A stretch of 49,529 bases of DNA from Candidatus Poseidoniales archaeon (lineage in GTDB: Archaea > Thermoplasmatota > Poseidoniia > Poseidoniales > Poseidoniaceae). Shown in pieces: positions 1 through 49,529 of this stretch (its first letter is position 1; the number at the start of each line of letters is the position of its first letter). The position numbers were made by a program, and so were the translations under genes. The notes beneath the pieces are model-generated. The model was not told the origin of the DNA and searched no databases. It saw only the letters and a program-made list of their open reading frames with translations. The stretch lies in assembly GCA_003602605.1 (NCBI GenBank), contig QQRW01000028.1:62111-111639 (forward strand), in the 5' to 3' direction.

Positions 1-1010
1 CGTGCAGTCCTACCAATTCTGTGGACATAACTTTCGGGTTCGTTTGGTAAATCGTAGTTGAAGACGTGCGTAATACCATCGACATCGATTCCTCTGCTTG
101 CAATATCAGTTGCTACAAGGATTGGGATAGAACCATCTTTGAATCCTGCTAATGCTCGAGTTCTTGCGCCTTGGCTCTTGTTACCGTGAATGGCCGCTGC
201 TGCGATGTTACTTTGGTCCAGTTGCTTGACCAGTCGATTCGCACCGTGTTTGGTTCGAGTGAAGACAATGCCACATTTTACGCGTTCATCCTTGATGAGT
301 TGGACCAGCAATCGTCGCTTGTCTGCTTTTCTCAAGAACATGATTCGCTGTTCTATGCGATCGACGGTCATCTCCTTCGGACTTACATCAACCATCACCG
401 CATTGTTCAAAAACGAACCAGCGAGTTTAGCAATCGATTTTGGCATGGTTGCGCTGAAGAGAAGATTTTGACGCTTGTTTGGAAGAAGTTTGAGGACTTT
501 TTCAATGTCACGAATGAAACCCATGTCGAGCATCCGGTCGGCTTCATCCAGTACGAAGAACTCTACTTTCGTAATGTCGACAAAACCCTGTCCGATTAGG
601 TCAAGAAGGCGTCCGGGTGTGGCGACCAGTATGTCGAGTCCTTTTTGCAATGCGCGAACTTGTGGGTTTTGTTTGACGCCGCCAAAGATAACTCGATGTC
701 GAATATCCATGTGTTCACTGTAGGCTGCGAAGCGTTCATCGATCTGTGCTGCCAATTCACGGGTTGGAGAAAGAATCAAAGCACGTATGTGTCGTTTTCC
801 TTGTGGTCTTTTTCTGCCCATAATTTGCAGAACAGGTAATGCGAAAGCTGCCGTTTTACCGGTTCCAGTTTGAGCAACACCGAGCACATCGCGACCTTCA
901 AGCAAGGGCGGAATAGATTGTTCTTGTACGGGTGTAGGTGAGGTATAGCCTTCAGAGGCCACAGCTTTGAGAAGTGTCTCGGAGAGTCCGAGTGATTTGA
1001 AATCGGTCAT
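1..1010 (-). CDS. DEAD-box ATP-dependent RNA helicase, RhlE-like (3' end beyond window)
   Basis: The frame is open from an ATG at 1008-1010 down to base 1, so the C-terminus lies outside the window; about 336 residues are visible. Helicase motifs appear in order: the Q-motif region (TPVQEQ, about residue 26), Walker A AQTGTGKT (about 46-53), PTRELA (about 82-87), TPGR (about 131-134), DEAD (about 155-158), SAT (about 186-188), and near the edge the ATDIASRGID and HRIGRTA motifs of domain 2. DEAD-box proteins unwind short RNA duplexes using ATP; this one resembles the RhlE/CsdA group used in RNA remodelling and ribosome assembly. Only the C-terminal extension, which would separate subfamilies, is missing. 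It faces the same way as pheS, about 125 bp downstream of it. The family call is firm; the subfamily is inferred. Confidence 0.95.
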   Translation of the reverse strand, partial: MTDFKSLGLSETLLKAVASEGYTSPTPVQEQSIPPLLEGRDVLGVAQTGTGKTAAFALPVLQIMGRKRPQGKRHIRALILSPTRELAAQIDERFAAYSEHMDIRHRVIFGGVKQNPQVRALQKGLDILVATPGRLLDLIGQGFVDITKVEFFVLDEADRMLDMGFIRDIEKVLKLLPNKRQNLLFSATMPKSIAKLAGSFLNNAVMVDVSPKEMTVDRIEQRIMFLRKADKRRLLVQLIKDERVKCGIVFTRTKHGANRLVKQLDQSNIAAAAIHGNKSQGARTRALAGFKDGSIPILVATDIASRGIDVDGITHVFNYDLPNEPESYVHRIGRTA

Positions 1011-1135
1011 GTTGAATCCCACCTGAGAACCATCGTACAGGTCCACTGCATGCAGACCTCAATTCTCTTTGCCTAAATACCCGATTGAAGATATGCGAGC
1101 CTTCACGCAAGAATGAACCGGTTCGGTATGCGCCG

Positions 1136-2665
1136 TCAAAGAATCGGCTGGTTTCGTAACCACTCCAGATCAGATATGTAGAGTTGACGAATATCATCGA
1201 GTCCGAGAACAAGCATTGCTAGCCGTTCAAGGCCCATTCCCCACGCGAGTACCGGGGACGAGATTCCCAACGGCTCGGTAACTTCTGGACGGAATATCCC
1301 CGCTCCACCAAGTTCAAGCCACTTTCCTCTCCACTTGACTTCGATCTCGAGACTTGGTTCTGTGTATGGGAAATACGCAGGACGGACACGAACTTCTGGA
1401 TAGCCCATCTTCGCGTAGAATGTCTTGAGGGTCGTAACAAGCATCTGCAAATTTGCACCTTCTTCCATAATAATTCCTTCAATTTGATGGAACTCTGGTA
1501 AGTGGGTGCGGTCAATTGCTTCCTTGCGGAACACTCGGTCGACTGAAAACACACGGCATGCCTCGGACGGATTCCTCGCGAGATATTGAATGGTGTTGAC
1601 CGTCGTATGTGTGCGCAACAAACCCTTCTCTGATGTTTCGGCTGAGAACTCTCCTCCCCAGCCAACTGAACCAGTATCGCCGCCGTGTTCATGGATTGCA
1701 CCCCATGCATCTGTCAAGTCTCCCGGAAGCTCGATTGATTTAGGGTTGTCCAAGTAAAACGTGTCTTGCATTTCTCGTGCAGGGTGGTCTTGTGGAATAA
1801 ACAACGCATCCATGTTCCATCCCGCAGTTTGAACATAATCATCAACAAGTTCTGAGAAACCCATCTCAAGGAAGATGCTACGTACCCTCTCAATCAATGC
1901 CTGCATCGGATGGCTGCGTCCAGTTCTTGGTGTAGATGACTCAAGCGTCACATCGAAAGGTCTGTATTCGGCTTCCTTCCATTCTTCCGATTGTAAGAGT
2001 TCAGTTGTTATTTCTGTGATCAATTGCTTTTCAACAAGTGCGTCTGAAGCAATTGCCTTTCCTGCATTGGTAAGTGTCCAGGTTCGTGCGGTAGACACGA
2101 CGGACTCAATGAGTCCTCGACGTGATTTGAAATGCTCCAACATGTCTCTGTCCAACGAATCTTCGGGTTGTGGAAGCGATTGAATGAAAGCAGTCCTTTG
2201 TTGGATGTGTGATGTGACCTGTTCTGGATTATCCGTGGTAAATGCGCCATTCGACATTTGGACACCCAATCGCTTCATCAGCCCGACGCCGGGTCCTGCC
2301 TCATGTCGCTCAAATTCCGATTGGAGATTCGCCATAGTGGGCTCAGCATGCGTTGAAATCCAATTCCATAGCCTTGCTTCTAATAATCCGCTGTTGCTGG
2401 CTTTCACACCTTCAGCAGCCAGTCTAACAAGTGAAGAACTTGTTTCGCTTGTTTTAACAAACCCTCCGTTTGTTAGTCCATGTCCAGCACCAACGGCTAC
2501 GGCTTGGTCCTTCCATTCGCAGATTTCCAAAATCTCATCCAGGGTCCACTCATGCTCCGGCTTCTCCTGCATTCTACGCAGCATTCTGCGCTCGGGATTG
2601 AGCAAGGAGTCTGCGTCCATGATGAGTCGTGTCAATTCATGCCCTTCAATTCTATGGAGTCTCAA
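1136..2665 (-). CDS. pheS: Phenylalanine-tRNA ligase alpha subunit
   Basis: A 509-residue protein of archaeal/eukaryotic length. It charges tRNA-Phe in the cytoplasm as an alpha2-beta2 enzyme with PheT, which is not in this window. The class II synthetase core occupies about the second half: the HPAREMQDTFYL segment (motif 2 region), FHQIEG, and the C-terminal motif 3 GMGLERLAMLVLG followed by DIRQLY. The N-terminal roughly 200 residues look like the winged-helix DNA/tRNA-binding repeats typical of archaeal PheS. The ATG at 2665 gives the expected full length. The neighbouring 124-residue zinc-ribbon gene lies 40 bp upstream, so co-transcription with the aminotransferase, zinc-ribbon protein and pheS is possible. 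Nothing looks broken. Confidence 0.96.
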   Translation of the reverse strand: MRLHRIEGHELTRLIMDADSLLNPERRMLRRMQEKPEHEWTLDEILEICEWKDQAVAVGAGHGLTNGGFVKTSETSSSLVRLAAEGVKASNSGLLEARLWNWISTHAEPTMANLQSEFERHEAGPGVGLMKRLGVQMSNGAFTTDNPEQVTSHIQQRTAFIQSLPQPEDSLDRDMLEHFKSRRGLIESVVSTARTWTLTNAGKAIASDALVEKQLITEITTELLQSEEWKEAEYRPFDVTLESSTPRTGRSHPMQALIERVRSIFLEMGFSELVDDYVQTAGWNMDALFIPQDHPAREMQDTFYLDNPKSIELPGDLTDAWGAIHEHGGDTGSVGWGGEFSAETSEKGLLRTHTTVNTIQYLARNPSEACRVFSVDRVFRKEAIDRTHLPEFHQIEGIIMEEGANLQMLVTTLKTFYAKMGYPEVRVRPAYFPYTEPSLEIEVKWRGKWLELGGAGIFRPEVTEPLGISSPVLAWGMGLERLAMLVLGLDDIRQLYISDLEWLRNQPIL

Positions 2666-2705
2666 GGTCGTATATGACGCTTTTACGGCAACTTAATTTC
2701 GCCGA

Positions 2706-3080
2706 TTATTCCTCTTCATCCCAGAGGAATGTCGAGCATGCGGGGCATGTGAATTTACTTGGTCGGTCGCCATCGAGCAACTCGATATGTCCGCAAGGCC
2801 CGCACATGACGGTGCATTTCTTCGGCTCATCGAGCGTGATGTCAACTCTGTACATGACGCGTCCGGCATCTGGGAGTTGCGCTGAATCCGGCTTCCAATT
2901 GCTGATTTCCTCGTCAGTCATGCCTTTTTCAGATCGTATTGACATGCCAAGAACAAACAATACGATGCCACTTATGCCTACAGTTCCAGCGATGGACATG
3001 ATGTTAGCCACGGTGAAAAAAGCACCTGCAACGAGGCATATCGCACCGGCAATCAGGAAATTCTCTCTTGTGCCGGGCAT
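2706..3080 (-). CDS. Small membrane protein with C-terminal zinc ribbon
   Basis: A 124-residue protein of unknown function. Two hydrophobic segments (about residues 8-27 and 30-47) form an N-terminal hairpin. A soluble tail follows, ending in a four-cysteine zinc-ribbon-like module, CGPCGH (about 93-98) and CPAC (about 112-115), and an acidic terminus. The start ATG at 3080 has a GAGG about 7 nt upstream that overlaps the end of the upstream aminotransferase gene, so the two are probably translated from one transcript. Zinc ribbons commonly bind nucleic acids or proteins; which applies here cannot be told from the sequence. Confidence 0.8.
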   Translation of the reverse strand: MPGTRENFLIAGAICLVAGAFFTVANIMSIAGTVGISGIVLFVLGMSIRSEKGMTDEEISNWKPDSAQLPDAGRVMYRVDITLDEPKKCTVMCGPCGHIELLDGDRPSKFTCPACSTFLWDEEE

Positions 3081-3089
3081 TGTGATTCC

Positions 3090-4427
3090 TCACTTGAGTG
3101 CGTGTGCAAGAGCTTCAGCGACGCGAGGGATATGCGCTAATGGCACTGCACAGAGGCCAATACGAACGCCACCTGTGAGTGGGACGAGATAGACATCTTG
3201 TTCAGCGCAGGCTTCAGCAATTTTTTGAGGTTCATCGTGTTCCAACCAAGCAAAGAAGCCATCGTGTGTTGGGTTTAACGGGACGTTTAATTTCTCACAC
3301 GATTCTTTGAGCAGGTTACGACGGTTCACGAGCAGAGATTGTAGACGGTCTCTCTCATGCCCCCATGCCTCTCCACCTTCACTGGAAGCATGCATTTCAC
3401 TGACGGTAAATTGTGCAACTCGAGGTGCTGCAGACCATGTTTGACGCCCTGTAACCCCCATCACTGTGTCAATTTTTTCGGTAACTTCTGGATCGGGATG
3501 GATGCTGACCAGAGCACCCGTTCGTAGGCCGTAGATGGTATGCGATTTAGAAAGTGAAAGGGCGAAGGTAATCAGGAAGTTTTCAGTCCATGGCCAGCCT
3601 TCTTCGATGGACTCAAGAATGGTTTGACTCCACCCATGAGGTTCTTCAGCATACAAATGATAGGCGGAATCCAAGAGCAAGGTGTGACCAACGTTTTCAT
3701 TCGCCGATGCACTCTCCATGACCGCTTCAAGGACTGCCATTCGTCCAGCTGGTGTCAACGAAAGTCCAGTTGGGTTGTGGGCCGGGTCATTGAGCCAAAT
3801 CATGACTTTATCTTGCTTTGAACAAAGAGAAGCAAGTTTTGCTTTAAAATCTTCAATATCGACAAATGGATACGGCGAATCATCGTTTTTTGGCAACAGT
3901 GCATAGACTTCCGAGCCTAAGTCACAGCCCGACAGGAACCCTTTGTATGGACCCCAGTGTCGGTCTCTGAGGAGAACTTTGTCACCTCGGTTAGCGAAAT
4001 TAGCCGCAGCGAGGAACAGTGCACCAGATCCACCGGGGGTAGCGGTCGCAGTCATCGAGATGCCACATTCATCCATGGCGTCACGGTGTTCGCCAAGTGC
4101 TAGCGTTTTTGCAAGGTCGAGAAAAGACGGAAGCCCTTTGAGCGGAGCATATGCCGCAATTTCAACAGGCGGAGCGGCACGTATTGCTTCATCGACAACC
4201 TTGTTGATTGCGAGCGTACCGTCATCTTCAAGCAACGCTCCAATTGTTCCGTTTACGGCATCAGCCCCATTTTTGACGGCTTCTTGGTATCGTGCCCACC
4301 ATCCGAAAATTGTATCGTTACCAACCTTCGACTGGGCGTATGGGTTGAGTAGTCCTGCACCGGCGTCATGGTTCATGCCTATCCGAATACGGCCGTGTTC
4401 TTTGACTTGCCTCTTCTTCTGGTTCAA
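3090..4427 (-). CDS. Class I pyridoxal-phosphate aminotransferase (aspartate/aromatic type)
   Basis: Up to 445 residues, fold-type I PLP enzyme. Visible motifs are GGSGALFLA (cofactor phosphate-binding region), NDPAHNPTG (the Asn/Pro-rich motif before the cofactor-binding Asp), LDSAYH, the Schiff-base lysine context SLSKSHTIYGLRTG, and a C-terminal GVRIGLCAV that carries the substrate carboxylate-binding Arg. The pattern resembles AspC/TyrB enzymes, which move amino groups between aspartate or aromatic amino acids and 2-oxoglutarate; the exact substrate is not determinable. The longest frame begins at a TTG (4427). An internal ATG at 4376 (residue 18) is a credible alternative because the first 17 residues are highly charged and add nothing to the fold. 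The gene points away from the tRNA-Thr. Confidence 0.88.
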   Translation of the reverse strand: MNQKKRQVKEHGRIRIGMNHDAGAGLLNPYAQSKVGNDTIFGWWARYQEAVKNGADAVNGTIGALLEDDGTLAINKVVDEAIRAAPPVEIAAYAPLKGLPSFLDLAKTLALGEHRDAMDECGISMTATATPGGSGALFLAAANFANRGDKVLLRDRHWGPYKGFLSGCDLGSEVYALLPKNDDSPYPFVDIEDFKAKLASLCSKQDKVMIWLNDPAHNPTGLSLTPAGRMAVLEAVMESASANENVGHTLLLDSAYHLYAEEPHGWSQTILESIEEGWPWTENFLITFALSLSKSHTIYGLRTGALVSIHPDPEVTEKIDTVMGVTGRQTWSAAPRVAQFTVSEMHASSEGGEAWGHERDRLQSLLVNRRNLLKESCEKLNVPLNPTHDGFFAWLEHDEPQKIAEACAEQDVYLVPLTGGVRIGLCAVPLAHIPRVAEALAHALK

Positions 4428-4508
4428 TTGACAAGCGAAGATTCCTCACATTTTCTTGATGTTCTCTCCGTTTCATTCATCAAGGGTAAGTGTCTCGGGC
4501 AGTTTGTC

Positions 4509-4581
4509 GCCTGTGTAGCATAGCTGGTAGTGCATCGGATTTGTAATCCGAAGGCCGGGGGTTCGAGTCCCTCCGCAGGCT
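4509..4581 (+). tRNA. tRNA-Thr(TGT)
   Basis: A complete cloverleaf. Acceptor 4509-4515 (GCCTGTG) pairs with 4574-4580 (CGCAGGC), with one G-T pair. The anticodon stem TCGGA/TCCGA encloses the loop TTTGTAA, giving anticodon TGT. The T arm has the loop TTCGAGT. The discriminator base is T (4581), as usual for archaeal tRNA-Thr. CCA is not encoded, and there is no intron. A short T-run follows at 4584-4586. Confidence 0.96.
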
Positions 4582-4632
4582 CCTTTCACTGTAAAGCGAT
4601 AACTCAGTAAGCCTCCATGCTGACGGAATCTC

Positions 4633-5085
4633 ATGCGTCCTTTCCATCTTGCTTTTCCCGTAACGGATTTGCCGCAAACTGAGCGTTTCTATGTTGATGT
4701 GCTTGGATGTACAATTGGCCGTCGTACAGAGAGTACAATCAACTTTAATTTTCACGGGCATCAAATCGTATGTCATTTGGTTCATGCGATGCCAGACATG
4801 AGCGATAACGGCCGAGTGGATGGTAAGCAAGTCCCTCCGTTTCATTTTGGACTCGTAATGGAATATGCACAGTGGCATTCCTTTCGAGACGAACTGATGA
4901 ACCAAGGAGTCGAGTTTCGCCTTAAACCACATATTCGTTATCCAGGCAGAGTTGGTGAACAGGCAACACTCTTTCTGAATGACCCATCAGGTAATGCGAT
5001 TGAGTTCAAATCTTTCAAAGACGAAGGCCGTCTATTTGCAACCGCTGATGGCGCCGAGCATGAAGCCGGCGGCGGGCTCTTGTAA
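4633..5085 (+). CDS. VOC (glyoxalase/dioxygenase) superfamily protein
   Basis: A 150-residue vicinal-oxygen-chelate protein. The first beta-alpha-beta unit reads HLAFPVTDLPQTERFYVDVLG, trimmed here to its recognisable core HLAFPV and FYVDVLG (residues 5-25). A second module starts at PFHFGL (about 89-94) and ends in DPSGNAIEFKSF, where the Glu is the usual last metal ligand. His5, the His of HFGL and this Glu would form the divalent-metal site. VOC enzymes include glyoxalases, dioxygenases and resistance proteins, so the substrate is unknown; length and motifs resemble uncharacterised dioxygenase-like members. It is the first gene of a plus-strand run with folD 36 bp downstream. Confidence 0.88.
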   Translation: MRPFHLAFPVTDLPQTERFYVDVLGCTIGRRTESTINFNFHGHQIVCHLVHAMPDMSDNGRVDGKQVPPFHFGLVMEYAQWHSFRDELMNQGVEFRLKPHIRYPGRVGEQATLFLNDPSGNAIEFKSFKDEGRLFATADGAEHEAGGGLL

Positions 5086-5121
5086 GCGAATAATCAAAGT
5101 CAAGGATTCTTTGGGAGTGGT

Positions 5122-6000
5122 ATGGTGGCACAGCGACTGGATGGAAAGGCATGCGCTGCGAAGGTCGAAGAAGAACTTCTTGAGAGAATTGCCAAGTGTC
5201 GAGAACAGATGACTCAGCCCCACCTTGCTGTCGTTATTGTCGGTGATGACCCTGCAAGCCATGTTTATGTCGGCTCCAAAGTGAGAGCATGTGAACGGCT
5301 TGGAATTCGTAGTACTCACATTGAATTACCTGCGACTGCAACTGAAGACGAAGTTCGAGCGACCATTGAATCCCTCAACAATCAAGACGATCTCCACGGC
5401 ATCCTCGTCCAATCACCACTTCCAAACCACATGGATGAAGAAGGACTTACTGACCTCATTGACCCATCAAAGGATGTGGATGGATTCCATCCACAGAACC
5501 TTGGCCGTCTCGTTCAAGGAAGAATGGACGGCATGTTACCATGTACTCCGAGCGGAGTTATGCGAATGCTGTCGTGGGCAGGAATTGAAACCGAGGGCAA
5601 AACCGCAATAGTGCTCGGGAGGTCACGCATTGTCGGGATGCCACAATCGTTACTTTTAGGGGCCAAGGGAGTCGATTCAACCGTCACTGTAGCTCATTCA
5701 AGAACCAAGGAAACGCGCTCACTCTGTGCAAATGCAGACATCATTATTGCCGCTGTTGGCCGTCCTGAGATGGTTACTGCTGATTGGGTCAAAGAAGGCG
5801 CAGTCGTCGTTGATGTTGGTATCAATCGAGTCGAAGATGACAGCCGAGAACGCGGATGGCGTCTAGCTGGTGATGTCCACCCGAGTGTTGCCCAAAAGGC
5901 AGCATGGCTTTCACCAGTTCCAGGAGGCGTAGGTCCGATGACCATTGCAATGCTCATGGAAAATACCGTTCGCGCTGCTGAACTTTCCATTTCTGTTTGA
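5122..6000 (+). CDS. folD: Bifunctional methylenetetrahydrofolate dehydrogenase / methenyltetrahydrofolate cyclohydrolase
   Basis: A 292-residue cytosolic one-carbon enzyme that interconverts 5,10-methylene-THF and 10-formyl-THF with NADP. The catalytic segment HVYVGSKVRACE (about 49-60) carries the Tyr and Lys of the FolD active site. The family signatures follow: GILVQSPLP (about 93-101), DPSKDVDGFHPQN (about 113-125), PCTPSGVM, the dinucleotide-binding VLGRSRIVGMP (about 165-175), and the C-terminal PVPGGVGPMT. Length matches the family. The ATG at 5122 is preceded by GGGAGTGGT. It suggests folate-dependent rather than purely methanopterin-dependent one-carbon metabolism. Confidence 0.97.
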   Translation: MVAQRLDGKACAAKVEEELLERIAKCREQMTQPHLAVVIVGDDPASHVYVGSKVRACERLGIRSTHIELPATATEDEVRATIESLNNQDDLHGILVQSPLPNHMDEEGLTDLIDPSKDVDGFHPQNLGRLVQGRMDGMLPCTPSGVMRMLSWAGIETEGKTAIVLGRSRIVGMPQSLLLGAKGVDSTVTVAHSRTKETRSLCANADIIIAAVGRPEMVTADWVKEGAVVVDVGINRVEDDSRERGWRLAGDVHPSVAQKAAWLSPVPGGVGPMTIAMLMENTVRAAELSISV

Positions 6001-6034
6001 CAACGCTCATAGGTCGGTAACGGTAGCGGCATGC

Positions 6035-6889
6035 ATGGACCCGATTGCACCTCGGCTCGCAACAGGCACGCTTGTGCTGGGTCTGATTACATCCGTCGGA
6101 GCCAGCATAAGTTATGTGCTCAAACTCGGTTTTACAAATGGATTTGGGGCGGAAGAAATAGTGATGATTTGCATTGCTGGAGTGCTGTTCATTGTCTCCT
6201 TTTTCGCTTCGAGGGAACGGCAGCAAATGGAAATGATTTCAGCACCAACATTGGAAGAACAATTTTCGGCCATCGAATCCATGCCTACGCAATACCGTTC
6301 TTCATCAACCGAAACCGATTCACTCGGTTTTGAAACCCGGTCCTCTGAGCCCACACAAGCCCAAGCAGTCATCACTTCTGTACTTGGTCAGCCCAGCGAA
6401 GTTCCTATCACCAACGTTTCCGATGCCTTTGAAGCATTGTCATCGGGCATGAACTCGGTTGGAAGGCAACACGTCGAAATGAATCCAGCCCCTCACCGTC
6501 ACACTCAGCAAGACCGGGAAGTCTTCAAATCGTCTCGTTCGACCGAGGACACTTTTACTCGGCTCGAAGTACAGAACATACCACTTCCCGGCCAAAATGA
6601 AGCGAAGACCTCTCCTGATTTACCATGGCAATCTTCGAAAAGTGAGTTTCAAACTGACGGTGTCGCTCATGTACCCCTCCCACCAATGTCGAGCGTCGAG
6701 CCTGTCCACTCTGAAGATTCGGTTCCCGAACCGCAGATTGAACCGATCGTTTCCGAAATACAAGTGCCTAGCATGCCGAATCTTGACGATCTGTTCGATG
6801 CACCCTCTGTAACATCTTCACCCACTGCGACGTCGCCAACAAATGTTCCTTCTCTCCCGGACTTGCCAAACCTCGACGACTTGTTTTGA
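6035..6889 (+). CDS. Membrane protein with long disordered tail and repeated PNLDDLF motif
   Basis: A 284-residue protein I do not recognise. I start it at the ATG at 6035; a longer reading from 5945 would overlap folD by 56 bases. Two hydrophobic helices (about residues 8-28 and 39-56) form an N-terminal membrane hairpin. The remaining 220 residues are polar, rich in Ser, Pro, Glu and Thr, and probably disordered. The tail carries the same short motif twice: PNLDDLF at bases 6776-6796 and again as the last seven residues (6866-6886). Such an acidic-aromatic repeated peptide looks like a docking motif for a partner protein. It lies 34 bp after folD and runs directly into the PHP gene. Confidence 0.75.
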   Translation: MDPIAPRLATGTLVLGLITSVGASISYVLKLGFTNGFGAEEIVMICIAGVLFIVSFFASRERQQMEMISAPTLEEQFSAIESMPTQYRSSSTETDSLGFETRSSEPTQAQAVITSVLGQPSEVPITNVSDAFEALSSGMNSVGRQHVEMNPAPHRHTQQDREVFKSSRSTEDTFTRLEVQNIPLPGQNEAKTSPDLPWQSSKSEFQTDGVAHVPLPPMSSVEPVHSEDSVPEPQIEPIVSEIQVPSMPNLDDLFDAPSVTSSPTATSPTNVPSLPDLPNLDDLF

Positions 6890-6930
6890 TGTTCCATAGT
6901 TCAATAGAGGTTGGACTGTTGGGTGAATAC

Positions 6931-7842
6931 ATGTGGACAGAAGCGTTCGACCTTCACAGCCATTCCACCAACAGCGATGGTGAGCACTCTGTCGCTGAAG
7001 TTGCTAAAATGATGGCGGATTCGAAGGTCAAGTTTTGGTCGCTCACAGACCACGATACTATTTCTGGTTGGCCTTCGGCGAAATCTGCAGCGGAATCAGT
7101 AGGGATGAGGTTCATCCCAGGTGTCGAAATTACCTGTGCGCCGGGCTTGGAGGCTGATTTCGGTGTCATGAAGTCAAGACAACGTGACCGAGCTTCCGAT
7201 TCGTGGCATCTCTTGGCCTACTTCCCCGAAATGGATTTTTCCAGTCCTCAACACGATGGTTTTGAAGCATGGTTGGCGCCATTAGGCCAAGGCCGGATAC
7301 CGCGTATGAAGGCAATGGTGGGACGGCTCAGTGAACTTGGGATGCCAGTCGATTTTGATGCCGTTGTTGCTCGAGCAGGTGATTCAGTCGGGCGTCCACA
7401 TTTGGCGGACGAAATGATGGCTGCTGGTTATGTGGATACCAGACAACAAGCATTTGATGAATGGATTGGTGACGGTAAACCTGTTCATATCACTCGCCCA
7501 AAGCCAAGCATTGCAGAGGCTTGCAAGGCTGTGCACGATGCCGGGGGTTTCACATCTCTCGCTCATCCGCTTTACTATTGCATTGAAACTGCCGAACTCA
7601 TTGCATTCTGCGTTGATGCTGGTGTTGATGCCATTGAATGCTTTCATCGCAGCCATACTGATTCTTATCGCTATGAACTTTGGTTCGCTGCGAAGAATGC
7701 TGGCCTCGGTGTGACGTGTGGTTCTGACTTCCATGGTCGAATGTATAATCAAGCACCTGGGCGTATGGCAGTTCCCTGTTCGACGTTGCCTTCCGCATTC
7801 AATGAGATGACTCAGTCTCTTGTCGAGTCAATGCATCAATAA
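6931..7842 (+). CDS. PHP-domain metal-dependent phosphoesterase
   Basis: About 303 residues from the ATG at 6931, chosen because GGGTGA lies 4 nt upstream and the PHP fold begins at once (FDLHSHSTNSDG). Longer starts at 6886/6889 are possible but would add an unsupported N-terminus. The PHP metal-binding motifs are present: HSHS (about 8-11), LTDHDT (about 38-43), the H in SLAHPLYY, and CGSDFHG near the C-terminus. The order matches the YciV/RNase AM and amidohydrolase-like PHP branch, which hydrolyses nucleoside 3',5'-bisphosphates or trims RNA 5' ends; the substrate here is an inference. Its 3' end overlaps the convergent tatC by 44 bp. Confidence 0.9.
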   Translation: MWTEAFDLHSHSTNSDGEHSVAEVAKMMADSKVKFWSLTDHDTISGWPSAKSAAESVGMRFIPGVEITCAPGLEADFGVMKSRQRDRASDSWHLLAYFPEMDFSSPQHDGFEAWLAPLGQGRIPRMKAMVGRLSELGMPVDFDAVVARAGDSVGRPHLADEMMAAGYVDTRQQAFDEWIGDGKPVHITRPKPSIAEACKAVHDAGGFTSLAHPLYYCIETAELIAFCVDAGVDAIECFHRSHTDSYRYELWFAAKNAGLGVTCGSDFHGRMYNQAPGRMAVPCSTLPSAFNEMTQSLVESMHQ

Positions 7843-8644
7843 TCAGCGCGATTTCAAACAGAATCACAGCCGGCATTGCTACGAGAAACAGCGAGAGTGG
7901 ATCCGGTGGAGATAAGAATGCCCCGAGAATGAACGCACTAAACCAGATGTGCCTGCGGTAAGAACGAATCGTAGCTCGACGGACCAGTTCCAATCGCAAG
8001 ATGAGAAGTGTGACAAGGGGTGCTTGGAAGCCTATGGCTGAAGCAAGAGCCAAGTTGGCGACAAATCCAGTATAACTTGACAATCTCCATTCGGTAGAAA
8101 GTCCTGCGCTCTGCGCATCAGTAGTGAGGTATTCGAGAAGCATCGGTGTAAGCCAGTTCCATGAATAGTAGGTGCCAGCAACCATCAAAGTGAGTGCAGA
8201 AAGGACGGTTACCAGCATTGTCCGGTTCGGACGAGGTGCTTTGAATTGCAGTTCAGCAAGCCTCTGTCGAACTGCTAAATGCTTGCTGGCTCTCCAACTC
8301 CCTTCAGATACAAAGACCAAGACCATGAACATGAACCCAATATGAGCCGCTAATCGTACTTGTAGCAGGATGAATTCAACCGGTGAAATGACAATGATAT
8401 CAACGTCATTCGGAAGCCTTTGCGGCTCGATCAACCACGCAATGAATGTTCGAGTCAGTGGGAATGTAGCGATGAATCCAATTGCAAAGACTGCACAGAG
8501 CAGTTTGACTCTCTTTCGTAGATGCGTACGAAAATCGGCAAGCATTTCGCCGCCGGGTGAATCAAGCAGTTCATCCACTGCACTGACCAATCGTTCGGCA
8601 CCTGCCATTGTTACGAGGATGAGGCTGACCCTCATAACACACAC
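7799..8644 (-). CDS. tatC: Sec-independent protein translocase subunit TatC
   Basis: Up to 281 residues with six predicted membrane helices. TatC is the multispanning receptor for twin-arginine signal peptides and works with TatA in exporting folded proteins. The N-terminal segment DFRTHLRKRV corresponds to the conserved LR(x)R region before the first helix; SPVEFILLQVRLA matches the conserved P-x-E loop; and AFLSPPDPLSLFLVAMP fits the last periplasmic loop and helix 5/6 region. The longest frame starts at GTG 8644; ATGs at 8635 and 8608 are alternatives and I cannot choose firmly. No tatA-like gene is visible nearby. The upstream PAP2 gene is 12 bp away, so the two are probably co-transcribed. 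Confidence 0.9.
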   Translation of the reverse strand: MCVMRVSLILVTMAGAERLVSAVDELLDSPGGEMLADFRTHLRKRVKLLCAVFAIGFIATFPLTRTFIAWLIEPQRLPNDVDIIVISPVEFILLQVRLAAHIGFMFMVLVFVSEGSWRASKHLAVRQRLAELQFKAPRPNRTMLVTVLSALTLMVAGTYYSWNWLTPMLLEYLTTDAQSAGLSTEWRLSSYTGFVANLALASAIGFQAPLVTLLILRLELVRRATIRSYRRHIWFSAFILGAFLSPPDPLSLFLVAMPAVILFEIALIIDALTRQETESSH

Positions 8645-8656
8645 TCATCGAGAGCA

Positions 8657-10090
8657 TCATTCTTGTTCCCAGAGGTGGGATGGTGTTGAGTCGTAGAACT
8701 TTCTGTTGTATTTCTTCAATCGGCGAATTCGGTTGATGACAAATCCAGTCATCCATAGCGATGCCAGTGAAAGGGCAATTGCTTGCCCCATCAATTCTTC
8801 ATGGTAGTCGTTCAATACGCGAACTTGAATGACATCACCAGACGAGTTTTGACTCGGATTGTGCATCATGATGTAGTGAAACACCATGGGTGACTCAATG
8901 ACCACTTCAAGAGTGTCTTGAGGTGCAACATACTGAACCTCGCCGAGCGTTTTGACGATGCCCCAATCAATTGAACCCTCTTCCATCGCTGGAGGGGCAA
9001 TGTCCACCATGAGGACAACCACTTCCATCGTTAGAGAATCATCGAGATTCGTTATGTTTGAGTGGACATTCATGCCTGGGTCAAATCTCTGAATGATTTC
9101 AAAACGAGAATCATCAGGTCCGAGTTGATACGATATGCGTTCGTCAACATGTGATTCTTGGTATTGAACAGCCATGAGAATCGTGGTGAGCATCAAGAGA
9201 GCTACAATGCCTTCAACAAGCAGGTGTTGTCGTATTTTCTTGCTGGTGAATCCTTTGAAGAAACTACCGTAATCGTTCCTTAACCTTGGCTGCAGGTGAT
9301 GAATGAACAGTGCGCCTACTCCACCGATGAGCAAACCAAGCGGTATGTCAATGAACCAATGAATACCCAGATAAAGAATAGTAAAAACGAACAGTGCAGT
9401 GTTCAATAGCACGAACATGTGGTAGCGGAAATGCCGCCACTCTCGGAGGGTTCCTCCATTCTCTCTCACATGCAGGTAATTGAGCAAAAGAATTCCGAAC
9501 GGTATTGCTACGTGCAGCGAAGGGACTGCATTATCCAGTGGGTCATGCGTTGCATAGAACACACTGTACCATCCTTCATGATACAACAACGATTCCATGC
9601 CGGGTATCCATGAAGAGGTGACTTCAACATTGAAAAACAAATAGTAAGGAACCGCAAGAGCATAAATCAGCAGATAATTCAGGGCAACCTTGTCCGTCAT
9701 GTCCCGGTCACCGGTGTATGCGAAGTACACGGTAGTGACATAAATCAGGAACAGGTAAATGAACAGATAATGGAAATTAAGAACGGCAGTTAGGGTGTCG
9801 TTGAGGAAGAATTCTTGCACATGTTGTGTCAAATTACCCTCAAAGGAATACACAGCTTCCGTCCAGTGCCCAGTGCGTAACTTAATCGGTTCATTGAGCG
9901 TATCGGTAATGGATTTCCACTTTATGATGACGATATAGCCCATTGCGTGTAGGTAATATCGCTGGTCGTGAAAGACCTGTAACCAGCGTTTCACTGGGAT
10001 GCGCATTTCAGGTCTATGGGTAGTGAAAGCCCAACAAATGATTGGAGTCAAAACCAAAATGAGACCCATCATGATTCCATAGGGGTCCAT
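8657..10090 (-). CDS. PAP2-superfamily membrane phosphatase/phosphotransferase (Aur1-like)
   Basis: A 477-residue integral membrane protein. It has at least six helices in the first 300 residues, then another helix (about 300-318), a roughly 120-residue extracytoplasmic domain and a final helix. The PAP2 signatures are clear: PSLHVAIPFG (about 193-202) and GIHWFIDIPLG (about 245-255), holding the two catalytic His. These enzymes dephosphorylate lipid phosphates or transfer lipid head groups (Aur1/inositolphosphoryl transferase branch). In an archaeon the substrate would be an isoprenoid or ether-lipid phosphate, which is an inference. The beta-rich C-terminal domain between the last two helices is not part of the minimal fold. 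A shorter paralogue lies at 45443-46201. Confidence 0.87.
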   Translation of the reverse strand: MDPYGIMMGLILVLTPIICWAFTTHRPEMRIPVKRWLQVFHDQRYYLHAMGYIVIIKWKSITDTLNEPIKLRTGHWTEAVYSFEGNLTQHVQEFFLNDTLTAVLNFHYLFIYLFLIYVTTVYFAYTGDRDMTDKVALNYLLIYALAVPYYLFFNVEVTSSWIPGMESLLYHEGWYSVFYATHDPLDNAVPSLHVAIPFGILLLNYLHVRENGGTLREWRHFRYHMFVLLNTALFVFTILYLGIHWFIDIPLGLLIGGVGALFIHHLQPRLRNDYGSFFKGFTSKKIRQHLLVEGIVALLMLTTILMAVQYQESHVDERISYQLGPDDSRFEIIQRFDPGMNVHSNITNLDDSLTMEVVVLMVDIAPPAMEEGSIDWGIVKTLGEVQYVAPQDTLEVVIESPMVFHYIMMHNPSQNSSGDVIQVRVLNDYHEELMGQAIALSLASLWMTGFVINRIRRLKKYNRKFYDSTPSHLWEQE

Positions 10091-10196
10091 ATCTTACCCG
10101 GCTATGGGATTTCATATAGGCGTTATGACGGAGAGAGCGAGGAAATGGACTTCCGAAGACCCTCAATGGGCAACACAGAATCATTAGTCTTAGAAA

Positions 10197-10217
10197 GGAG
10201 TTCTTTTTGGATGATAC
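10197..10217 (+). promoter_or_regulatory. Ribosome binding site and probable true start of the GDPD gene
   Basis: GGAG at 10197-10200 lies 10 nt before an ATG at 10211 but 17 nt before the ATG at 10218 that opens the long downstream frame. This spacing favours 10211, which encodes MIHGAK before running out of frame (see the GDPD entry). Confidence 0.45.
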
Positions 10218-11375
10218 ATGGTGCAAAAATGGAACCAAGCACCGGAGAACACTTTGGAAAGTCTTCAGCATGCCATTCAAGTTAATGACGGTATAGAATT
10301 TGACCTACGACTTACCAGTGACAAAGAACTCGTTTTGCATCACGATGCAGACATTTCAGTTCCAGCATCGAAGCGACCACACCCTGTTAAGTGGACTGAA
10401 AACCATACGCTCGATGAATTGACTTCCTTCGGTTTTCTATCGTTCGAGGCAATGCTGTCAGATCCGATTATTCGCTCGGAGTGGCGAGATAAGGGTAAGA
10501 TGGGTTGCGTCGAGTTGAAACGTCCTCATCCGAAAGCCCTCTACGGTGGGGGAGTATTTGGTAAAAAGCAGCATATTTCTCACATCAGTGACATGATGGT
10601 CAAAGCCGATGCTTTGCTTGATGAGCATGGCATTCCTCATGAAAACACGGTCTACTATGCATTCCACAACGGGATGAAAGCCTCCGCAAAATTATCCAAA
10701 ACGAAGCGTCCTTGGTCGAATTTAACGCCATATATTCCACCTTTTGGAACATACTACACCAAAAGGATGCGTGGGACTCTCCACTTTCTGACAACGCCTT
10801 TGGCCCGTCTTATCCGTACTAATCGTGATGCAGGCGCATCCATGGCGCCCTGCGCAGTCGAATACTTTCTTCCTCCGCAGAATGTGATTACACTCGGCCG
10901 CCGGGGTGGTTTGAAGGGCGAACGCATACGGCGAATCAATGCACATCAGGGTGGATTTCCGATTTATGTGTGGCCTGCAAATCTAGGTAAAGAACACGAC
11001 ATACTCGATGCCGGGCTAACCGGTCTCACCGATTGTTCTGATCCAAACATGACATGGTTACCTTCCGGACACTTGCGATGGACTCGACCTGCAACATTGC
11101 CTCTCGATGCTCAACAACGAAATCTTTTGAAATCGGCGACGCAGTCCAATCATCAGAACATCTTGAAACAACTCCACGAGGAAGTTGTTCCCTGGTCTGA
11201 ATGTGATAATGAACGCAAGACCGCTCTTGTTGAAATGTGGAAATCAAAATGGCAATGGAGTGATTCGACCGCTTCTATTCTTGAGCGTTCCAGTCATGCT
11301 TCACCTCCTTGGGAGGCCATACGACTACTCGGGCATCGTGGTTCAGGTAAGACATCACGGCCTGTGCTGAGGTGA
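10218..11375 (+). CDS. Glycerophosphodiester phosphodiesterase-like protein, probable frameshift at the N-terminus
   Basis: A 385-residue protein of the GDPD TIM-barrel family, which hydrolyses glycerophosphodiesters to an alcohol and glycerol phosphate. Conserved signatures are APENTLESLQ (about 8-17), IEFDLRLTSDKELVLHHDADI in its core parts (EFDLR, HHD; about 27-46), VELKRP (about 95-100), and a late FPIYVWPANLG...GLTGLTDCSDP segment. As read, the first catalytic His of the usual HRG(x)...PENT start is absent. Removing one base from the A-run at 10225-10229 would join it to the frame of the ATG at 10211, giving MIHGAKWNQAPENT, with a His at the canonical spacing from PENT. The last 14 residues (GHRGSGKTSRPVLR) look like the beginning of a second GDPD domain cut short by the stop. 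Confidence 0.75.
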   Translation: MVQKWNQAPENTLESLQHAIQVNDGIEFDLRLTSDKELVLHHDADISVPASKRPHPVKWTENHTLDELTSFGFLSFEAMLSDPIIRSEWRDKGKMGCVELKRPHPKALYGGGVFGKKQHISHISDMMVKADALLDEHGIPHENTVYYAFHNGMKASAKLSKTKRPWSNLTPYIPPFGTYYTKRMRGTLHFLTTPLARLIRTNRDAGASMAPCAVEYFLPPQNVITLGRRGGLKGERIRRINAHQGGFPIYVWPANLGKEHDILDAGLTGLTDCSDPNMTWLPSGHLRWTRPATLPLDAQQRNLLKSATQSNHQNILKQLHEEVVPWSECDNERKTALVEMWKSKWQWSDSTASILERSSHASPPWEAIRLLGHRGSGKTSRPVLR

Positions 11376-11378
11376 ATT

Positions 11379-12563
11379 TCACTCGGTATGGCGAAGAGAT
11401 TGCGCTTCTGCAATGTACTTTGGACGATAGATCGGTGTACCCTTTCCATCTCGTAATACTGCCCGTTCATCGACGATTTGAGCACCGATTCCCGCAACTC
11501 GCGCCCATCCAAAGAATGTAGTGTAGTACGTGGGGTCTGTAAATCCGATGTGATGAAGAAGTGCGCCACTGGCAATGTCTACATTGGCGTTTGGATTGCT
11601 GATTTTTGGGTTCTCACTGAGCACACGTGGAGCGACTTCTCGCAATGTTGTCACGATTTTGAAGTTCTCATCATCGGGACAAATCTCTGCGCCAAGTTGG
11701 AATTGTACGGTGGCTCGCGGGTCTTCTGCACGGAGGACTGCGTGGCCAAAGCCAAATATTGGGCGCTTTGCTTCTAGCTCGGCACGAACAAAGGCTTCGA
11801 CTTCATCGGGGTTACTGGTTCCAACCTTCAAGACGAATTCAAGGCATGATTGGTTTGCGCGTCCATGAAGCGGTCCTGAAAGTGCGTTCATTGCACCTGC
11901 CATTGATGAATACACAGTCGCCTTTCCAGATGCAATTGCCTTGCCAGCGAAGGTCGAAAGATTACCTCCGCCGTGGTCCATATGGAGGACAAGGTAAGTG
12001 GAAATGACTTGTTTCATTTTCTCCTTGTCTACACCTTCAAATTCGAGAGCATGGACAAAGCGGTCAACGAGATTCATCGATGTGTCGTCAGCAGGGATGT
12101 CGTTTTCTCGGCCTTCCCGGATTCTAAAAATGAGGGCCATCAAACGAGGCATTCGGGCGATGAGGTTGAGTGCATCCTCTTTCCAGTCGCCAGTGGTTTC
12201 TAACATTCCCAGGGTGTGAATACCGATGCTCAGCCAATCCATTGGGTGTCCGAACTTTGGTAGAGTTTTGAGTATCGATTCAATATCTCCAGGGATCTCT
12301 GCTCGAGCCGCAAGGTCTTGGTGGAATGCAGTAGATTGTTCAGGCGTTGGCAATTCTTTGTTGAATAAGAGGTAAACGATATCCTCTGGCTCATATTGCG
12401 CAAGTTCGGAAATCGGATAGCCGCAATAGTGAACGCCTTCTGTTGGTGTGACAAACGAGGTTCTGCAAGTGCCGACAGGAACACCACGAAGGCCAGTGTT
12501 GAGGTGGTTCTCAGTCACTTCCAAAAGTACCTTGTTGTCTGCCAATTGCTCCCCTCGGAACAT
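11379..12563 (-). CDS. gltA: Citrate synthase
   Basis: A 394-residue enzyme of the TCA cycle that condenses acetyl-CoA and oxaloacetate to citrate. The catalytic landmarks are HMDHGGGNLSTFAGK (about 193-207; the first active-site His region, with GGG where many enzymes have GMN), GPLHGRANQ (about 230-238; second His), FGFGHAVLRAEDPR (third His and substrate contacts) and a C-terminal Asp/Arg region ending in GTPIYRP. The start ATG at 12563 has GAGGT 7 nt upstream. Length is that of the short archaeal/Gram-positive type. Methylcitrate synthase is a close relative and cannot be excluded. Its 3' end sits 3 bp from the end of the convergent GDPD gene. Confidence 0.95.
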   Translation of the reverse strand: MFRGEQLADNKVLLEVTENHLNTGLRGVPVGTCRTSFVTPTEGVHYCGYPISELAQYEPEDIVYLLFNKELPTPEQSTAFHQDLAARAEIPGDIESILKTLPKFGHPMDWLSIGIHTLGMLETTGDWKEDALNLIARMPRLMALIFRIREGRENDIPADDTSMNLVDRFVHALEFEGVDKEKMKQVISTYLVLHMDHGGGNLSTFAGKAIASGKATVYSSMAGAMNALSGPLHGRANQSCLEFVLKVGTSNPDEVEAFVRAELEAKRPIFGFGHAVLRAEDPRATVQFQLGAEICPDDENFKIVTTLREVAPRVLSENPKISNPNANVDIASGALLHHIGFTDPTYYTTFFGWARVAGIGAQIVDERAVLRDGKGTPIYRPKYIAEAQSLRHTE

Positions 12564-12632
12564 TCCACATACCTCTTTCGTATAAAGGCGGCTCTTCGAT
12601 ATTCAACTGTTAATGCACGGTTCGGAGCACGC

Positions 12633-13106
12633 TCATCGAACTTTACGATTCCAAGGCGGCCAAGAACGGAATCCTTTGGTCGATTCTCGGTCAGCGAAGA
12701 CATGGATACGTATTGCTTCACCATCGATGATGAGGGCGTCATCAGCGGTAAGTCCAGGGCATGTCTCCTTTACATCTCTCCATGCTCTGTCGGTTGCAAG
12801 GTTCTCTGACCACCATGGAAAGGCTGCACACTGCTGAGGCCGGACAGTATAGATGGTGCATTGTTTATTTTGGTCAAGATAGATGCAAACATCATCAACT
12901 TCACGACTTTTGAGAACATAACGGCCATCAAGTGTTTGACGACAATCCCTTTCCAGCCATTCTTCGACTTCCATACCGTGGTGCTTGGAAATGCGTTCTG
13001 CATCTGTGATGGATAGGTACACAATACCACCAGGCTCATCACAGCATTTACCGCAATTTGATTGGCAAGAGAAGGCTACGCCCTCCATCCACCACGGTGG
13101 TCTCAT
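12633..13106 (-). CDS. YkgJ-family cysteine-cluster protein
   Basis: A 157-residue protein of the Fe-S/zinc-chelating YkgJ (CxCxxCC-like) family, function unknown. The cysteine cluster is C14, C18, C21 and C22 (CQSNCGKCC); CIYLD(x)nC(x)IY(x)RP(x)QC follows, which is the second half of the motif (about 74-97), and a further Cys sits at about 117. Members are often linked to RNA or protein modification, but no reaction is proven. The ATG at 13106 overlaps the stop of the DnaA-like gene as ATGA, implying translational coupling. It is therefore the third gene of the unusual DUF835 / DnaA-like cluster. Confidence 0.88.
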   Translation of the reverse strand: MRPPWWMEGVAFSCQSNCGKCCDEPGGIVYLSITDAERISKHHGMEVEEWLERDCRQTLDGRYVLKSREVDDVCIYLDQNKQCTIYTVRPQQCAAFPWWSENLATDRAWRDVKETCPGLTADDALIIDGEAIRIHVFADRESTKGFRSWPPWNRKVR

Positions 13107-15136
13107 TCCTCTTCACCCGTTTGCATAGTTTGAACTGGACGGATCCGACCTAATCTGATCTTACGAGGTTGCGGAGATTCATCGAGTAAATCCATCATAT
13201 CGACGCTGCGTGAATCAACATTCCATTCCCCGTCGGGTTCGTGACTGTCAAGAGGGTCTACGACTTTGCTTGGTTTTCTACGGTTTGCTTTTCGCCTTTC
13301 ATTTCGAACACTGTCCTCTTCCATTTCGGGCCAAGGTTCTCGGTCGGGGTCGAATTCAATGAGGTTACTTTCCATTTTTCGCAACTCGTCAGCGATGTGA
13401 ATCAATTCCTCAATCGATGCTTCTGAAGTGCGTTCTGAGAGGTCATGAAGTTGAGATTCAAGATTTCCAAGTTGGATGGAACTCTCAATCAAGTCGCGTT
13501 CAAACGAGTTTATCCGATGATCAAATGCTTCATCCAACTCTGTTAAAACATCTGCAGCCAAACCGTAGTCTCTTTCCTCAATTCGTCCTTGGCGAGCGAT
13601 GAGATGTTGTTCCCTTTCATTGAGGTCAAGGACGGATGGTGCAGAAGGTGCGGTGTCTTCCAGTGCAATTTTCAGATATTCTGAATGCCTCCGTTCCCCG
13701 GATTCAACCAGTTCGCGAGCATTGAGTTCTGGCGGCATGTACTCGTCGTCACCGAGTTCAGGTAATTTCGAATAAAGGTCGATCCCTCCATGGACTTCAT
13801 CGCTGTAAACGGTATCAACTGCTGAATCGATGAGGCGCATCGCAATGTCCTCCACCTTTTCACGTGCGTAAGGTTGTTCGGGGGTTGCTGTTTTTACTTG
13901 ATTTGACAACAATGCAGTGACATCTTCTCCATCAAATACTTCATCGCCGGACTGGAGGGCGAGGGCAACCAAGTCAAAATTGGCTTTAGTCGAATGCCAT
14001 CCAACGGTATCTTTGAGTACCAGGCTGGCCAATTGACTGTCGTTCATCATTAGACCTTTTTTGATAGCAAGGTGCCGAGCATACAACATCATACTCGAAG
14101 ACTGAGGTATCTCGAGATGTACCGATGCAGCATGCCGTGTGAGCTCCCACAGCCGTGAAGTTGGCCAATCGTCCGGGGTGCTTTTGGAAGTGAGCAACAC
14201 ATGCACGCCAAGGTTGAGAGCGTAGTCGATCATGAGTCCGATTTCATGAGCAAGTTCCGGATGATCGACGTTTGAATCAATGTCGTCAATAGCAAGTAAT
14301 CTTGCATTTACGAGCGTATCTTGCCATCCATCTGGCAACCGCTCCAAGCCTGCCAATTCAGCGCTGGTAAGCATGTACACATTCCCCTCTTGACGGCGGA
14401 GAACAGCTTGCGCAGTTGCGTGGAGAAGGTGCGTCCTTCCAGTTTGTGAGGCACCAATGAAGAGCAAAGGGTTGAGCTGCCCTCCGGGAGAATCGACAAC
14501 GGCATCTGCTGCCTGTGTAGCACGTCTGTTTTCTGGAATACTGAACCACTGCTTGAAACTCTTGCGAACTTCGGGGCGAAGTCTAAGCGGCCAAACGCCT
14601 TCGGCTGGCAAAACCACGCTGTGATGGAACGGTGAGGTCTCTTCCGGGGATGCCAACTCTTCAGAGAGGGCATGGGTTGCTCGGCCACGATGGCCATCGA
14701 GTACAGATTTCCATACGGGACTTCCATCTTGTTCCATCCCCAGGTAGCTGTCTTCGACAGGTTCAGTGTTCTGTTCGATGGATTCGAAAGTTCGTTGTCG
14801 CAGCGAGCGAATACGCCGGGCTGCGATGTCTGCGAGTGAATCGCCATTGGACTGAAGTTCAATTGCAGGTTTTCTTTTCGTGTTTTGTTTGCCGAGCACC
14901 CCGTCAGCTACCAGTTCAAAGGTTGGACGCTCAACGATTCCAGTTCGTTGCAGAAGAGTGCCTTGGCGACGATCGACTACACCTTTTTTTCCCAACAAGC
15001 GGTTGAGTTTGGAGTTTGAGGATACAGAATCCGAGTCCTTTTTTGTGGTGACTCGTTCGACACCGATGCCACTGTGCTCAAGTTTCTGGCGGGCAAGTTC
15101 GAGCGCTAAGGCGAGTTTCTCACGTCGGGCGCTCAT
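13103..15136 (-). CDS. DnaA-like AAA+ protein with Arg in the Walker A lysine position
   Basis: A 677-residue protein. Residues about 205-400 resemble the AAA+ core of bacterial DnaA/Hda: NPLLFIGASQTGRTHLLHA around 222-240 (Walker A 228-235, with R234 where Lys is expected), LLAIDDID (280-287, Walker B), LLTSKS (314-319, sensor 1 position) and SRLWELTRHA (328-336, where DnaA has its arginine-finger box). A helical lid follows to about 395, with TKANFD near the sensor 2 position. There is no DnaA domain IV helix-turn-helix. Residues 1-200 are basic and partly disordered; 400-677 are acidic, then helical/coiled-coil (about 500-580), then basic. It is coupled by ATGA overlaps to the DUF835 gene upstream and the YkgJ gene downstream. 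A true replication initiator is unlikely; a regulator or DNA-associated switch is an inference. Confidence 0.8.
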   Translation of the reverse strand: MSARREKLALALELARQKLEHSGIGVERVTTKKDSDSVSSNSKLNRLLGKKGVVDRRQGTLLQRTGIVERPTFELVADGVLGKQNTKRKPAIELQSNGDSLADIAARRIRSLRQRTFESIEQNTEPVEDSYLGMEQDGSPVWKSVLDGHRGRATHALSEELASPEETSPFHHSVVLPAEGVWPLRLRPEVRKSFKQWFSIPENRRATQAADAVVDSPGGQLNPLLFIGASQTGRTHLLHATAQAVLRRQEGNVYMLTSAELAGLERLPDGWQDTLVNARLLAIDDIDSNVDHPELAHEIGLMIDYALNLGVHVLLTSKSTPDDWPTSRLWELTRHAASVHLEIPQSSSMMLYARHLAIKKGLMMNDSQLASLVLKDTVGWHSTKANFDLVALALQSGDEVFDGEDVTALLSNQVKTATPEQPYAREKVEDIAMRLIDSAVDTVYSDEVHGGIDLYSKLPELGDDEYMPPELNARELVESGERRHSEYLKIALEDTAPSAPSVLDLNEREQHLIARQGRIEERDYGLAADVLTELDEAFDHRINSFERDLIESSIQLGNLESQLHDLSERTSEASIEELIHIADELRKMESNLIEFDPDREPWPEMEEDSVRNERRKANRRKPSKVVDPLDSHEPDGEWNVDSRSVDMMDLLDESPQPRKIRLGRIRPVQTMQTGEEE

Positions 15137-17106
15137 TTCTCCTCCGCCTCCTTTTCCTTGCGAAGTCGTTCTCTGTCTTCAATTTCCCACACGCTGAGTT
15201 TGTCTTCAAGCGAAGGTTTTGATTGGCGGCGGAACGCACCCTCTCTGCTTGGTTTATCACCCTGATTTTGGGTCATGGCGCCAGGCCGGGCCATGTGTGG
15301 GGTAAGTGATGTCTGCGTATCGACCGGCATTCTGTCATTAACCGCTTCAATCGGCCTGCTGGCAAGGGGGGTTTCTGGGAGTCGGTGTTCTCGTGTATTG
15401 ACGTGCTGCCGAGTAGCATCCAACACGGATGAGTTCATCCGTGGCAAAACACTCATTTTTGCTACTGCTTTTTCTTGGCGATTCGTATAATTGTCAAGTT
15501 TTGATGAAATTGCTTGTGGTGGTTGTATCTTGCCCTTGTCTATGTCGCTGAGGTCTTTTGCTTCTGTTGCATTGCGAACCGCCGCAAATAATGCGAGTTG
15601 ATTTTTACGATTTGGTCGTGCGACAGACTTCTTCTTTTTTCTGCGAACTTTTTTTGCTCGGCGTGGGGCTGCAGGTGGGGCAATGACCGGCCGCTTCTTG
15701 CTCGCTTGGACGGCAACAGTTTCCTTCGACTCCATCTCGATTACAGTTGCAATCGAATCGTGCAAAATGGTTTCTGGAACCGATGTCTTGGGTGTTGAAA
15801 TATCCCGGTGCGTGGGCTCATCAAAGCTTTGATTTGGTACCAACTCGTCATTGTGTTTTGCTTCAATTGCCTCTTCTTCGTTTTCGTTACTCCATTCCTG
15901 CACAACTGAATGAAGGGATTCCGTAGCAGCTTGTACATCTTCGGATTCTGGAGCATCCAACCCGCCTTCCATTGTTCCAAATACGCTCGATTGCGGTGCG
16001 ATAGGTCCGCCGCTTGAAGACGCAATCGCCTGTTGAAGTTGTTGTTCAATCCACTGCTTTTCTTCTTCACTGGCCGGTGCACAAAGTGGATGGTCTAACA
16101 AAAGGTCCGGTTCAAGATTCCAGTGTTCCAGTACCGATGCTTCGAGGTCAGTCATATAGCGTGAGAGATGCTGACGAGTTGTCAATGAGAAGGCATTGAA
16201 GTCAGCAGTTGTAAGGAATAAATGGTCTTCTAATCGAACTCCATCAACAATATCTCGTAGGAAATTGACGACTCGGTCGTCACCGTGTAGGCTAGAGAGA
16301 TACTCGATTCCTTCGAGAACCACGACTGCACGGAGATTTTCCCAGAGGAAAGAGTCAATCTTTCTGCGAATGTTGTCAAGACTCGGTTCAATGGATTTCT
16401 TTCCGTTGTTTTGAGACAGCCAAGAGCTGGATGCGATTGGAATATTGTGTTCGACATTGAGTGATTCAATATCATGTCGGGCAAGAACAAGTAACGGTCG
16501 TCCGTGCACCGCTAATTGGCCAGCAAGGTCGAACAGTGGAGATGGGTCTGCAGAGTCGAAGAAGTACGCATCACCCGGTCGAAGCATTTTTTCTAGACCG
16601 TCGAATCTTTGCATCATTGCTCGACTGCGGTGTCGAAGTGCTTCTGGCGCTTCAACAACCGTTTCCATCTCTGGAAGTCGTTCTTCACGGCGCCAACTGC
16701 TCGTTCGGAACCTTGACTTCGACCACCACTGGTGATTCTCTTGCTTCGGTTTTGTTTCTTGAACGGATTGGAAATGAGCCTCTGGATAGAGATTGAGTAT
16801 TCTGTCCATGTCGGAAAGTGGCAACTCATGCACTGCAATGAAAGAGTCGAGCAATGCACAATCGCTCTCGATGTCGAGTAAAGCCTCAAGTGCCATGCTG
16901 ATCGAATCAGACTCGTGAAGAGCCATCATGGGCGCTCCATCCTTGAAACCGATGTGACCTATTCGTGGCATCTCGTCCTTTGGCCGGCGTTCAATCCGCA
17001 GGTAACATGTTGTGGACAGACGTGCGATGTCCGTCGACAGAAGTTGCAATGAATCCGGTCCACCGCGCCGGACTTCCGTAACATCTCCTTGCGGCAGTTC
17101 CACCAT
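15133..17106 (-). CDS. DUF835-domain protein with long basic, disordered C-terminus
   Basis: 657 residues from the ATG at 17106; a GTG at 17112 is the longer alternative, but the Shine-Dalgarno sequence GGGGTGA (17113-17119) is spaced 6 nt from the ATG. Residues about 30-110 contain a GHIGFKDGAPMMALHESDS segment reminiscent of DUF4388/PATAN-like signalling domains. Residues about 175-320 match the archaeal DUF835 pattern: PLLVLARHD, IASSSWLS, a Walker-B-like VVVLEGIEYLSSL (about 262-274), and LFLTTADFNAFSL. There is no Walker A, so it probably does not hydrolyse ATP. Residues 330-657 are low complexity, with a strongly basic patch (RRAKKVRRKKKKS) suited to nucleic-acid contact. The stop overlaps the DnaA-like start (ATGA). 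The domain assignments are from pattern recognition. Confidence 0.75.
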   Translation of the reverse strand: MVELPQGDVTEVRRGGPDSLQLLSTDIARLSTTCYLRIERRPKDEMPRIGHIGFKDGAPMMALHESDSISMALEALLDIESDCALLDSFIAVHELPLSDMDRILNLYPEAHFQSVQETKPKQENHQWWSKSRFRTSSWRREERLPEMETVVEAPEALRHRSRAMMQRFDGLEKMLRPGDAYFFDSADPSPLFDLAGQLAVHGRPLLVLARHDIESLNVEHNIPIASSSWLSQNNGKKSIEPSLDNIRRKIDSFLWENLRAVVVLEGIEYLSSLHGDDRVVNFLRDIVDGVRLEDHLFLTTADFNAFSLTTRQHLSRYMTDLEASVLEHWNLEPDLLLDHPLCAPASEEEKQWIEQQLQQAIASSSGGPIAPQSSVFGTMEGGLDAPESEDVQAATESLHSVVQEWSNENEEEAIEAKHNDELVPNQSFDEPTHRDISTPKTSVPETILHDSIATVIEMESKETVAVQASKKRPVIAPPAAPRRAKKVRRKKKKSVARPNRKNQLALFAAVRNATEAKDLSDIDKGKIQPPQAISSKLDNYTNRQEKAVAKMSVLPRMNSSVLDATRQHVNTREHRLPETPLASRPIEAVNDRMPVDTQTSLTPHMARPGAMTQNQGDKPSREGAFRRQSKPSLEDKLSVWEIEDRERLRKEKEAEEK

Positions 17107-17112
17107 TTCCAC

Positions 17113-17128
17113 TCACCCCTTCGGGGTG
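17113..17128 (-). promoter_or_regulatory. Hairpin enclosing the ribosome binding site of the DUF835 / DnaA-like cluster
   Basis: On the minus strand CACCCC, GAA and GGGGTG form a perfect 6-bp stem with a 3-nt loop (17114-17128). The 3' arm plus the next A is the Shine-Dalgarno GGGGTGA (17113-17119), 6 nt before the ATG at 17106. Folding would hide the ribosome binding site, so translation of the three coupled genes could be switched by a protein, a ligand or temperature. The switch is an inference. Confidence 0.45.
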
Positions 17129-17277
17129 ATGCTTACGAGACACTTCTTGAAAGGTCCGGCTCGTTTCATTCATCCGGAGTGATTTGCCCGCTTCGACGTC
17201 CGAGCCGATTCCCAAGTCGATGGGGTTCTTTGGACGAATTACCGTGAAGTTGAAGGAGTACACGAGGATGGAAAACT
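17129..17277. other. Divergent intergenic region
   Basis: About 150 bp separate the DUF835 cluster (minus) from an unknown membrane gene (plus). It must hold the promoters for both, but I see no clear TATA box. GAGG at 17265-17268 is the likely ribosome binding site of the plus-strand gene. Short open frames through here have no coding character. Confidence 0.5.
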
Positions 17278-17931
17278 ATGGGCGAGCGTCACGAGGAATT
17301 GTCCTTGGAAATGCGGCGGTTCAATGCTCTTCCAATTGCGAAACCATTCACGATTCGCTTTGTTGGAGTTCTTGTCGTGTACGAACTAGCAGTACTGCTG
17401 TTGTTCCGCCTACTGCTTCCTATTTTTGAGTACACTTTCCTTCTCTTCCTCTTCATAATTGGTCTCAGCATAGGTGGCGGTTTCTACATTCGTCGAAATT
17501 CTCCTTTTCTCAATGTACCATTGGCAGTGAACCTGAACCATCCATTCATGAGCGATGCAGAACTTGGAAATGCGGTTGTGATGGTTCAATTTTCAGATGG
17601 CACATGGGCCGACATTGGTGTTGGAAGGGTGCGTTTGACGGCAGATGAGTTGATGGGAGGGGCTTTGCTCATACGGGATGATGAGGATTACACTGGTATT
17701 GGGCATTTTAGCAACCTCGATCCATCGCACCCCCGGCTAAAACGCTATGTGATTCTCATCAATCAAGCCATTGCATTGAGAGACGCAGTTAACGGTGATG
17801 AGGATACCATCGAAGATGCTCGTGAGCGTGAAAGCATTGACTATGGTTTGCTTGAACGATCCTGGTTAGAGGTCGATGAGAATTTAGAAATTGAACCGGA
17901 TGGTATCTTCAGCAAACTGCGAAGAGACTAA
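17278..17931 (+). CDS. Unknown membrane protein with acidic soluble domain
   Basis: A 217-residue protein I do not recognise. Two long hydrophobic segments (about residues 25-48 and 50-70) sit near the N-terminus. They are followed by a soluble domain of about 145 residues with a beta-rich start (VVMVQFSDGTWADIG) and an acidic helical end (DGDEDTIEDARERE-like). The ATG at 17278 has GAGG 9 nt upstream. It diverges from the DUF835 / DnaA-like cluster and is followed after 61 bp by another membrane protein. Function unknown. Confidence 0.75.
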   Translation: MGERHEELSLEMRRFNALPIAKPFTIRFVGVLVVYELAVLLLFRLLLPIFEYTFLLFLFIIGLSIGGGFYIRRNSPFLNVPLAVNLNHPFMSDAELGNAVVMVQFSDGTWADIGVGRVRLTADELMGGALLIRDDEDYTGIGHFSNLDPSHPRLKRYVILINQAIALRDAVNGDEDTIEDARERESIDYGLLERSWLEVDENLEIEPDGIFSKLRRD

Positions 17932-17992
17932 ATCGTTGTTTATGGAGTATCTTAGCCCTTTACATTGAAAACCTGTACTCACTCGGAGACGC

Positions 17993-18604
17993 GTGGAAAC
18001 ATCAGCACGTTGGCAAGGGCGTCTCGACGCTTTGGGCTCTAAGGAGCGTGAAACACTGCTCGGGACCTCCCTTTCCCGCCGCTTCACCCGCTTACCGTTA
18101 TGGCTCTCTCATCCATCGAACATTTCCGCATTTTACGGCTTCTTGGTTTCACTTGCGTTGGTATTGCCTTATCGATTTGCTCAGGAATCGGACAGCTGGC
18201 TTACCAACTGGATTTTCCATTCCGCTTTGATCATGGTAGCATGCCTACTGCTCGGGATGCTTTCTCTTATCATTATTCGATTTACGAAGCGGTTTCCCGT
18301 AACACCGCCACGATACATACTCTATCCAATGCCGTTTATTGGACTGGCATTGCTCACGATTTCCCTCACTGAGATGCTGCAACTTCCCTCAGGCATCATT
18401 TGGCTTCTTCTTCTTCTCCCTGGTCCGATGTATGTCCACCTTTCATGGGCCCCACGGTGGCGCCTTTTGTGCCAACTTGAGGACGATCAAAATCCGTTTG
18501 AAGGCCTTGAATCTGATTACAACGAGCAATTGAACGATGCGGAAGAAATTGCAGACGGAGATGAAGAACTCCTCTCTGTAGTCAATGCACTCGAAGAAGA
18601 ATGA
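17993..18604 (+). CDS. Unknown four-helix membrane protein
   Basis: A 203-residue protein starting at a GTG (17993) with CGGAG a few bases upstream. Four hydrophobic helices are predicted (about 45-62, 71-93, 104-123 and 127-145), and the C-terminal 50 residues are very acidic (EEIADGDEE). No catalytic motif is evident and I assign no family. Same strand and close spacing suggest co-transcription with the preceding membrane protein. Confidence 0.75.
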   Translation: METSARWQGRLDALGSKERETLLGTSLSRRFTRLPLWLSHPSNISAFYGFLVSLALVLPYRFAQESDSWLTNWIFHSALIMVACLLLGMLSLIIIRFTKRFPVTPPRYILYPMPFIGLALLTISLTEMLQLPSGIIWLLLLLPGPMYVHLSWAPRWRLLCQLEDDQNPFEGLESDYNEQLNDAEEIADGDEELLSVVNALEEE

Positions 18605-18616
18605 TTTCTGCACTGC

Positions 18617-19039
18617 CTAGCCTTGCAGCCGAATATAATTCACTTGACTGACTGCGACCAATTTTCCATTGGTATCGTACAAATCAGCATGAGCGAGACA
18701 CATTGTTCGTCCAACTCGGACAACGTGGGCTTTGCATACGACGTCGGTGTGGCATGGTCGTAGAAATCGAATGTTAAAATCTGTAGTTGCAACAAGTGAA
18801 TCGGCTCCAATTTCCGTCAAAATGGACCAGCATGTGACTGTGTCTGCAATTGTCCCGAGCATTCCTCCATGGAATGTTTCGTATATTCCGTCCCACTGTG
18901 TGTGACGCGGAACCATAGCTTCACAGATGCCCTTTTCGAGCTTGAGAATCTTCATCTTCAGCGTCTCAACAATCGGAATGGATTGAATTCTCTTGTCGAG
19001 CGCCAGTAATTGCTCGTCGCTTAGTGTATCACTTTCCAC
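18617..19039 (-). CDS. PaaI-family hotdog thioesterase
   Basis: A 140-residue hotdog-fold acyl-CoA thioesterase. The signature FHGGMLGTIADTVTCWS (about 56-72) has the HGG and catalytic acidic residue of the PaaI/YbgC-type active site, and DFNIRFLRPCH follows as the second conserved strand. It starts at a GTG (19039) with GAGGTGG just upstream. It lies 9 bp after the KBL-type gene, so both should be in one operon. It would hydrolyse a CoA thioester, perhaps clearing unwanted CoA esters; the substrate is unknown. Confidence 0.88.
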   Translation of the reverse strand: MESDTLSDEQLLALDKRIQSIPIVETLKMKILKLEKGICEAMVPRHTQWDGIYETFHGGMLGTIADTVTCWSILTEIGADSLVATTDFNIRFLRPCHTDVVCKAHVVRVGRTMCLAHADLYDTNGKLVAVSQVNYIRLQG

Positions 19040-19048
19040 AGTACCACC

Positions 19049-20230
19049 TCAGATGAGATTCAGTGTTGGTCCAACTTTTTCAAACAAACGAAGCACTTCA
19101 TCAAGATCATCACGGGTGAGTCCTGCAGACATTTGTGTACGGATTCTAGCCTTGTCCCTGGCGACCATTGGGAATACGATGGCGCCTGCCATGACACCCT
19201 CTTCTCCAAGTGCTTTGGTCATCGCCTTAGCCACGCTTGACTCACCACACATTACTGGGATGATTGGTGTGACTGAATCGCCAGTGTCGAAGCCGAGCGA
19301 CTGCAGTTCCTTACGGAAATAATCGGTGTTTTCCCAAAGCCGCGCATGGTGTTCTGGTTCGTCCATGAGGACTTCAATAGCAGCTTTTTGCGCAGCAGCG
19401 ACACCTGGCGGTTGGGATCCAGAAAGAAGCCAAGAGCGTGAATGATTGAGTGCATGGGTTCGAGTCATCTCAGTACCAGCAAGGATGCCCCCTTGAACGC
19501 CTAAAGCCTTGGAGAAGGAGCCAGTCTCGAAATCAACCTTGCCTTGCAAGTTGAAATGAGCAACAATTCCTGCTCCTTTCTCACCGAGAACGCCTTCACC
19601 GTGACAGTCGTCGACATAGACCATAGCACCGTATTCTTCCGCCAATTTATTCACTTCATCGAGCGGAGCAATATCTCCATCCATTGAGAATACGCCGTCG
19701 GTAATAATCAGTTTACGGTCTGAACTTTCGTGCGCTTTCAGTACCGCTTCGAGTTCGCCCATGTCGTTGTGTGCATAGACTCCCCGGCTTGCCTTTGTAA
19801 GTCGGACACCATCAATGATAGAGCCGTGGTTCAATGCATCACTGATGATGACATCTTGTGGTCCTGCAACCAAAGTTGGTATGAGCCCAACGTTGACGGT
19901 ATAGCCTGCAGAATAGATTAGTGAGGCTTCGACACCCTTGAATTCAGCAACTTTCTTTTCAGCCTCAAGATGTATGTCCATTGTTCCAGCAATGGCACGC
20001 ACACTACCGCTTCCGGCGCCGTACTTTTGTGTTGCATCCAGCATAGCCTGTTTGACTTTCGGGTGAGTCGTGAGGTTGAGATAATTATTCGCTGACAGCA
20101 TGATTGTAGGCTTTCCATCCATTTGACAACGAGGTTCGTTCGGACTTTCCAAAGTGGGTGGTTCCCAGAGCAGTGATTTATCTGATAATTCGTCGAAACG
20201 CGTTTTCATCCAAGACATGTCCCCCGGCAT
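19049..20230 (-). CDS. kbl: Glycine C-acetyltransferase-like (alpha-oxoamine synthase) PLP enzyme
   Basis: About 393 residues from the ATG at 20230, chosen because GAGGGGAG precedes it; an ATG at 20263 would lengthen it by 11 residues. The alpha-oxoamine synthase signatures are complete: SANNYLNL, GAGSGSVRAIAGT, DALNHGSIIDG, DGVFSMDGD, VDDCHGEGVLG, and the Schiff-base lysine in TGSFSKALG. This family includes 2-amino-3-ketobutyrate CoA ligase (threonine breakdown to glycine and acetyl-CoA), BioF and serine palmitoyltransferase. The GAGSGSVRAIAGT pattern fits Kbl well, but BioF cannot be excluded by eye. A thioesterase follows directly. Confidence 0.85.
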   Translation of the reverse strand: MPGDMSWMKTRFDELSDKSLLWEPPTLESPNEPRCQMDGKPTIMLSANNYLNLTTHPKVKQAMLDATQKYGAGSGSVRAIAGTMDIHLEAEKKVAEFKGVEASLIYSAGYTVNVGLIPTLVAGPQDVIISDALNHGSIIDGVRLTKASRGVYAHNDMGELEAVLKAHESSDRKLIITDGVFSMDGDIAPLDEVNKLAEEYGAMVYVDDCHGEGVLGEKGAGIVAHFNLQGKVDFETGSFSKALGVQGGILAGTEMTRTHALNHSRSWLLSGSQPPGVAAAQKAAIEVLMDEPEHHARLWENTDYFRKELQSLGFDTGDSVTPIIPVMCGESSVAKAMTKALGEEGVMAGAIVFPMVARDKARIRTQMSAGLTRDDLDEVLRLFEKVGPTLNLI

Positions 20231-20341
20231 AGGCTCCCCTCGTACAATGCAAAACCCCGACATTCAAGTTCTTTCGGGCTTGAAGTTCTCATGCTGTGCC
20301 CTCAACCATGCACTCAAAAAGGAAGTGCCGTTGGGCGTGTT

Positions 20342-20809
20342 ATGCGCCTTACGGGTACAGTGAGCAGTGGATTAGGGCGAGCCCATATTTTCATGGCTCA
20401 ACCTCACTATCAAGAACAGTTCAAACAACTTCTCGGTGGTACTGCATGGCCCGGCACTCTGAATCTTACGATTGAAGGTCAAGACCTCATCAATTACATC
20501 GCCCTGCGTAAAAAATCCGGTATCGATACCCTTGATGCAACCGATAGCGACCGAGAAGCAGCGTCATCCACCGACGTTAGCATGCATGAATCCCACAGAA
20601 TCCGTGGTTTCTTGCGAGACGGAGTGTCGTTTGGAGGTGCAACTGCTTTTCTGGCCGTACTTGAGTCAGGTGATTCCACTGTCGAATGTGCTCTTCTCAT
20701 TCCAGATTTGACTCGACATACAGATGTTGTTGAAGTGATTGCATGCTCGTTTTTGCGCGAAAAGCTTGCCTTGGAAGACAACGATGTTATCCAAGTTCTT
20801 CTGAATTGA
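20342..20809 (+). CDS. ribK: CTP-dependent riboflavin kinase
   Basis: About 155 residues from the ATG at 20342, where homology begins (MRLTGTVSSGLGRAHIFM). A longer frame from 20291 adds 17 residues without family features. Archaeal RibK phosphorylates riboflavin to FMN using CTP rather than ATP. The recognisable parts are the glycine-rich GTVSSGLGRA start, the YQEQFKQLLG stretch and the signature WPGTLNL (about 37-43), with the C-terminal LREKLALEDNDVIQV (family: LR..l.l.DGd.v.v). It shares 23 bp at its 3' end with the convergent truA. The call is a distinctly archaeal marker. Confidence 0.88.
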   Translation: MRLTGTVSSGLGRAHIFMAQPHYQEQFKQLLGGTAWPGTLNLTIEGQDLINYIALRKKSGIDTLDATDSDREAASSTDVSMHESHRIRGFLRDGVSFGGATAFLAVLESGDSTVECALLIPDLTRHTDVVEVIACSFLREKLALEDNDVIQVLLN

Positions 20810-21722
20810 AGGTGTTGTGTTTTACGATTGGTAGCTCCCCTAGTTCAGCCCACTGGTGGTAAAGAAGACTCTTCATTTCATGGCGAGCTCCGTCTCTCCA
20901 TCGTTTTCTCATCGTTCGTTCTACAGCAGGACCAGATGGAGGTGCAGTGAAGCAGTGAATCTCATTGTTTGATTGAGGGAGCTTCATTTCATCCCAATCA
21001 ACACCCCAAAGGATGAGCCAGTCGGCAGGTGCTACGCCAAAATCGGCTTCAATATCCGGATTCTCAATCGCTTGTTTGACATCATGTGGCGTGATTTCTC
21101 CAATGCTCATTCTGTGCAGTGCCATTGCCGTTCGACGAACTTGATTCCATAGGAATGCCTCGCCAATGATCTCAAAACCAACCGTCCTGCCACCGATAAT
21201 CCACGGTTTGCAAGACAAGATTGTTCGTATCGGATTCTTTCCTTCTTCGAGGCGAGCAAAATTCGTGGCATTGTATGTTCCTTCAAACATTTGAAGCCAT
21301 TCCGTAAACACCTCGCCAGGATATTTCCAAAATTCAAGACCTTCGAGTCTGTATCGATATACTCGATGATTCGCCATACGTGGATTCCAATCCTGGTCGA
21401 CTTGCTTCACATCCAGGAAGGCAATGTCCTTTGGTAGCCGGTCATCCAATGCTCGTATCATTTTACGAGGGGTTAGTGCGTTCCACAACTCCTCGTCGAT
21501 TTGAACAACACCACCATTGAGGCGGACATGAACGCCTGCGTCGGTTCTACTCGACAACACCAAATTATGTTCTTTGGATGCTGTGTCGAGCCATTTTAGG
21601 CTACGAAAAACTCGAATCAGTTCACCTTGGACTGTAACGACATCAGGCTGAATCTGACTGCCGTGGTAACCGTCACCAAGATAACCGATGCGGAATGCAA
21701 GACGAACACTCTGGTTCGTCAT
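20787..21722 (-). CDS. truA: tRNA pseudouridine synthase TruA
   Basis: A 311-residue pseudouridine synthase that modifies the anticodon stem-loop of tRNAs (positions 38-40 in the family). The catalytic Asp lies in SSRTDAGVHV (about 57-66). Other TruA marks are FRIGYLGDGYHGSQIQ at the N-terminus, VYRYRL, FLWNQVRRTA (the conserved motif with Arg that contacts the flipped base) and PADWLILWGVDW near residue 235. The C-terminal roughly 65 residues extend past the core. The ATG at 21722 gives the right length. A small helical gene lies 10 bp upstream, suggesting co-transcription. Confidence 0.94.
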   Translation of the reverse strand: MTNQSVRLAFRIGYLGDGYHGSQIQPDVVTVQGELIRVFRSLKWLDTASKEHNLVLSSRTDAGVHVRLNGGVVQIDEELWNALTPRKMIRALDDRLPKDIAFLDVKQVDQDWNPRMANHRVYRYRLEGLEFWKYPGEVFTEWLQMFEGTYNATNFARLEEGKNPIRTILSCKPWIIGGRTVGFEIIGEAFLWNQVRRTAMALHRMSIGEITPHDVKQAIENPDIEADFGVAPADWLILWGVDWDEMKLPQSNNEIHCFTAPPSGPAVERTMRKRWRDGARHEMKSLLYHQWAELGELPIVKHNTFNSEELG

Positions 21723-21731
21723 TTACTCGCC

Positions 21732-22253
21732 TCACTCTTCACGTAGCAGCATTTCTGCTGCATCTTCTGGAGAGTAACCCAATCCGCCAACAGACCAAAT
21801 GAGTGCCTGCTTCAACCATGGTTGGACCATTGGGTTCTTCTTGCTCGGATCCATTACTTCGATTGCATCGACAATGTTGCGGCTTGCGGTAAACAAGACT
21901 TCATCGACTGGAATATCTTCGATCTCAAGACGGCGAGCATAGCGTTGGAATTCTTTAACGGCTACAGGGATTCTACGGCATTCAAGGGCAAATGTAGCGA
22001 AGTCTCCAATGTATTCCATGTTTTCTTCATCCAACTGCATGGCTTTCTTGTAAGCCATCATGATTTTTCCACCGGGGATGATATCGTCTTGTGCCTCAGC
22101 GTTCTTCATGTTTGCAAACTCAGCGTACATGTGGTGAACTTGAGCATTGGTTTTGTTGGTGCTCATTAGAGCATCGAGTTCTTCGAGGGCGCCATCAAGG
22201 TCGCCATCACGCAATTTTTCAATAGGTCCTTGCAGTACTTCTTCGTCGCTCAT
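21732..22253 (-). CDS. Small acidic helical (TPR-like) protein
   Basis: A 173-residue acidic all-helical protein. Residues 10-85 look like two or three degenerate tetratricopeptide units: KLRDGDLDGALEELDALM, then VHHMYAEFANMK, then AYKKAMQLDEENMEYIGDFA, each shown only in part. The C-terminus is a separate helical module with Trp residues. TPR proteins act as scaffolds. It lies 10 bp ahead of truA. I do not recognise a more specific family. Confidence 0.7.
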   Translation of the reverse strand: MSDEEVLQGPIEKLRDGDLDGALEELDALMSTNKTNAQVHHMYAEFANMKNAEAQDDIIPGGKIMMAYKKAMQLDEENMEYIGDFATFALECRRIPVAVKEFQRYARRLEIEDIPVDEVLFTASRNIVDAIEVMDPSKKNPMVQPWLKQALIWSVGGLGYSPEDAAEMLLREE

Positions 22254-22319
22254 TATATCGCCTCAAGCAGGTGGAGTGGCAAACAGTTTTTGAAACGCTC
22301 GCCGAATCAAATTGGTTGT

Positions 22320-23360
22320 TCAATCTTCAGATGAGGATACGATTGTGTCCTTCAAGTCACGAAGTAAGTTTGATTGGCTGTGTTCCTTGTGTTTTTCGTT
22401 GAGGAGTGCCTTGGCATTCGCCCAGTTGCGAATATTGTACATGCAATGCTTTGGATCAGCACGGACGGTACGAATTGTTCGCTGGTAGGTGAGAAGACCA
22501 ATTACGGAGCGTAGAATTCCCTTGCTGGCTTTCTCAACCTTTGTGTCTCCTTCTTTTTCGGACGTTCCCGGAATGGCGCCTGCGATACCAGGTCCTGTAC
22601 TTTCTTCGACGATACCGACTCCAGAATCGGTCAATATCGTGACGGTGGCAAATCCAAGGAGTGTACCAACTGGAGTTCTTTCAACCAAAACTTCCGAGAT
22701 GCGATCGAAGAGAATTCGTCGATGTGATCTTGAAAGAAGGAAACTGTGTTCGAAGATTACAGCATCAGTGGTAACTGCGTAGTGAAAGCTTCGCTGGTAG
22801 TAGTAGGTGAGTGCCATGTAAATGGAAACAAATACAATACCAAAGAGGCTGTAACTGTATTCGCCGATTGGGATGAAGTCGCCAATTGGCTCATCCATCC
22901 ACAGGTCAGTGATCCAATACAGCACATCATCCATCTGTATGACCAACGGCGTCAAAGAAATGATGAGTAGGCCTATAGTGACCCAGCGGCCGGACGTCGA
23001 AACATTGACGAGTCTGTTCATCCAAGTGATAAACAGCATGACAAATACGAAGCCAAATGGATATTTTTCGCCACCTGTAATATCAATGAGGAACAGAGCG
23101 AACTTGACAAATCCACTGGAATCTTCATTTCCTAGGGAGTTGGCGTTGTCGAAAATGAAGTGCACTGCGAGGACTAAGATGCCAAGGAGGTACATCCCAA
23201 GGAAGGCAAAAGTACTCGGGCGCTTGGTAAGAAGAACTTCCTCGCCAGCAATCAATCTGAAGGTTTTTGCTAGCCGTGCTTGTTCTGCTTCCTTCTTTGC
23301 TTCGTCCGTCGTGTGGACATCAGCTGTTGGCGTGTCTGCGGCATCGGATTCTTCGCTCAT
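22320..23360 (-). CDS. Membrane protein with bacterial PH-like domain
   Basis: A 346-residue protein. An acidic N-terminus (1-40) is followed by several hydrophobic helices (about 50-68, 97-111, 124-142 and 168-188). A soluble segment from about 195 (FHYAVTTDAVIFEHSFLLSRSHRRILFDRISEVLVER) matches the bacterial pleckstrin-homology (bPH, YdbT-like) pattern in its TDAVI and RILFDRISEV parts, continuing as TLLGFATVTILTDSG. A long helical tail ends it. Function unknown; bPH proteins are membrane-associated. The start has GGAGA upstream. It follows the export cassette on the same strand after a 97-bp gap. Confidence 0.75.
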   Translation of the reverse strand: MSEESDAADTPTADVHTTDEAKKEAEQARLAKTFRLIAGEEVLLTKRPSTFAFLGMYLLGILVLAVHFIFDNANSLGNEDSSGFVKFALFLIDITGGEKYPFGFVFVMLFITWMNRLVNVSTSGRWVTIGLLIISLTPLVIQMDDVLYWITDLWMDEPIGDFIPIGEYSYSLFGIVFVSIYMALTYYYQRSFHYAVTTDAVIFEHSFLLSRSHRRILFDRISEVLVERTPVGTLLGFATVTILTDSGVGIVEESTGPGIAGAIPGTSEKEGDTKVEKASKGILRSVIGLLTYQRTIRTVRADPKHCMYNIRNWANAKALLNEKHKEHSQSNLLRDLKDTIVSSSED

Positions 23361-23457
23361 AGCAATCTCTCCTTTTCAGTGTCTATCGCTCCTCGCACAT
23401 AATACCTTGCCCATTGTACTGTGGTAGGGTACGGAATACGATTCATGAATGACGGTG

Positions 23458-24663
23458 TCAATGAAGTAATCCCCAAGAATGTTCAGCGTTACCTCGAGCC
23501 CACTCATAGTCCGATTCTTTCCTGATACCAAATTCGTCTCGAATACGCAAATATTCCATTTCCAGGGGGTATTCGTTGTATGTGAGGTGAGATTTGAGGC
23601 CGCCCCTTGTTGGCTGGTTGAAGGTCCAATGAGCTCGTTCAATTGCTTTCACGCGTAACTCAATTGTTGTCCTACCGTTCCACATCTTGATCTCAAAAAC
23701 TGGAAGCGGAGCACCCGGCGCGTGACCGTGTTCTCCTTCGGTGAGGTTTGAAGCAGTTTTCAGTATCGTTACATTTGTGAATTTCTCGCTTCGCTTGTTC
23801 ACTGGGTCATGGAAAAGTCCCCCCTGTGATAGCCCAATATGCCCCATGTCTCGTCTTTTCCATGGACGATTGTCCCTTGCACTCACGGTAAACGCTACAT
23901 GCGGCAAAAACCAATCGATGTACGAACCGTCGTTGAGATGCAGCATTCCCCAGTACCAAGGCACTGAGGGTGCTTGGACGCATACCTTCTGAAAGTATGC
24001 TGTTCCAGTAACGTCTTCGTCGTCCAGTTTACCATGAACTTTGGTACCGTGCAGGCGTAGAATGTCATAGCCCATGTTTGCTGCATAAGTCGCAGAGGCT
24101 TGACGAGCAGTTGACATCGCTGCGTTCCAAGGTGTGAGCTTGAGGTCGAACTTTTTCGGAACTTTAGGATGACGAGCAGATTCATCTGTGAGCAAGTGGA
24201 CCCAGAATGAACTCAGGTCACTCTTGAGACCCATTGAGAGGTCATTGTCGAGGAGGGGGACTACGGCACCACCGCCTTTTCCGATATTTGTTGATTCTCC
24301 CGGCCATTTCGGATGAGTATCTGGAATCGCAATCATACGACATATTTGTTGAATAACAGGTTCGTGCATGCGCTGTCCATCAAACCACCAAGCGCAGACC
24401 ATTCCATCGAGTGCTAATCCACGCTCAGCATCGTAACTTGGCCGACCTGCTGGGGTCCAAGGCATGCCGTTCACTTCGACCAGTTCGTTGTCTTTGGTGG
24501 ACCACAACACCATCAGTTGCCTGCCACTGGGCCGTCCATCTGGGTCATCGAGCATTACCAGCCACCACCACCAGTCCCAAGTAAGGTGGTGAAGTGGTGG
24601 CCTGTCCTGCAGTGTCCACATCTTGGAAAGGTCGCCAGAGAATGAATCCATATCCGAAGTCAT
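23458..24663 (-). CDS. AttH/CrtC-like (lipocalin-fold) protein of the export cassette
   Basis: A 401-residue protein with very high Trp content. The N-terminal WDWWWWLVMLDDPDGRPSGRQ segment (recognisable core WDWWWWLV, 29-36) and the second-half DVTGTAYFQKV ... WYWGMLHLNDGSYIDWFL pattern resemble the AttH / carotenoid 1,2-hydratase (CrtC) double-lipocalin family, in which a W(x)W(x)n-DG strand pair recurs. No signal peptide is visible. Its ATG overlaps the stop of the upstream permease (ATGA), so it is the last gene of a five-gene coupled cassette. A role in binding or modifying a lipophilic compound moved by the transporters is an inference; the family call is tentative. Confidence 0.5.
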   Translation of the reverse strand: MTSDMDSFSGDLSKMWTLQDRPPLHHLTWDWWWWLVMLDDPDGRPSGRQLMVLWSTKDNELVEVNGMPWTPAGRPSYDAERGLALDGMVCAWWFDGQRMHEPVIQQICRMIAIPDTHPKWPGESTNIGKGGGAVVPLLDNDLSMGLKSDLSSFWVHLLTDESARHPKVPKKFDLKLTPWNAAMSTARQASATYAANMGYDILRLHGTKVHGKLDDEDVTGTAYFQKVCVQAPSVPWYWGMLHLNDGSYIDWFLPHVAFTVSARDNRPWKRRDMGHIGLSQGGLFHDPVNKRSEKFTNVTILKTASNLTEGEHGHAPGAPLPVFEIKMWNGRTTIELRVKAIERAHWTFNQPTRGGLKSHLTYNEYPLEMEYLRIRDEFGIRKESDYEWARGNAEHSWGLLH

Positions 24664-25997
24664 TGAATCTCCTTACCTTTGAACAGTGCACCACCGATGA
24701 ACCAAAACGCTACGGCTTGGACGAGCAGCACAAGTGTGGCGACAATCGTTGAAGCAAAGGCTGAGAGGCCAAGTCCTGGCTTGGAACTGAAGAAACTCAG
24801 TGGAGCAGAGCCACTCAGCGACGATGACCCGAATATATCCGATCCGGTTCCGCCTCCACCCCAGTCACCCATGATGATGAACATGTCCAGATTCGGCCAA
24901 ACCAGCATTGCTGCTGAATCAACAATCATCAGCGCCCAACCGATCACTGAAAATCTCAGGATGGTCGCATCGGGTACACCCATTGAGAGCAACGCCATAC
25001 CGAGTTCCCATGCGGCAAAGGGAATTGCGAGGATTATTCCATATTTCCACAAAACTCCCAGCGCATTGAACATCATGCCGTATACCAGCGTAGCCATCAT
25101 GGTTGCAAATACGATAGCCAGCCATACTCCAAGGTCTGCGAATCGAAAGAATTCATCGCCGGAACCGACAAATCCAGAAACCAATGCTCCAAGTATTCCG
25201 AGGACAATGACATAGGGCCAAACAATTCCAAGATAACCAAGTACACGATAGAGGAAAATCTCTGAACGGGCAATCGGCTTTGCAATCATGAAATGCATGG
25301 TGCCGGATGTCATTTCTTCTCGGATGAGACCAGTGGCCATGAAAAGCGGTAAGAATATACCAAGCAGCAGGACAAACCCAAGTTTGCCGATGGCCAGAAC
25401 AAATGCGATGTGGGTTGCTTCTCGAGAATAAGCGTCCTCGTCCGGGTCCTCGTCAACACCGTAGTCTGCGAGGACATCGTAGGACATTTCACCGGTCGGT
25501 GTAGTCGTTACTCGGATGATGATGTCACAGGGTATTCCGTTGTCATTCGTATCTTTCTGAGAATCAGTTTTGTCAGAGTTAAGGCAATCTCCATCATCAT
25601 CATAGCCTGTTGTTTGCTCACCGACAGACGCAGTAACGTCCCAGTCAAAGCCGTCTTCATTGATGTAATTGGAAGCGGGCTCTGGTTCGATGGGCGGGTT
25701 AAACATCCCTGGGTGTGATTCGTCTGAGAAAGGGTCAGTGCCTAATCGTAATTCCTGACCAGCTGGATAACCATCTCCATCGTAATCGAACGAATCTCCA
25801 TCGTTATCGACCGACTCAAATTCTGAGCTCATAACATCGATGTAAATCATGAAGATAAGCGCAAGAGCAGTAAATCCAACGCCGAGTACAACCCAGGTAG
25901 AGGTTCGTGTTCGGTATTGCCGCAAAGTGAACTCGACGATAGCTGCAGCCTTACGATCCAACGAGCGAAAGACGGTATCCGGTTTGGTTGCCATCAA
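24660..25997 (-). CDS. ABC-2 type permease with calcium-binding-like extracytoplasmic insert
   Basis: A 445-residue membrane subunit. After an N-terminal helix (about 36-56) comes an outward domain of about 140 residues before the remaining five or six helices. This insert has Asp-rich thrombospondin type 3-like repeats: DNDGDSFDYDGDGYPAGQE (about 64-82) with a TDPFSDE ending, and DDDGDCLNSDKTDSQKDTNDNG (core DDDGDCLN, about 125-132) closed by two Cys. The membrane part contains the ABC-2 signature region REEMTSGTMHFMIAKPIARSEI (core GTMHFMIAKP). It pairs with the ATPase at 25994 (ATGA overlap). The substrate is unknown. Confidence 0.85.
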   Translation of the reverse strand: MMATKPDTVFRSLDRKAAAIVEFTLRQYRTRTSTWVVLGVGFTALALIFMIYIDVMSSEFESVDNDGDSFDYDGDGYPAGQELRLGTDPFSDESHPGMFNPPIEPEPASNYINEDGFDWDVTASVGEQTTGYDDDGDCLNSDKTDSQKDTNDNGIPCDIIIRVTTTPTGEMSYDVLADYGVDEDPDEDAYSREATHIAFVLAIGKLGFVLLLGIFLPLFMATGLIREEMTSGTMHFMIAKPIARSEIFLYRVLGYLGIVWPYVIVLGILGALVSGFVGSGDEFFRFADLGVWLAIVFATMMATLVYGMMFNALGVLWKYGIILAIPFAAWELGMALLSMGVPDATILRFSVIGWALMIVDSAAMLVWPNLDMFIIMGDWGGGGTGSDIFGSSSLSGSAPLSFFSSKPGLGLSAFASTIVATLVLLVQAVAFWFIGGALFKGKEIQ

Positions 25998-26986
25998 ACA
26001 CGCCCCCCGGAAGTAAGGTATCCCAAAATAGAAGCCAAATCGTCATCGGGATTATCAATCGATGATACTCTGTGATTGTTGTCAACAATGATTTTTGGTA
26101 GTCTTGAATGAATTGCACCGAGGTTGTGCGTTTGAATTGAAACATTTTGGCCGCCGGGGAACGAAATACCAAACACTTCGTCGATGTCGATGATGTCTTT
26201 AGCCAGCGCCTTTGGATTCTCAGATTCAATCGAGATGCGGTGAGGGATTTGGTCAAGACGTTCTCGAATGGAGTGTAGGTTCCCGAGTGCGAGGAGTCTT
26301 CCTTGGTGCAAGATGACAATCTGTTCTGTGATTCTTTCAATCTCTTGCAAAATGTGGCTGCTGACGAGAACCGTTCGTCCCATCTTGCCAAGTTCACGGA
26401 TGACATTCATTATCGTCGTTCTTGCAAGAGGGTCACAGCCCTGAAGTGGTTCATCGAGAATAATCAACTCAGGATCGTTGACAAGTGCGTGAGCGATTTT
26501 CACTCTTTGACGCATTCCTTTGGAGAATTGACCGATTTTCTTGTACGCCACATCAGTGAGTCCAACGAAATCCAATACCCTGTCGGCTTCAATGCCGGCT
26601 TCATCACGTGTCAACCCATTTAGTCGGGCAAAAGTGGATACAAAGCCGTGTGCAGTCATCCAATCATACATCTTTTCATGCTCTGGAACAAACCCTACCC
26701 GTGCATAGGGAGCAGGGTTTTTCCATGGATTTGTTCCAAACAATTTGACACTGCCCTGACTTACCTTGATTTTACCCATAAGGATGTTGAACAACGTCGA
26801 CTTCCCGGCTCCGTTCATGCCCAGAATCCCTGTAACTCCACCGTTCAGTGCAAGTGTGATGTTGGAAAGAGCGAAGATTCGTCCGTAACTCTTCGAGACG
26901 TTTTCGAGAAGAATAGCAGGCGCTTGAATATCTGGCGTCCATTCTTTGGTCTGTGCTTTTCCTTGCTGGTCGAAATCGGGAATCAT
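25994..26986 (-). CDS. ABC transporter ATPase (second of the cassette)
   Basis: 330 residues from the ATG at 26986, which overlaps the previous stop as ATGA; a longer frame to 27079 is rejected on that ground. Walker A GMNGAGKST, Q-loop region VGFVPEHEK, signature FSKGMRQ, Walker B ELIILDEP and the switch His in VLVSSHI are all present. The C-terminal roughly 100 residues form the extra domain common in ABC-2 type export ATPases. It energises the permease encoded just downstream. Confidence 0.94.
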   Translation of the reverse strand: MIPDFDQQGKAQTKEWTPDIQAPAILLENVSKSYGRIFALSNITLALNGGVTGILGMNGAGKSTLFNILMGKIKVSQGSVKLFGTNPWKNPAPYARVGFVPEHEKMYDWMTAHGFVSTFARLNGLTRDEAGIEADRVLDFVGLTDVAYKKIGQFSKGMRQRVKIAHALVNDPELIILDEPLQGCDPLARTTIMNVIRELGKMGRTVLVSSHILQEIERITEQIVILHQGRLLALGNLHSIRERLDQIPHRISIESENPKALAKDIIDIDEVFGISFPGGQNVSIQTHNLGAIHSRLPKIIVDNNHRVSSIDNPDDDLASILGYLTSGGRV

Positions 26987-28032
26987 TCTCGTGTCACCTC
27001 CATTGAAGAGACTCGTGAACTCAAAGTGAACAACGCCAGTGCATTCATCGCGGCAAGGGATGCGAGGGACCATGTCCATGAGTACTGATCATAGGTTGGT
27101 TGTGTTCCGATGATGGCTTGACCAACATGTGCCAAACAATCGTAGGGTGAAAGAAGATAGAGAATCTCACGGTCAAACAAGTTTGATACGATGAAGGCGA
27201 GGACTTTTGTTCCCAGAACAATGGATAACAGTGCGATTCCGGGGAAGAACTTGCCCTTTGAAACACTCGACAATGCAAGCCCTATACTGGTGTAAGTGAA
27301 TATCAGCAACACACCGCTGATGACGGTTGCCAAAAACATTGGAAATGTATCCAAAATCCATGCCCATCCTCGGCCCATGCTCACAATCTCAGCGAAATAG
27401 TACAACCCGAGTGTTACAAGGATAATCAACGCTTGAATGACTGCAACCGAAATGAACTTCATCGAGACATAGTCAAATCGTGTTATTGGTCTTGAGAAAT
27501 ACATTGCAGAAGTGCCATGCTGACGATCTTCAGAGATGACCCCACCGACTAAAAGTGCCGCAACGACTGGGTAATAAAGCATATTTCGAGGAAGAAAACC
27601 GAGTACATGGCCATAGAGATTATCTCTGCTGACGCCCCAAACTGAATGGAGACCCGAATCTCCGATAAGTCCTGACACGATGACCATGGCAACATCTGTG
27701 AGGGATGCGACAAAAACAACCAGTAGGAACAGGCGTATTGGAACCCCCCAAGGGCGATGACCTTTCTTGAAAATACCAAGCAAATGGTGTCGCAATATTG
27801 CCCAGTTTCTCATCCACCGGGGATTGAGTTGGCCGTTCCAAGGTTTGTATTGCTGCTTGAATACATGGCCTTCACTTCTCTGTACCGTGTTCTCTGTCAC
27901 AGTGAGGTCTTCGTCTCCTTCTGTTGAACCCCAAGCCGCTTCAAGACGAACTTTACCGGTAACCGGAGCTTCAGGTTCATGCTCTGCTTCAGCCAATATC
28001 TCTGGCGCAGTTTGCTCAAACTCTTCGCTCAA
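26983..28032 (-). CDS. ABC-2 type permease (first of the cassette)
   Basis: A 349-residue permease. About 100 cytoplasmic residues come first, then six membrane helices (first at about 100-120). The motif HGTSAMYFSRPITRFDYV, recognisable as GTSAMYFSRPI (about 171-181), matches the conserved coupling segment of ABC-2 exporters (compare GTMHFMIAKPI in its partner). Both ends overlap neighbouring genes by 4 bp. It should pair with the ATPase at 28029. It has no calcium-type insert, unlike the second permease, so the two are not simple duplicates. Confidence 0.88.
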   Translation of the reverse strand: MSEEFEQTAPEILAEAEHEPEAPVTGKVRLEAAWGSTEGDEDLTVTENTVQRSEGHVFKQQYKPWNGQLNPRWMRNWAILRHHLLGIFKKGHRPWGVPIRLFLLVVFVASLTDVAMVIVSGLIGDSGLHSVWGVSRDNLYGHVLGFLPRNMLYYPVVAALLVGGVISEDRQHGTSAMYFSRPITRFDYVSMKFISVAVIQALIILVTLGLYYFAEIVSMGRGWAWILDTFPMFLATVISGVLLIFTYTSIGLALSSVSKGKFFPGIALLSIVLGTKVLAFIVSNLFDREILYLLSPYDCLAHVGQAIIGTQPTYDQYSWTWSLASLAAMNALALFTLSSRVSSMEVTRE

Positions 28033-29039
28033 GCCCCTCCACCTCCCATGTGCTCAGGTGCATCGACTTTTCGTGCTTCAGCCGGAGAGGCCAGCAAGTC
28101 TTCGCTTGATTTCACTTCATAGCCTAAGTTTTCCATGATGGACAAAAACAGGTCTTCAAGCGAGGCTTCATATTCATGCATTCTCCGAATTTGTGCTCCA
28201 ACATCAGCAGCACAACCGAGAATCAAAGAGGTTGTATCCTCTTGTTCGTGAAGCACTCGCATGACGCGTCCTTCACGGCGAACACTCAAGCCTTTCATGG
28301 TCATTGCATCATACAATTTTGAAGCCCCACCCCAGACGTGAATTTCGATTTCTCGGTCGAAGCCTTTCAAGTCTTCAATGCGACCTTGGGCAGCAAGTCG
28401 TCCTTTGTGCAAGAGAATAAAGTTGTCACACACTCGTTCGACATCGTCCATGAGGTGGGATGCCATGAGGACAGATCGATTTCCGTTCATCACCGTATTG
28501 GTGAGCGTTTCAATCATGTAATCCCGTGCAGCAATATCAAGTCCGTTCGATGGTTCATCAGCAATGATGAGTTCGGGGTCATGAATCAACGCGCAAGCGA
28601 GTTTTGTGGCCTGTTTCATACCCGTGGAATAGCTACCAATGTTGCGATACCGTTGCTCTCCGAGGCCAACATACTGTAATGTTTCATGCGCTCTTGCTTG
28701 AGCGACGATTGGGTTCATGCCAAGCAGTTCTCCTGAATATCGAACTTGGTGAATAGCTTCCATATCTGGGTTGAGTGAATCGTACTCTGGCATGTAGCCG
28801 ATTCTTGAGCGGATTTCGTCTCCTTGTGTCCGAATATCCAATCCAAGAACACGCCCATCCCCCTCTGTGGCCTGTATCAATCCGAGGATCGTTTTCAGAA
28901 ACGTCGACTTACCTGCACCGTTCGGTCCAAGGAGGCCAGTTGCACCCCTCGGAATTGAAATATTCAGTTTGTTCAACGCTACATGGGGTCCATACGACTT
29001 GGTTAAATCAGTCGTCTTGATGATGAGGTCGTCGTCCAT
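28029..29039 (-). CDS. ABC transporter ATPase (first of the cassette)
   Basis: A 336-residue ABC ATPase. Walker A is GPNGAGKST (about 38-46), the signature YSTGMKQ is slightly divergent (STGMK for LSGGQ), Walker B is ELIIADEP, and the switch segment is VLMASHL. The C-terminal extension is of the ABC-2 exporter type. It opens the cassette: the start ATG at 29039 is preceded by a strong Shine-Dalgarno sequence GGGGGAGG a few bases upstream, the best in the cassette, which fits a leading gene with coupled translation of the four that follow. Confidence 0.94.
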   Translation of the reverse strand: MDDDLIIKTTDLTKSYGPHVALNKLNISIPRGATGLLGPNGAGKSTFLKTILGLIQATEGDGRVLGLDIRTQGDEIRSRIGYMPEYDSLNPDMEAIHQVRYSGELLGMNPIVAQARAHETLQYVGLGEQRYRNIGSYSTGMKQATKLACALIHDPELIIADEPSNGLDIAARDYMIETLTNTVMNGNRSVLMASHLMDDVERVCDNFILLHKGRLAAQGRIEDLKGFDREIEIHVWGGASKLYDAMTMKGLSVRREGRVMRVLHEQEDTTSLILGCAADVGAQIRRMHEYEASLEDLFLSIMENLGYEVKSSEDLLASPAEARKVDAPEHMGGGGA

Positions 29040-29115
29040 TTAACCTCCCCCTTGTAGGAAGAGATGATGGGCACCCTTTGAACTATGCCACGGCATTCTT
29101 CACGAGGCCATGCAG

Positions 29116-31380
29116 TTATTGTTTCATTCCGCCTCGTGTTTTGACAGCCACGCCTTTCTTGAACGACTCCATGTCAGCAAGTGTCCCGTTCGATACACCA
29201 TGACCGAGCAGTTCTCCGTTGGTATTGACGATGAGGCATGTCTTGCCGGGTGAAATCCAATCGTCACAAGCTTCGATGAACCCATGGAATACATTGCGAC
29301 CTTGACGAACAAAAGGTTCTGCATCAGCATTGACGACAACCCATGGTGGGCCCTTCGACACATGGTCCTCGCTGGTACGGGTAAATCCGGTTGGTGCAGG
29401 AATTGTTCTTGCAGAATGTATTGCGATTGCTCCGCCATCGGTAAGCGAAAGCCCACCATCGGTCAGACGAGGACTGACGATGTGGGTGCCATCTTTCAGC
29501 ATGGCGTTTTTCACACGTCCAAGACGGTTTACGACACATGTAGAGTCTTCAAGCAGGTTGTCAACCCACTGCCGTTCAAGATTGAGCAAAAGTACCATCT
29601 TGTCAGATACGTGTCGTCGTTGAAGATATTCCTTTGCTCTCGCCCTATTGTCGGGCTCGAGGACATGTTCGCTCGCATCGGAGTCAGTAACTCCGTCGAG
29701 AACGCCTGCTTGGTGAAGAGCGGTCATTGCTCGTGATTGGATGCCGTCTCCAAGCAAATCGACGAGGATGATTCGACGCTCTTCCATGCCGTAGTGTTCT
29801 AATTCTTGTCGAATGAGCAGTGGATTCGGCCTACGCCGCCAAAGCCACTGTGGTCCATCTACATGGGTGAATGGATTGAGGTCTTCCAGCGAATACGGGA
29901 GTAACCCAATCGGTGTCTGGATCATGACTTCTAGACCCGGGCAATGATGCTGCAGGCGAATCATCAAATCGCTCAACCGTTCACGCCAAGGGCCTGAACT
30001 GCCATAGGCGACGAGCACTGCATCACTTCCTCTTGCGTGTAAATCGAGAGGCCGCCAATGGGACTGAAGCGCTTTTTTGGCAGCATCAACGTGCGGTCGA
30101 ACTAGCGTGTCGTCACCGCCCCAGGGTTCTCCACCTTTACGGGGTGTCTCTTGAGAATCTACAATCCAGTTCCAAGCACCTTCCCATGTTCCTGCATGTC
30201 GGTCAAGGTCTCGAGCAGCGTCTCGGTCATCCAGCACCATCTCCTCGAGAAATTGCATGTCGAGTTTAGCGTTGTGTGGGCTTGTTGAAAGCCAAAGGAA
30301 TGCTTCTCTCAAAGCAGGATGTTGGTGACTTCGTCGCTCGGCGAGTCTCCATATCGTGCCATCACGAATCGCTTGTTTGCAGCGGTCAAGTTCAGCCAGC
30401 GTTACCTCAAGATTGTACCGAGCCAGATGAGCAGTCATTTCTTTCTTCCCAAGTGAGCGAATTTCTGCAGGAGTGTGTCCAGCAACGCACGGCATTCGTT
30501 CTGGCCATTCAGTGAGCGTCTGTATCTTCTGTGTACCCCACGGAGTGAGCAGTCTGCCATCTCGTGCAAAAAGGGCGTATGCTGCTGAATCGAACAGGTC
30601 TGCGCCAAGAGCAATTGACATCGGGAAGAGCATTGGATGTCCACAACCGAACATGTGCACTGGTCGGTTTGGTGGGATGTGCGGTAGAGAGGCAAGCATG
30701 ATTTTAGCGTAGTCTTTGTACAAGTGCCGCTCCATTACAGGGACAATACCACCGATTGGATGGACTGCAAAGTCAAATTCCCCCATCCCTTTGGCGGATT
30801 CGGTCCGCAGATGTTTGAACAGTCCGCCCTGTATCGGGCCATTGAGCATTGTTGTTCCAGCAGCTTGGATACTGGCTGGTGCTCGCTTAAGAGTTTCTTG
30901 AACGCATTCAGCAACTTGTTCTTCGTTCATGTCGGGCCGTGAAAAGACGTCCAACATAGTAGCAATATCTACACCAATACTGCGTTGGAACTGAACTATT
31001 TCTTCGACTCCAACTTCAACATCACCGTAAATATACGACTGGAAGGTTCCCGAATCCGTCATGACCACGCCGGGAAAATCGAGAAGCGCATGAACTCCTT
31101 GTGTCGTTGCGATCTCTTTGAGACCTTCATGTTTCCAAATAATGTATGAATTGGTAATGAGTGCGCCGATGCCGTACCGATCCCACATTTCACGCGGTTC
31201 AATGGTTCGGATGTTCGGATTGATGACGGGTAGCAGTGCTGGAGTTTCCAATATGCCGTGTTGAGTGTGCAATCGGCCGAGGCGACCGCGTCCATCTCGT
31301 GCTGTGATTTCAAACAGGCCTTGGTCCGCTTCTCTGCAAGGAACGGGGTCCTCTCGTCGGCCTTCGGTCCATGCGCCCAT
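29116..31380 (-). CDS. tgtA: Archaeosine tRNA-guanine transglycosylase with C-terminal PUA domain; zinc site degenerate
   Basis: A 754-residue enzyme that exchanges guanine-15 of archaeal tRNA for preQ0 on the way to archaeosine. The TIM-barrel catalytic part (about 20-340) has MTDSGTFQ (D109), the preQ0-pocket segment around GGIVPVMERH, and LFDSAAYALFARDGR with the nucleophile D264. The usual zinc ligands C-x-C-x2-C and H are not kept: the region reads MPCVAGHTPAEI (only C298) and the HNL motif reads RYNL (Y322). Residues about 435-600 resemble the DUF5591 (ArcS-like) module (IQTPIGLLPYSLEDLNP) without the ArcS catalytic motif. The last roughly 75 residues are a PUA domain. It is longer than the roughly 580-residue Pyrococcus enzyme. 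Confidence 0.92.
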   Translation of the reverse strand: MGAWTEGRREDPVPCREADQGLFEITARDGRGRLGRLHTQHGILETPALLPVINPNIRTIEPREMWDRYGIGALITNSYIIWKHEGLKEIATTQGVHALLDFPGVVMTDSGTFQSYIYGDVEVGVEEIVQFQRSIGVDIATMLDVFSRPDMNEEQVAECVQETLKRAPASIQAAGTTMLNGPIQGGLFKHLRTESAKGMGEFDFAVHPIGGIVPVMERHLYKDYAKIMLASLPHIPPNRPVHMFGCGHPMLFPMSIALGADLFDSAAYALFARDGRLLTPWGTQKIQTLTEWPERMPCVAGHTPAEIRSLGKKEMTAHLARYNLEVTLAELDRCKQAIRDGTIWRLAERRSHQHPALREAFLWLSTSPHNAKLDMQFLEEMVLDDRDAARDLDRHAGTWEGAWNWIVDSQETPRKGGEPWGGDDTLVRPHVDAAKKALQSHWRPLDLHARGSDAVLVAYGSSGPWRERLSDLMIRLQHHCPGLEVMIQTPIGLLPYSLEDLNPFTHVDGPQWLWRRRPNPLLIRQELEHYGMEERRIILVDLLGDGIQSRAMTALHQAGVLDGVTDSDASEHVLEPDNRARAKEYLQRRHVSDKMVLLLNLERQWVDNLLEDSTCVVNRLGRVKNAMLKDGTHIVSPRLTDGGLSLTDGGAIAIHSARTIPAPTGFTRTSEDHVSKGPPWVVVNADAEPFVRQGRNVFHGFIEACDDWISPGKTCLIVNTNGELLGHGVSNGTLADMESFKKGVAVKTRGGMKQ

Positions 31381-31434
31381 ACAGCAACCCTCTCCTCCGT
31401 GTGTTTCAATCCATCCATCAAAACGAAAGGAAAA

Positions 31435-31893
31435 TCAAACAAACTCGACTGCACCGTGAGCCAGGATGAATTCTCTGCCCAGTTCATCGAATGTGTCGAG
31501 TAATGCAGAAGAAAAACGAATGCGAGAAATTTCATCATCAGCTTCAAGATCGGTTTTCACTCCTTCGAGGGTACCTGGGGCTGCGCCACACGATAGACAT
31601 GCTCCAGTTAAATCCAAAACGAGATCTAATTGAGTGTCATCAACTTCTGCCCATTCAAGAGAGGTAACTGCAATGCCGCCACCGTGGCCATCGAGTGCAG
31701 CCCGAACATCTCCAAGTCGCGACAGCAGGGCGGGGACGAATTCATTTCCACCAATAAATTTGAGCAGTGATGTTGCTCGCAATCTCTCTTCCACAACGGG
31801 GTCCGTCATCTCATCAATGCGACGACTGGCTTCTGCTGACATTGCTGCTTTTGCCTCGGCTGCGTATTTGGCTACCAAATCATCGTCGGTCAT
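31435..31893 (-). CDS. NifU-like (NFU-domain) Fe-S scaffold protein
   Basis: About 152 residues from the ATG at 31893, with GGGAGAGG upstream (a longer frame reaches 31944). After an alpha-helical N-terminus, residues about 60-125 form an NFU domain: VRAALDGHGGGIAVTSLEW and then LTGACLSCGAAPGTLEGV, whose C-x2-C binds or transfers a [4Fe-4S] cluster. The canonical pattern is GAC(x)GCP; here GACLSCG. It is transcribed away from the adjacent suf operon across a 124-bp gap, and so is probably part of the same iron-sulfur pathway, delivering clusters from SufBCD to apoproteins. Confidence 0.85.
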   Translation of the reverse strand: MTDDDLVAKYAAEAKAAMSAEASRRIDEMTDPVVEERLRATSLLKFIGGNEFVPALLSRLGDVRAALDGHGGGIAVTSLEWAEVDDTQLDLVLDLTGACLSCGAAPGTLEGVKTDLEADDEISRIRFSSALLDTFDELGREFILAHGAVEFV

Positions 31894-32017
31894 AGAACAG
31901 CCTCTCCCCCCTTCTTCTTCAACTATGGCCTGACCTGGTATCACCGCAGTAACCGGTATCTCGATTGATTACACCACTTGATAAAGGAGTTACGCGAGGG
32001 TTGTTTAGGTGAGGGTG

Positions 32018-32761
32018 ATGGCAGATGAAATCTTACGTGTTGAAGATCTACATGTTAGCGTTGAAGGAACCCCCATCCTCAAGGGCCTGAGCCTTACAAT
32101 TCACCGAGGTGAAATCCATGCAATCATGGGTCGAAACGGTGCAGGAAAATCCACTCTCGCAAATGTTGTGATGGGCCATCCAGCGTATGAGATTACCTCC
32201 GGGAACATCTTCTTCAAAGGCGAGCCACTTGAAGATTTAGAAGTCTTCCAGCGCGCTAGAGCAGGAATGTTTCTCTCGTTCCAATATCCTGCAGCGATTC
32301 CTGGTGTTCAAGTGGGCACTTTCCTGAAGAAATCTGTTGCCTCAGTGCGAGACGACCCTCCCAAAGGTCGTGCTTTCCGCAAGGAACTCACTGCGGCTAT
32401 GGATAAATTGTCAATGGACAAGAGTTTCCTCTCTCGCTACGTGAACGATGGGTTCAGCGGTGGTGAAAAGAAACGTTTGGAAATCCTTCAAATGCTTTTG
32501 CTCCAGCCACATTTGGCTCTGCTCGATGAGACCGATTCTGGACTTGACATAGATGCCCTCCGAATTGTAGCTCAGGGAATCAATGAAGTTGCCGCAGACT
32601 CCGCTTGTCTCATCATTACTCACTATCAACGCTTGCTTGATTTGGTTAAGCCACACTATGTTCATGCAATGATTGACGGAGCCATCATTCGAACCGGTGG
32701 CCCAGAGTTGGCCCTTGAACTCGAGGACCGAGGATACGATTGGCTCGAGGTTACTGCTTGA
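32018..32761 (+). CDS. sufC: Fe-S cluster assembly ATPase SufC
   Basis: A 247-residue ABC-type ATPase; I use the ATG at 32018, with AGGTGAGGGTG directly upstream (a GTG at 32009 is possible). Walker A is GRNGAGKST, followed by the SufC-specific AGMFLSFQYPAAIPGV, signature FSGGEKKRLEILQ, Walker B ALLDETDSGLD and the switch His in LIITHY. SufC powers conformational change in the SufBCD scaffold. It leads the plus-strand suf operon, with sufB 9 bp downstream. Confidence 0.97.
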   Translation: MADEILRVEDLHVSVEGTPILKGLSLTIHRGEIHAIMGRNGAGKSTLANVVMGHPAYEITSGNIFFKGEPLEDLEVFQRARAGMFLSFQYPAAIPGVQVGTFLKKSVASVRDDPPKGRAFRKELTAAMDKLSMDKSFLSRYVNDGFSGGEKKRLEILQMLLLQPHLALLDETDSGLDIDALRIVAQGINEVAADSACLIITHYQRLLDLVKPHYVHAMIDGAIIRTGGPELALELEDRGYDWLEVTA

Positions 32762-32770
32762 GGTGTTGTT

Positions 32771-34177
32771 ATGAGTGATGATGCGCAAGAAATAATTGGA
32801 GACTACAAGTACGGATTCCACGATCCGGAAAACTCAACCATTCGATTTGACAAGGGACTTTCAGAACAGGTTGTTCGCGACATTTCCGAATTGAAAAACG
32901 AACCTCAATGGATGACGGATATTCGCGTCAAAGCATATCGACACTTCGTCGAGCGTGTCATGCCTGAGTGGGGCAATTGCTCCTTGCTCAATATGATTGA
33001 TTTTGAAAACGTGACCTATTTCTTGCGTTCTTCGGACCAAACCGAAAAGTCATGGGATGACGTTCCCGACGACATCAAGAACACATTCAACCGACTTGGC
33101 ATACCTGAGGCTGAACAAAAGTGGCTTGGTGGCGTGACTGCCCAGTACGAATCAGAAGCGGTCTACCATTCCATTCGAGAGGACCTTGAGGAACAGGGAG
33201 TCATTTTCCTTGACATGGATTCGGGCCTCAAAGAGTATCCTGAGATTGTCAAGAAGTACTTCGGAACTGTTATCCCTCACAGCGATAACAAATTCTCAGC
33301 ACTCAACACCGCTGTGTGGTCTGGCGGTTCGTTCCTCTACATCCCCAAGGGCGTCCATGTTGAGATGCCAGTACAAGCTTATTTCCGCATCAATGCGAAA
33401 AATATGGGTCAGTTTGAACGCACCCTGATCATCGCTGACGAAGGAAGTTCTGTGCACTACGTCGAGGGATGTACTGCGCCGAGTTATTCAACCGATTCCC
33501 TGCATTCAGCGGTCGTAGAACTGATTGCAATGGATGGTGCAAAAATCCGCTATTCAACGGTTCAGAACTGGTCAAGTAACGTCTACAATCTCGTAACAAA
33601 GAGGGCAGTAGCACACCGAAACGCAACCGTCGAGTGGGTTGATGGCAACATTGGTTCAAAGTTGACCATGAAATATCCATCTGTTTTACTCAAAGGCGAA
33701 GGTGCTCACGCTGAAGTCATTTCTGTTGCTTACGCTGGTAAGGGTCAACACCAAGATACCGGTGCTAAGGTGCACCATCTAGCGTCCAATACGACATCGA
33801 ACATTCTCTCGAAGTCCATCTCAAAGGGTGGAGGGCGCTCCTCTTACCGTGGTCTTCTCCAAGTTACACCAAAGTCGACTGGATGCCGCTCAAAGGTTGT
33901 ATGTGATGCTTTGATTCTTGATGAAGATTCACGCTCAGATACTTACCCGACAATGGAAATTGGCAACTCGACTTCCGACCTTGAACACGAAGCAAGTGTC
34001 TCGAAAGTATCCAGTGACCAACTGTTCTATCTCATGAGTCGCGGATTCAGTGAGGAAGAGGCAATGGGTCTCATTGTCAACGGATTCTTCGAACCGTTCA
34101 CCCGTGAACTGCCGATGGAATATGCTGTGGAATTGAACAAACTCCTTGAATTGGAAATGGAGGGTTCGATTGGATGA
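32771..34177 (+). CDS. sufB: Fe-S cluster scaffold SufB
   Basis: A 468-residue core subunit of the SufBCD scaffold. Family hallmarks are [20 protein letters not shown] in its parts (DSGLKEYP), [17 protein letters not shown], the beta-helix segment with EGCTAP, and the C-terminal half with SRSDTYP and [20 protein letters not shown] (ending ...[14 protein letters not shown]). The cysteine of EGCTAP is a conserved residue of the family. AGGTG lies 7 nt before the ATG. It overlaps sufD by 4 bp (ATGA). Confidence 0.97.
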
Positions 34178-35214
34178 TGTATCATCAAATGCCAATTCCC
34201 TCCCGATCTGAACACCTTTGGCGCTACACACCTTGGCCTCGGATTCACCCCTCAAAGCCCGATTCGGTACCCGTTGCTGATGAAGTGATTTTTACCAGCA
34301 ACAGTAGACAAGAATTGACTGAAGCCCCTCATTCGCAGAAACCTCAAGGTGACATTGCTCGGGCTTTCCTCCAGGCTGCGGGGGGCTCATCATCGCAGAT
34401 TCTTCTCCACGACGAAACAGAAGCAGTTCACATCAACGCACGAGCCTCTGGTCATGTGGCTGTTGGTCATCTCCATCTTGAAGTGAAGGGTTCTGCGGTG
34501 GTGTTCCTACACATCTCAGGTGAACCGGAATGGGTTGGCCTTCACATTACTGGGACCGTACACCCCAATGCTCATCTTGCATTCGGCTTCATCAACGAAC
34601 TCGACTCCAATACGAAGTTCCTTCGATGTGAAGACTGGGGGCTTGAACGCGATTCCTCGCTGGAACATGCCACACTTTCCGTAGGCGGATTCCGTTGCAA
34701 ATCAGATTTGAGAACATCGCTCAACGGCACAGGCTCATCTGTTCGACAGTCCGTTACTGTGAATGCAGACGGTACCCGACATGATGACGAGCATGTTGAA
34801 ATCCATCATCACCACGGCCACACTCAATCTGACTTGGTAATGAATTCCGCCTGTGATGGAAGCAGTCATTTCATTGGAACTGGTTTACTGACGATTGCTG
34901 AAGGAGCGAACAAGTCCAATGCATCGCAAGTGTTCCGTAATCTCCTTCTCTCTCAAAAAGCACGTGCTGAAGCGATACCTGAACTTGAGGTCTTGGCCGA
35001 TGATGTCTCCGCTGCTCATGGTGCTGCCAGTGCGCCTGTTGATGACAACCAAATGCACTATCTCATGTCACGTGGCTTAGACCCACAAGAAGCACAATCG
35101 GTGATCGTGAACGGATTCCTTTACGATGCATTTTCAAATCTCACAAACAAAGAATTGCTCGAGGAAATGCGAACACGGCTGACAGTTCATCTGGAATGCG
35201 AACTCAAAAGGTGA
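34174..35214 (+). CDS. sufD: Fe-S cluster assembly protein SufD
   Basis: A 346-residue SufB paralogue that completes the SufBC2D complex. The beta-helix core and C-terminal [22 protein letters not shown] (recognisable as HYLMSRG and IVNGF) are typical. A His-rich run [12 protein letters not shown] near residue 210 contains the conserved HH(x)H of SufD. It starts at the ATG overlapping the sufB stop and ends as GTGATG, overlapping the sufS start. Shorter than E. coli SufD (423 residues), mostly at the N-terminus. Confidence 0.92.
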
Positions 35215-36413
35215 TGGTTGTGGCGCTGCGTGATGATTTTCCAATACTCAAAAGAGAGGTCAACGGTCATCCGTTGATTTATTTGGACAATGCTGCAACA
35301 ACCCAGAAACCACAGGTCGTTATCGACGCTATGAACGAATACTACACTTCGTCGAACTCAAATGTTCACCGAGCAGTTCATACCCTTGCGGGTGAGGCTA
35401 CCGAAGGCTATGAAGCCTGTCGCCGTCAACTTAAGGAATGGTTCAACGCAGAACGAGCAGTGATCACCAGCGGGACAACAGAAGCGATTAACCTGGTTGC
35501 TCATGCATGGGGTCGTGCGAATCTAGGCGAGGGGGATGCTATTGTTCTGACAGAAATGGAACACCATTCAGATATTGTTCCATGGCAGATGCTCGCTGAA
35601 GAACGGGGCATAGAGTTGAGATACGTCCCCGTACTCGAAGATTTCACACTCGATATGGAAGTCTATGCTGCTTCTTTGGAAAATGCAAAGTTGGTTTGCG
35701 TGGTTCACACCTCAAACGTACTTGGCGTCCGGAACCCGCTTGAAAAAATCACTGAACTTGCCCATTCCAATGGTGCGTTGGTACTGATTGATGCCGCTCA
35801 AGGCGTTCCCCACGAGCGTATCGATTTTCAAGAATCTGATGCAGATTTCATGGCCTTTTCAGCCCACAAAATGTGCGGCCCGACAGGAATTGGTGCTCTG
35901 TTGGTTCGTCCTGAAGTTTTTGAGACGATGCAACCGTTCATGGGCGGCGGTGATATGATTGAAACCGTGACAGTCAACGGCTCGACGTACCAAACCAATG
36001 AACACAAGTTTGAGGCCGGAACGCCAAGAATTGCCGAAGCAATCGGTTGGTGTGCTGCATTTGACTGGATGTCCAAACTTGACCTTCGCAAAGAGCACCA
36101 GCGGCTCATTGGCATCGCCCAGTGGGTCGCCAGTGAGTTACGCAAAATGGGGATTTCAGTCTACGGCCGCCACGATGCCGTTGACAGTGCCGTTGTCTCA
36201 TTCCTGCATCCTTCGATTCAAAGCGAAGACTTGGCACATCTGTTTGATGCCAGAGGTATTGCCGTACGTACAGGGCATCACTGTGCGCAACCACTCTTGC
36301 ATCGACTCGGAATTTCAGGAACCGTCCGAGCTTCATTTTACCTCTACAACACTATGGATGAAGCAGAAAAATTCATTGAGCAACTGAAGTACATTACGGA
36401 GCGATTTGGATGA
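35214..36413 (+). CDS. sufS: Cysteine desulfurase SufS
   Basis: About 399 residues from the ATG at 35214 (TGATG overlap with sufD); a frame from 35196 is less likely. It is a class V PLP enzyme that takes sulfur from cysteine as a persulfide. Motifs: YLDNAATTQKP, SGTTEAINLVA, EMEHHSDIVPW, the Schiff-base Lys in SAHKMCGPTG, and the persulfide Cys in RTGHHCAQP (group II desulfurase type). It passes sulfur to SufE, encoded next with a 4-bp overlap. Confidence 0.96.
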   Translation: MVVALRDDFPILKREVNGHPLIYLDNAATTQKPQVVIDAMNEYYTSSNSNVHRAVHTLAGEATEGYEACRRQLKEWFNAERAVITSGTTEAINLVAHAWGRANLGEGDAIVLTEMEHHSDIVPWQMLAEERGIELRYVPVLEDFTLDMEVYAASLENAKLVCVVHTSNVLGVRNPLEKITELAHSNGALVLIDAAQGVPHERIDFQESDADFMAFSAHKMCGPTGIGALLVRPEVFETMQPFMGGGDMIETVTVNGSTYQTNEHKFEAGTPRIAEAIGWCAAFDWMSKLDLRKEHQRLIGIAQWVASELRKMGISVYGRHDAVDSAVVSFLHPSIQSEDLAHLFDARGIAVRTGHHCAQPLLHRLGISGTVRASFYLYNTMDEAEKFIEQLKYITERFG

Positions 36414-36820
36414 CCTATCCCGAAGAACTCGCCGAGTTGATTGAGGAGTTCCAAGATGTCGATGACAAAATGGAACGTTTGGAGATGGTTTTTGACATGG
36501 CTGATGAAGTCATTCCGTTTCCTCCCGAACACTGGACTCAAGCCACAAAGGTGCAGGGTTGTCAATCCGAAGCACATGTTAAGGTCGAACTTCAAGACGG
36601 GAAAGTCTTGATGTTATCTGGAGCGGATGCTAAACTCGTTCAAGGTCTGATGGGAATCTTATCGATTGCCATTAACGGAAGTGCTCCGGCACAAGCCCTG
36701 CTTCTTTCACCAAACTTCGCAGAGGAAATGGGCATTCTCAATTCACTCTCTCCGAGCCGCTCCAACGGGTTTCGAAATATGTTCGACAAGGTCATGACGG
36801 AGATTCGCGTTCTCGAATGA
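36410..36820 (+). CDS. sufE: Sulfur acceptor SufE
   Basis: A 136-residue protein that accepts persulfide sulfur from SufS. The active-site loop KVQGCQSEAHV (about 46-56) holds the acceptor Cys in the family pattern V(x)GC(x)S(x)VW. The helical context LIEEFQDVDDKMERLEMV at the N-terminus is typical. It overlaps the sufS stop by 4 bp (ATGA). SufE is uncommon in archaea, where many genomes carry only SufBC, so its presence marks a full bacterial-style SUF pathway. Confidence 0.93.
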   Translation: MTYPEELAELIEEFQDVDDKMERLEMVFDMADEVIPFPPEHWTQATKVQGCQSEAHVKVELQDGKVLMLSGADAKLVQGLMGILSIAINGSAPAQALLLSPNFAEEMGILNSLSPSRSNGFRNMFDKVMTEIRVLE

Positions 36821-36829
36821 GGTGTAAGA

Positions 36830-37147
36830 ATGGTGGAAAAGCAAGATGTGATGGAAAAATTAGACGAGGTTGAAGATCCGGAACTGGAGCTTTCGATTGT
36901 CGAGTTAGGACTGGTTTACGACGTCCGTTTTGAAGAGAAATCAGAAGGTCTTCATGCAGAGGTTGACTTGACTTTGACTTCTCCAGGTTGTCCAGCGGCT
37001 CCCGAAATAATGGCTGCCGCCCACCGCGCTGCACTGCTCACTGATGGGCTCGACTCTGTTCATATCAATTTGGTTTGGACGCCACGGTGGGATCCCAAAA
37101 TCCACGCTACAGAAGATGCGAGAATGGATATGGGAATCTGGGATTGA
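36830..37147 (+). CDS. SufT/MIP18-like protein (DUF59)
   Basis: A 105-residue MIP18/PaaD-family (DUF59) protein. The signature DPELELSIVELGLVYDV is present in its parts (DPEL, SIVELGLVYDV, about 17-31), with the conserved Cys in TSPGCPAA (about 54). This family assists in maturing or delivering Fe-S clusters. GAGGTG lies 6 nt before the ATG at 36830, and it closes the suf operon. Its stop abuts the convergent DRG gene. Confidence 0.92.
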   Translation: MVEKQDVMEKLDEVEDPELELSIVELGLVYDVRFEEKSEGLHAEVDLTLTSPGCPAAPEIMAAAHRAALLTDGLDSVHINLVWTPRWDPKIHATEDARMDMGIWD

Positions 37148-38263
37148 TTACCTTCGCACAACGATGGTTAGGACATCGCCGTCCTTGAGTAAATGATCGA
37201 GACCAACTCGCTGCCAGTCGAATTTTGCGCTTGGTCCTTTGACACGGGCATAACGGAATTTCCGCACAAAATCCCGGTGCAGTTTGTTACAGATGTGTTG
37301 GACAGTCGAATCGTCTTTGACAATCAATGGTTCTTCCATATCGGCTTCTTGACCCTGTGGCTTGAGAAAAACCCGCATAAAACCTAAGTTGTCATAGATG
37401 AAATCTTTCAGTTCATCTAATCCAATATCCTTGAAAGCAGAAATACGCATTACAGGCCAATTCTCTGGCAATGCCTTTCGAGAACGCACGAGATCTTCTT
37501 CAGTCGCAATATCGATTTTGTTTATCGCGATGACTGCTTTTTCATAAATCCGGTTTTCAGCAAGACAATCCACAATTTGTTCGGCAGTCGTATCGTTACG
37601 AAGTGTGACAATGGCAGAAGTATAGCCGAATGAGCGGATAATGTCGCTCATCTCTTCATGGGAAAGATGGGTTTGCTCAACCGTCGTTCGAACGTCAATA
37701 CCACCGCGCTCAGTTCGCTTGATGAACACCGGTGGTTTGGTCTCATTCAGCCTCAACCCTGCATTGTGAAGTTCTCTATGAAGGACGTTAAAGTGAGCGT
37801 CTTGGAACGGGTCGACGATATACAGTACCATGTCAGCACTGCGAATAACATTGAGAATCTCACGGCCTCGGCCTTTGCCTTCTGCCGCACCTTTGATGAG
37901 ACCAGGTAAATCCAGAATCTGGATTTTTGCTCCACGGTGTTCCATGACACCTGGGATACATGTGAGGGTCGTAAAGGCGTATCCAGCCGCCTCCGAGTGT
38001 GCATCGGTAACTTTGGAGATGAGCGTTGATTTACCAACAGATGGGAATCCAACCAGAGCAACGGTTGCGTCACCGGACTTTTTGACTTCGAAACCCTTGC
38101 CTCCACCGCTTGCTTTGGAGTGCGCATGAGCCTTCTCTTCCTTGATTTTCAACTGCGCAATTTTAGCTTTCAGTTTGCCGATGTGAGCATTGGTAGCCTT
38201 GTTCTTTTGTGTCTTGTCAATCTCAGCGCGGATCAATTCGATCTGCTCCTTGATTGTCGCCAT
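37148..38263 (-). CDS. DRG-family GTPase with TGS domain
   Basis: A 371-residue Obg-like GTPase of the DRG (developmentally regulated GTP-binding) type, found in archaea and eukaryotes and associated with ribosomes. An N-terminal helical Lys-rich region comes first (1-60). Then come G1 GFPSVGKST (72-80), G2 YAFTTLTCIPG, G3 DLPGLIKGA, G4 INKID, and a C-terminal TGS domain from about 290 ending in GDVLTIVVRR. No gaps or odd residues are seen. Convergent with the suf operon, with no spacer. Confidence 0.95.
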   Translation of the reverse strand: MATIKEQIELIRAEIDKTQKNKATNAHIGKLKAKIAQLKIKEEKAHAHSKASGGGKGFEVKKSGDATVALVGFPSVGKSTLISKVTDAHSEAAGYAFTTLTCIPGVMEHRGAKIQILDLPGLIKGAAEGKGRGREILNVIRSADMVLYIVDPFQDAHFNVLHRELHNAGLRLNETKPPVFIKRTERGGIDVRTTVEQTHLSHEEMSDIIRSFGYTSAIVTLRNDTTAEQIVDCLAENRIYEKAVIAINKIDIATEEDLVRSRKALPENWPVMRISAFKDIGLDELKDFIYDNLGFMRVFLKPQGQEADMEEPLIVKDDSTVQHICNKLHRDFVRKFRYARVKGPSAKFDWQRVGLDHLLKDGDVLTIVVRR

Positions 38264-38394
38264 AACAAAGCCTCTGTTTCCATCGGAGCAATCGTTCTTC
38301 TTGAATGCTCTTCTCTGCTATCAGTGGATAAATGCGTTTCAAATCTTCTCCTCACGGCCGATGACATCAAACGAGACGGCGTATTGGAATCAAC
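38264..38394. other. Divergent intergenic region
   Basis: A 131-bp gap between the DRG GTPase (minus) and an unknown gene (plus). It should hold both promoters. I see no recognisable TATA element, repeat or RNA. Confidence 0.5.
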
Positions 38395-39075
38395 ATGGGC
38401 ATCGAACTGGTTCTGTTGTTGGTAGACAAAACCTCGCTTGAACCGCTGCTCCAAAAAACTTGGAATGAGCTGTACGACGGTATGGAACGTGGGATTTTCC
38501 GTGATGATCGTCCAGCATTCGACCATCGACTCAAACGACCTTTCGACATCGATTGTGAAGCAGAAATGTTGGACTGGATGGACAGCACCGGTATGAAAAG
38601 CGATGAACCTGTTGTGCAAGTTCTCAAAGAGTTGGATGACGGTTGTGAAGGTCTCCTTCATCTTATGAACTGGGCGAGTCCTGGTGCTTGGGAAGTGTGG
38701 GAAGGTAGAGCCTTTCTCTATCTCGATGTCGCACTCAATCGAGTCATTGAAAGCAGTGATGACCTGTACTCTGAATCCACTTGGGCCGATGTTCGCTCAC
38801 GGCTCTCGGGAATACCTGAGGACGAGTTTGCCGAATCAGTGTGTATGGATTGGATGGAAAGACGTAAGGAACTCGGAGAAACCCTTGACGAAACGGAAGA
38901 TCCGAAAATTGTACCAACCTACGAGGCCCACGATAGGGCGACGCGACTGCTGGTTCACACACTCTCTGTTCTCAACTCCAATTCACACTTGGTCGGTGTT
39001 CTTGGGCGTGAACACCTCAAAGCAGAACTATGGGGTCATGGCGATTGGAATCTTAAACACTACCTGCATGGTTAG
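38395..39075 (+). CDS. Unknown acidic protein
   Basis: A 226-residue acidic, mostly helical protein, rich in Asp, Glu, Leu and Trp, with no membrane segment. I recognise no motif. Sequence landmarks are LVLLLVDKTSLEPLL at the start, several Trp (DWMD, NWASPG, TWADV), and a final KAELWGHGDWNLKHYLHG. It lies 39 bp ahead of grpE on the same strand, so it may be co-expressed. It is likely a lineage-specific gene; no function is proposed. Confidence 0.7.
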   Translation: MGIELVLLLVDKTSLEPLLQKTWNELYDGMERGIFRDDRPAFDHRLKRPFDIDCEAEMLDWMDSTGMKSDEPVVQVLKELDDGCEGLLHLMNWASPGAWEVWEGRAFLYLDVALNRVIESSDDLYSESTWADVRSRLSGIPEDEFAESVCMDWMERRKELGETLDETEDPKIVPTYEAHDRATRLLVHTLSVLNSNSHLVGVLGREHLKAELWGHGDWNLKHYLHG

Positions 39076-39114
39076 TCGTGGGGTTCAAAGACCACTTCGA
39101 AGACGCGTGGTACA

Positions 39115-39693
39115 ATGAGCGAAGACACACCTCCTGTTGAGCCGGATGATTCTGGGCTAGATGCTGATGATAATGTTCCTGTTCTTGAAGAAGGAATGGA
39201 AACCATTGACTTGGCTGATTCGATTGAAATCGAGGCTGTCGACCCCTTGGAAGAAGCCAATCTCCGAGCCGAAAAGGCAGAAAAAGAAATCGCATACAAA
39301 GATGCTGAAATTCAGAATGTTCGCAAGCGATTGATGGCAGAAAAAGCGGAACTGATACAGTACAGCGGTATGGGTCTTGCCCGAAGAATGCTTACCGTCC
39401 TTGGAGATGTCGATCGAGCAATTGCCAATTTGGACGACGATGATACCTCCGCAGTTGCTCAAGGACTACGCTTGTTGAGAAATAAAATGTGGCATGAACT
39501 CGCTGCCGACGGCGTGGTTGCCATTGAGGCTAAAGAGCAACCCTTCGACCCTGCGAAGATGGAAGCCATCACAACAATTCCAGCCTCGGACGCCTTTCCT
39601 GCTGGCAAAGTCGTCGATGTTCTGGAAGCGGGCTACATGTACAAGCAAAGGGTTCTGATGGCTGCACGTGTTGTCGTGGCATCAGACGAATGA
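39115..39693 (+). CDS. grpE: Nucleotide exchange factor GrpE
   Basis: A 192-residue GrpE, the nucleotide exchange factor of the Hsp70 DnaK. A disordered acidic N-terminus (1-55) precedes the long dimerisation helix (NLRAEKAEKEIAYKD core), then LARRMLTVLGDVDRAI, GLRLLRNKMWHELAADGV, and the C-terminal beta domain with FDPAKMEAITTIPA and AGYMYKQRVLMAARVVVA. In archaea DnaK, DnaJ and GrpE are acquired from bacteria; neither dnaK nor dnaJ is within the window. Confidence 0.93.
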   Translation: MSEDTPPVEPDDSGLDADDNVPVLEEGMETIDLADSIEIEAVDPLEEANLRAEKAEKEIAYKDAEIQNVRKRLMAEKAELIQYSGMGLARRMLTVLGDVDRAIANLDDDDTSAVAQGLRLLRNKMWHELAADGVVAIEAKEQPFDPAKMEAITTIPASDAFPAGKVVDVLEAGYMYKQRVLMAARVVVASDE

Positions 39694-39732
39694 CGGCGTA
39701 AGGTTCTTGTCTCGTTGCATATTCTTCCGACC

Positions 39733-39978
39733 ATGAAGAAACTCGCAGGCAAAGTGGCCGGCAAAGCGGGGCAAGCCGCAAAGAGTGCTGCAAAATCAGC
39801 TGCTGAGAGCGCAAAGAGACAAGTTATCGATGAGGTAACTCGACCAATTAAAGATAAGGCGAAGGAGAAAATTTCTGAGGCTGCAGATGGCTTGAAGGCA
39901 AAGGCACAACAAAAGATTCAAACTGCTGCCAAAGAGCAAATGAAGAAGGAAGTTAAGAAAAAACTCTTCAGGAAGTAA
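39733..39978 (+). CDS. Lys/Ala-rich amphipathic small protein (LEA- or linker-histone-like composition)
   Basis: 81 residues from the ATG at 39733 (a TTG at 39715 is the longer option). It is nearly all Lys, Ala, Glu, Gly and Gln, arranged as repeated 11-mer-like helices: KVAGKAGQAAKSAAKSAAES in pieces and KDKAKEKISEAADGLKAKA. Composition resembles group 3 LEA proteins or small basic DNA-binding tails; it has no hydrophobic core or Cys. It follows grpE by 39 bp, so a role in protein or nucleoid protection under stress is possible but only inferred. Confidence 0.65.
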   Translation: MKKLAGKVAGKAGQAAKSAAKSAAESAKRQVIDEVTRPIKDKAKEKISEAADGLKAKAQQKIQTAAKEQMKKEVKKKLFRK

Positions 39979-40530
39979 TCATCCAGCATGAACGCCTGTT
40001 TCAAAGGTCGATAAGCGGAACAATCCATCGTTTTCAATAAGCCATTCAATCACGGCATGAGGAATGCTTGCCTTGAGTACTTCTCGAACTGCATCATCAT
40101 CGTATACAGTTGATAGCATCTTGGCAGTCTGTCGTATACGCCACCCTTCGAGCCGTTCACGCTCATTCATCTCCACTTCCAACACTTGGAAGTTTGAGTC
40201 CTTATACAAAGTTGCAGTCGCTTCATCAGTCGTAACGAGAATGCCATCGCCATGAATTTTACTCGCATGCTCGACCCAATTCGGTGGGTCGTTGATGTCG
40301 TCAATCGCTACGATGTCGCACGTGATTTCTTGAGCATCAGCCCACGCTTGAATCATGGATTGTCGTTCTTCAGAAGTCCATGGATTCTCTGGTTCCCATC
40401 CTGCTTGCTTCGAGCCAATTGCCACAACCAACTCATCGTCGTTCGACAGCATATCATGCGCTTTCAGCACCAAGTATGCATGGCCCTTGTGAAAGGGCTG
40501 AAAACGACCGAGTACGATGTATGAGGTCAT
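39979..40530 (-). CDS. nadM: Nicotinamide-nucleotide adenylyltransferase (archaeal NadM type)
   Basis: A 183-residue nucleotidyltransferase making NAD from NMN and ATP. The nucleotide-binding GRFQPFHKGH (8-17) is textbook, followed by LVVAIGSKQAGWEPENPWTSEERQSMI (recognisable as AIGSKQ and NPWTSEER), which is specific for the archaeal NadM family. The usual second signature ISGTxIR is not obvious; the corresponding stretch reads MLSTVYDDDAVREVL. Activity is therefore probable but not certain. The start is an ATG at 40530; its upstream neighbour ends 10 bp away. Confidence 0.88.
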   Translation of the reverse strand: MTSYIVLGRFQPFHKGHAYLVLKAHDMLSNDDELVVAIGSKQAGWEPENPWTSEERQSMIQAWADAQEITCDIVAIDDINDPPNWVEHASKIHGDGILVTTDEATATLYKDSNFQVLEVEMNERERLEGWRIRQTAKMLSTVYDDDAVREVLKASIPHAVIEWLIENDGLFRLSTFETGVHAG

Positions 40531-40540
40531 TTTTCATTCC

Positions 40541-41725
40541 TCAAGCGAAGTACGAATCAACATCGAGTTGTGGCAGTTCAAGATCAAACGTTGCAAAGCA
40601 TTGAATCATTCGTTTGCAGCCCTCAATCATTTCAGCTACGGGTGTTTCTCCCATTGACCCAACACGGAACATTTTGCCTTTGAGATGGTCTTGCCCTCCA
40701 ATGACTTGCGTGTTGAAATCGTCTTTAAGACGTGTTCTCCACGTGTCATTTATTCCTTCGGGGTACAAAATCGCAGTCACGGTATCGCTTCGTTGTTCAG
40801 CGTCTGCGAGCAGAACAAATCCAAGGTCAGTAAACAAATTTCTCACACCATTTGCCATGATTTGGCACCGTTTCCAACGGCCTTCATTTGTCTCGGTTTT
40901 GAGAACATCCAGAGCAGCTCCCCAACCCATTGCGAGGTTGATCGCAGGAGTCCAAGGGGTTTGGTCGTCATCACCTTTTTTGAGTGCTGCTACCATGTCG
41001 AAATAATAATTCGGATTTGAGTCGCCCTGCTCACGAATTGCATGAACCCGTTCGATGAAGTGAGAGTTTACAGCGATGGCTGCAATTCCTGAAGGTCCTG
41101 CTGTGCATTTCTGAGCCCCAGTGACGACAGCTTCAGCCTTCCATTCTGCTGGGTGAACTGCTGTTCCGCCGACTGATGTGATTCCATCAAGAATAAACGA
41201 AGTGTTGTGGCGAGCGCACATTTCAGCAATAGCTGCAGCGTCTTGCGTGATTCCAGTACTCGTCTCGTTGTGACAAATAAGCAGCGATTCATAGCAGCCC
41301 CGTTCAAGTTGTTGCTCCAATTCGTACAGGTCGAATGCCCGTCCCCATTCATACTTGAGGTGCTTTACATTACAGAACCGCTTACACATCTCAGCTACAC
41401 GTTCACCGAACTTCCCATTGGTGGGGACAAGGACGAGGTCATTACTCCGAAATCGGTTCGCAATCACCATTTCCATGGCAGCTGTTCCGCTTCCTGATAC
41501 CACGACAACCTTGTAGTCATCGTCTCCTGCCCATGATTGAACACCTCGTGACGGTTCGGATGGGGCCAGATTGAATGCGTGTCGGAGTCCCGAGTTGAGT
41601 CGAGCCATGACGTCTCGAAATTCAGTTCCTCGTGCAGTCATCACGGGTGTTGAAAGTGCTTGTAGACATTCATCCCCCATTCGGACAGGTCCGGGGACGA
41701 GGAAACAATCATCGTTGATGTCCAT
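40541..41725 (-). CDS. Class V aminotransferase (alanine-glyoxylate / serine-pyruvate type)
   Basis: A 394-residue PLP enzyme. The N-terminal FLVPGPVRMGDECLQAL (GPVRMGDE), SGSGTAAMEMVIANR, NGKFGERVAEM, HNETSTGI and the Schiff-base Lys in TGAQKCTAGPSG identify the AGXT / PucG / SerA-aminotransferase branch of class V. These enzymes use alanine, serine or aspartate with glyoxylate or pyruvate; the exact pair is not clear from sequence. One insertion (about 60-70, SRGVQSWAGDDD) is not typical. It lies 10 bp upstream of nadM and diverges from pdxT. Confidence 0.86.
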   Translation of the reverse strand: MDINDDCFLVPGPVRMGDECLQALSTPVMTARGTEFRDVMARLNSGLRHAFNLAPSEPSRGVQSWAGDDDYKVVVVSGSGTAAMEMVIANRFRSNDLVLVPTNGKFGERVAEMCKRFCNVKHLKYEWGRAFDLYELEQQLERGCYESLLICHNETSTGITQDAAAIAEMCARHNTSFILDGITSVGGTAVHPAEWKAEAVVTGAQKCTAGPSGIAAIAVNSHFIERVHAIREQGDSNPNYYFDMVAALKKGDDDQTPWTPAINLAMGWGAALDVLKTETNEGRWKRCQIMANGVRNLFTDLGFVLLADAEQRSDTVTAILYPEGINDTWRTRLKDDFNTQVIGGQDHLKGKMFRVGSMGETPVAEMIEGCKRMIQCFATFDLELPQLDVDSYFA

Positions 41726-41841
41726 GGTTAATGCAACGGATGGAGGCTTTTCAATTCGGTGGGTGGAACATCTGCTCCTATGCGTTTTTTTCGACTAAAT
41801 CTTGTCGTTGAACTCTTAGGGAAGGGCTCCTACCGTTCACC
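41726..41841. other. Divergent intergenic region
   Basis: 116 bp between the class V aminotransferase (minus) and pdxT (plus). A T-run at 41784-41790 and A/T-rich sequence around 41790-41800 may belong to a promoter, but no clear element can be named. No RNA gene seen. Confidence 0.4.
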
Positions 41842-42528
41842 ATGCTGAGGGTCGGTCTAGCGATGTTGCAGGGCGCTCGATATGAGCATTCTGAAGCAAT
41901 CAGGGCTGCCTCTCTTCAACTCGGAGAGGATGTTGAAGTCATCCATCTCAAAATGGGTAAGCAAGTAGACGCTGAACTTGACTGTTTGATTTTGCCGGGT
42001 GGTGAATCAACAGCGATGAGGAAAGCAAGTGAGAGTGAATCTCTCCTTGGGGCAATTTATGCTTGGATGAGCGAGTATCCAACACGCCCTGTTCTTGGAA
42101 CATGCGCTGGAGCTATTCTTCTTGCACAACCTGGTCTCGAATATGACCCGTTCATTCGAACGGGTATCTCCCGAAACGCTTGGGGGCGTCAACGTGATTC
42201 CTTTGAGGCCATGTTGGAAGTGAGTTTAGAAGTGCCAATTGGGAAACATGTTGAGACAAGTGCTGACAAACGTAACCAATTCAACCATCAACCGCTCCCG
42301 GTCCAGCCATCAGCGCCAGAACCTTCCTCGGAACAGTTTCATGGTGTGTTCATTCGGGCGCCTCGGTTTGAGCAGTCCAGTATTGAATGCATTCCAATTG
42401 CAAGTTTGGGAGAGGAAATTGTCGGTGTTCTGGACGGTGCTCGGCTGGCTTTGACGTTTCATCCTGAGTTAACTGGTGATTATCGCTTTCATCGATGGCT
42501 CCTCCATCGAGCAAGCAACGCAAATTAG
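41842..42528 (+). CDS. pdxT: Pyridoxal 5'-phosphate synthase glutaminase subunit PdxT
   Basis: A 228-residue class I glutaminase that feeds ammonia to PdxS for vitamin B6 synthesis. GLAMLQGARYEHSEAI at the start, LPGGESTAM (51-59), the nucleophile C88 in GTCAGAI, and the dyad H207/E209 in TFHPEL are complete. A Pro/Ser-rich stretch at about 150-165 (PLPVQPSAPEPSSEQ) is an insertion compared with the usual roughly 190-residue protein. pdxS is not within the window. The 3' end is close to the radical SAM gene. Confidence 0.94.
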   Translation: MLRVGLAMLQGARYEHSEAIRAASLQLGEDVEVIHLKMGKQVDAELDCLILPGGESTAMRKASESESLLGAIYAWMSEYPTRPVLGTCAGAILLAQPGLEYDPFIRTGISRNAWGRQRDSFEAMLEVSLEVPIGKHVETSADKRNQFNHQPLPVQPSAPEPSSEQFHGVFIRAPRFEQSSIECIPIASLGEEIVGVLDGARLALTFHPELTGDYRFHRWLLHRASNAN

Positions 42529-42580
42529 GTTTTCAAAGCGAGAGTTTGAAACCATCGGGGTTCTCGGAGGTTTGAGTTCA

Positions 42581-43666
42581 ATGACCGTCTCTTTACCTAT
42601 GGCGACCGAAATTCTCCCCGCAGAAGAAGGCGAGGCTGAAGGCTGTGTCCAGTGCCAACGAGGTAGCAAATTGGTTTTGTTCGTTACGGGGAAATGCCAT
42701 TGGGGCTGTGATTATTGTCCCCTCTCGGACAATCGCAGAGAATCACCGGATATGTTTGCTAATGAACGCCGATGTTCGACTTGGGATGAGGTGATTGAAG
42801 AAGGCCATGCAATGAGGGCGACCGGGACTGGGATTACCGGTGGTGATCCGATGTTGGACATGGAAAAATCACTGGAAGCAGTGCGCCAACTGAAATCGGC
42901 ATTTGGACCTGAGCACCACATCCACCTTTACACTTCGATTCCTTTCCAAGTTGATCGAGCGGCAGACTTTGGAGAGGCTGGATTGGATGAAATCCGTTTC
43001 CACCTTCTTGATGGGACACTTACCAAGTATCTACCAGTGATTCAGGCATGTGCTGACGCAGGAATTTATGTCGGTATAGAATTGCCCTGTGAGCCCGACA
43101 AAGAAGAGCAACTGTTTTCTCTTCTTGAAGCACTTCACACCTCTCCAGTCCAATTCCTCAACCTTAACGAATTGGAAATTACAGTCGGAAATCAGGAGAA
43201 CATGGACGTTCGTGGATTCAACCTCAGTGGAGGGATAACTGCAGCCGCAGAGGGTTCTGCCGACCTTGCACTGCGGCTAAAAGAAGCGTCCAAAGGACTT
43301 GATTTCCATCTCAAGTTTTGTTCCGCACGATACAAAGATGCTGGACAACTTCGCGCACGGTTCAAGCGCAGAGGCCAAGCTACTCTCCGCCCATATGAGG
43401 TGCTGAGTGATGATGACACTGTCGTTTTTGGTGCGATTCCAACGTCGCTCGAGGATGCTCACGACGATATTGAAGAATTGTGTCAGGAACTTGGAATTGC
43501 AGATGGATGGATACGCTATGATGCACAACATCAGCGTATAGAACTCCCACTCTCATTGGCGGAAGAATTGGCAGATTCAGTATCCGTCCCCGTTCATCTT
43601 GTAGAAGTTCACCCGACTCATGATCGCCTCGAAGTTGGTATGGTTCATCTAAATTCTCACCGCTGA
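42581..43666 (+). CDS. Radical SAM protein (COG2108-like, related to pyruvate-formate-lyase activase)
   Basis: 361 residues from the ATG at 42581, with GGAGGT 9 nt upstream (a longer frame to 42476 overlaps pdxT). The radical SAM cluster is C39-x3-C43-x2-C46 (CHWGCDYC) followed by PLSDNRRES; an earlier pair C22/C25 (GCVQCQ) sits before it. TGITGGDP is the SAM-binding glycine motif, and HIHLYTSIPF is a family mark. The pattern fits the archaeal COG2108 group, whose reaction is unknown. It is probably co-transcribed with pdxT. Confidence 0.88.
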   Translation: MTVSLPMATEILPAEEGEAEGCVQCQRGSKLVLFVTGKCHWGCDYCPLSDNRRESPDMFANERRCSTWDEVIEEGHAMRATGTGITGGDPMLDMEKSLEAVRQLKSAFGPEHHIHLYTSIPFQVDRAADFGEAGLDEIRFHLLDGTLTKYLPVIQACADAGIYVGIELPCEPDKEEQLFSLLEALHTSPVQFLNLNELEITVGNQENMDVRGFNLSGGITAAAEGSADLALRLKEASKGLDFHLKFCSARYKDAGQLRARFKRRGQATLRPYEVLSDDDTVVFGAIPTSLEDAHDDIEELCQELGIADGWIRYDAQHQRIELPLSLAEELADSVSVPVHLVEVHPTHDRLEVGMVHLNSHR

Positions 43667-43682
43667 AACCGTCAACGGGAGA

Positions 43683-43689
43683 CTTATAG
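43683..43689 (+). promoter_or_regulatory. Possible TATA box for tRNA-Val
   Basis: CTTATAG sits about 30 nt before the 5' end of the tRNA-Val, the spacing expected for an archaeal box A. A single short match, so weak evidence. Confidence 0.3.
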
Positions 43690-43717
43690 CAACGAGTCTT
43701 CACGACTATCTATCCTA

Positions 43718-43790
43718 GGGCTCGTGGTCTAGGGGTTATGATGTCGCCTTCACATGGCGAAGATCGAGAGTTCGATTCTCTCCGAGCCCA
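43718..43790 (+). tRNA. tRNA-Val(CAC)
   Basis: A complete cloverleaf of 73 nt. Acceptor 43718-43724 (GGGCTCG) pairs perfectly with 43783-43789 (CGAGCCC), with discriminator A at 43790. The anticodon stem TCGCC/GGCGA encloses the loop TTCACAT, anticodon CAC. The T loop is TTCGATT. CCA is not encoded and there is no intron. Confidence 0.96.
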
Positions 43791-43835
43791 CTTCTCCTAC
43801 TGGATCGTCGCCAAATCAACACTCTTGATGATTCG

Positions 43836-45446
43836 ATGAGCCATCTGTCGGTGTTTGCGAACACCATACATCTCCATGGGCATAGCCCCGCTACCTTGAA
43901 TAAGCAATTTGGCACCACTCCATACATGGGCGCTCTCTCCGCAGTGAAAGAGTATACTTTCGGCATTCCCGGTGCCGTACTGACAACACTCAAGCAAGCC
44001 GATGTCGGGGTTTTCAAGCAGGCAGAAACCTGGAAAGCATTTGTTATTGCAGCTCTTATGTTTGTTACCATTTCATTCGCAGCATTATCGATGTTTGACA
44101 GTATGGATGAGATTTTTGAATCGGATGCTGAACCTATTCCAATCCCCAATCTCGTTTTTGAATCACTGAACCGGACCGGTATTGAATCGTCAGTAGCCAA
44201 CGAGACCGGATGGATAAATCTGAGCGATCACCGAGGAGACATCATTATCCTTGACTTCATGGCTCACGATTGCAGCAACTGTCACAAGGTACAAGAGCAC
44301 ATTGAAGAGAACATGGCTGATTGGATGGAAAAGGCTAATGCCTCAGGAAAAAACCTCTCAATCTTTGGCTATGGTGCTTGGTACGATGAATCCCTTGAGT
44401 ACCTCAATGAAACCTCTGGAGGGTATCACGTTCCAGCCTACCCCACAGGTTTGGGAAGCACGAATGCCGCACAAATTGCAAACAATTCAACAGCTGACCC
44501 TGTCCGCCTTTTCACCACGGGTGGAACCGGTCAAATTCCAATCGTAATGGTACTTGATTCAGAGGGCTATATCATCGCAAAAGAAGCAACAGGGACTCCC
44601 AAAGACAAATGGTCGAAATTTGACGGAATCCTCGATAAGGCGCTCACCGGCACAGTTGAAGATACCATGGATTCGCGCATTGCGTGGGAAGAACCAGGTA
44701 CATCCTATGTTGCTGTTTTCGTTCTCGGTATGGTGCTCTCGATTCTCGTGTACTTCTCTCCATGTGCTTTCCCAGTTTTACCTGGTTTCATATCCTATTA
44801 TCTTTCATTGGGGGCGCGAGAGGATGAACTGATTGCCGAGGGGAAGTTGAAAACCAAAATGCCGTCTTCATGGGTCATCGGTTTGCTGTCTGGAGTTGGT
44901 ATGTGGACTTTCTTTGCCATCATTGGAATTCTTGCCATTGTGATGGGTGAAGCCTTTGCCGCCTCAGGTTTGATTCATTGGATTGCGATTTTCATTGCTG
45001 TACTTTTGGTCGTATTGGGCTGCATGATGTTGATTGGAATCACATCCAAGTTGATGGGCTTTGTTGATAATTTCGTGCGCAAATACAGTACCACTGAAGC
45101 TGACGAAACATTCACTCCTCGCAGAAATATGTATCTCTATGGGTTTGGATATGCTGCGGCATCCATCGATTGTACCGCCGCAGCAGTTCTGCCTTTCGTC
45201 CTCTACTTGAGCACGCTTGGTCGCTCGGCGATTGGTGTTGGAATTGGCGGCTTGATGCTTGGCTTGTTGGTGCTCATGATTTTCGTCACCGTTACAGTCG
45301 GTATGGGGCGCCAAGTAATGATTAATTTCCTACGTCGCTCAACGGGTATGATCAAAATGGTCGGCTCGTGGATGATGATTATGGCAGGAATCAGCCTTAC
45401 CTTGTATCTCACAAATTCCCCTTTGATTAGTCTTGTATTCGGTTAA
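43836..45446 (+). CDS. Thioredoxin-like domain fused to a DsbD/CcdA membrane electron carrier
   Basis: A 536-residue protein (an ATG at 43926 would drop 30 residues). A membrane anchor (about 66-84) leads to an extracytoplasmic thioredoxin fold with CSNC at 146-149 (FMAHDCSNCHKVQ) and the cis-Pro in TGQIPIVM. Then come six or more helices of the DsbD/CcdA type, with the two redox Cys in YFSPCAFPVLPGF (C310) and SIDCTAAAVLPF (C446). DsbD-type proteins carry electrons from cytoplasmic thioredoxin to extracytoplasmic substrates. Here the thioredoxin domain is N-terminal, unlike E. coli DsbD, which has it C-terminal. It is 45 bp after the tRNA-Val. Confidence 0.9.
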   Translation: MSHLSVFANTIHLHGHSPATLNKQFGTTPYMGALSAVKEYTFGIPGAVLTTLKQADVGVFKQAETWKAFVIAALMFVTISFAALSMFDSMDEIFESDAEPIPIPNLVFESLNRTGIESSVANETGWINLSDHRGDIIILDFMAHDCSNCHKVQEHIEENMADWMEKANASGKNLSIFGYGAWYDESLEYLNETSGGYHVPAYPTGLGSTNAAQIANNSTADPVRLFTTGGTGQIPIVMVLDSEGYIIAKEATGTPKDKWSKFDGILDKALTGTVEDTMDSRIAWEEPGTSYVAVFVLGMVLSILVYFSPCAFPVLPGFISYYLSLGAREDELIAEGKLKTKMPSSWVIGLLSGVGMWTFFAIIGILAIVMGEAFAASGLIHWIAIFIAVLLVVLGCMMLIGITSKLMGFVDNFVRKYSTTEADETFTPRRNMYLYGFGYAAASIDCTAAAVLPFVLYLSTLGRSAIGVGIGGLMLGLLVLMIFVTVTVGMGRQVMINFLRRSTGMIKMVGSWMMIMAGISLTLYLTNSPLISLVFG

Positions 45447-46201
45447 TCCGAAAGCATGAGTTCATCGAACTGTTTGTCGCCATCCTCAGTTTTTAGCCAC
45501 TCGAGGTTTGGTTTCATCCAATAGACCCAGCCAAGTGCTGTGAGCACTAATGCTGTTGCCACATCCCAAATATAATGCTGCTTTATGACCATTGTAGATA
45601 CGATCAAAAGAGACCACATGATGAGCAAAAAGGCATGAAGTACCCGACGTTTAGTCGTCGTAGATGGATACCAGTAACGAAGGATGAGTACGACTTGTGT
45701 GCTTTGAACAATATGCAAGGACGGCCAAGAGTTCCAAGGTTCATCAGCTCCGTGCAAAAACTCGTACCAAGGCTCCCAATGTGTGCCTTCAATACCCACA
45801 ATAAGGTGTCTGAGGTCAATCTCTACGGGTAGAAGAATGAAAACCAGATTAACCCACCAGCATGTGATGAGCATCATTTGATGGTAAATGAGGTTCTGTT
45901 TCCACATGGTTTCGTTAGCGCTACCAAGCCAAGCCGCTGCTGGGTAGTAAAGATATAGCGTAAGGTAAGGTAAAATCATCCATGCAATGAAGGGCATGTC
46001 GATATCAAGTTGAATGGTAGGGTCAAAAGCCACCAAGTCACGATAATTTGCAAGCCGATTAACGGCGGTGTAAGGGAGTGCTGCAAAAAATGTCAAACCA
46101 ATGAGTATGGCGTAAGTTATTCTCCTTCCACCAAATGTGTGGCGATTCTGCCAGTGCGGTCTCCATACCTTCCACGGTAGAGATCCCCACGTAAGTCGCA
46201 T
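45443..46201 (-). CDS. PAP2-superfamily membrane protein
   Basis: A 252-residue protein with about six helices. The motif WNSWPSLHIVQSTQ (about 154-167) and IKQHYIWDVATALVL (about 209-223) carry the conserved PSLH and H-(x)3-D residues of the PAP2 family. As with its larger relative at 8657, it may be an Aur1-like lipid phosphotransferase or phosphatase; the substrate is unknown. It overlaps the end of the DsbD-like gene by 4 bp, tail to tail. Confidence 0.85.
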   Translation of the reverse strand: MRLTWGSLPWKVWRPHWQNRHTFGGRRITYAILIGLTFFAALPYTAVNRLANYRDLVAFDPTIQLDIDMPFIAWMILPYLTLYLYYPAAAWLGSANETMWKQNLIYHQMMLITCWWVNLVFILLPVEIDLRHLIVGIEGTHWEPWYEFLHGADEPWNSWPSLHIVQSTQVVLILRYWYPSTTTKRRVLHAFLLIMWSLLIVSTMVIKQHYIWDVATALVLTALGWVYWMKPNLEWLKTEDGDKQFDELMLSD

Positions 46202-46260
46202 GATACCTGGTGCATGAAGCCGAAAATAAATCTATTTCCAACTTAAGCGGCGATGAGCGA

Positions 46261-47469
46261 TTATTGTGCAGCGCCACAATGCGGGCATGCTTTCCAATCC
46301 GGCATCAATGCAGCATTGCATTGATTGCATGATGTCGACATCGGGGCTGTGGGTTCGGTACTGGATTCGCTACCATCGATTGCTTTCTGAGCGGTTTGCT
46401 GTCGAAGGAATTCTTGCATCACTTCAGGCGTGAGTGCGCCTTGGGCTGCAGCCATCTCCATCATTTTCATCTGAATTTCATTCTGCTTTTCCATTCGTTG
46501 GTCTTGATGTTCTTGATTTTGCTGGACACGGTCTCGCTTTCGGGCCTGTACTTGTTCAAACAATTCCATTGCTTGTGCGGTCTTGTGGGATGATTCTTTC
46601 ATACGCAAGTCTGCTCTGCCTTGATCTCGGGCGAGTTCTGCCTCCCAAACCGCTTCTTGCTTTCGTAATTCAAGCAATTCTGATTCAGCTTGGATGGTGA
46701 CTTCGCCGTGTTTCTTCGCACGCTCAACGTTTACTTCACATTCAATTCTTCGAAGAGTTGCTGCTTCTCGTATCGCAATTCGCTCCATCAAAGCATCTGC
46801 ATTGGCGCCCTCAGTTTGAGTTGCCATGTCGAGGTCGGCCCGAAGTTTCAGTAATTTTTCTTGATCGGTCTTGTCAGTCGAGATATATGCACGGAGGAAT
46901 GTGAATCCGAGGTTGGAGAAAGTTTGTCGCATTTCAACCTCAGTGTGCATTTCAAGATGTTCTTGGAACTCTGGACTTCGGAGTTCTTCCGCGTTGGAGC
47001 AATTGGCCATTGCTGGCGCAATGCATCGTGTTGCAATTTCGTTAGCGATGAGCCCAACCAATACGTTTCGGTCAAGAAGTGGAGCACTGTTGGCAAAGAC
47101 ATTCAACAGTTTAGGGATGTCTTCTTTTCGAAGTTGTACCTTCAAATGCATAAGTCCAGTTGCAGTCGAACCGTTCTTCATGGCCGCATTGAAAGGTATA
47201 CCAAGGTCAACTGGACCAGTTATCGCAAATAACATTCGTCGGTCAGTTGCGGTACCACCCATTAAGTCAGCAATGTGTCGTCCAAGGCCTCCTCCGATGT
47301 TTCGAACAATTTTTTCGGAAACGATGTCTCCAATACGCCCATCGATGATGAAAGCACAAGCTTCGTTTGGCTTCAACACCACTTGTCTTGCTTTCCACGT
47401 CTTAATGTCGTTGCCATCGACGAGCCTTGCTATCACATTCGGATTACTTCGCCACTTAAAATTCGCCAT
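46261..47469 (-). CDS. SPFH-domain (YdjI-like) protein with C-terminal zinc ribbon
   Basis: About 402 residues from the ATG at 47469, with AGGTGTGA upstream (longer readings to 47559 would overlap the previous gene). The N-terminal part (NPNVIARLVDG ... LKPNEACAFIIDGRIGDIVS) is an SPFH/virion-core-like domain. Residues about 200-330 are a long charged coiled coil. The end is a zinc ribbon, CNQC and CPHCG. Proteins of this architecture assemble on membranes in stress responses; the zinc ribbon is a common tail in this group. It follows the helical partner gene by 2 bp. Confidence 0.78.
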   Translation of the reverse strand: MANFKWRSNPNVIARLVDGNDIKTWKARQVVLKPNEACAFIIDGRIGDIVSEKIVRNIGGGLGRHIADLMGGTATDRRMLFAITGPVDLGIPFNAAMKNGSTATGLMHLKVQLRKEDIPKLLNVFANSAPLLDRNVLVGLIANEIATRCIAPAMANCSNAEELRSPEFQEHLEMHTEVEMRQTFSNLGFTFLRAYISTDKTDQEKLLKLRADLDMATQTEGANADALMERIAIREAATLRRIECEVNVERAKKHGEVTIQAESELLELRKQEAVWEAELARDQGRADLRMKESSHKTAQAMELFEQVQARKRDRVQQNQEHQDQRMEKQNEIQMKMMEMAAAQGALTPEVMQEFLRQQTAQKAIDGSESSTEPTAPMSTSCNQCNAALMPDWKACPHCGAAQ

Positions 47470-47471
47470 AT

Positions 47472-48011
47472 TCACACCTTCTTCTTTTGTCGTAGTCCAT
47501 CTAGGACAGTTGCTCGAGCGCTGAAATAGCCTCTCGAACTTGTCATCATTTGCTCGCACTGGCGAATGAGGGATTTGATTTCATCATCTGTTTTACCTGC
47601 AGAATAGGCATGCTCCACACTGTTGGAGATGTTGACTCCTTTTGTCATCATCTCAATGACGTCGTGATCATGTTTGATGAGTTTCTTAAGAACAGATATG
47701 GAGGCAGAATTCTGCCCGGAAAAGAAAGCATGGGACATTCCGGTGGGAGATTTGTCAACATCTTCAATGAGTTGGTCAATCGTATTGCAACACGCTTTAG
47801 CAGCCTTAGCAATGGCAATTTTCTTCTCACGGAACGCATTATCATGTACATTAAGCAAATGGTTTCGAGCACGAGTGCCACACCGTTGAATCTCTTCCCG
47901 AATTGCAAGGTCAGCAGCACGACGCTTTCCTTTCGTATAACCTTCGTATCCAGAAAGTACCATTTGAATTCCCCTCACATACGGGAGCACATCGAGCGGG
48001 GTTCCTACCAT
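47472..48011 (-). CDS. Unknown helical partner of the SPFH protein
   Basis: A 179-residue, basic, all-helical soluble protein; I recognise no family. Features are repeated charged helices (KGKRRAADLAIREEIQRC, AIAKAAKACCNTIDQL) and three Cys. There is no signal peptide or membrane segment. It precedes the SPFH gene by 2 bp, so they should be made together and may form a complex; this is inferred from gene order only. It starts at an ATG (48011), 72 bp downstream of the ABC ATPase gene on the same strand. Confidence 0.7.
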   Translation of the reverse strand: MVGTPLDVLPYVRGIQMVLSGYEGYTKGKRRAADLAIREEIQRCGTRARNHLLNVHDNAFREKKIAIAKAAKACCNTIDQLIEDVDKSPTGMSHAFFSGQNSASISVLKKLIKHDHDVIEMMTKGVNISNSVEHAYSAGKTDDEIKSLIRQCEQMMTSSRGYFSARATVLDGLRQKKKV

Positions 48012-48082
48012 GTTGACCAGTTGTTAATGGCACTGGCCCACTTATTATGCTATCCATGGGGGTTATGGGGTCCCAACCACTT

Positions 48083-48715
48083 TCAATCGCTTGACTGTGT
48101 AATCTCGCTCCAGAGCAGAACTCTGTCTGCAATTGTTTCTGCTTCTTCAGGATCGTGTGTTACATGAATTGCAGCGATGTTTTTTGAGCGCAGTATCTCT
48201 CTTGTGTCTTGGGCTATTTTTCTGCGGCTTCCTAAGTCAAGTGCTGAAAAGGGTTCATCGAGAAGGAGGAGGTTTGGTTGATTCAAAAGTGACCGTACTA
48301 CTGCGACTCTTTGTGCTTCACCGCCAGACAGATTATGTGTTTTCCGAGACGCAAAACCTTCCAGTCCAACCAGCTTGAGTTCATCTTCAATGATTCTTTT
48401 ACGCTCTTTCCGAGACATTTTGCCTTCTAAGCCCAACGCCACATTTCCTTCAACATCAAGATGGGGATAAAGAATCGGTTTTTGAAACACATAGCCGATG
48501 GATTGCCGGCCTTCCATGGGATGTGCTATTTCTCCATCCTCGATTGATTCAAGTCCTGCAATCATTCGCAACAGTGTAGATTTCCCACATCCACTCGGGC
48601 CGAGAAGAGCAACGATTTCACCGTCTTGGACTTCCAAAGTAAGGCGTTCGAATACCTGCACATCGCCAAATCTTTTTCCGAGTTCTTTGATGTTCAAAAT
48701 ACATTTCTTTTTCAT
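48083..48715 (-). CDS. ABC transporter ATPase (thiamine/iron-type, ThiQ-like)
   Basis: A 210-residue importer ATPase. Walker A is GPSGCGKST (about 38-46), signature LSGGEAQRVAVVRSL, Walker B LLLLDEPFSALDLG, and switch His in IHVTHD(P)EEA. It lacks the long C-terminal regulatory domain of maltose-type ATPases, like ThiQ or FbpC short forms. Its ATG overlaps the stop of the permease gene (TAATG). The substrate (thiamine, Fe3+ or polyamine) cannot be fixed without the solute-binding protein, which would lie to the right of the window. Confidence 0.92.
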   Translation of the reverse strand: MKKKCILNIKELGKRFGDVQVFERLTLEVQDGEIVALLGPSGCGKSTLLRMIAGLESIEDGEIAHPMEGRQSIGYVFQKPILYPHLDVEGNVALGLEGKMSRKERKRIIEDELKLVGLEGFASRKTHNLSGGEAQRVAVVRSLLNQPNLLLLDEPFSALDLGSRRKIAQDTREILRSKNIAAIHVTHDPEEAETIADRVLLWSEITQSSD

Positions 48716-49529
48716 TAGAATCCACTCCTATCACTTGATTCTCGAAACCGTTCGGCGAGCGAAAACAATCCGAAGGTAAGGAGCATCAGCATGGTCGATG
48801 CTGCCATTGCGGTTGGGTATATGCTGGGATCAAACATTGGCCGACCCATCAGTTGGTCAATGACGATGGAAAGAGTGTCCCATGAACCAGATCGCACCAG
48901 AAGCCATGAAGCACCAAACTCACCAAGTGAGAAGGCAAGCGTTAGTGAACCCGCAACAACCGCAGGGCCACGAAGAAACATCAGCGTTCCATGATACCAT
49001 GTTCGGACTGGACTCATGTTCAGAAGTAAGCATTGTTCGGTATATTTTGGATCAAGAGAAGCGTATGCAGGCAGCATGACTCGGACCACGAACGGGACGG
49101 TGAGAAGAACGTGGGGGTATACTGGGAGGAAGAACCAATTGAACATTTGTGGATACCATCGTAAGCCGCCAAGAAGAACGCCTAACCCGACCATCAATGC
49201 GGATATTGCAAGCGGTAGCATACAGAAAAGGTCGAGACAGCGTGCAGTTCGCATCCAACCAGATGTGTCAAGTTTGTGTATTGTCGATGCCAATATCCAA
49301 CCGAGTGGGAGCGCAATCAGCAGTGTAGCAAAGGCGTAAATCACTGAATTGAGCATTGCCTCGTCTACCCCCATCGTTGAAAGGTCCCCAACCCATGCAT
49401 TCCTCCAGCCTTGCAGCGTCCATTCCGTTTGAACTGAACCTTCAGTGATTGTTCGGATTTGAAGGGAAGATGTGAGCGTCGATAAAAATGGCAAAGCGGT
49501 AAACAAGAGGGCAAATCCAAGGACAATCC
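48715..49529 (-). CDS. ABC transporter permease, ThiP/FbpB-like (5' end beyond window)
   Basis: The frame is open to the right edge, so the true start lies outside; a TTG at 49506 is only a mid-helix codon. About 270 residues are visible, with six hydrophobic helices. The coupling (EAA-type) segment reads LLNMSPVRTWYHGTLMFLRGPAVVAGSLTLAFSLGEFGASWLL, recognisable as FSLGEFGASWLL, followed by a TLSIVIDQLMGRP stretch resembling ThiP. ThiP- or FbpB-type permeases are double modules of about 520 residues; the missing part would be the first half. It is coupled to the ATPase by a TAATG overlap. Confidence 0.86.
   Translation of the reverse strand, partial: IVLGFALLFTALPFLSTLTSSLQIRTITEGSVQTEWTLQGWRNAWVGDLSTMGVDEAMLNSVIYAFATLLIALPLGWILASTIHKLDTSGWMRTARCLDLFCMLPLAISALMVGLGVLLGGLRWYPQMFNWFFLPVYPHVLLTVPFVVRVMLPAYASLDPKYTEQCLLLNMSPVRTWYHGTLMFLRGPAVVAGSLTLAFSLGEFGASWLLVRSGSWDTLSIVIDQLMGRPMFDPSIYPTAMAASTMLMLLTFGLFSLAERFRESSDRSGF

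Follow-up and report, generated by a model that had tools for sequence, protein, structure and literature searches.

The window analysed here, a stretch of 49,529 nucleotides from a Poseidoniales (Marine Group II) archaeon whose closest named relatives include Candidatus Poseidoniaceae MAGs, contains three minus-strand open reading frames, transcribed in the order gene 1 (15133-17106, 657 aa), gene 2 (13103-15136, 677 aa) and gene 3 (12633-13106, 157 aa). A sequence-only reading of the window had described these genes as a trio coupled by ATGA overlaps, and we found such an overlap at both junctions on the minus strand, at the positions given. It had also assigned a DUF835, a DnaA-like AAA+ and a YkgJ domain to the trio, all of which score above the Pfam cut-offs. 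The ORF caller starts gene 1 at a GTG at 17112, and the ATG at 17106, which is the conserved start of the relatives (MVELPQG), gives the 657-aa protein. The two large proteins, the products of genes 1 and 2, are acidic overall, with pI values of 5.5 and 5.0. The features of the locus are as follows.

15133-17106, minus strand: gene 1, N-domain and DUF835 (iKaiC) protein with a basic stretch in its tail, 657 aa (PF05763, start conservation, no Walker A)
16759-17106, minus strand: N-domain of gene 1, without a Pfam name (own profile, dufN)
16159-16521, minus strand: DUF835 domain, inactive KaiC-like (PF05763; iKaiC reading after the accessible text of PMC5847659)
15604-15666, minus strand: basic stretch PRRAKKVRRKKKK... 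in the gene 1 tail (sequence; related stretches in genus members)
13103-15136, minus strand: gene 2, DnaA-type AAA+ protein, 677 aa (PF00308, Hda/DnaA best, PDB profile matches)
14171-14563, minus strand: Pfam-matched part of the DnaA-type AAA+ core of gene 2 (PF00308)
14432-14455, minus strand: altered Walker A of gene 2, GASQTGRT, with Arg for Lys (motif alignment)
13361-13546, minus strand: C-terminal long helices of gene 2, possible coiled coil (predicted helices, profile aaaC)
12633-13106, minus strand: gene 3, CxxCxxCC (YkgJ/FliB-type) protein, accessory, 157 aa (PF03692, nine invariant Cys)
13041-13067, minus strand: cysteine motif CX3CX2CC of gene 3 (alignment)
17278-17931, plus strand: candidate fourth member, divergent gene for a 217-aa protein that has hydrophobic segments close to its N-terminus (trio association, hydropathy)
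17113-17129, minus strand: 7-bp hairpin directly before the gene 1 start (sequence; relatives' leaders)

Gene 1 scored 49.0 bits against the DUF835 profile PF05763 (Pfam cut-off 33.1), and an alignment of 11 sequences showed no Walker A motif, the combination that places it among the DUF835/iKaiC proteins. The earlier statement that DUF835 has no settled function holds only in part, as the domain is described in the accessible text of PMC5847659 as an inactivated KaiC-like ATPase domain and is listed there among the domains of archaeal response regulators. With the iKaiC proteins of archaeal two-component systems, as presented in that text, gene 1 shares both the Pfam domain and the missing Walker A; those proteins pair DUF835 with REC or PAS domains, whereas here it accompanies a DnaA-type AAA+ core. 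The N-domain, delimited by its own profile, is shared by trio members and several one-chain relatives, in which it stands first. Pfam returned nothing for this stretch at E ≤ 10, for which reason a likeness to PATAN/DUF4388 was dropped. A profile search returned no PDB relative of gene 1 at E ≤ 1. The strongly basic tail ascribed to the DUF835 protein is real as a basic stretch, which recurs in most aligned relatives from the genus and is weak in the second family. The genome from which the window comes has a second DUF835 gene (L001, G000:C33:2644-2991, in a 307-aa frame), and gene 1 of G017:C146 contains an in-frame TAG.

DnaA is regarded as the bacterial initiator and Orc1/Cdc6 as the archaeal one. 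Gene 2 had been read as carrying a DnaA-type AAA+ core, which one would not expect in an archaeon, and the profile searches uphold this: the protein scored 39.7 bits against PF00308 (Bac_DnaA; Pfam cut-off 23), the two top NCBIfam models were Hda (TIGR03420, 45.7 bits, below its equivalog cut-off of 194.8) and DnaA (TIGR00362, 43.0 bits, below 343.9), and no non-DnaA ATPase matched better. DnaA chains were also its best PDB profile matches among the best 60 of 63 hits; within the same set, viral hemagglutinin matches at E 0.09-0.95 map to the C-terminal helices and are probably spurious. These helices form a conserved region captured by the profile aaaC and reach a local pLDDT of 54-71 inside an otherwise poor AlphaFold model. 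PF00308 was the sole Pfam match at E ≤ 1, so that the DnaA DNA-binding domain (domain IV, Bac_DnaA_C) is missing, as had been noted, and the Cdc6_C winged helix, a feature of Orc1/Cdc6, was unmatched by Pfam anywhere in the trio. The Poseidoniales protein shares its AAA+ core family with domain III of bacterial DnaA and with Hda but, unlike bacterial DnaA, has no domain IV and is partnered with DUF835. Outside the phylum, PF00308 also matches in three of the named archaeal control genomes, as a profile match alone, and viral_contigs, scanned once with the AAA+ alignment, yielded no relative. The literature searched, which left most subscription papers outside its cover, held nothing on DnaA in Poseidoniales; the accessible text of PMC4158269 describes a DnaA-like ATPase of SSV and the fusion of a primase with a DnaA-like ATPase and a Zn finger, neither of which is a DnaA-DUF835 fusion.

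Gene 3 scored 44.4 bits against PF03692 (Pfam cut-off 23), and nine cysteines are invariant in 10 aligned sequences, which together mark it as a CxxCxxCC protein; a PDB profile search gave chance-level matches only. It has the N-terminal cysteine motif in common with the FliB/YkgJ proteins of the same Pfam family, and according to the accessible text of PMC8598068 the motif of FliB binds a [4Fe-4S] cluster and FliB methylates flagellin lysines. Gene 3 differs from FliB in the spacing of the motif, which is CX3CX2CC and not CX4CX3CC, in its length of 157 aa, in its archaeal operon context and in having an activity that is putative. By analogy with FliB one could guess that the Cys protein modifies lysines in the gene 1 tail. 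The frame of the Cys gene is broken in G163:C14.

Among 59 relatives, the trio occurred in the same 40 genomes and was jointly absent from 19 genomes of the second family. One of the genomes without the trio, G050, gave an extra weak gene 1 match in this search, to a 291-aa frame; it probably reflects an assembly gap, because its genus mates have the trio and G050 has no citrate synthase match either. Profile searches of 193 genomes of the order (thresholds 1e-3 for the AAA+ protein, 1e-20 for the Cys protein and 1e-12 for gene 1) identified 119 genomes with the AAA+ protein, 113 with the Cys protein and 117 with gene 1. After exclusion of the DUF835 match in G123, which was to a paralogue only, 109 genomes had all three genes, 72 had none and 12 were discordant. 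Six of the discordant loci stop at a contig end inside the cluster and two (G150, G179) lie at most 475 bases from one; in G113 the match is to an unrelated AAA+ protein; and G142, G151 and G155 have an otherwise intact locus in which no Cys gene separates gene 2 from citrate synthase. Genes 1 and 2 were found together in 114 of the 121 genomes having either, and the seven genomes with only one of them comprise six whose loci reach a contig end or lie no more than 475 bases from it, and the one unrelated AAA+ match.

In the loci compared, genes 1 and 2 lie on the same strand throughout (55/55 loci, of which 53 are distinct and two are present twice). Their in-frame ATGA overlap is found in 30 of the 55 loci, or 28 of the 53 distinct ones, in both families, and in most loci without it the open frames still overlap. 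Gene 3 is less constant, pointing the opposite way to gene 2 in 10 of 11 second-family loci and absent from the three genomes named above; genes 1 and 2 therefore form the core and gene 3 is separable from it. The proposed three-protein partnership thus lasts for genes 1 and 2, for which the fusions described below also speak, and fails as regards an equal standing of the YkgJ/CxxCxxCC protein, which is accessory.

Side-by-side conservation across the lineage had been named as support for a system. The co-occurrence counts go in that direction, but they do not decide the matter: the surroundings are collinear as well, over fetched stretches of up to 18 kb, and the trio-free loci belong together. 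All 17 of these loci keep the flanking genes for a KBL-type aminotransferase and citrate synthase, 58 to 1857 bases apart, with the trio missing en bloc, and in a tree of 55 loci they constitute one clade with a support of 1.0, so the co-loss is one event. The co-occurrence P values (2e-39 or less) ignore that the loss is one event and were hence set aside. Co-loss and synteny alone are insufficient to show a system and are weak as proof.

The divergent gene at 17278-17931 was searched for at the locus level and is present at 43 of 45 trio loci, both exceptions being at contig ends, and at 0 of 17 trio-free loci, where two other flank genes are retained in 13/17 and 15/17. Its product belongs to no Pfam family. 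This membrane-protein gene is a candidate fourth member of the cluster, subject to the same caveat of a single loss.

Stronger evidence on genes 1 and 2 comes from other Thermoplasmatota. The AAA+ profile was run against 292 genomes of the phylum and gave matches in 76, 26 of them outside Poseidoniales; from 19 of these 26 we selected 20 loci by hand. The DnaA-like core and DUF835 were encoded in one ORF at 10 of the 20 loci, in eight families, and as neighbouring genes at two more, in two further families; at the other eight loci with a DnaA-like AAA+ protein, DUF835 was not found in the fetched stretch. The N-domain profile of gene 1 matches the start of five of the 10 fusions, followed by the AAA+ core and, at the C-terminus, DUF835. 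Every module of the Poseidoniales pair is thus found in a single chain elsewhere in the phylum, although the domain order differs, as the N-domain and DUF835 share one chain in Poseidoniales and lie at opposite ends of the fusions. Three fully read fusions have a CxxC...CxxC stretch ahead of the core, with zinc-ribbon matches below the Pfam cut-offs.

The fusion cores are close to bacterial DnaA. Four fusion proteins scored 286.6-334.0 bits against TIGR00362 (cut-off 343.9), and one was up to 54% identical over about 230 aa to the best DnaA in a plasmid collection. The Poseidoniales cores are ~20% identical to the fusion cores and likewise ~20% to bacterial DnaA. In a tree of 233 columns they nest among the fusion cores, with long branches and many weak nodes, a position compatible with common descent and not proof of it.

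Three of the 20 loci (L124 3365-3991, L125 3575-4258 and L130 6799-7494) have a Rad51-family (Rad51/RadB-like) gene immediately after the fusion gene and in the same orientation; it was assigned in L125 by Pfam (101 bits) and, through identity to the L125 protein, in L130 (66%) and L124 (51%). The other neighbours of the fusion genes are mostly uninformative. We also observed thiC beside the fusion gene in L113, L114 and L116 and one gene away in L112, in four families. Three proteins of 1213-1273 aa (L117 3273-7091, L123 2783-6586 and L126 1-3639) match no DUF835 profile although they contain a DnaA-type AAA+ core; two of them show a weak N-domain match at the start, and that of L117 carries zinc ribbons at its C-terminus.

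Outside Poseidoniales the fusions mostly retain the DnaA-type sensor and arginine-finger motifs, as in bacterial DnaA, and the Walker A lysine is present in 20/20 outside domains. By contrast with bacterial DnaA and Hda, the Poseidoniales proteins have an unrecognisable SRF motif and often a replaced P-loop lysine. Among 60 distinct Poseidoniales AAA+ domains, 31 have Arg at the lysine position, 27 have Lys and 2 have Cys, and the window belongs to the first group (GASQTGRT), so that its Walker A lysine is not intact. The two Walker B positions are Asp in 57/60 each. The SRF arginine-finger column has Arg in 17/20 outside domains and in 0/60 Poseidoniales domains, in some of which a nearby Arg may take its place. 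Judged by these motifs, the Poseidoniales core is decaying, with P-loop decay in several genera. Since the P-loop lysine is replaced by Arg in the branch of the window, nucleotide binding without normal ATP turnover would be expected there. As gene 1 has no Walker A and its DUF835 is described as inactivated, both partners may be without ATP turnover in this lineage. In genus g11 (L099, L107) the P-loops read ASEGSGCS and AAPQAGCS, a loss of Walker A that goes beyond the lysine change.

Given the fusion in related archaea, the gene 1 and gene 2 proteins very probably work together. As the DnaA-type AAA+ core and a C-terminal DUF835, often with the N-domain first, form one chain in relatives, we read genes 1 and 2 as the split, two-protein version of that Thermoplasmatota protein, whose products would most likely form one complex. 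In this complex the DnaA-type subunit would assemble side by side, like DnaA cores, and the N-domain/DUF835 subunit would regulate or anchor it; in its Arg-P-loop form the assembly would bind nucleotide without normal turnover and so serve as a regulated scaffold rather than a motor. The CxxCxxCC protein would probably be a metal-cluster accessory acting on the complex, conceivably on the tail lysines as FliB acts on flagellin. We prefer the chromosome as the most likely site of action, with modest confidence, because of the Rad51-family neighbours, the zinc-ribbon-like motif of three fusions and the basic stretch in the tail. The DNA- or RNA-associated role proposed for the trio is possible, and nothing was found in support of the redox-sensing role suggested alongside it. 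AlphaFold models of genes 1 and 2 (pLDDT 43.5 and 38.3, with eight close sequences per alignment) gave no contact support. Also weighing against this explanation are the eight outside loci in which DUF835 was not found, the ~20% identity of the Poseidoniales cores to the fusion cores, the weakly resolved tree, the differing domain order, the sub-threshold zinc-ribbon matches, a Rad51-family neighbour at just three of 20 loci while four other fusion loci have thiC nearby, and the weakness of the basic stretch in the second family. We give this explanation as a whole, a split one-chain protein forming a chromosome-sited regulated scaffold with an accessory Cys protein, about an even chance of being right. 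Rather unlikely, though worth stating, is a bolder version in which a DnaA core, perhaps bacterial, joined a dead KaiC-type domain, spread in Thermoplasmatota, was split in Marine Group II and lost its ATPase in several branches, leaving a chromosome scaffold that works without nucleotide and is adjusted by an Fe-S enzyme modifying lysines. More generally, near-bacterial DnaA cores fused to an inactive KaiC-type domain in archaea, together with a decayed split form in an order that retains Orc1/Cdc6, suggest that a DnaA core has been turned to a different purpose; they also supply DUF835, little described in the literature searched, with a defined partner.

Other readings of the trio have to be weighed against this one. 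The genes could encode a membrane signal-transduction module in which the N-domain and DUF835 are sensor or receiver-like parts, the switch is the DnaA-like core, and the 17278-17931 protein provides the anchor. The listing of DUF835 in archaeal response regulators (accessible text of PMC5847659) fits this reading, as does the membrane-protein gene that tracks the trio at the locus (43/45 against 0/17), but the loss of that gene is the same single event and was followed at the locus only, and no receiver, PAS or kinase domain occurs among the Pfam matches listed for the trio or the scanned fusions. Nor is motility an obvious output, as archaellin does not track the trio; we consider a signalling module possible but doubtful. 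An archaellum link was likewise rejected, since archaellin (PF01917) is found in 40 of the 59 genomes, but a different 40 from those with the trio, genus g7 having the trio but no archaellin, and genus g4 and G050 the reverse. A defence system was also discarded, the best PADLOC score of the window's proteins being 12.7 bits and the better scores of a fusion protein falling mainly on generic ATPase parts.

Replication offers a further role. A separate Orc1/Cdc6 gene (PF09079) is present in 58 of 59 genomes, whether or not they have the trio, and on this ground the idea that the trio replaces Orc1/Cdc6 as initiator is dismissed. A DnaA/Hda-like regulator of initiation, acting on Orc1/Cdc6 or the clamp, would accord with that presence and with Hda and DnaA as the best scores of gene 2. 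Hda is a DnaA core without domain IV, which gene 2 resembles, and a clamp-binding motif is an Hda feature. Against such a regulator stand the one Poseidoniales clade that retains Orc1/Cdc6 without the trio and the P-loop decay in several genera, and we regard it as unlikely. That the genes are unrelated neighbours without joint function, kept by general gene-order conservation, would explain why the flanking genes are equally collinear and why one deletion in one trio-free clade accounts for the co-loss; it sits badly with the fusion in eight other families, the adjacency in two more and the ATGA overlap that 28 of 53 distinct loci share. For genes 1 and 2 it is already disfavoured, for gene 3 and the 17278-17931 gene it may still hold, and as a whole it is, in our estimate, very unlikely.

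The leader of gene 1 offers some minor observations. The hairpin at 17113-17129 (minus strand) is a perfect 7-bp stem, TCACCCC-GAA-GGGGTGA, whose 3' arm overlaps the ribosome-binding-like stretch GGGGTGA, which it may mask. Hairpins of at least 6 bp occur in 25 of 44 distinct relatives' leaders, against 14% of shuffles; the genus g5 version has a different sequence, and other leaders are without one. Some 40 bases upstream of gene 1, at 17144-17151 (minus strand), lies TTCAAGAA, of which the window holds 10 copies against 4.0 expected, and the similar TTCAAGA is found upstream in many relatives of both families.
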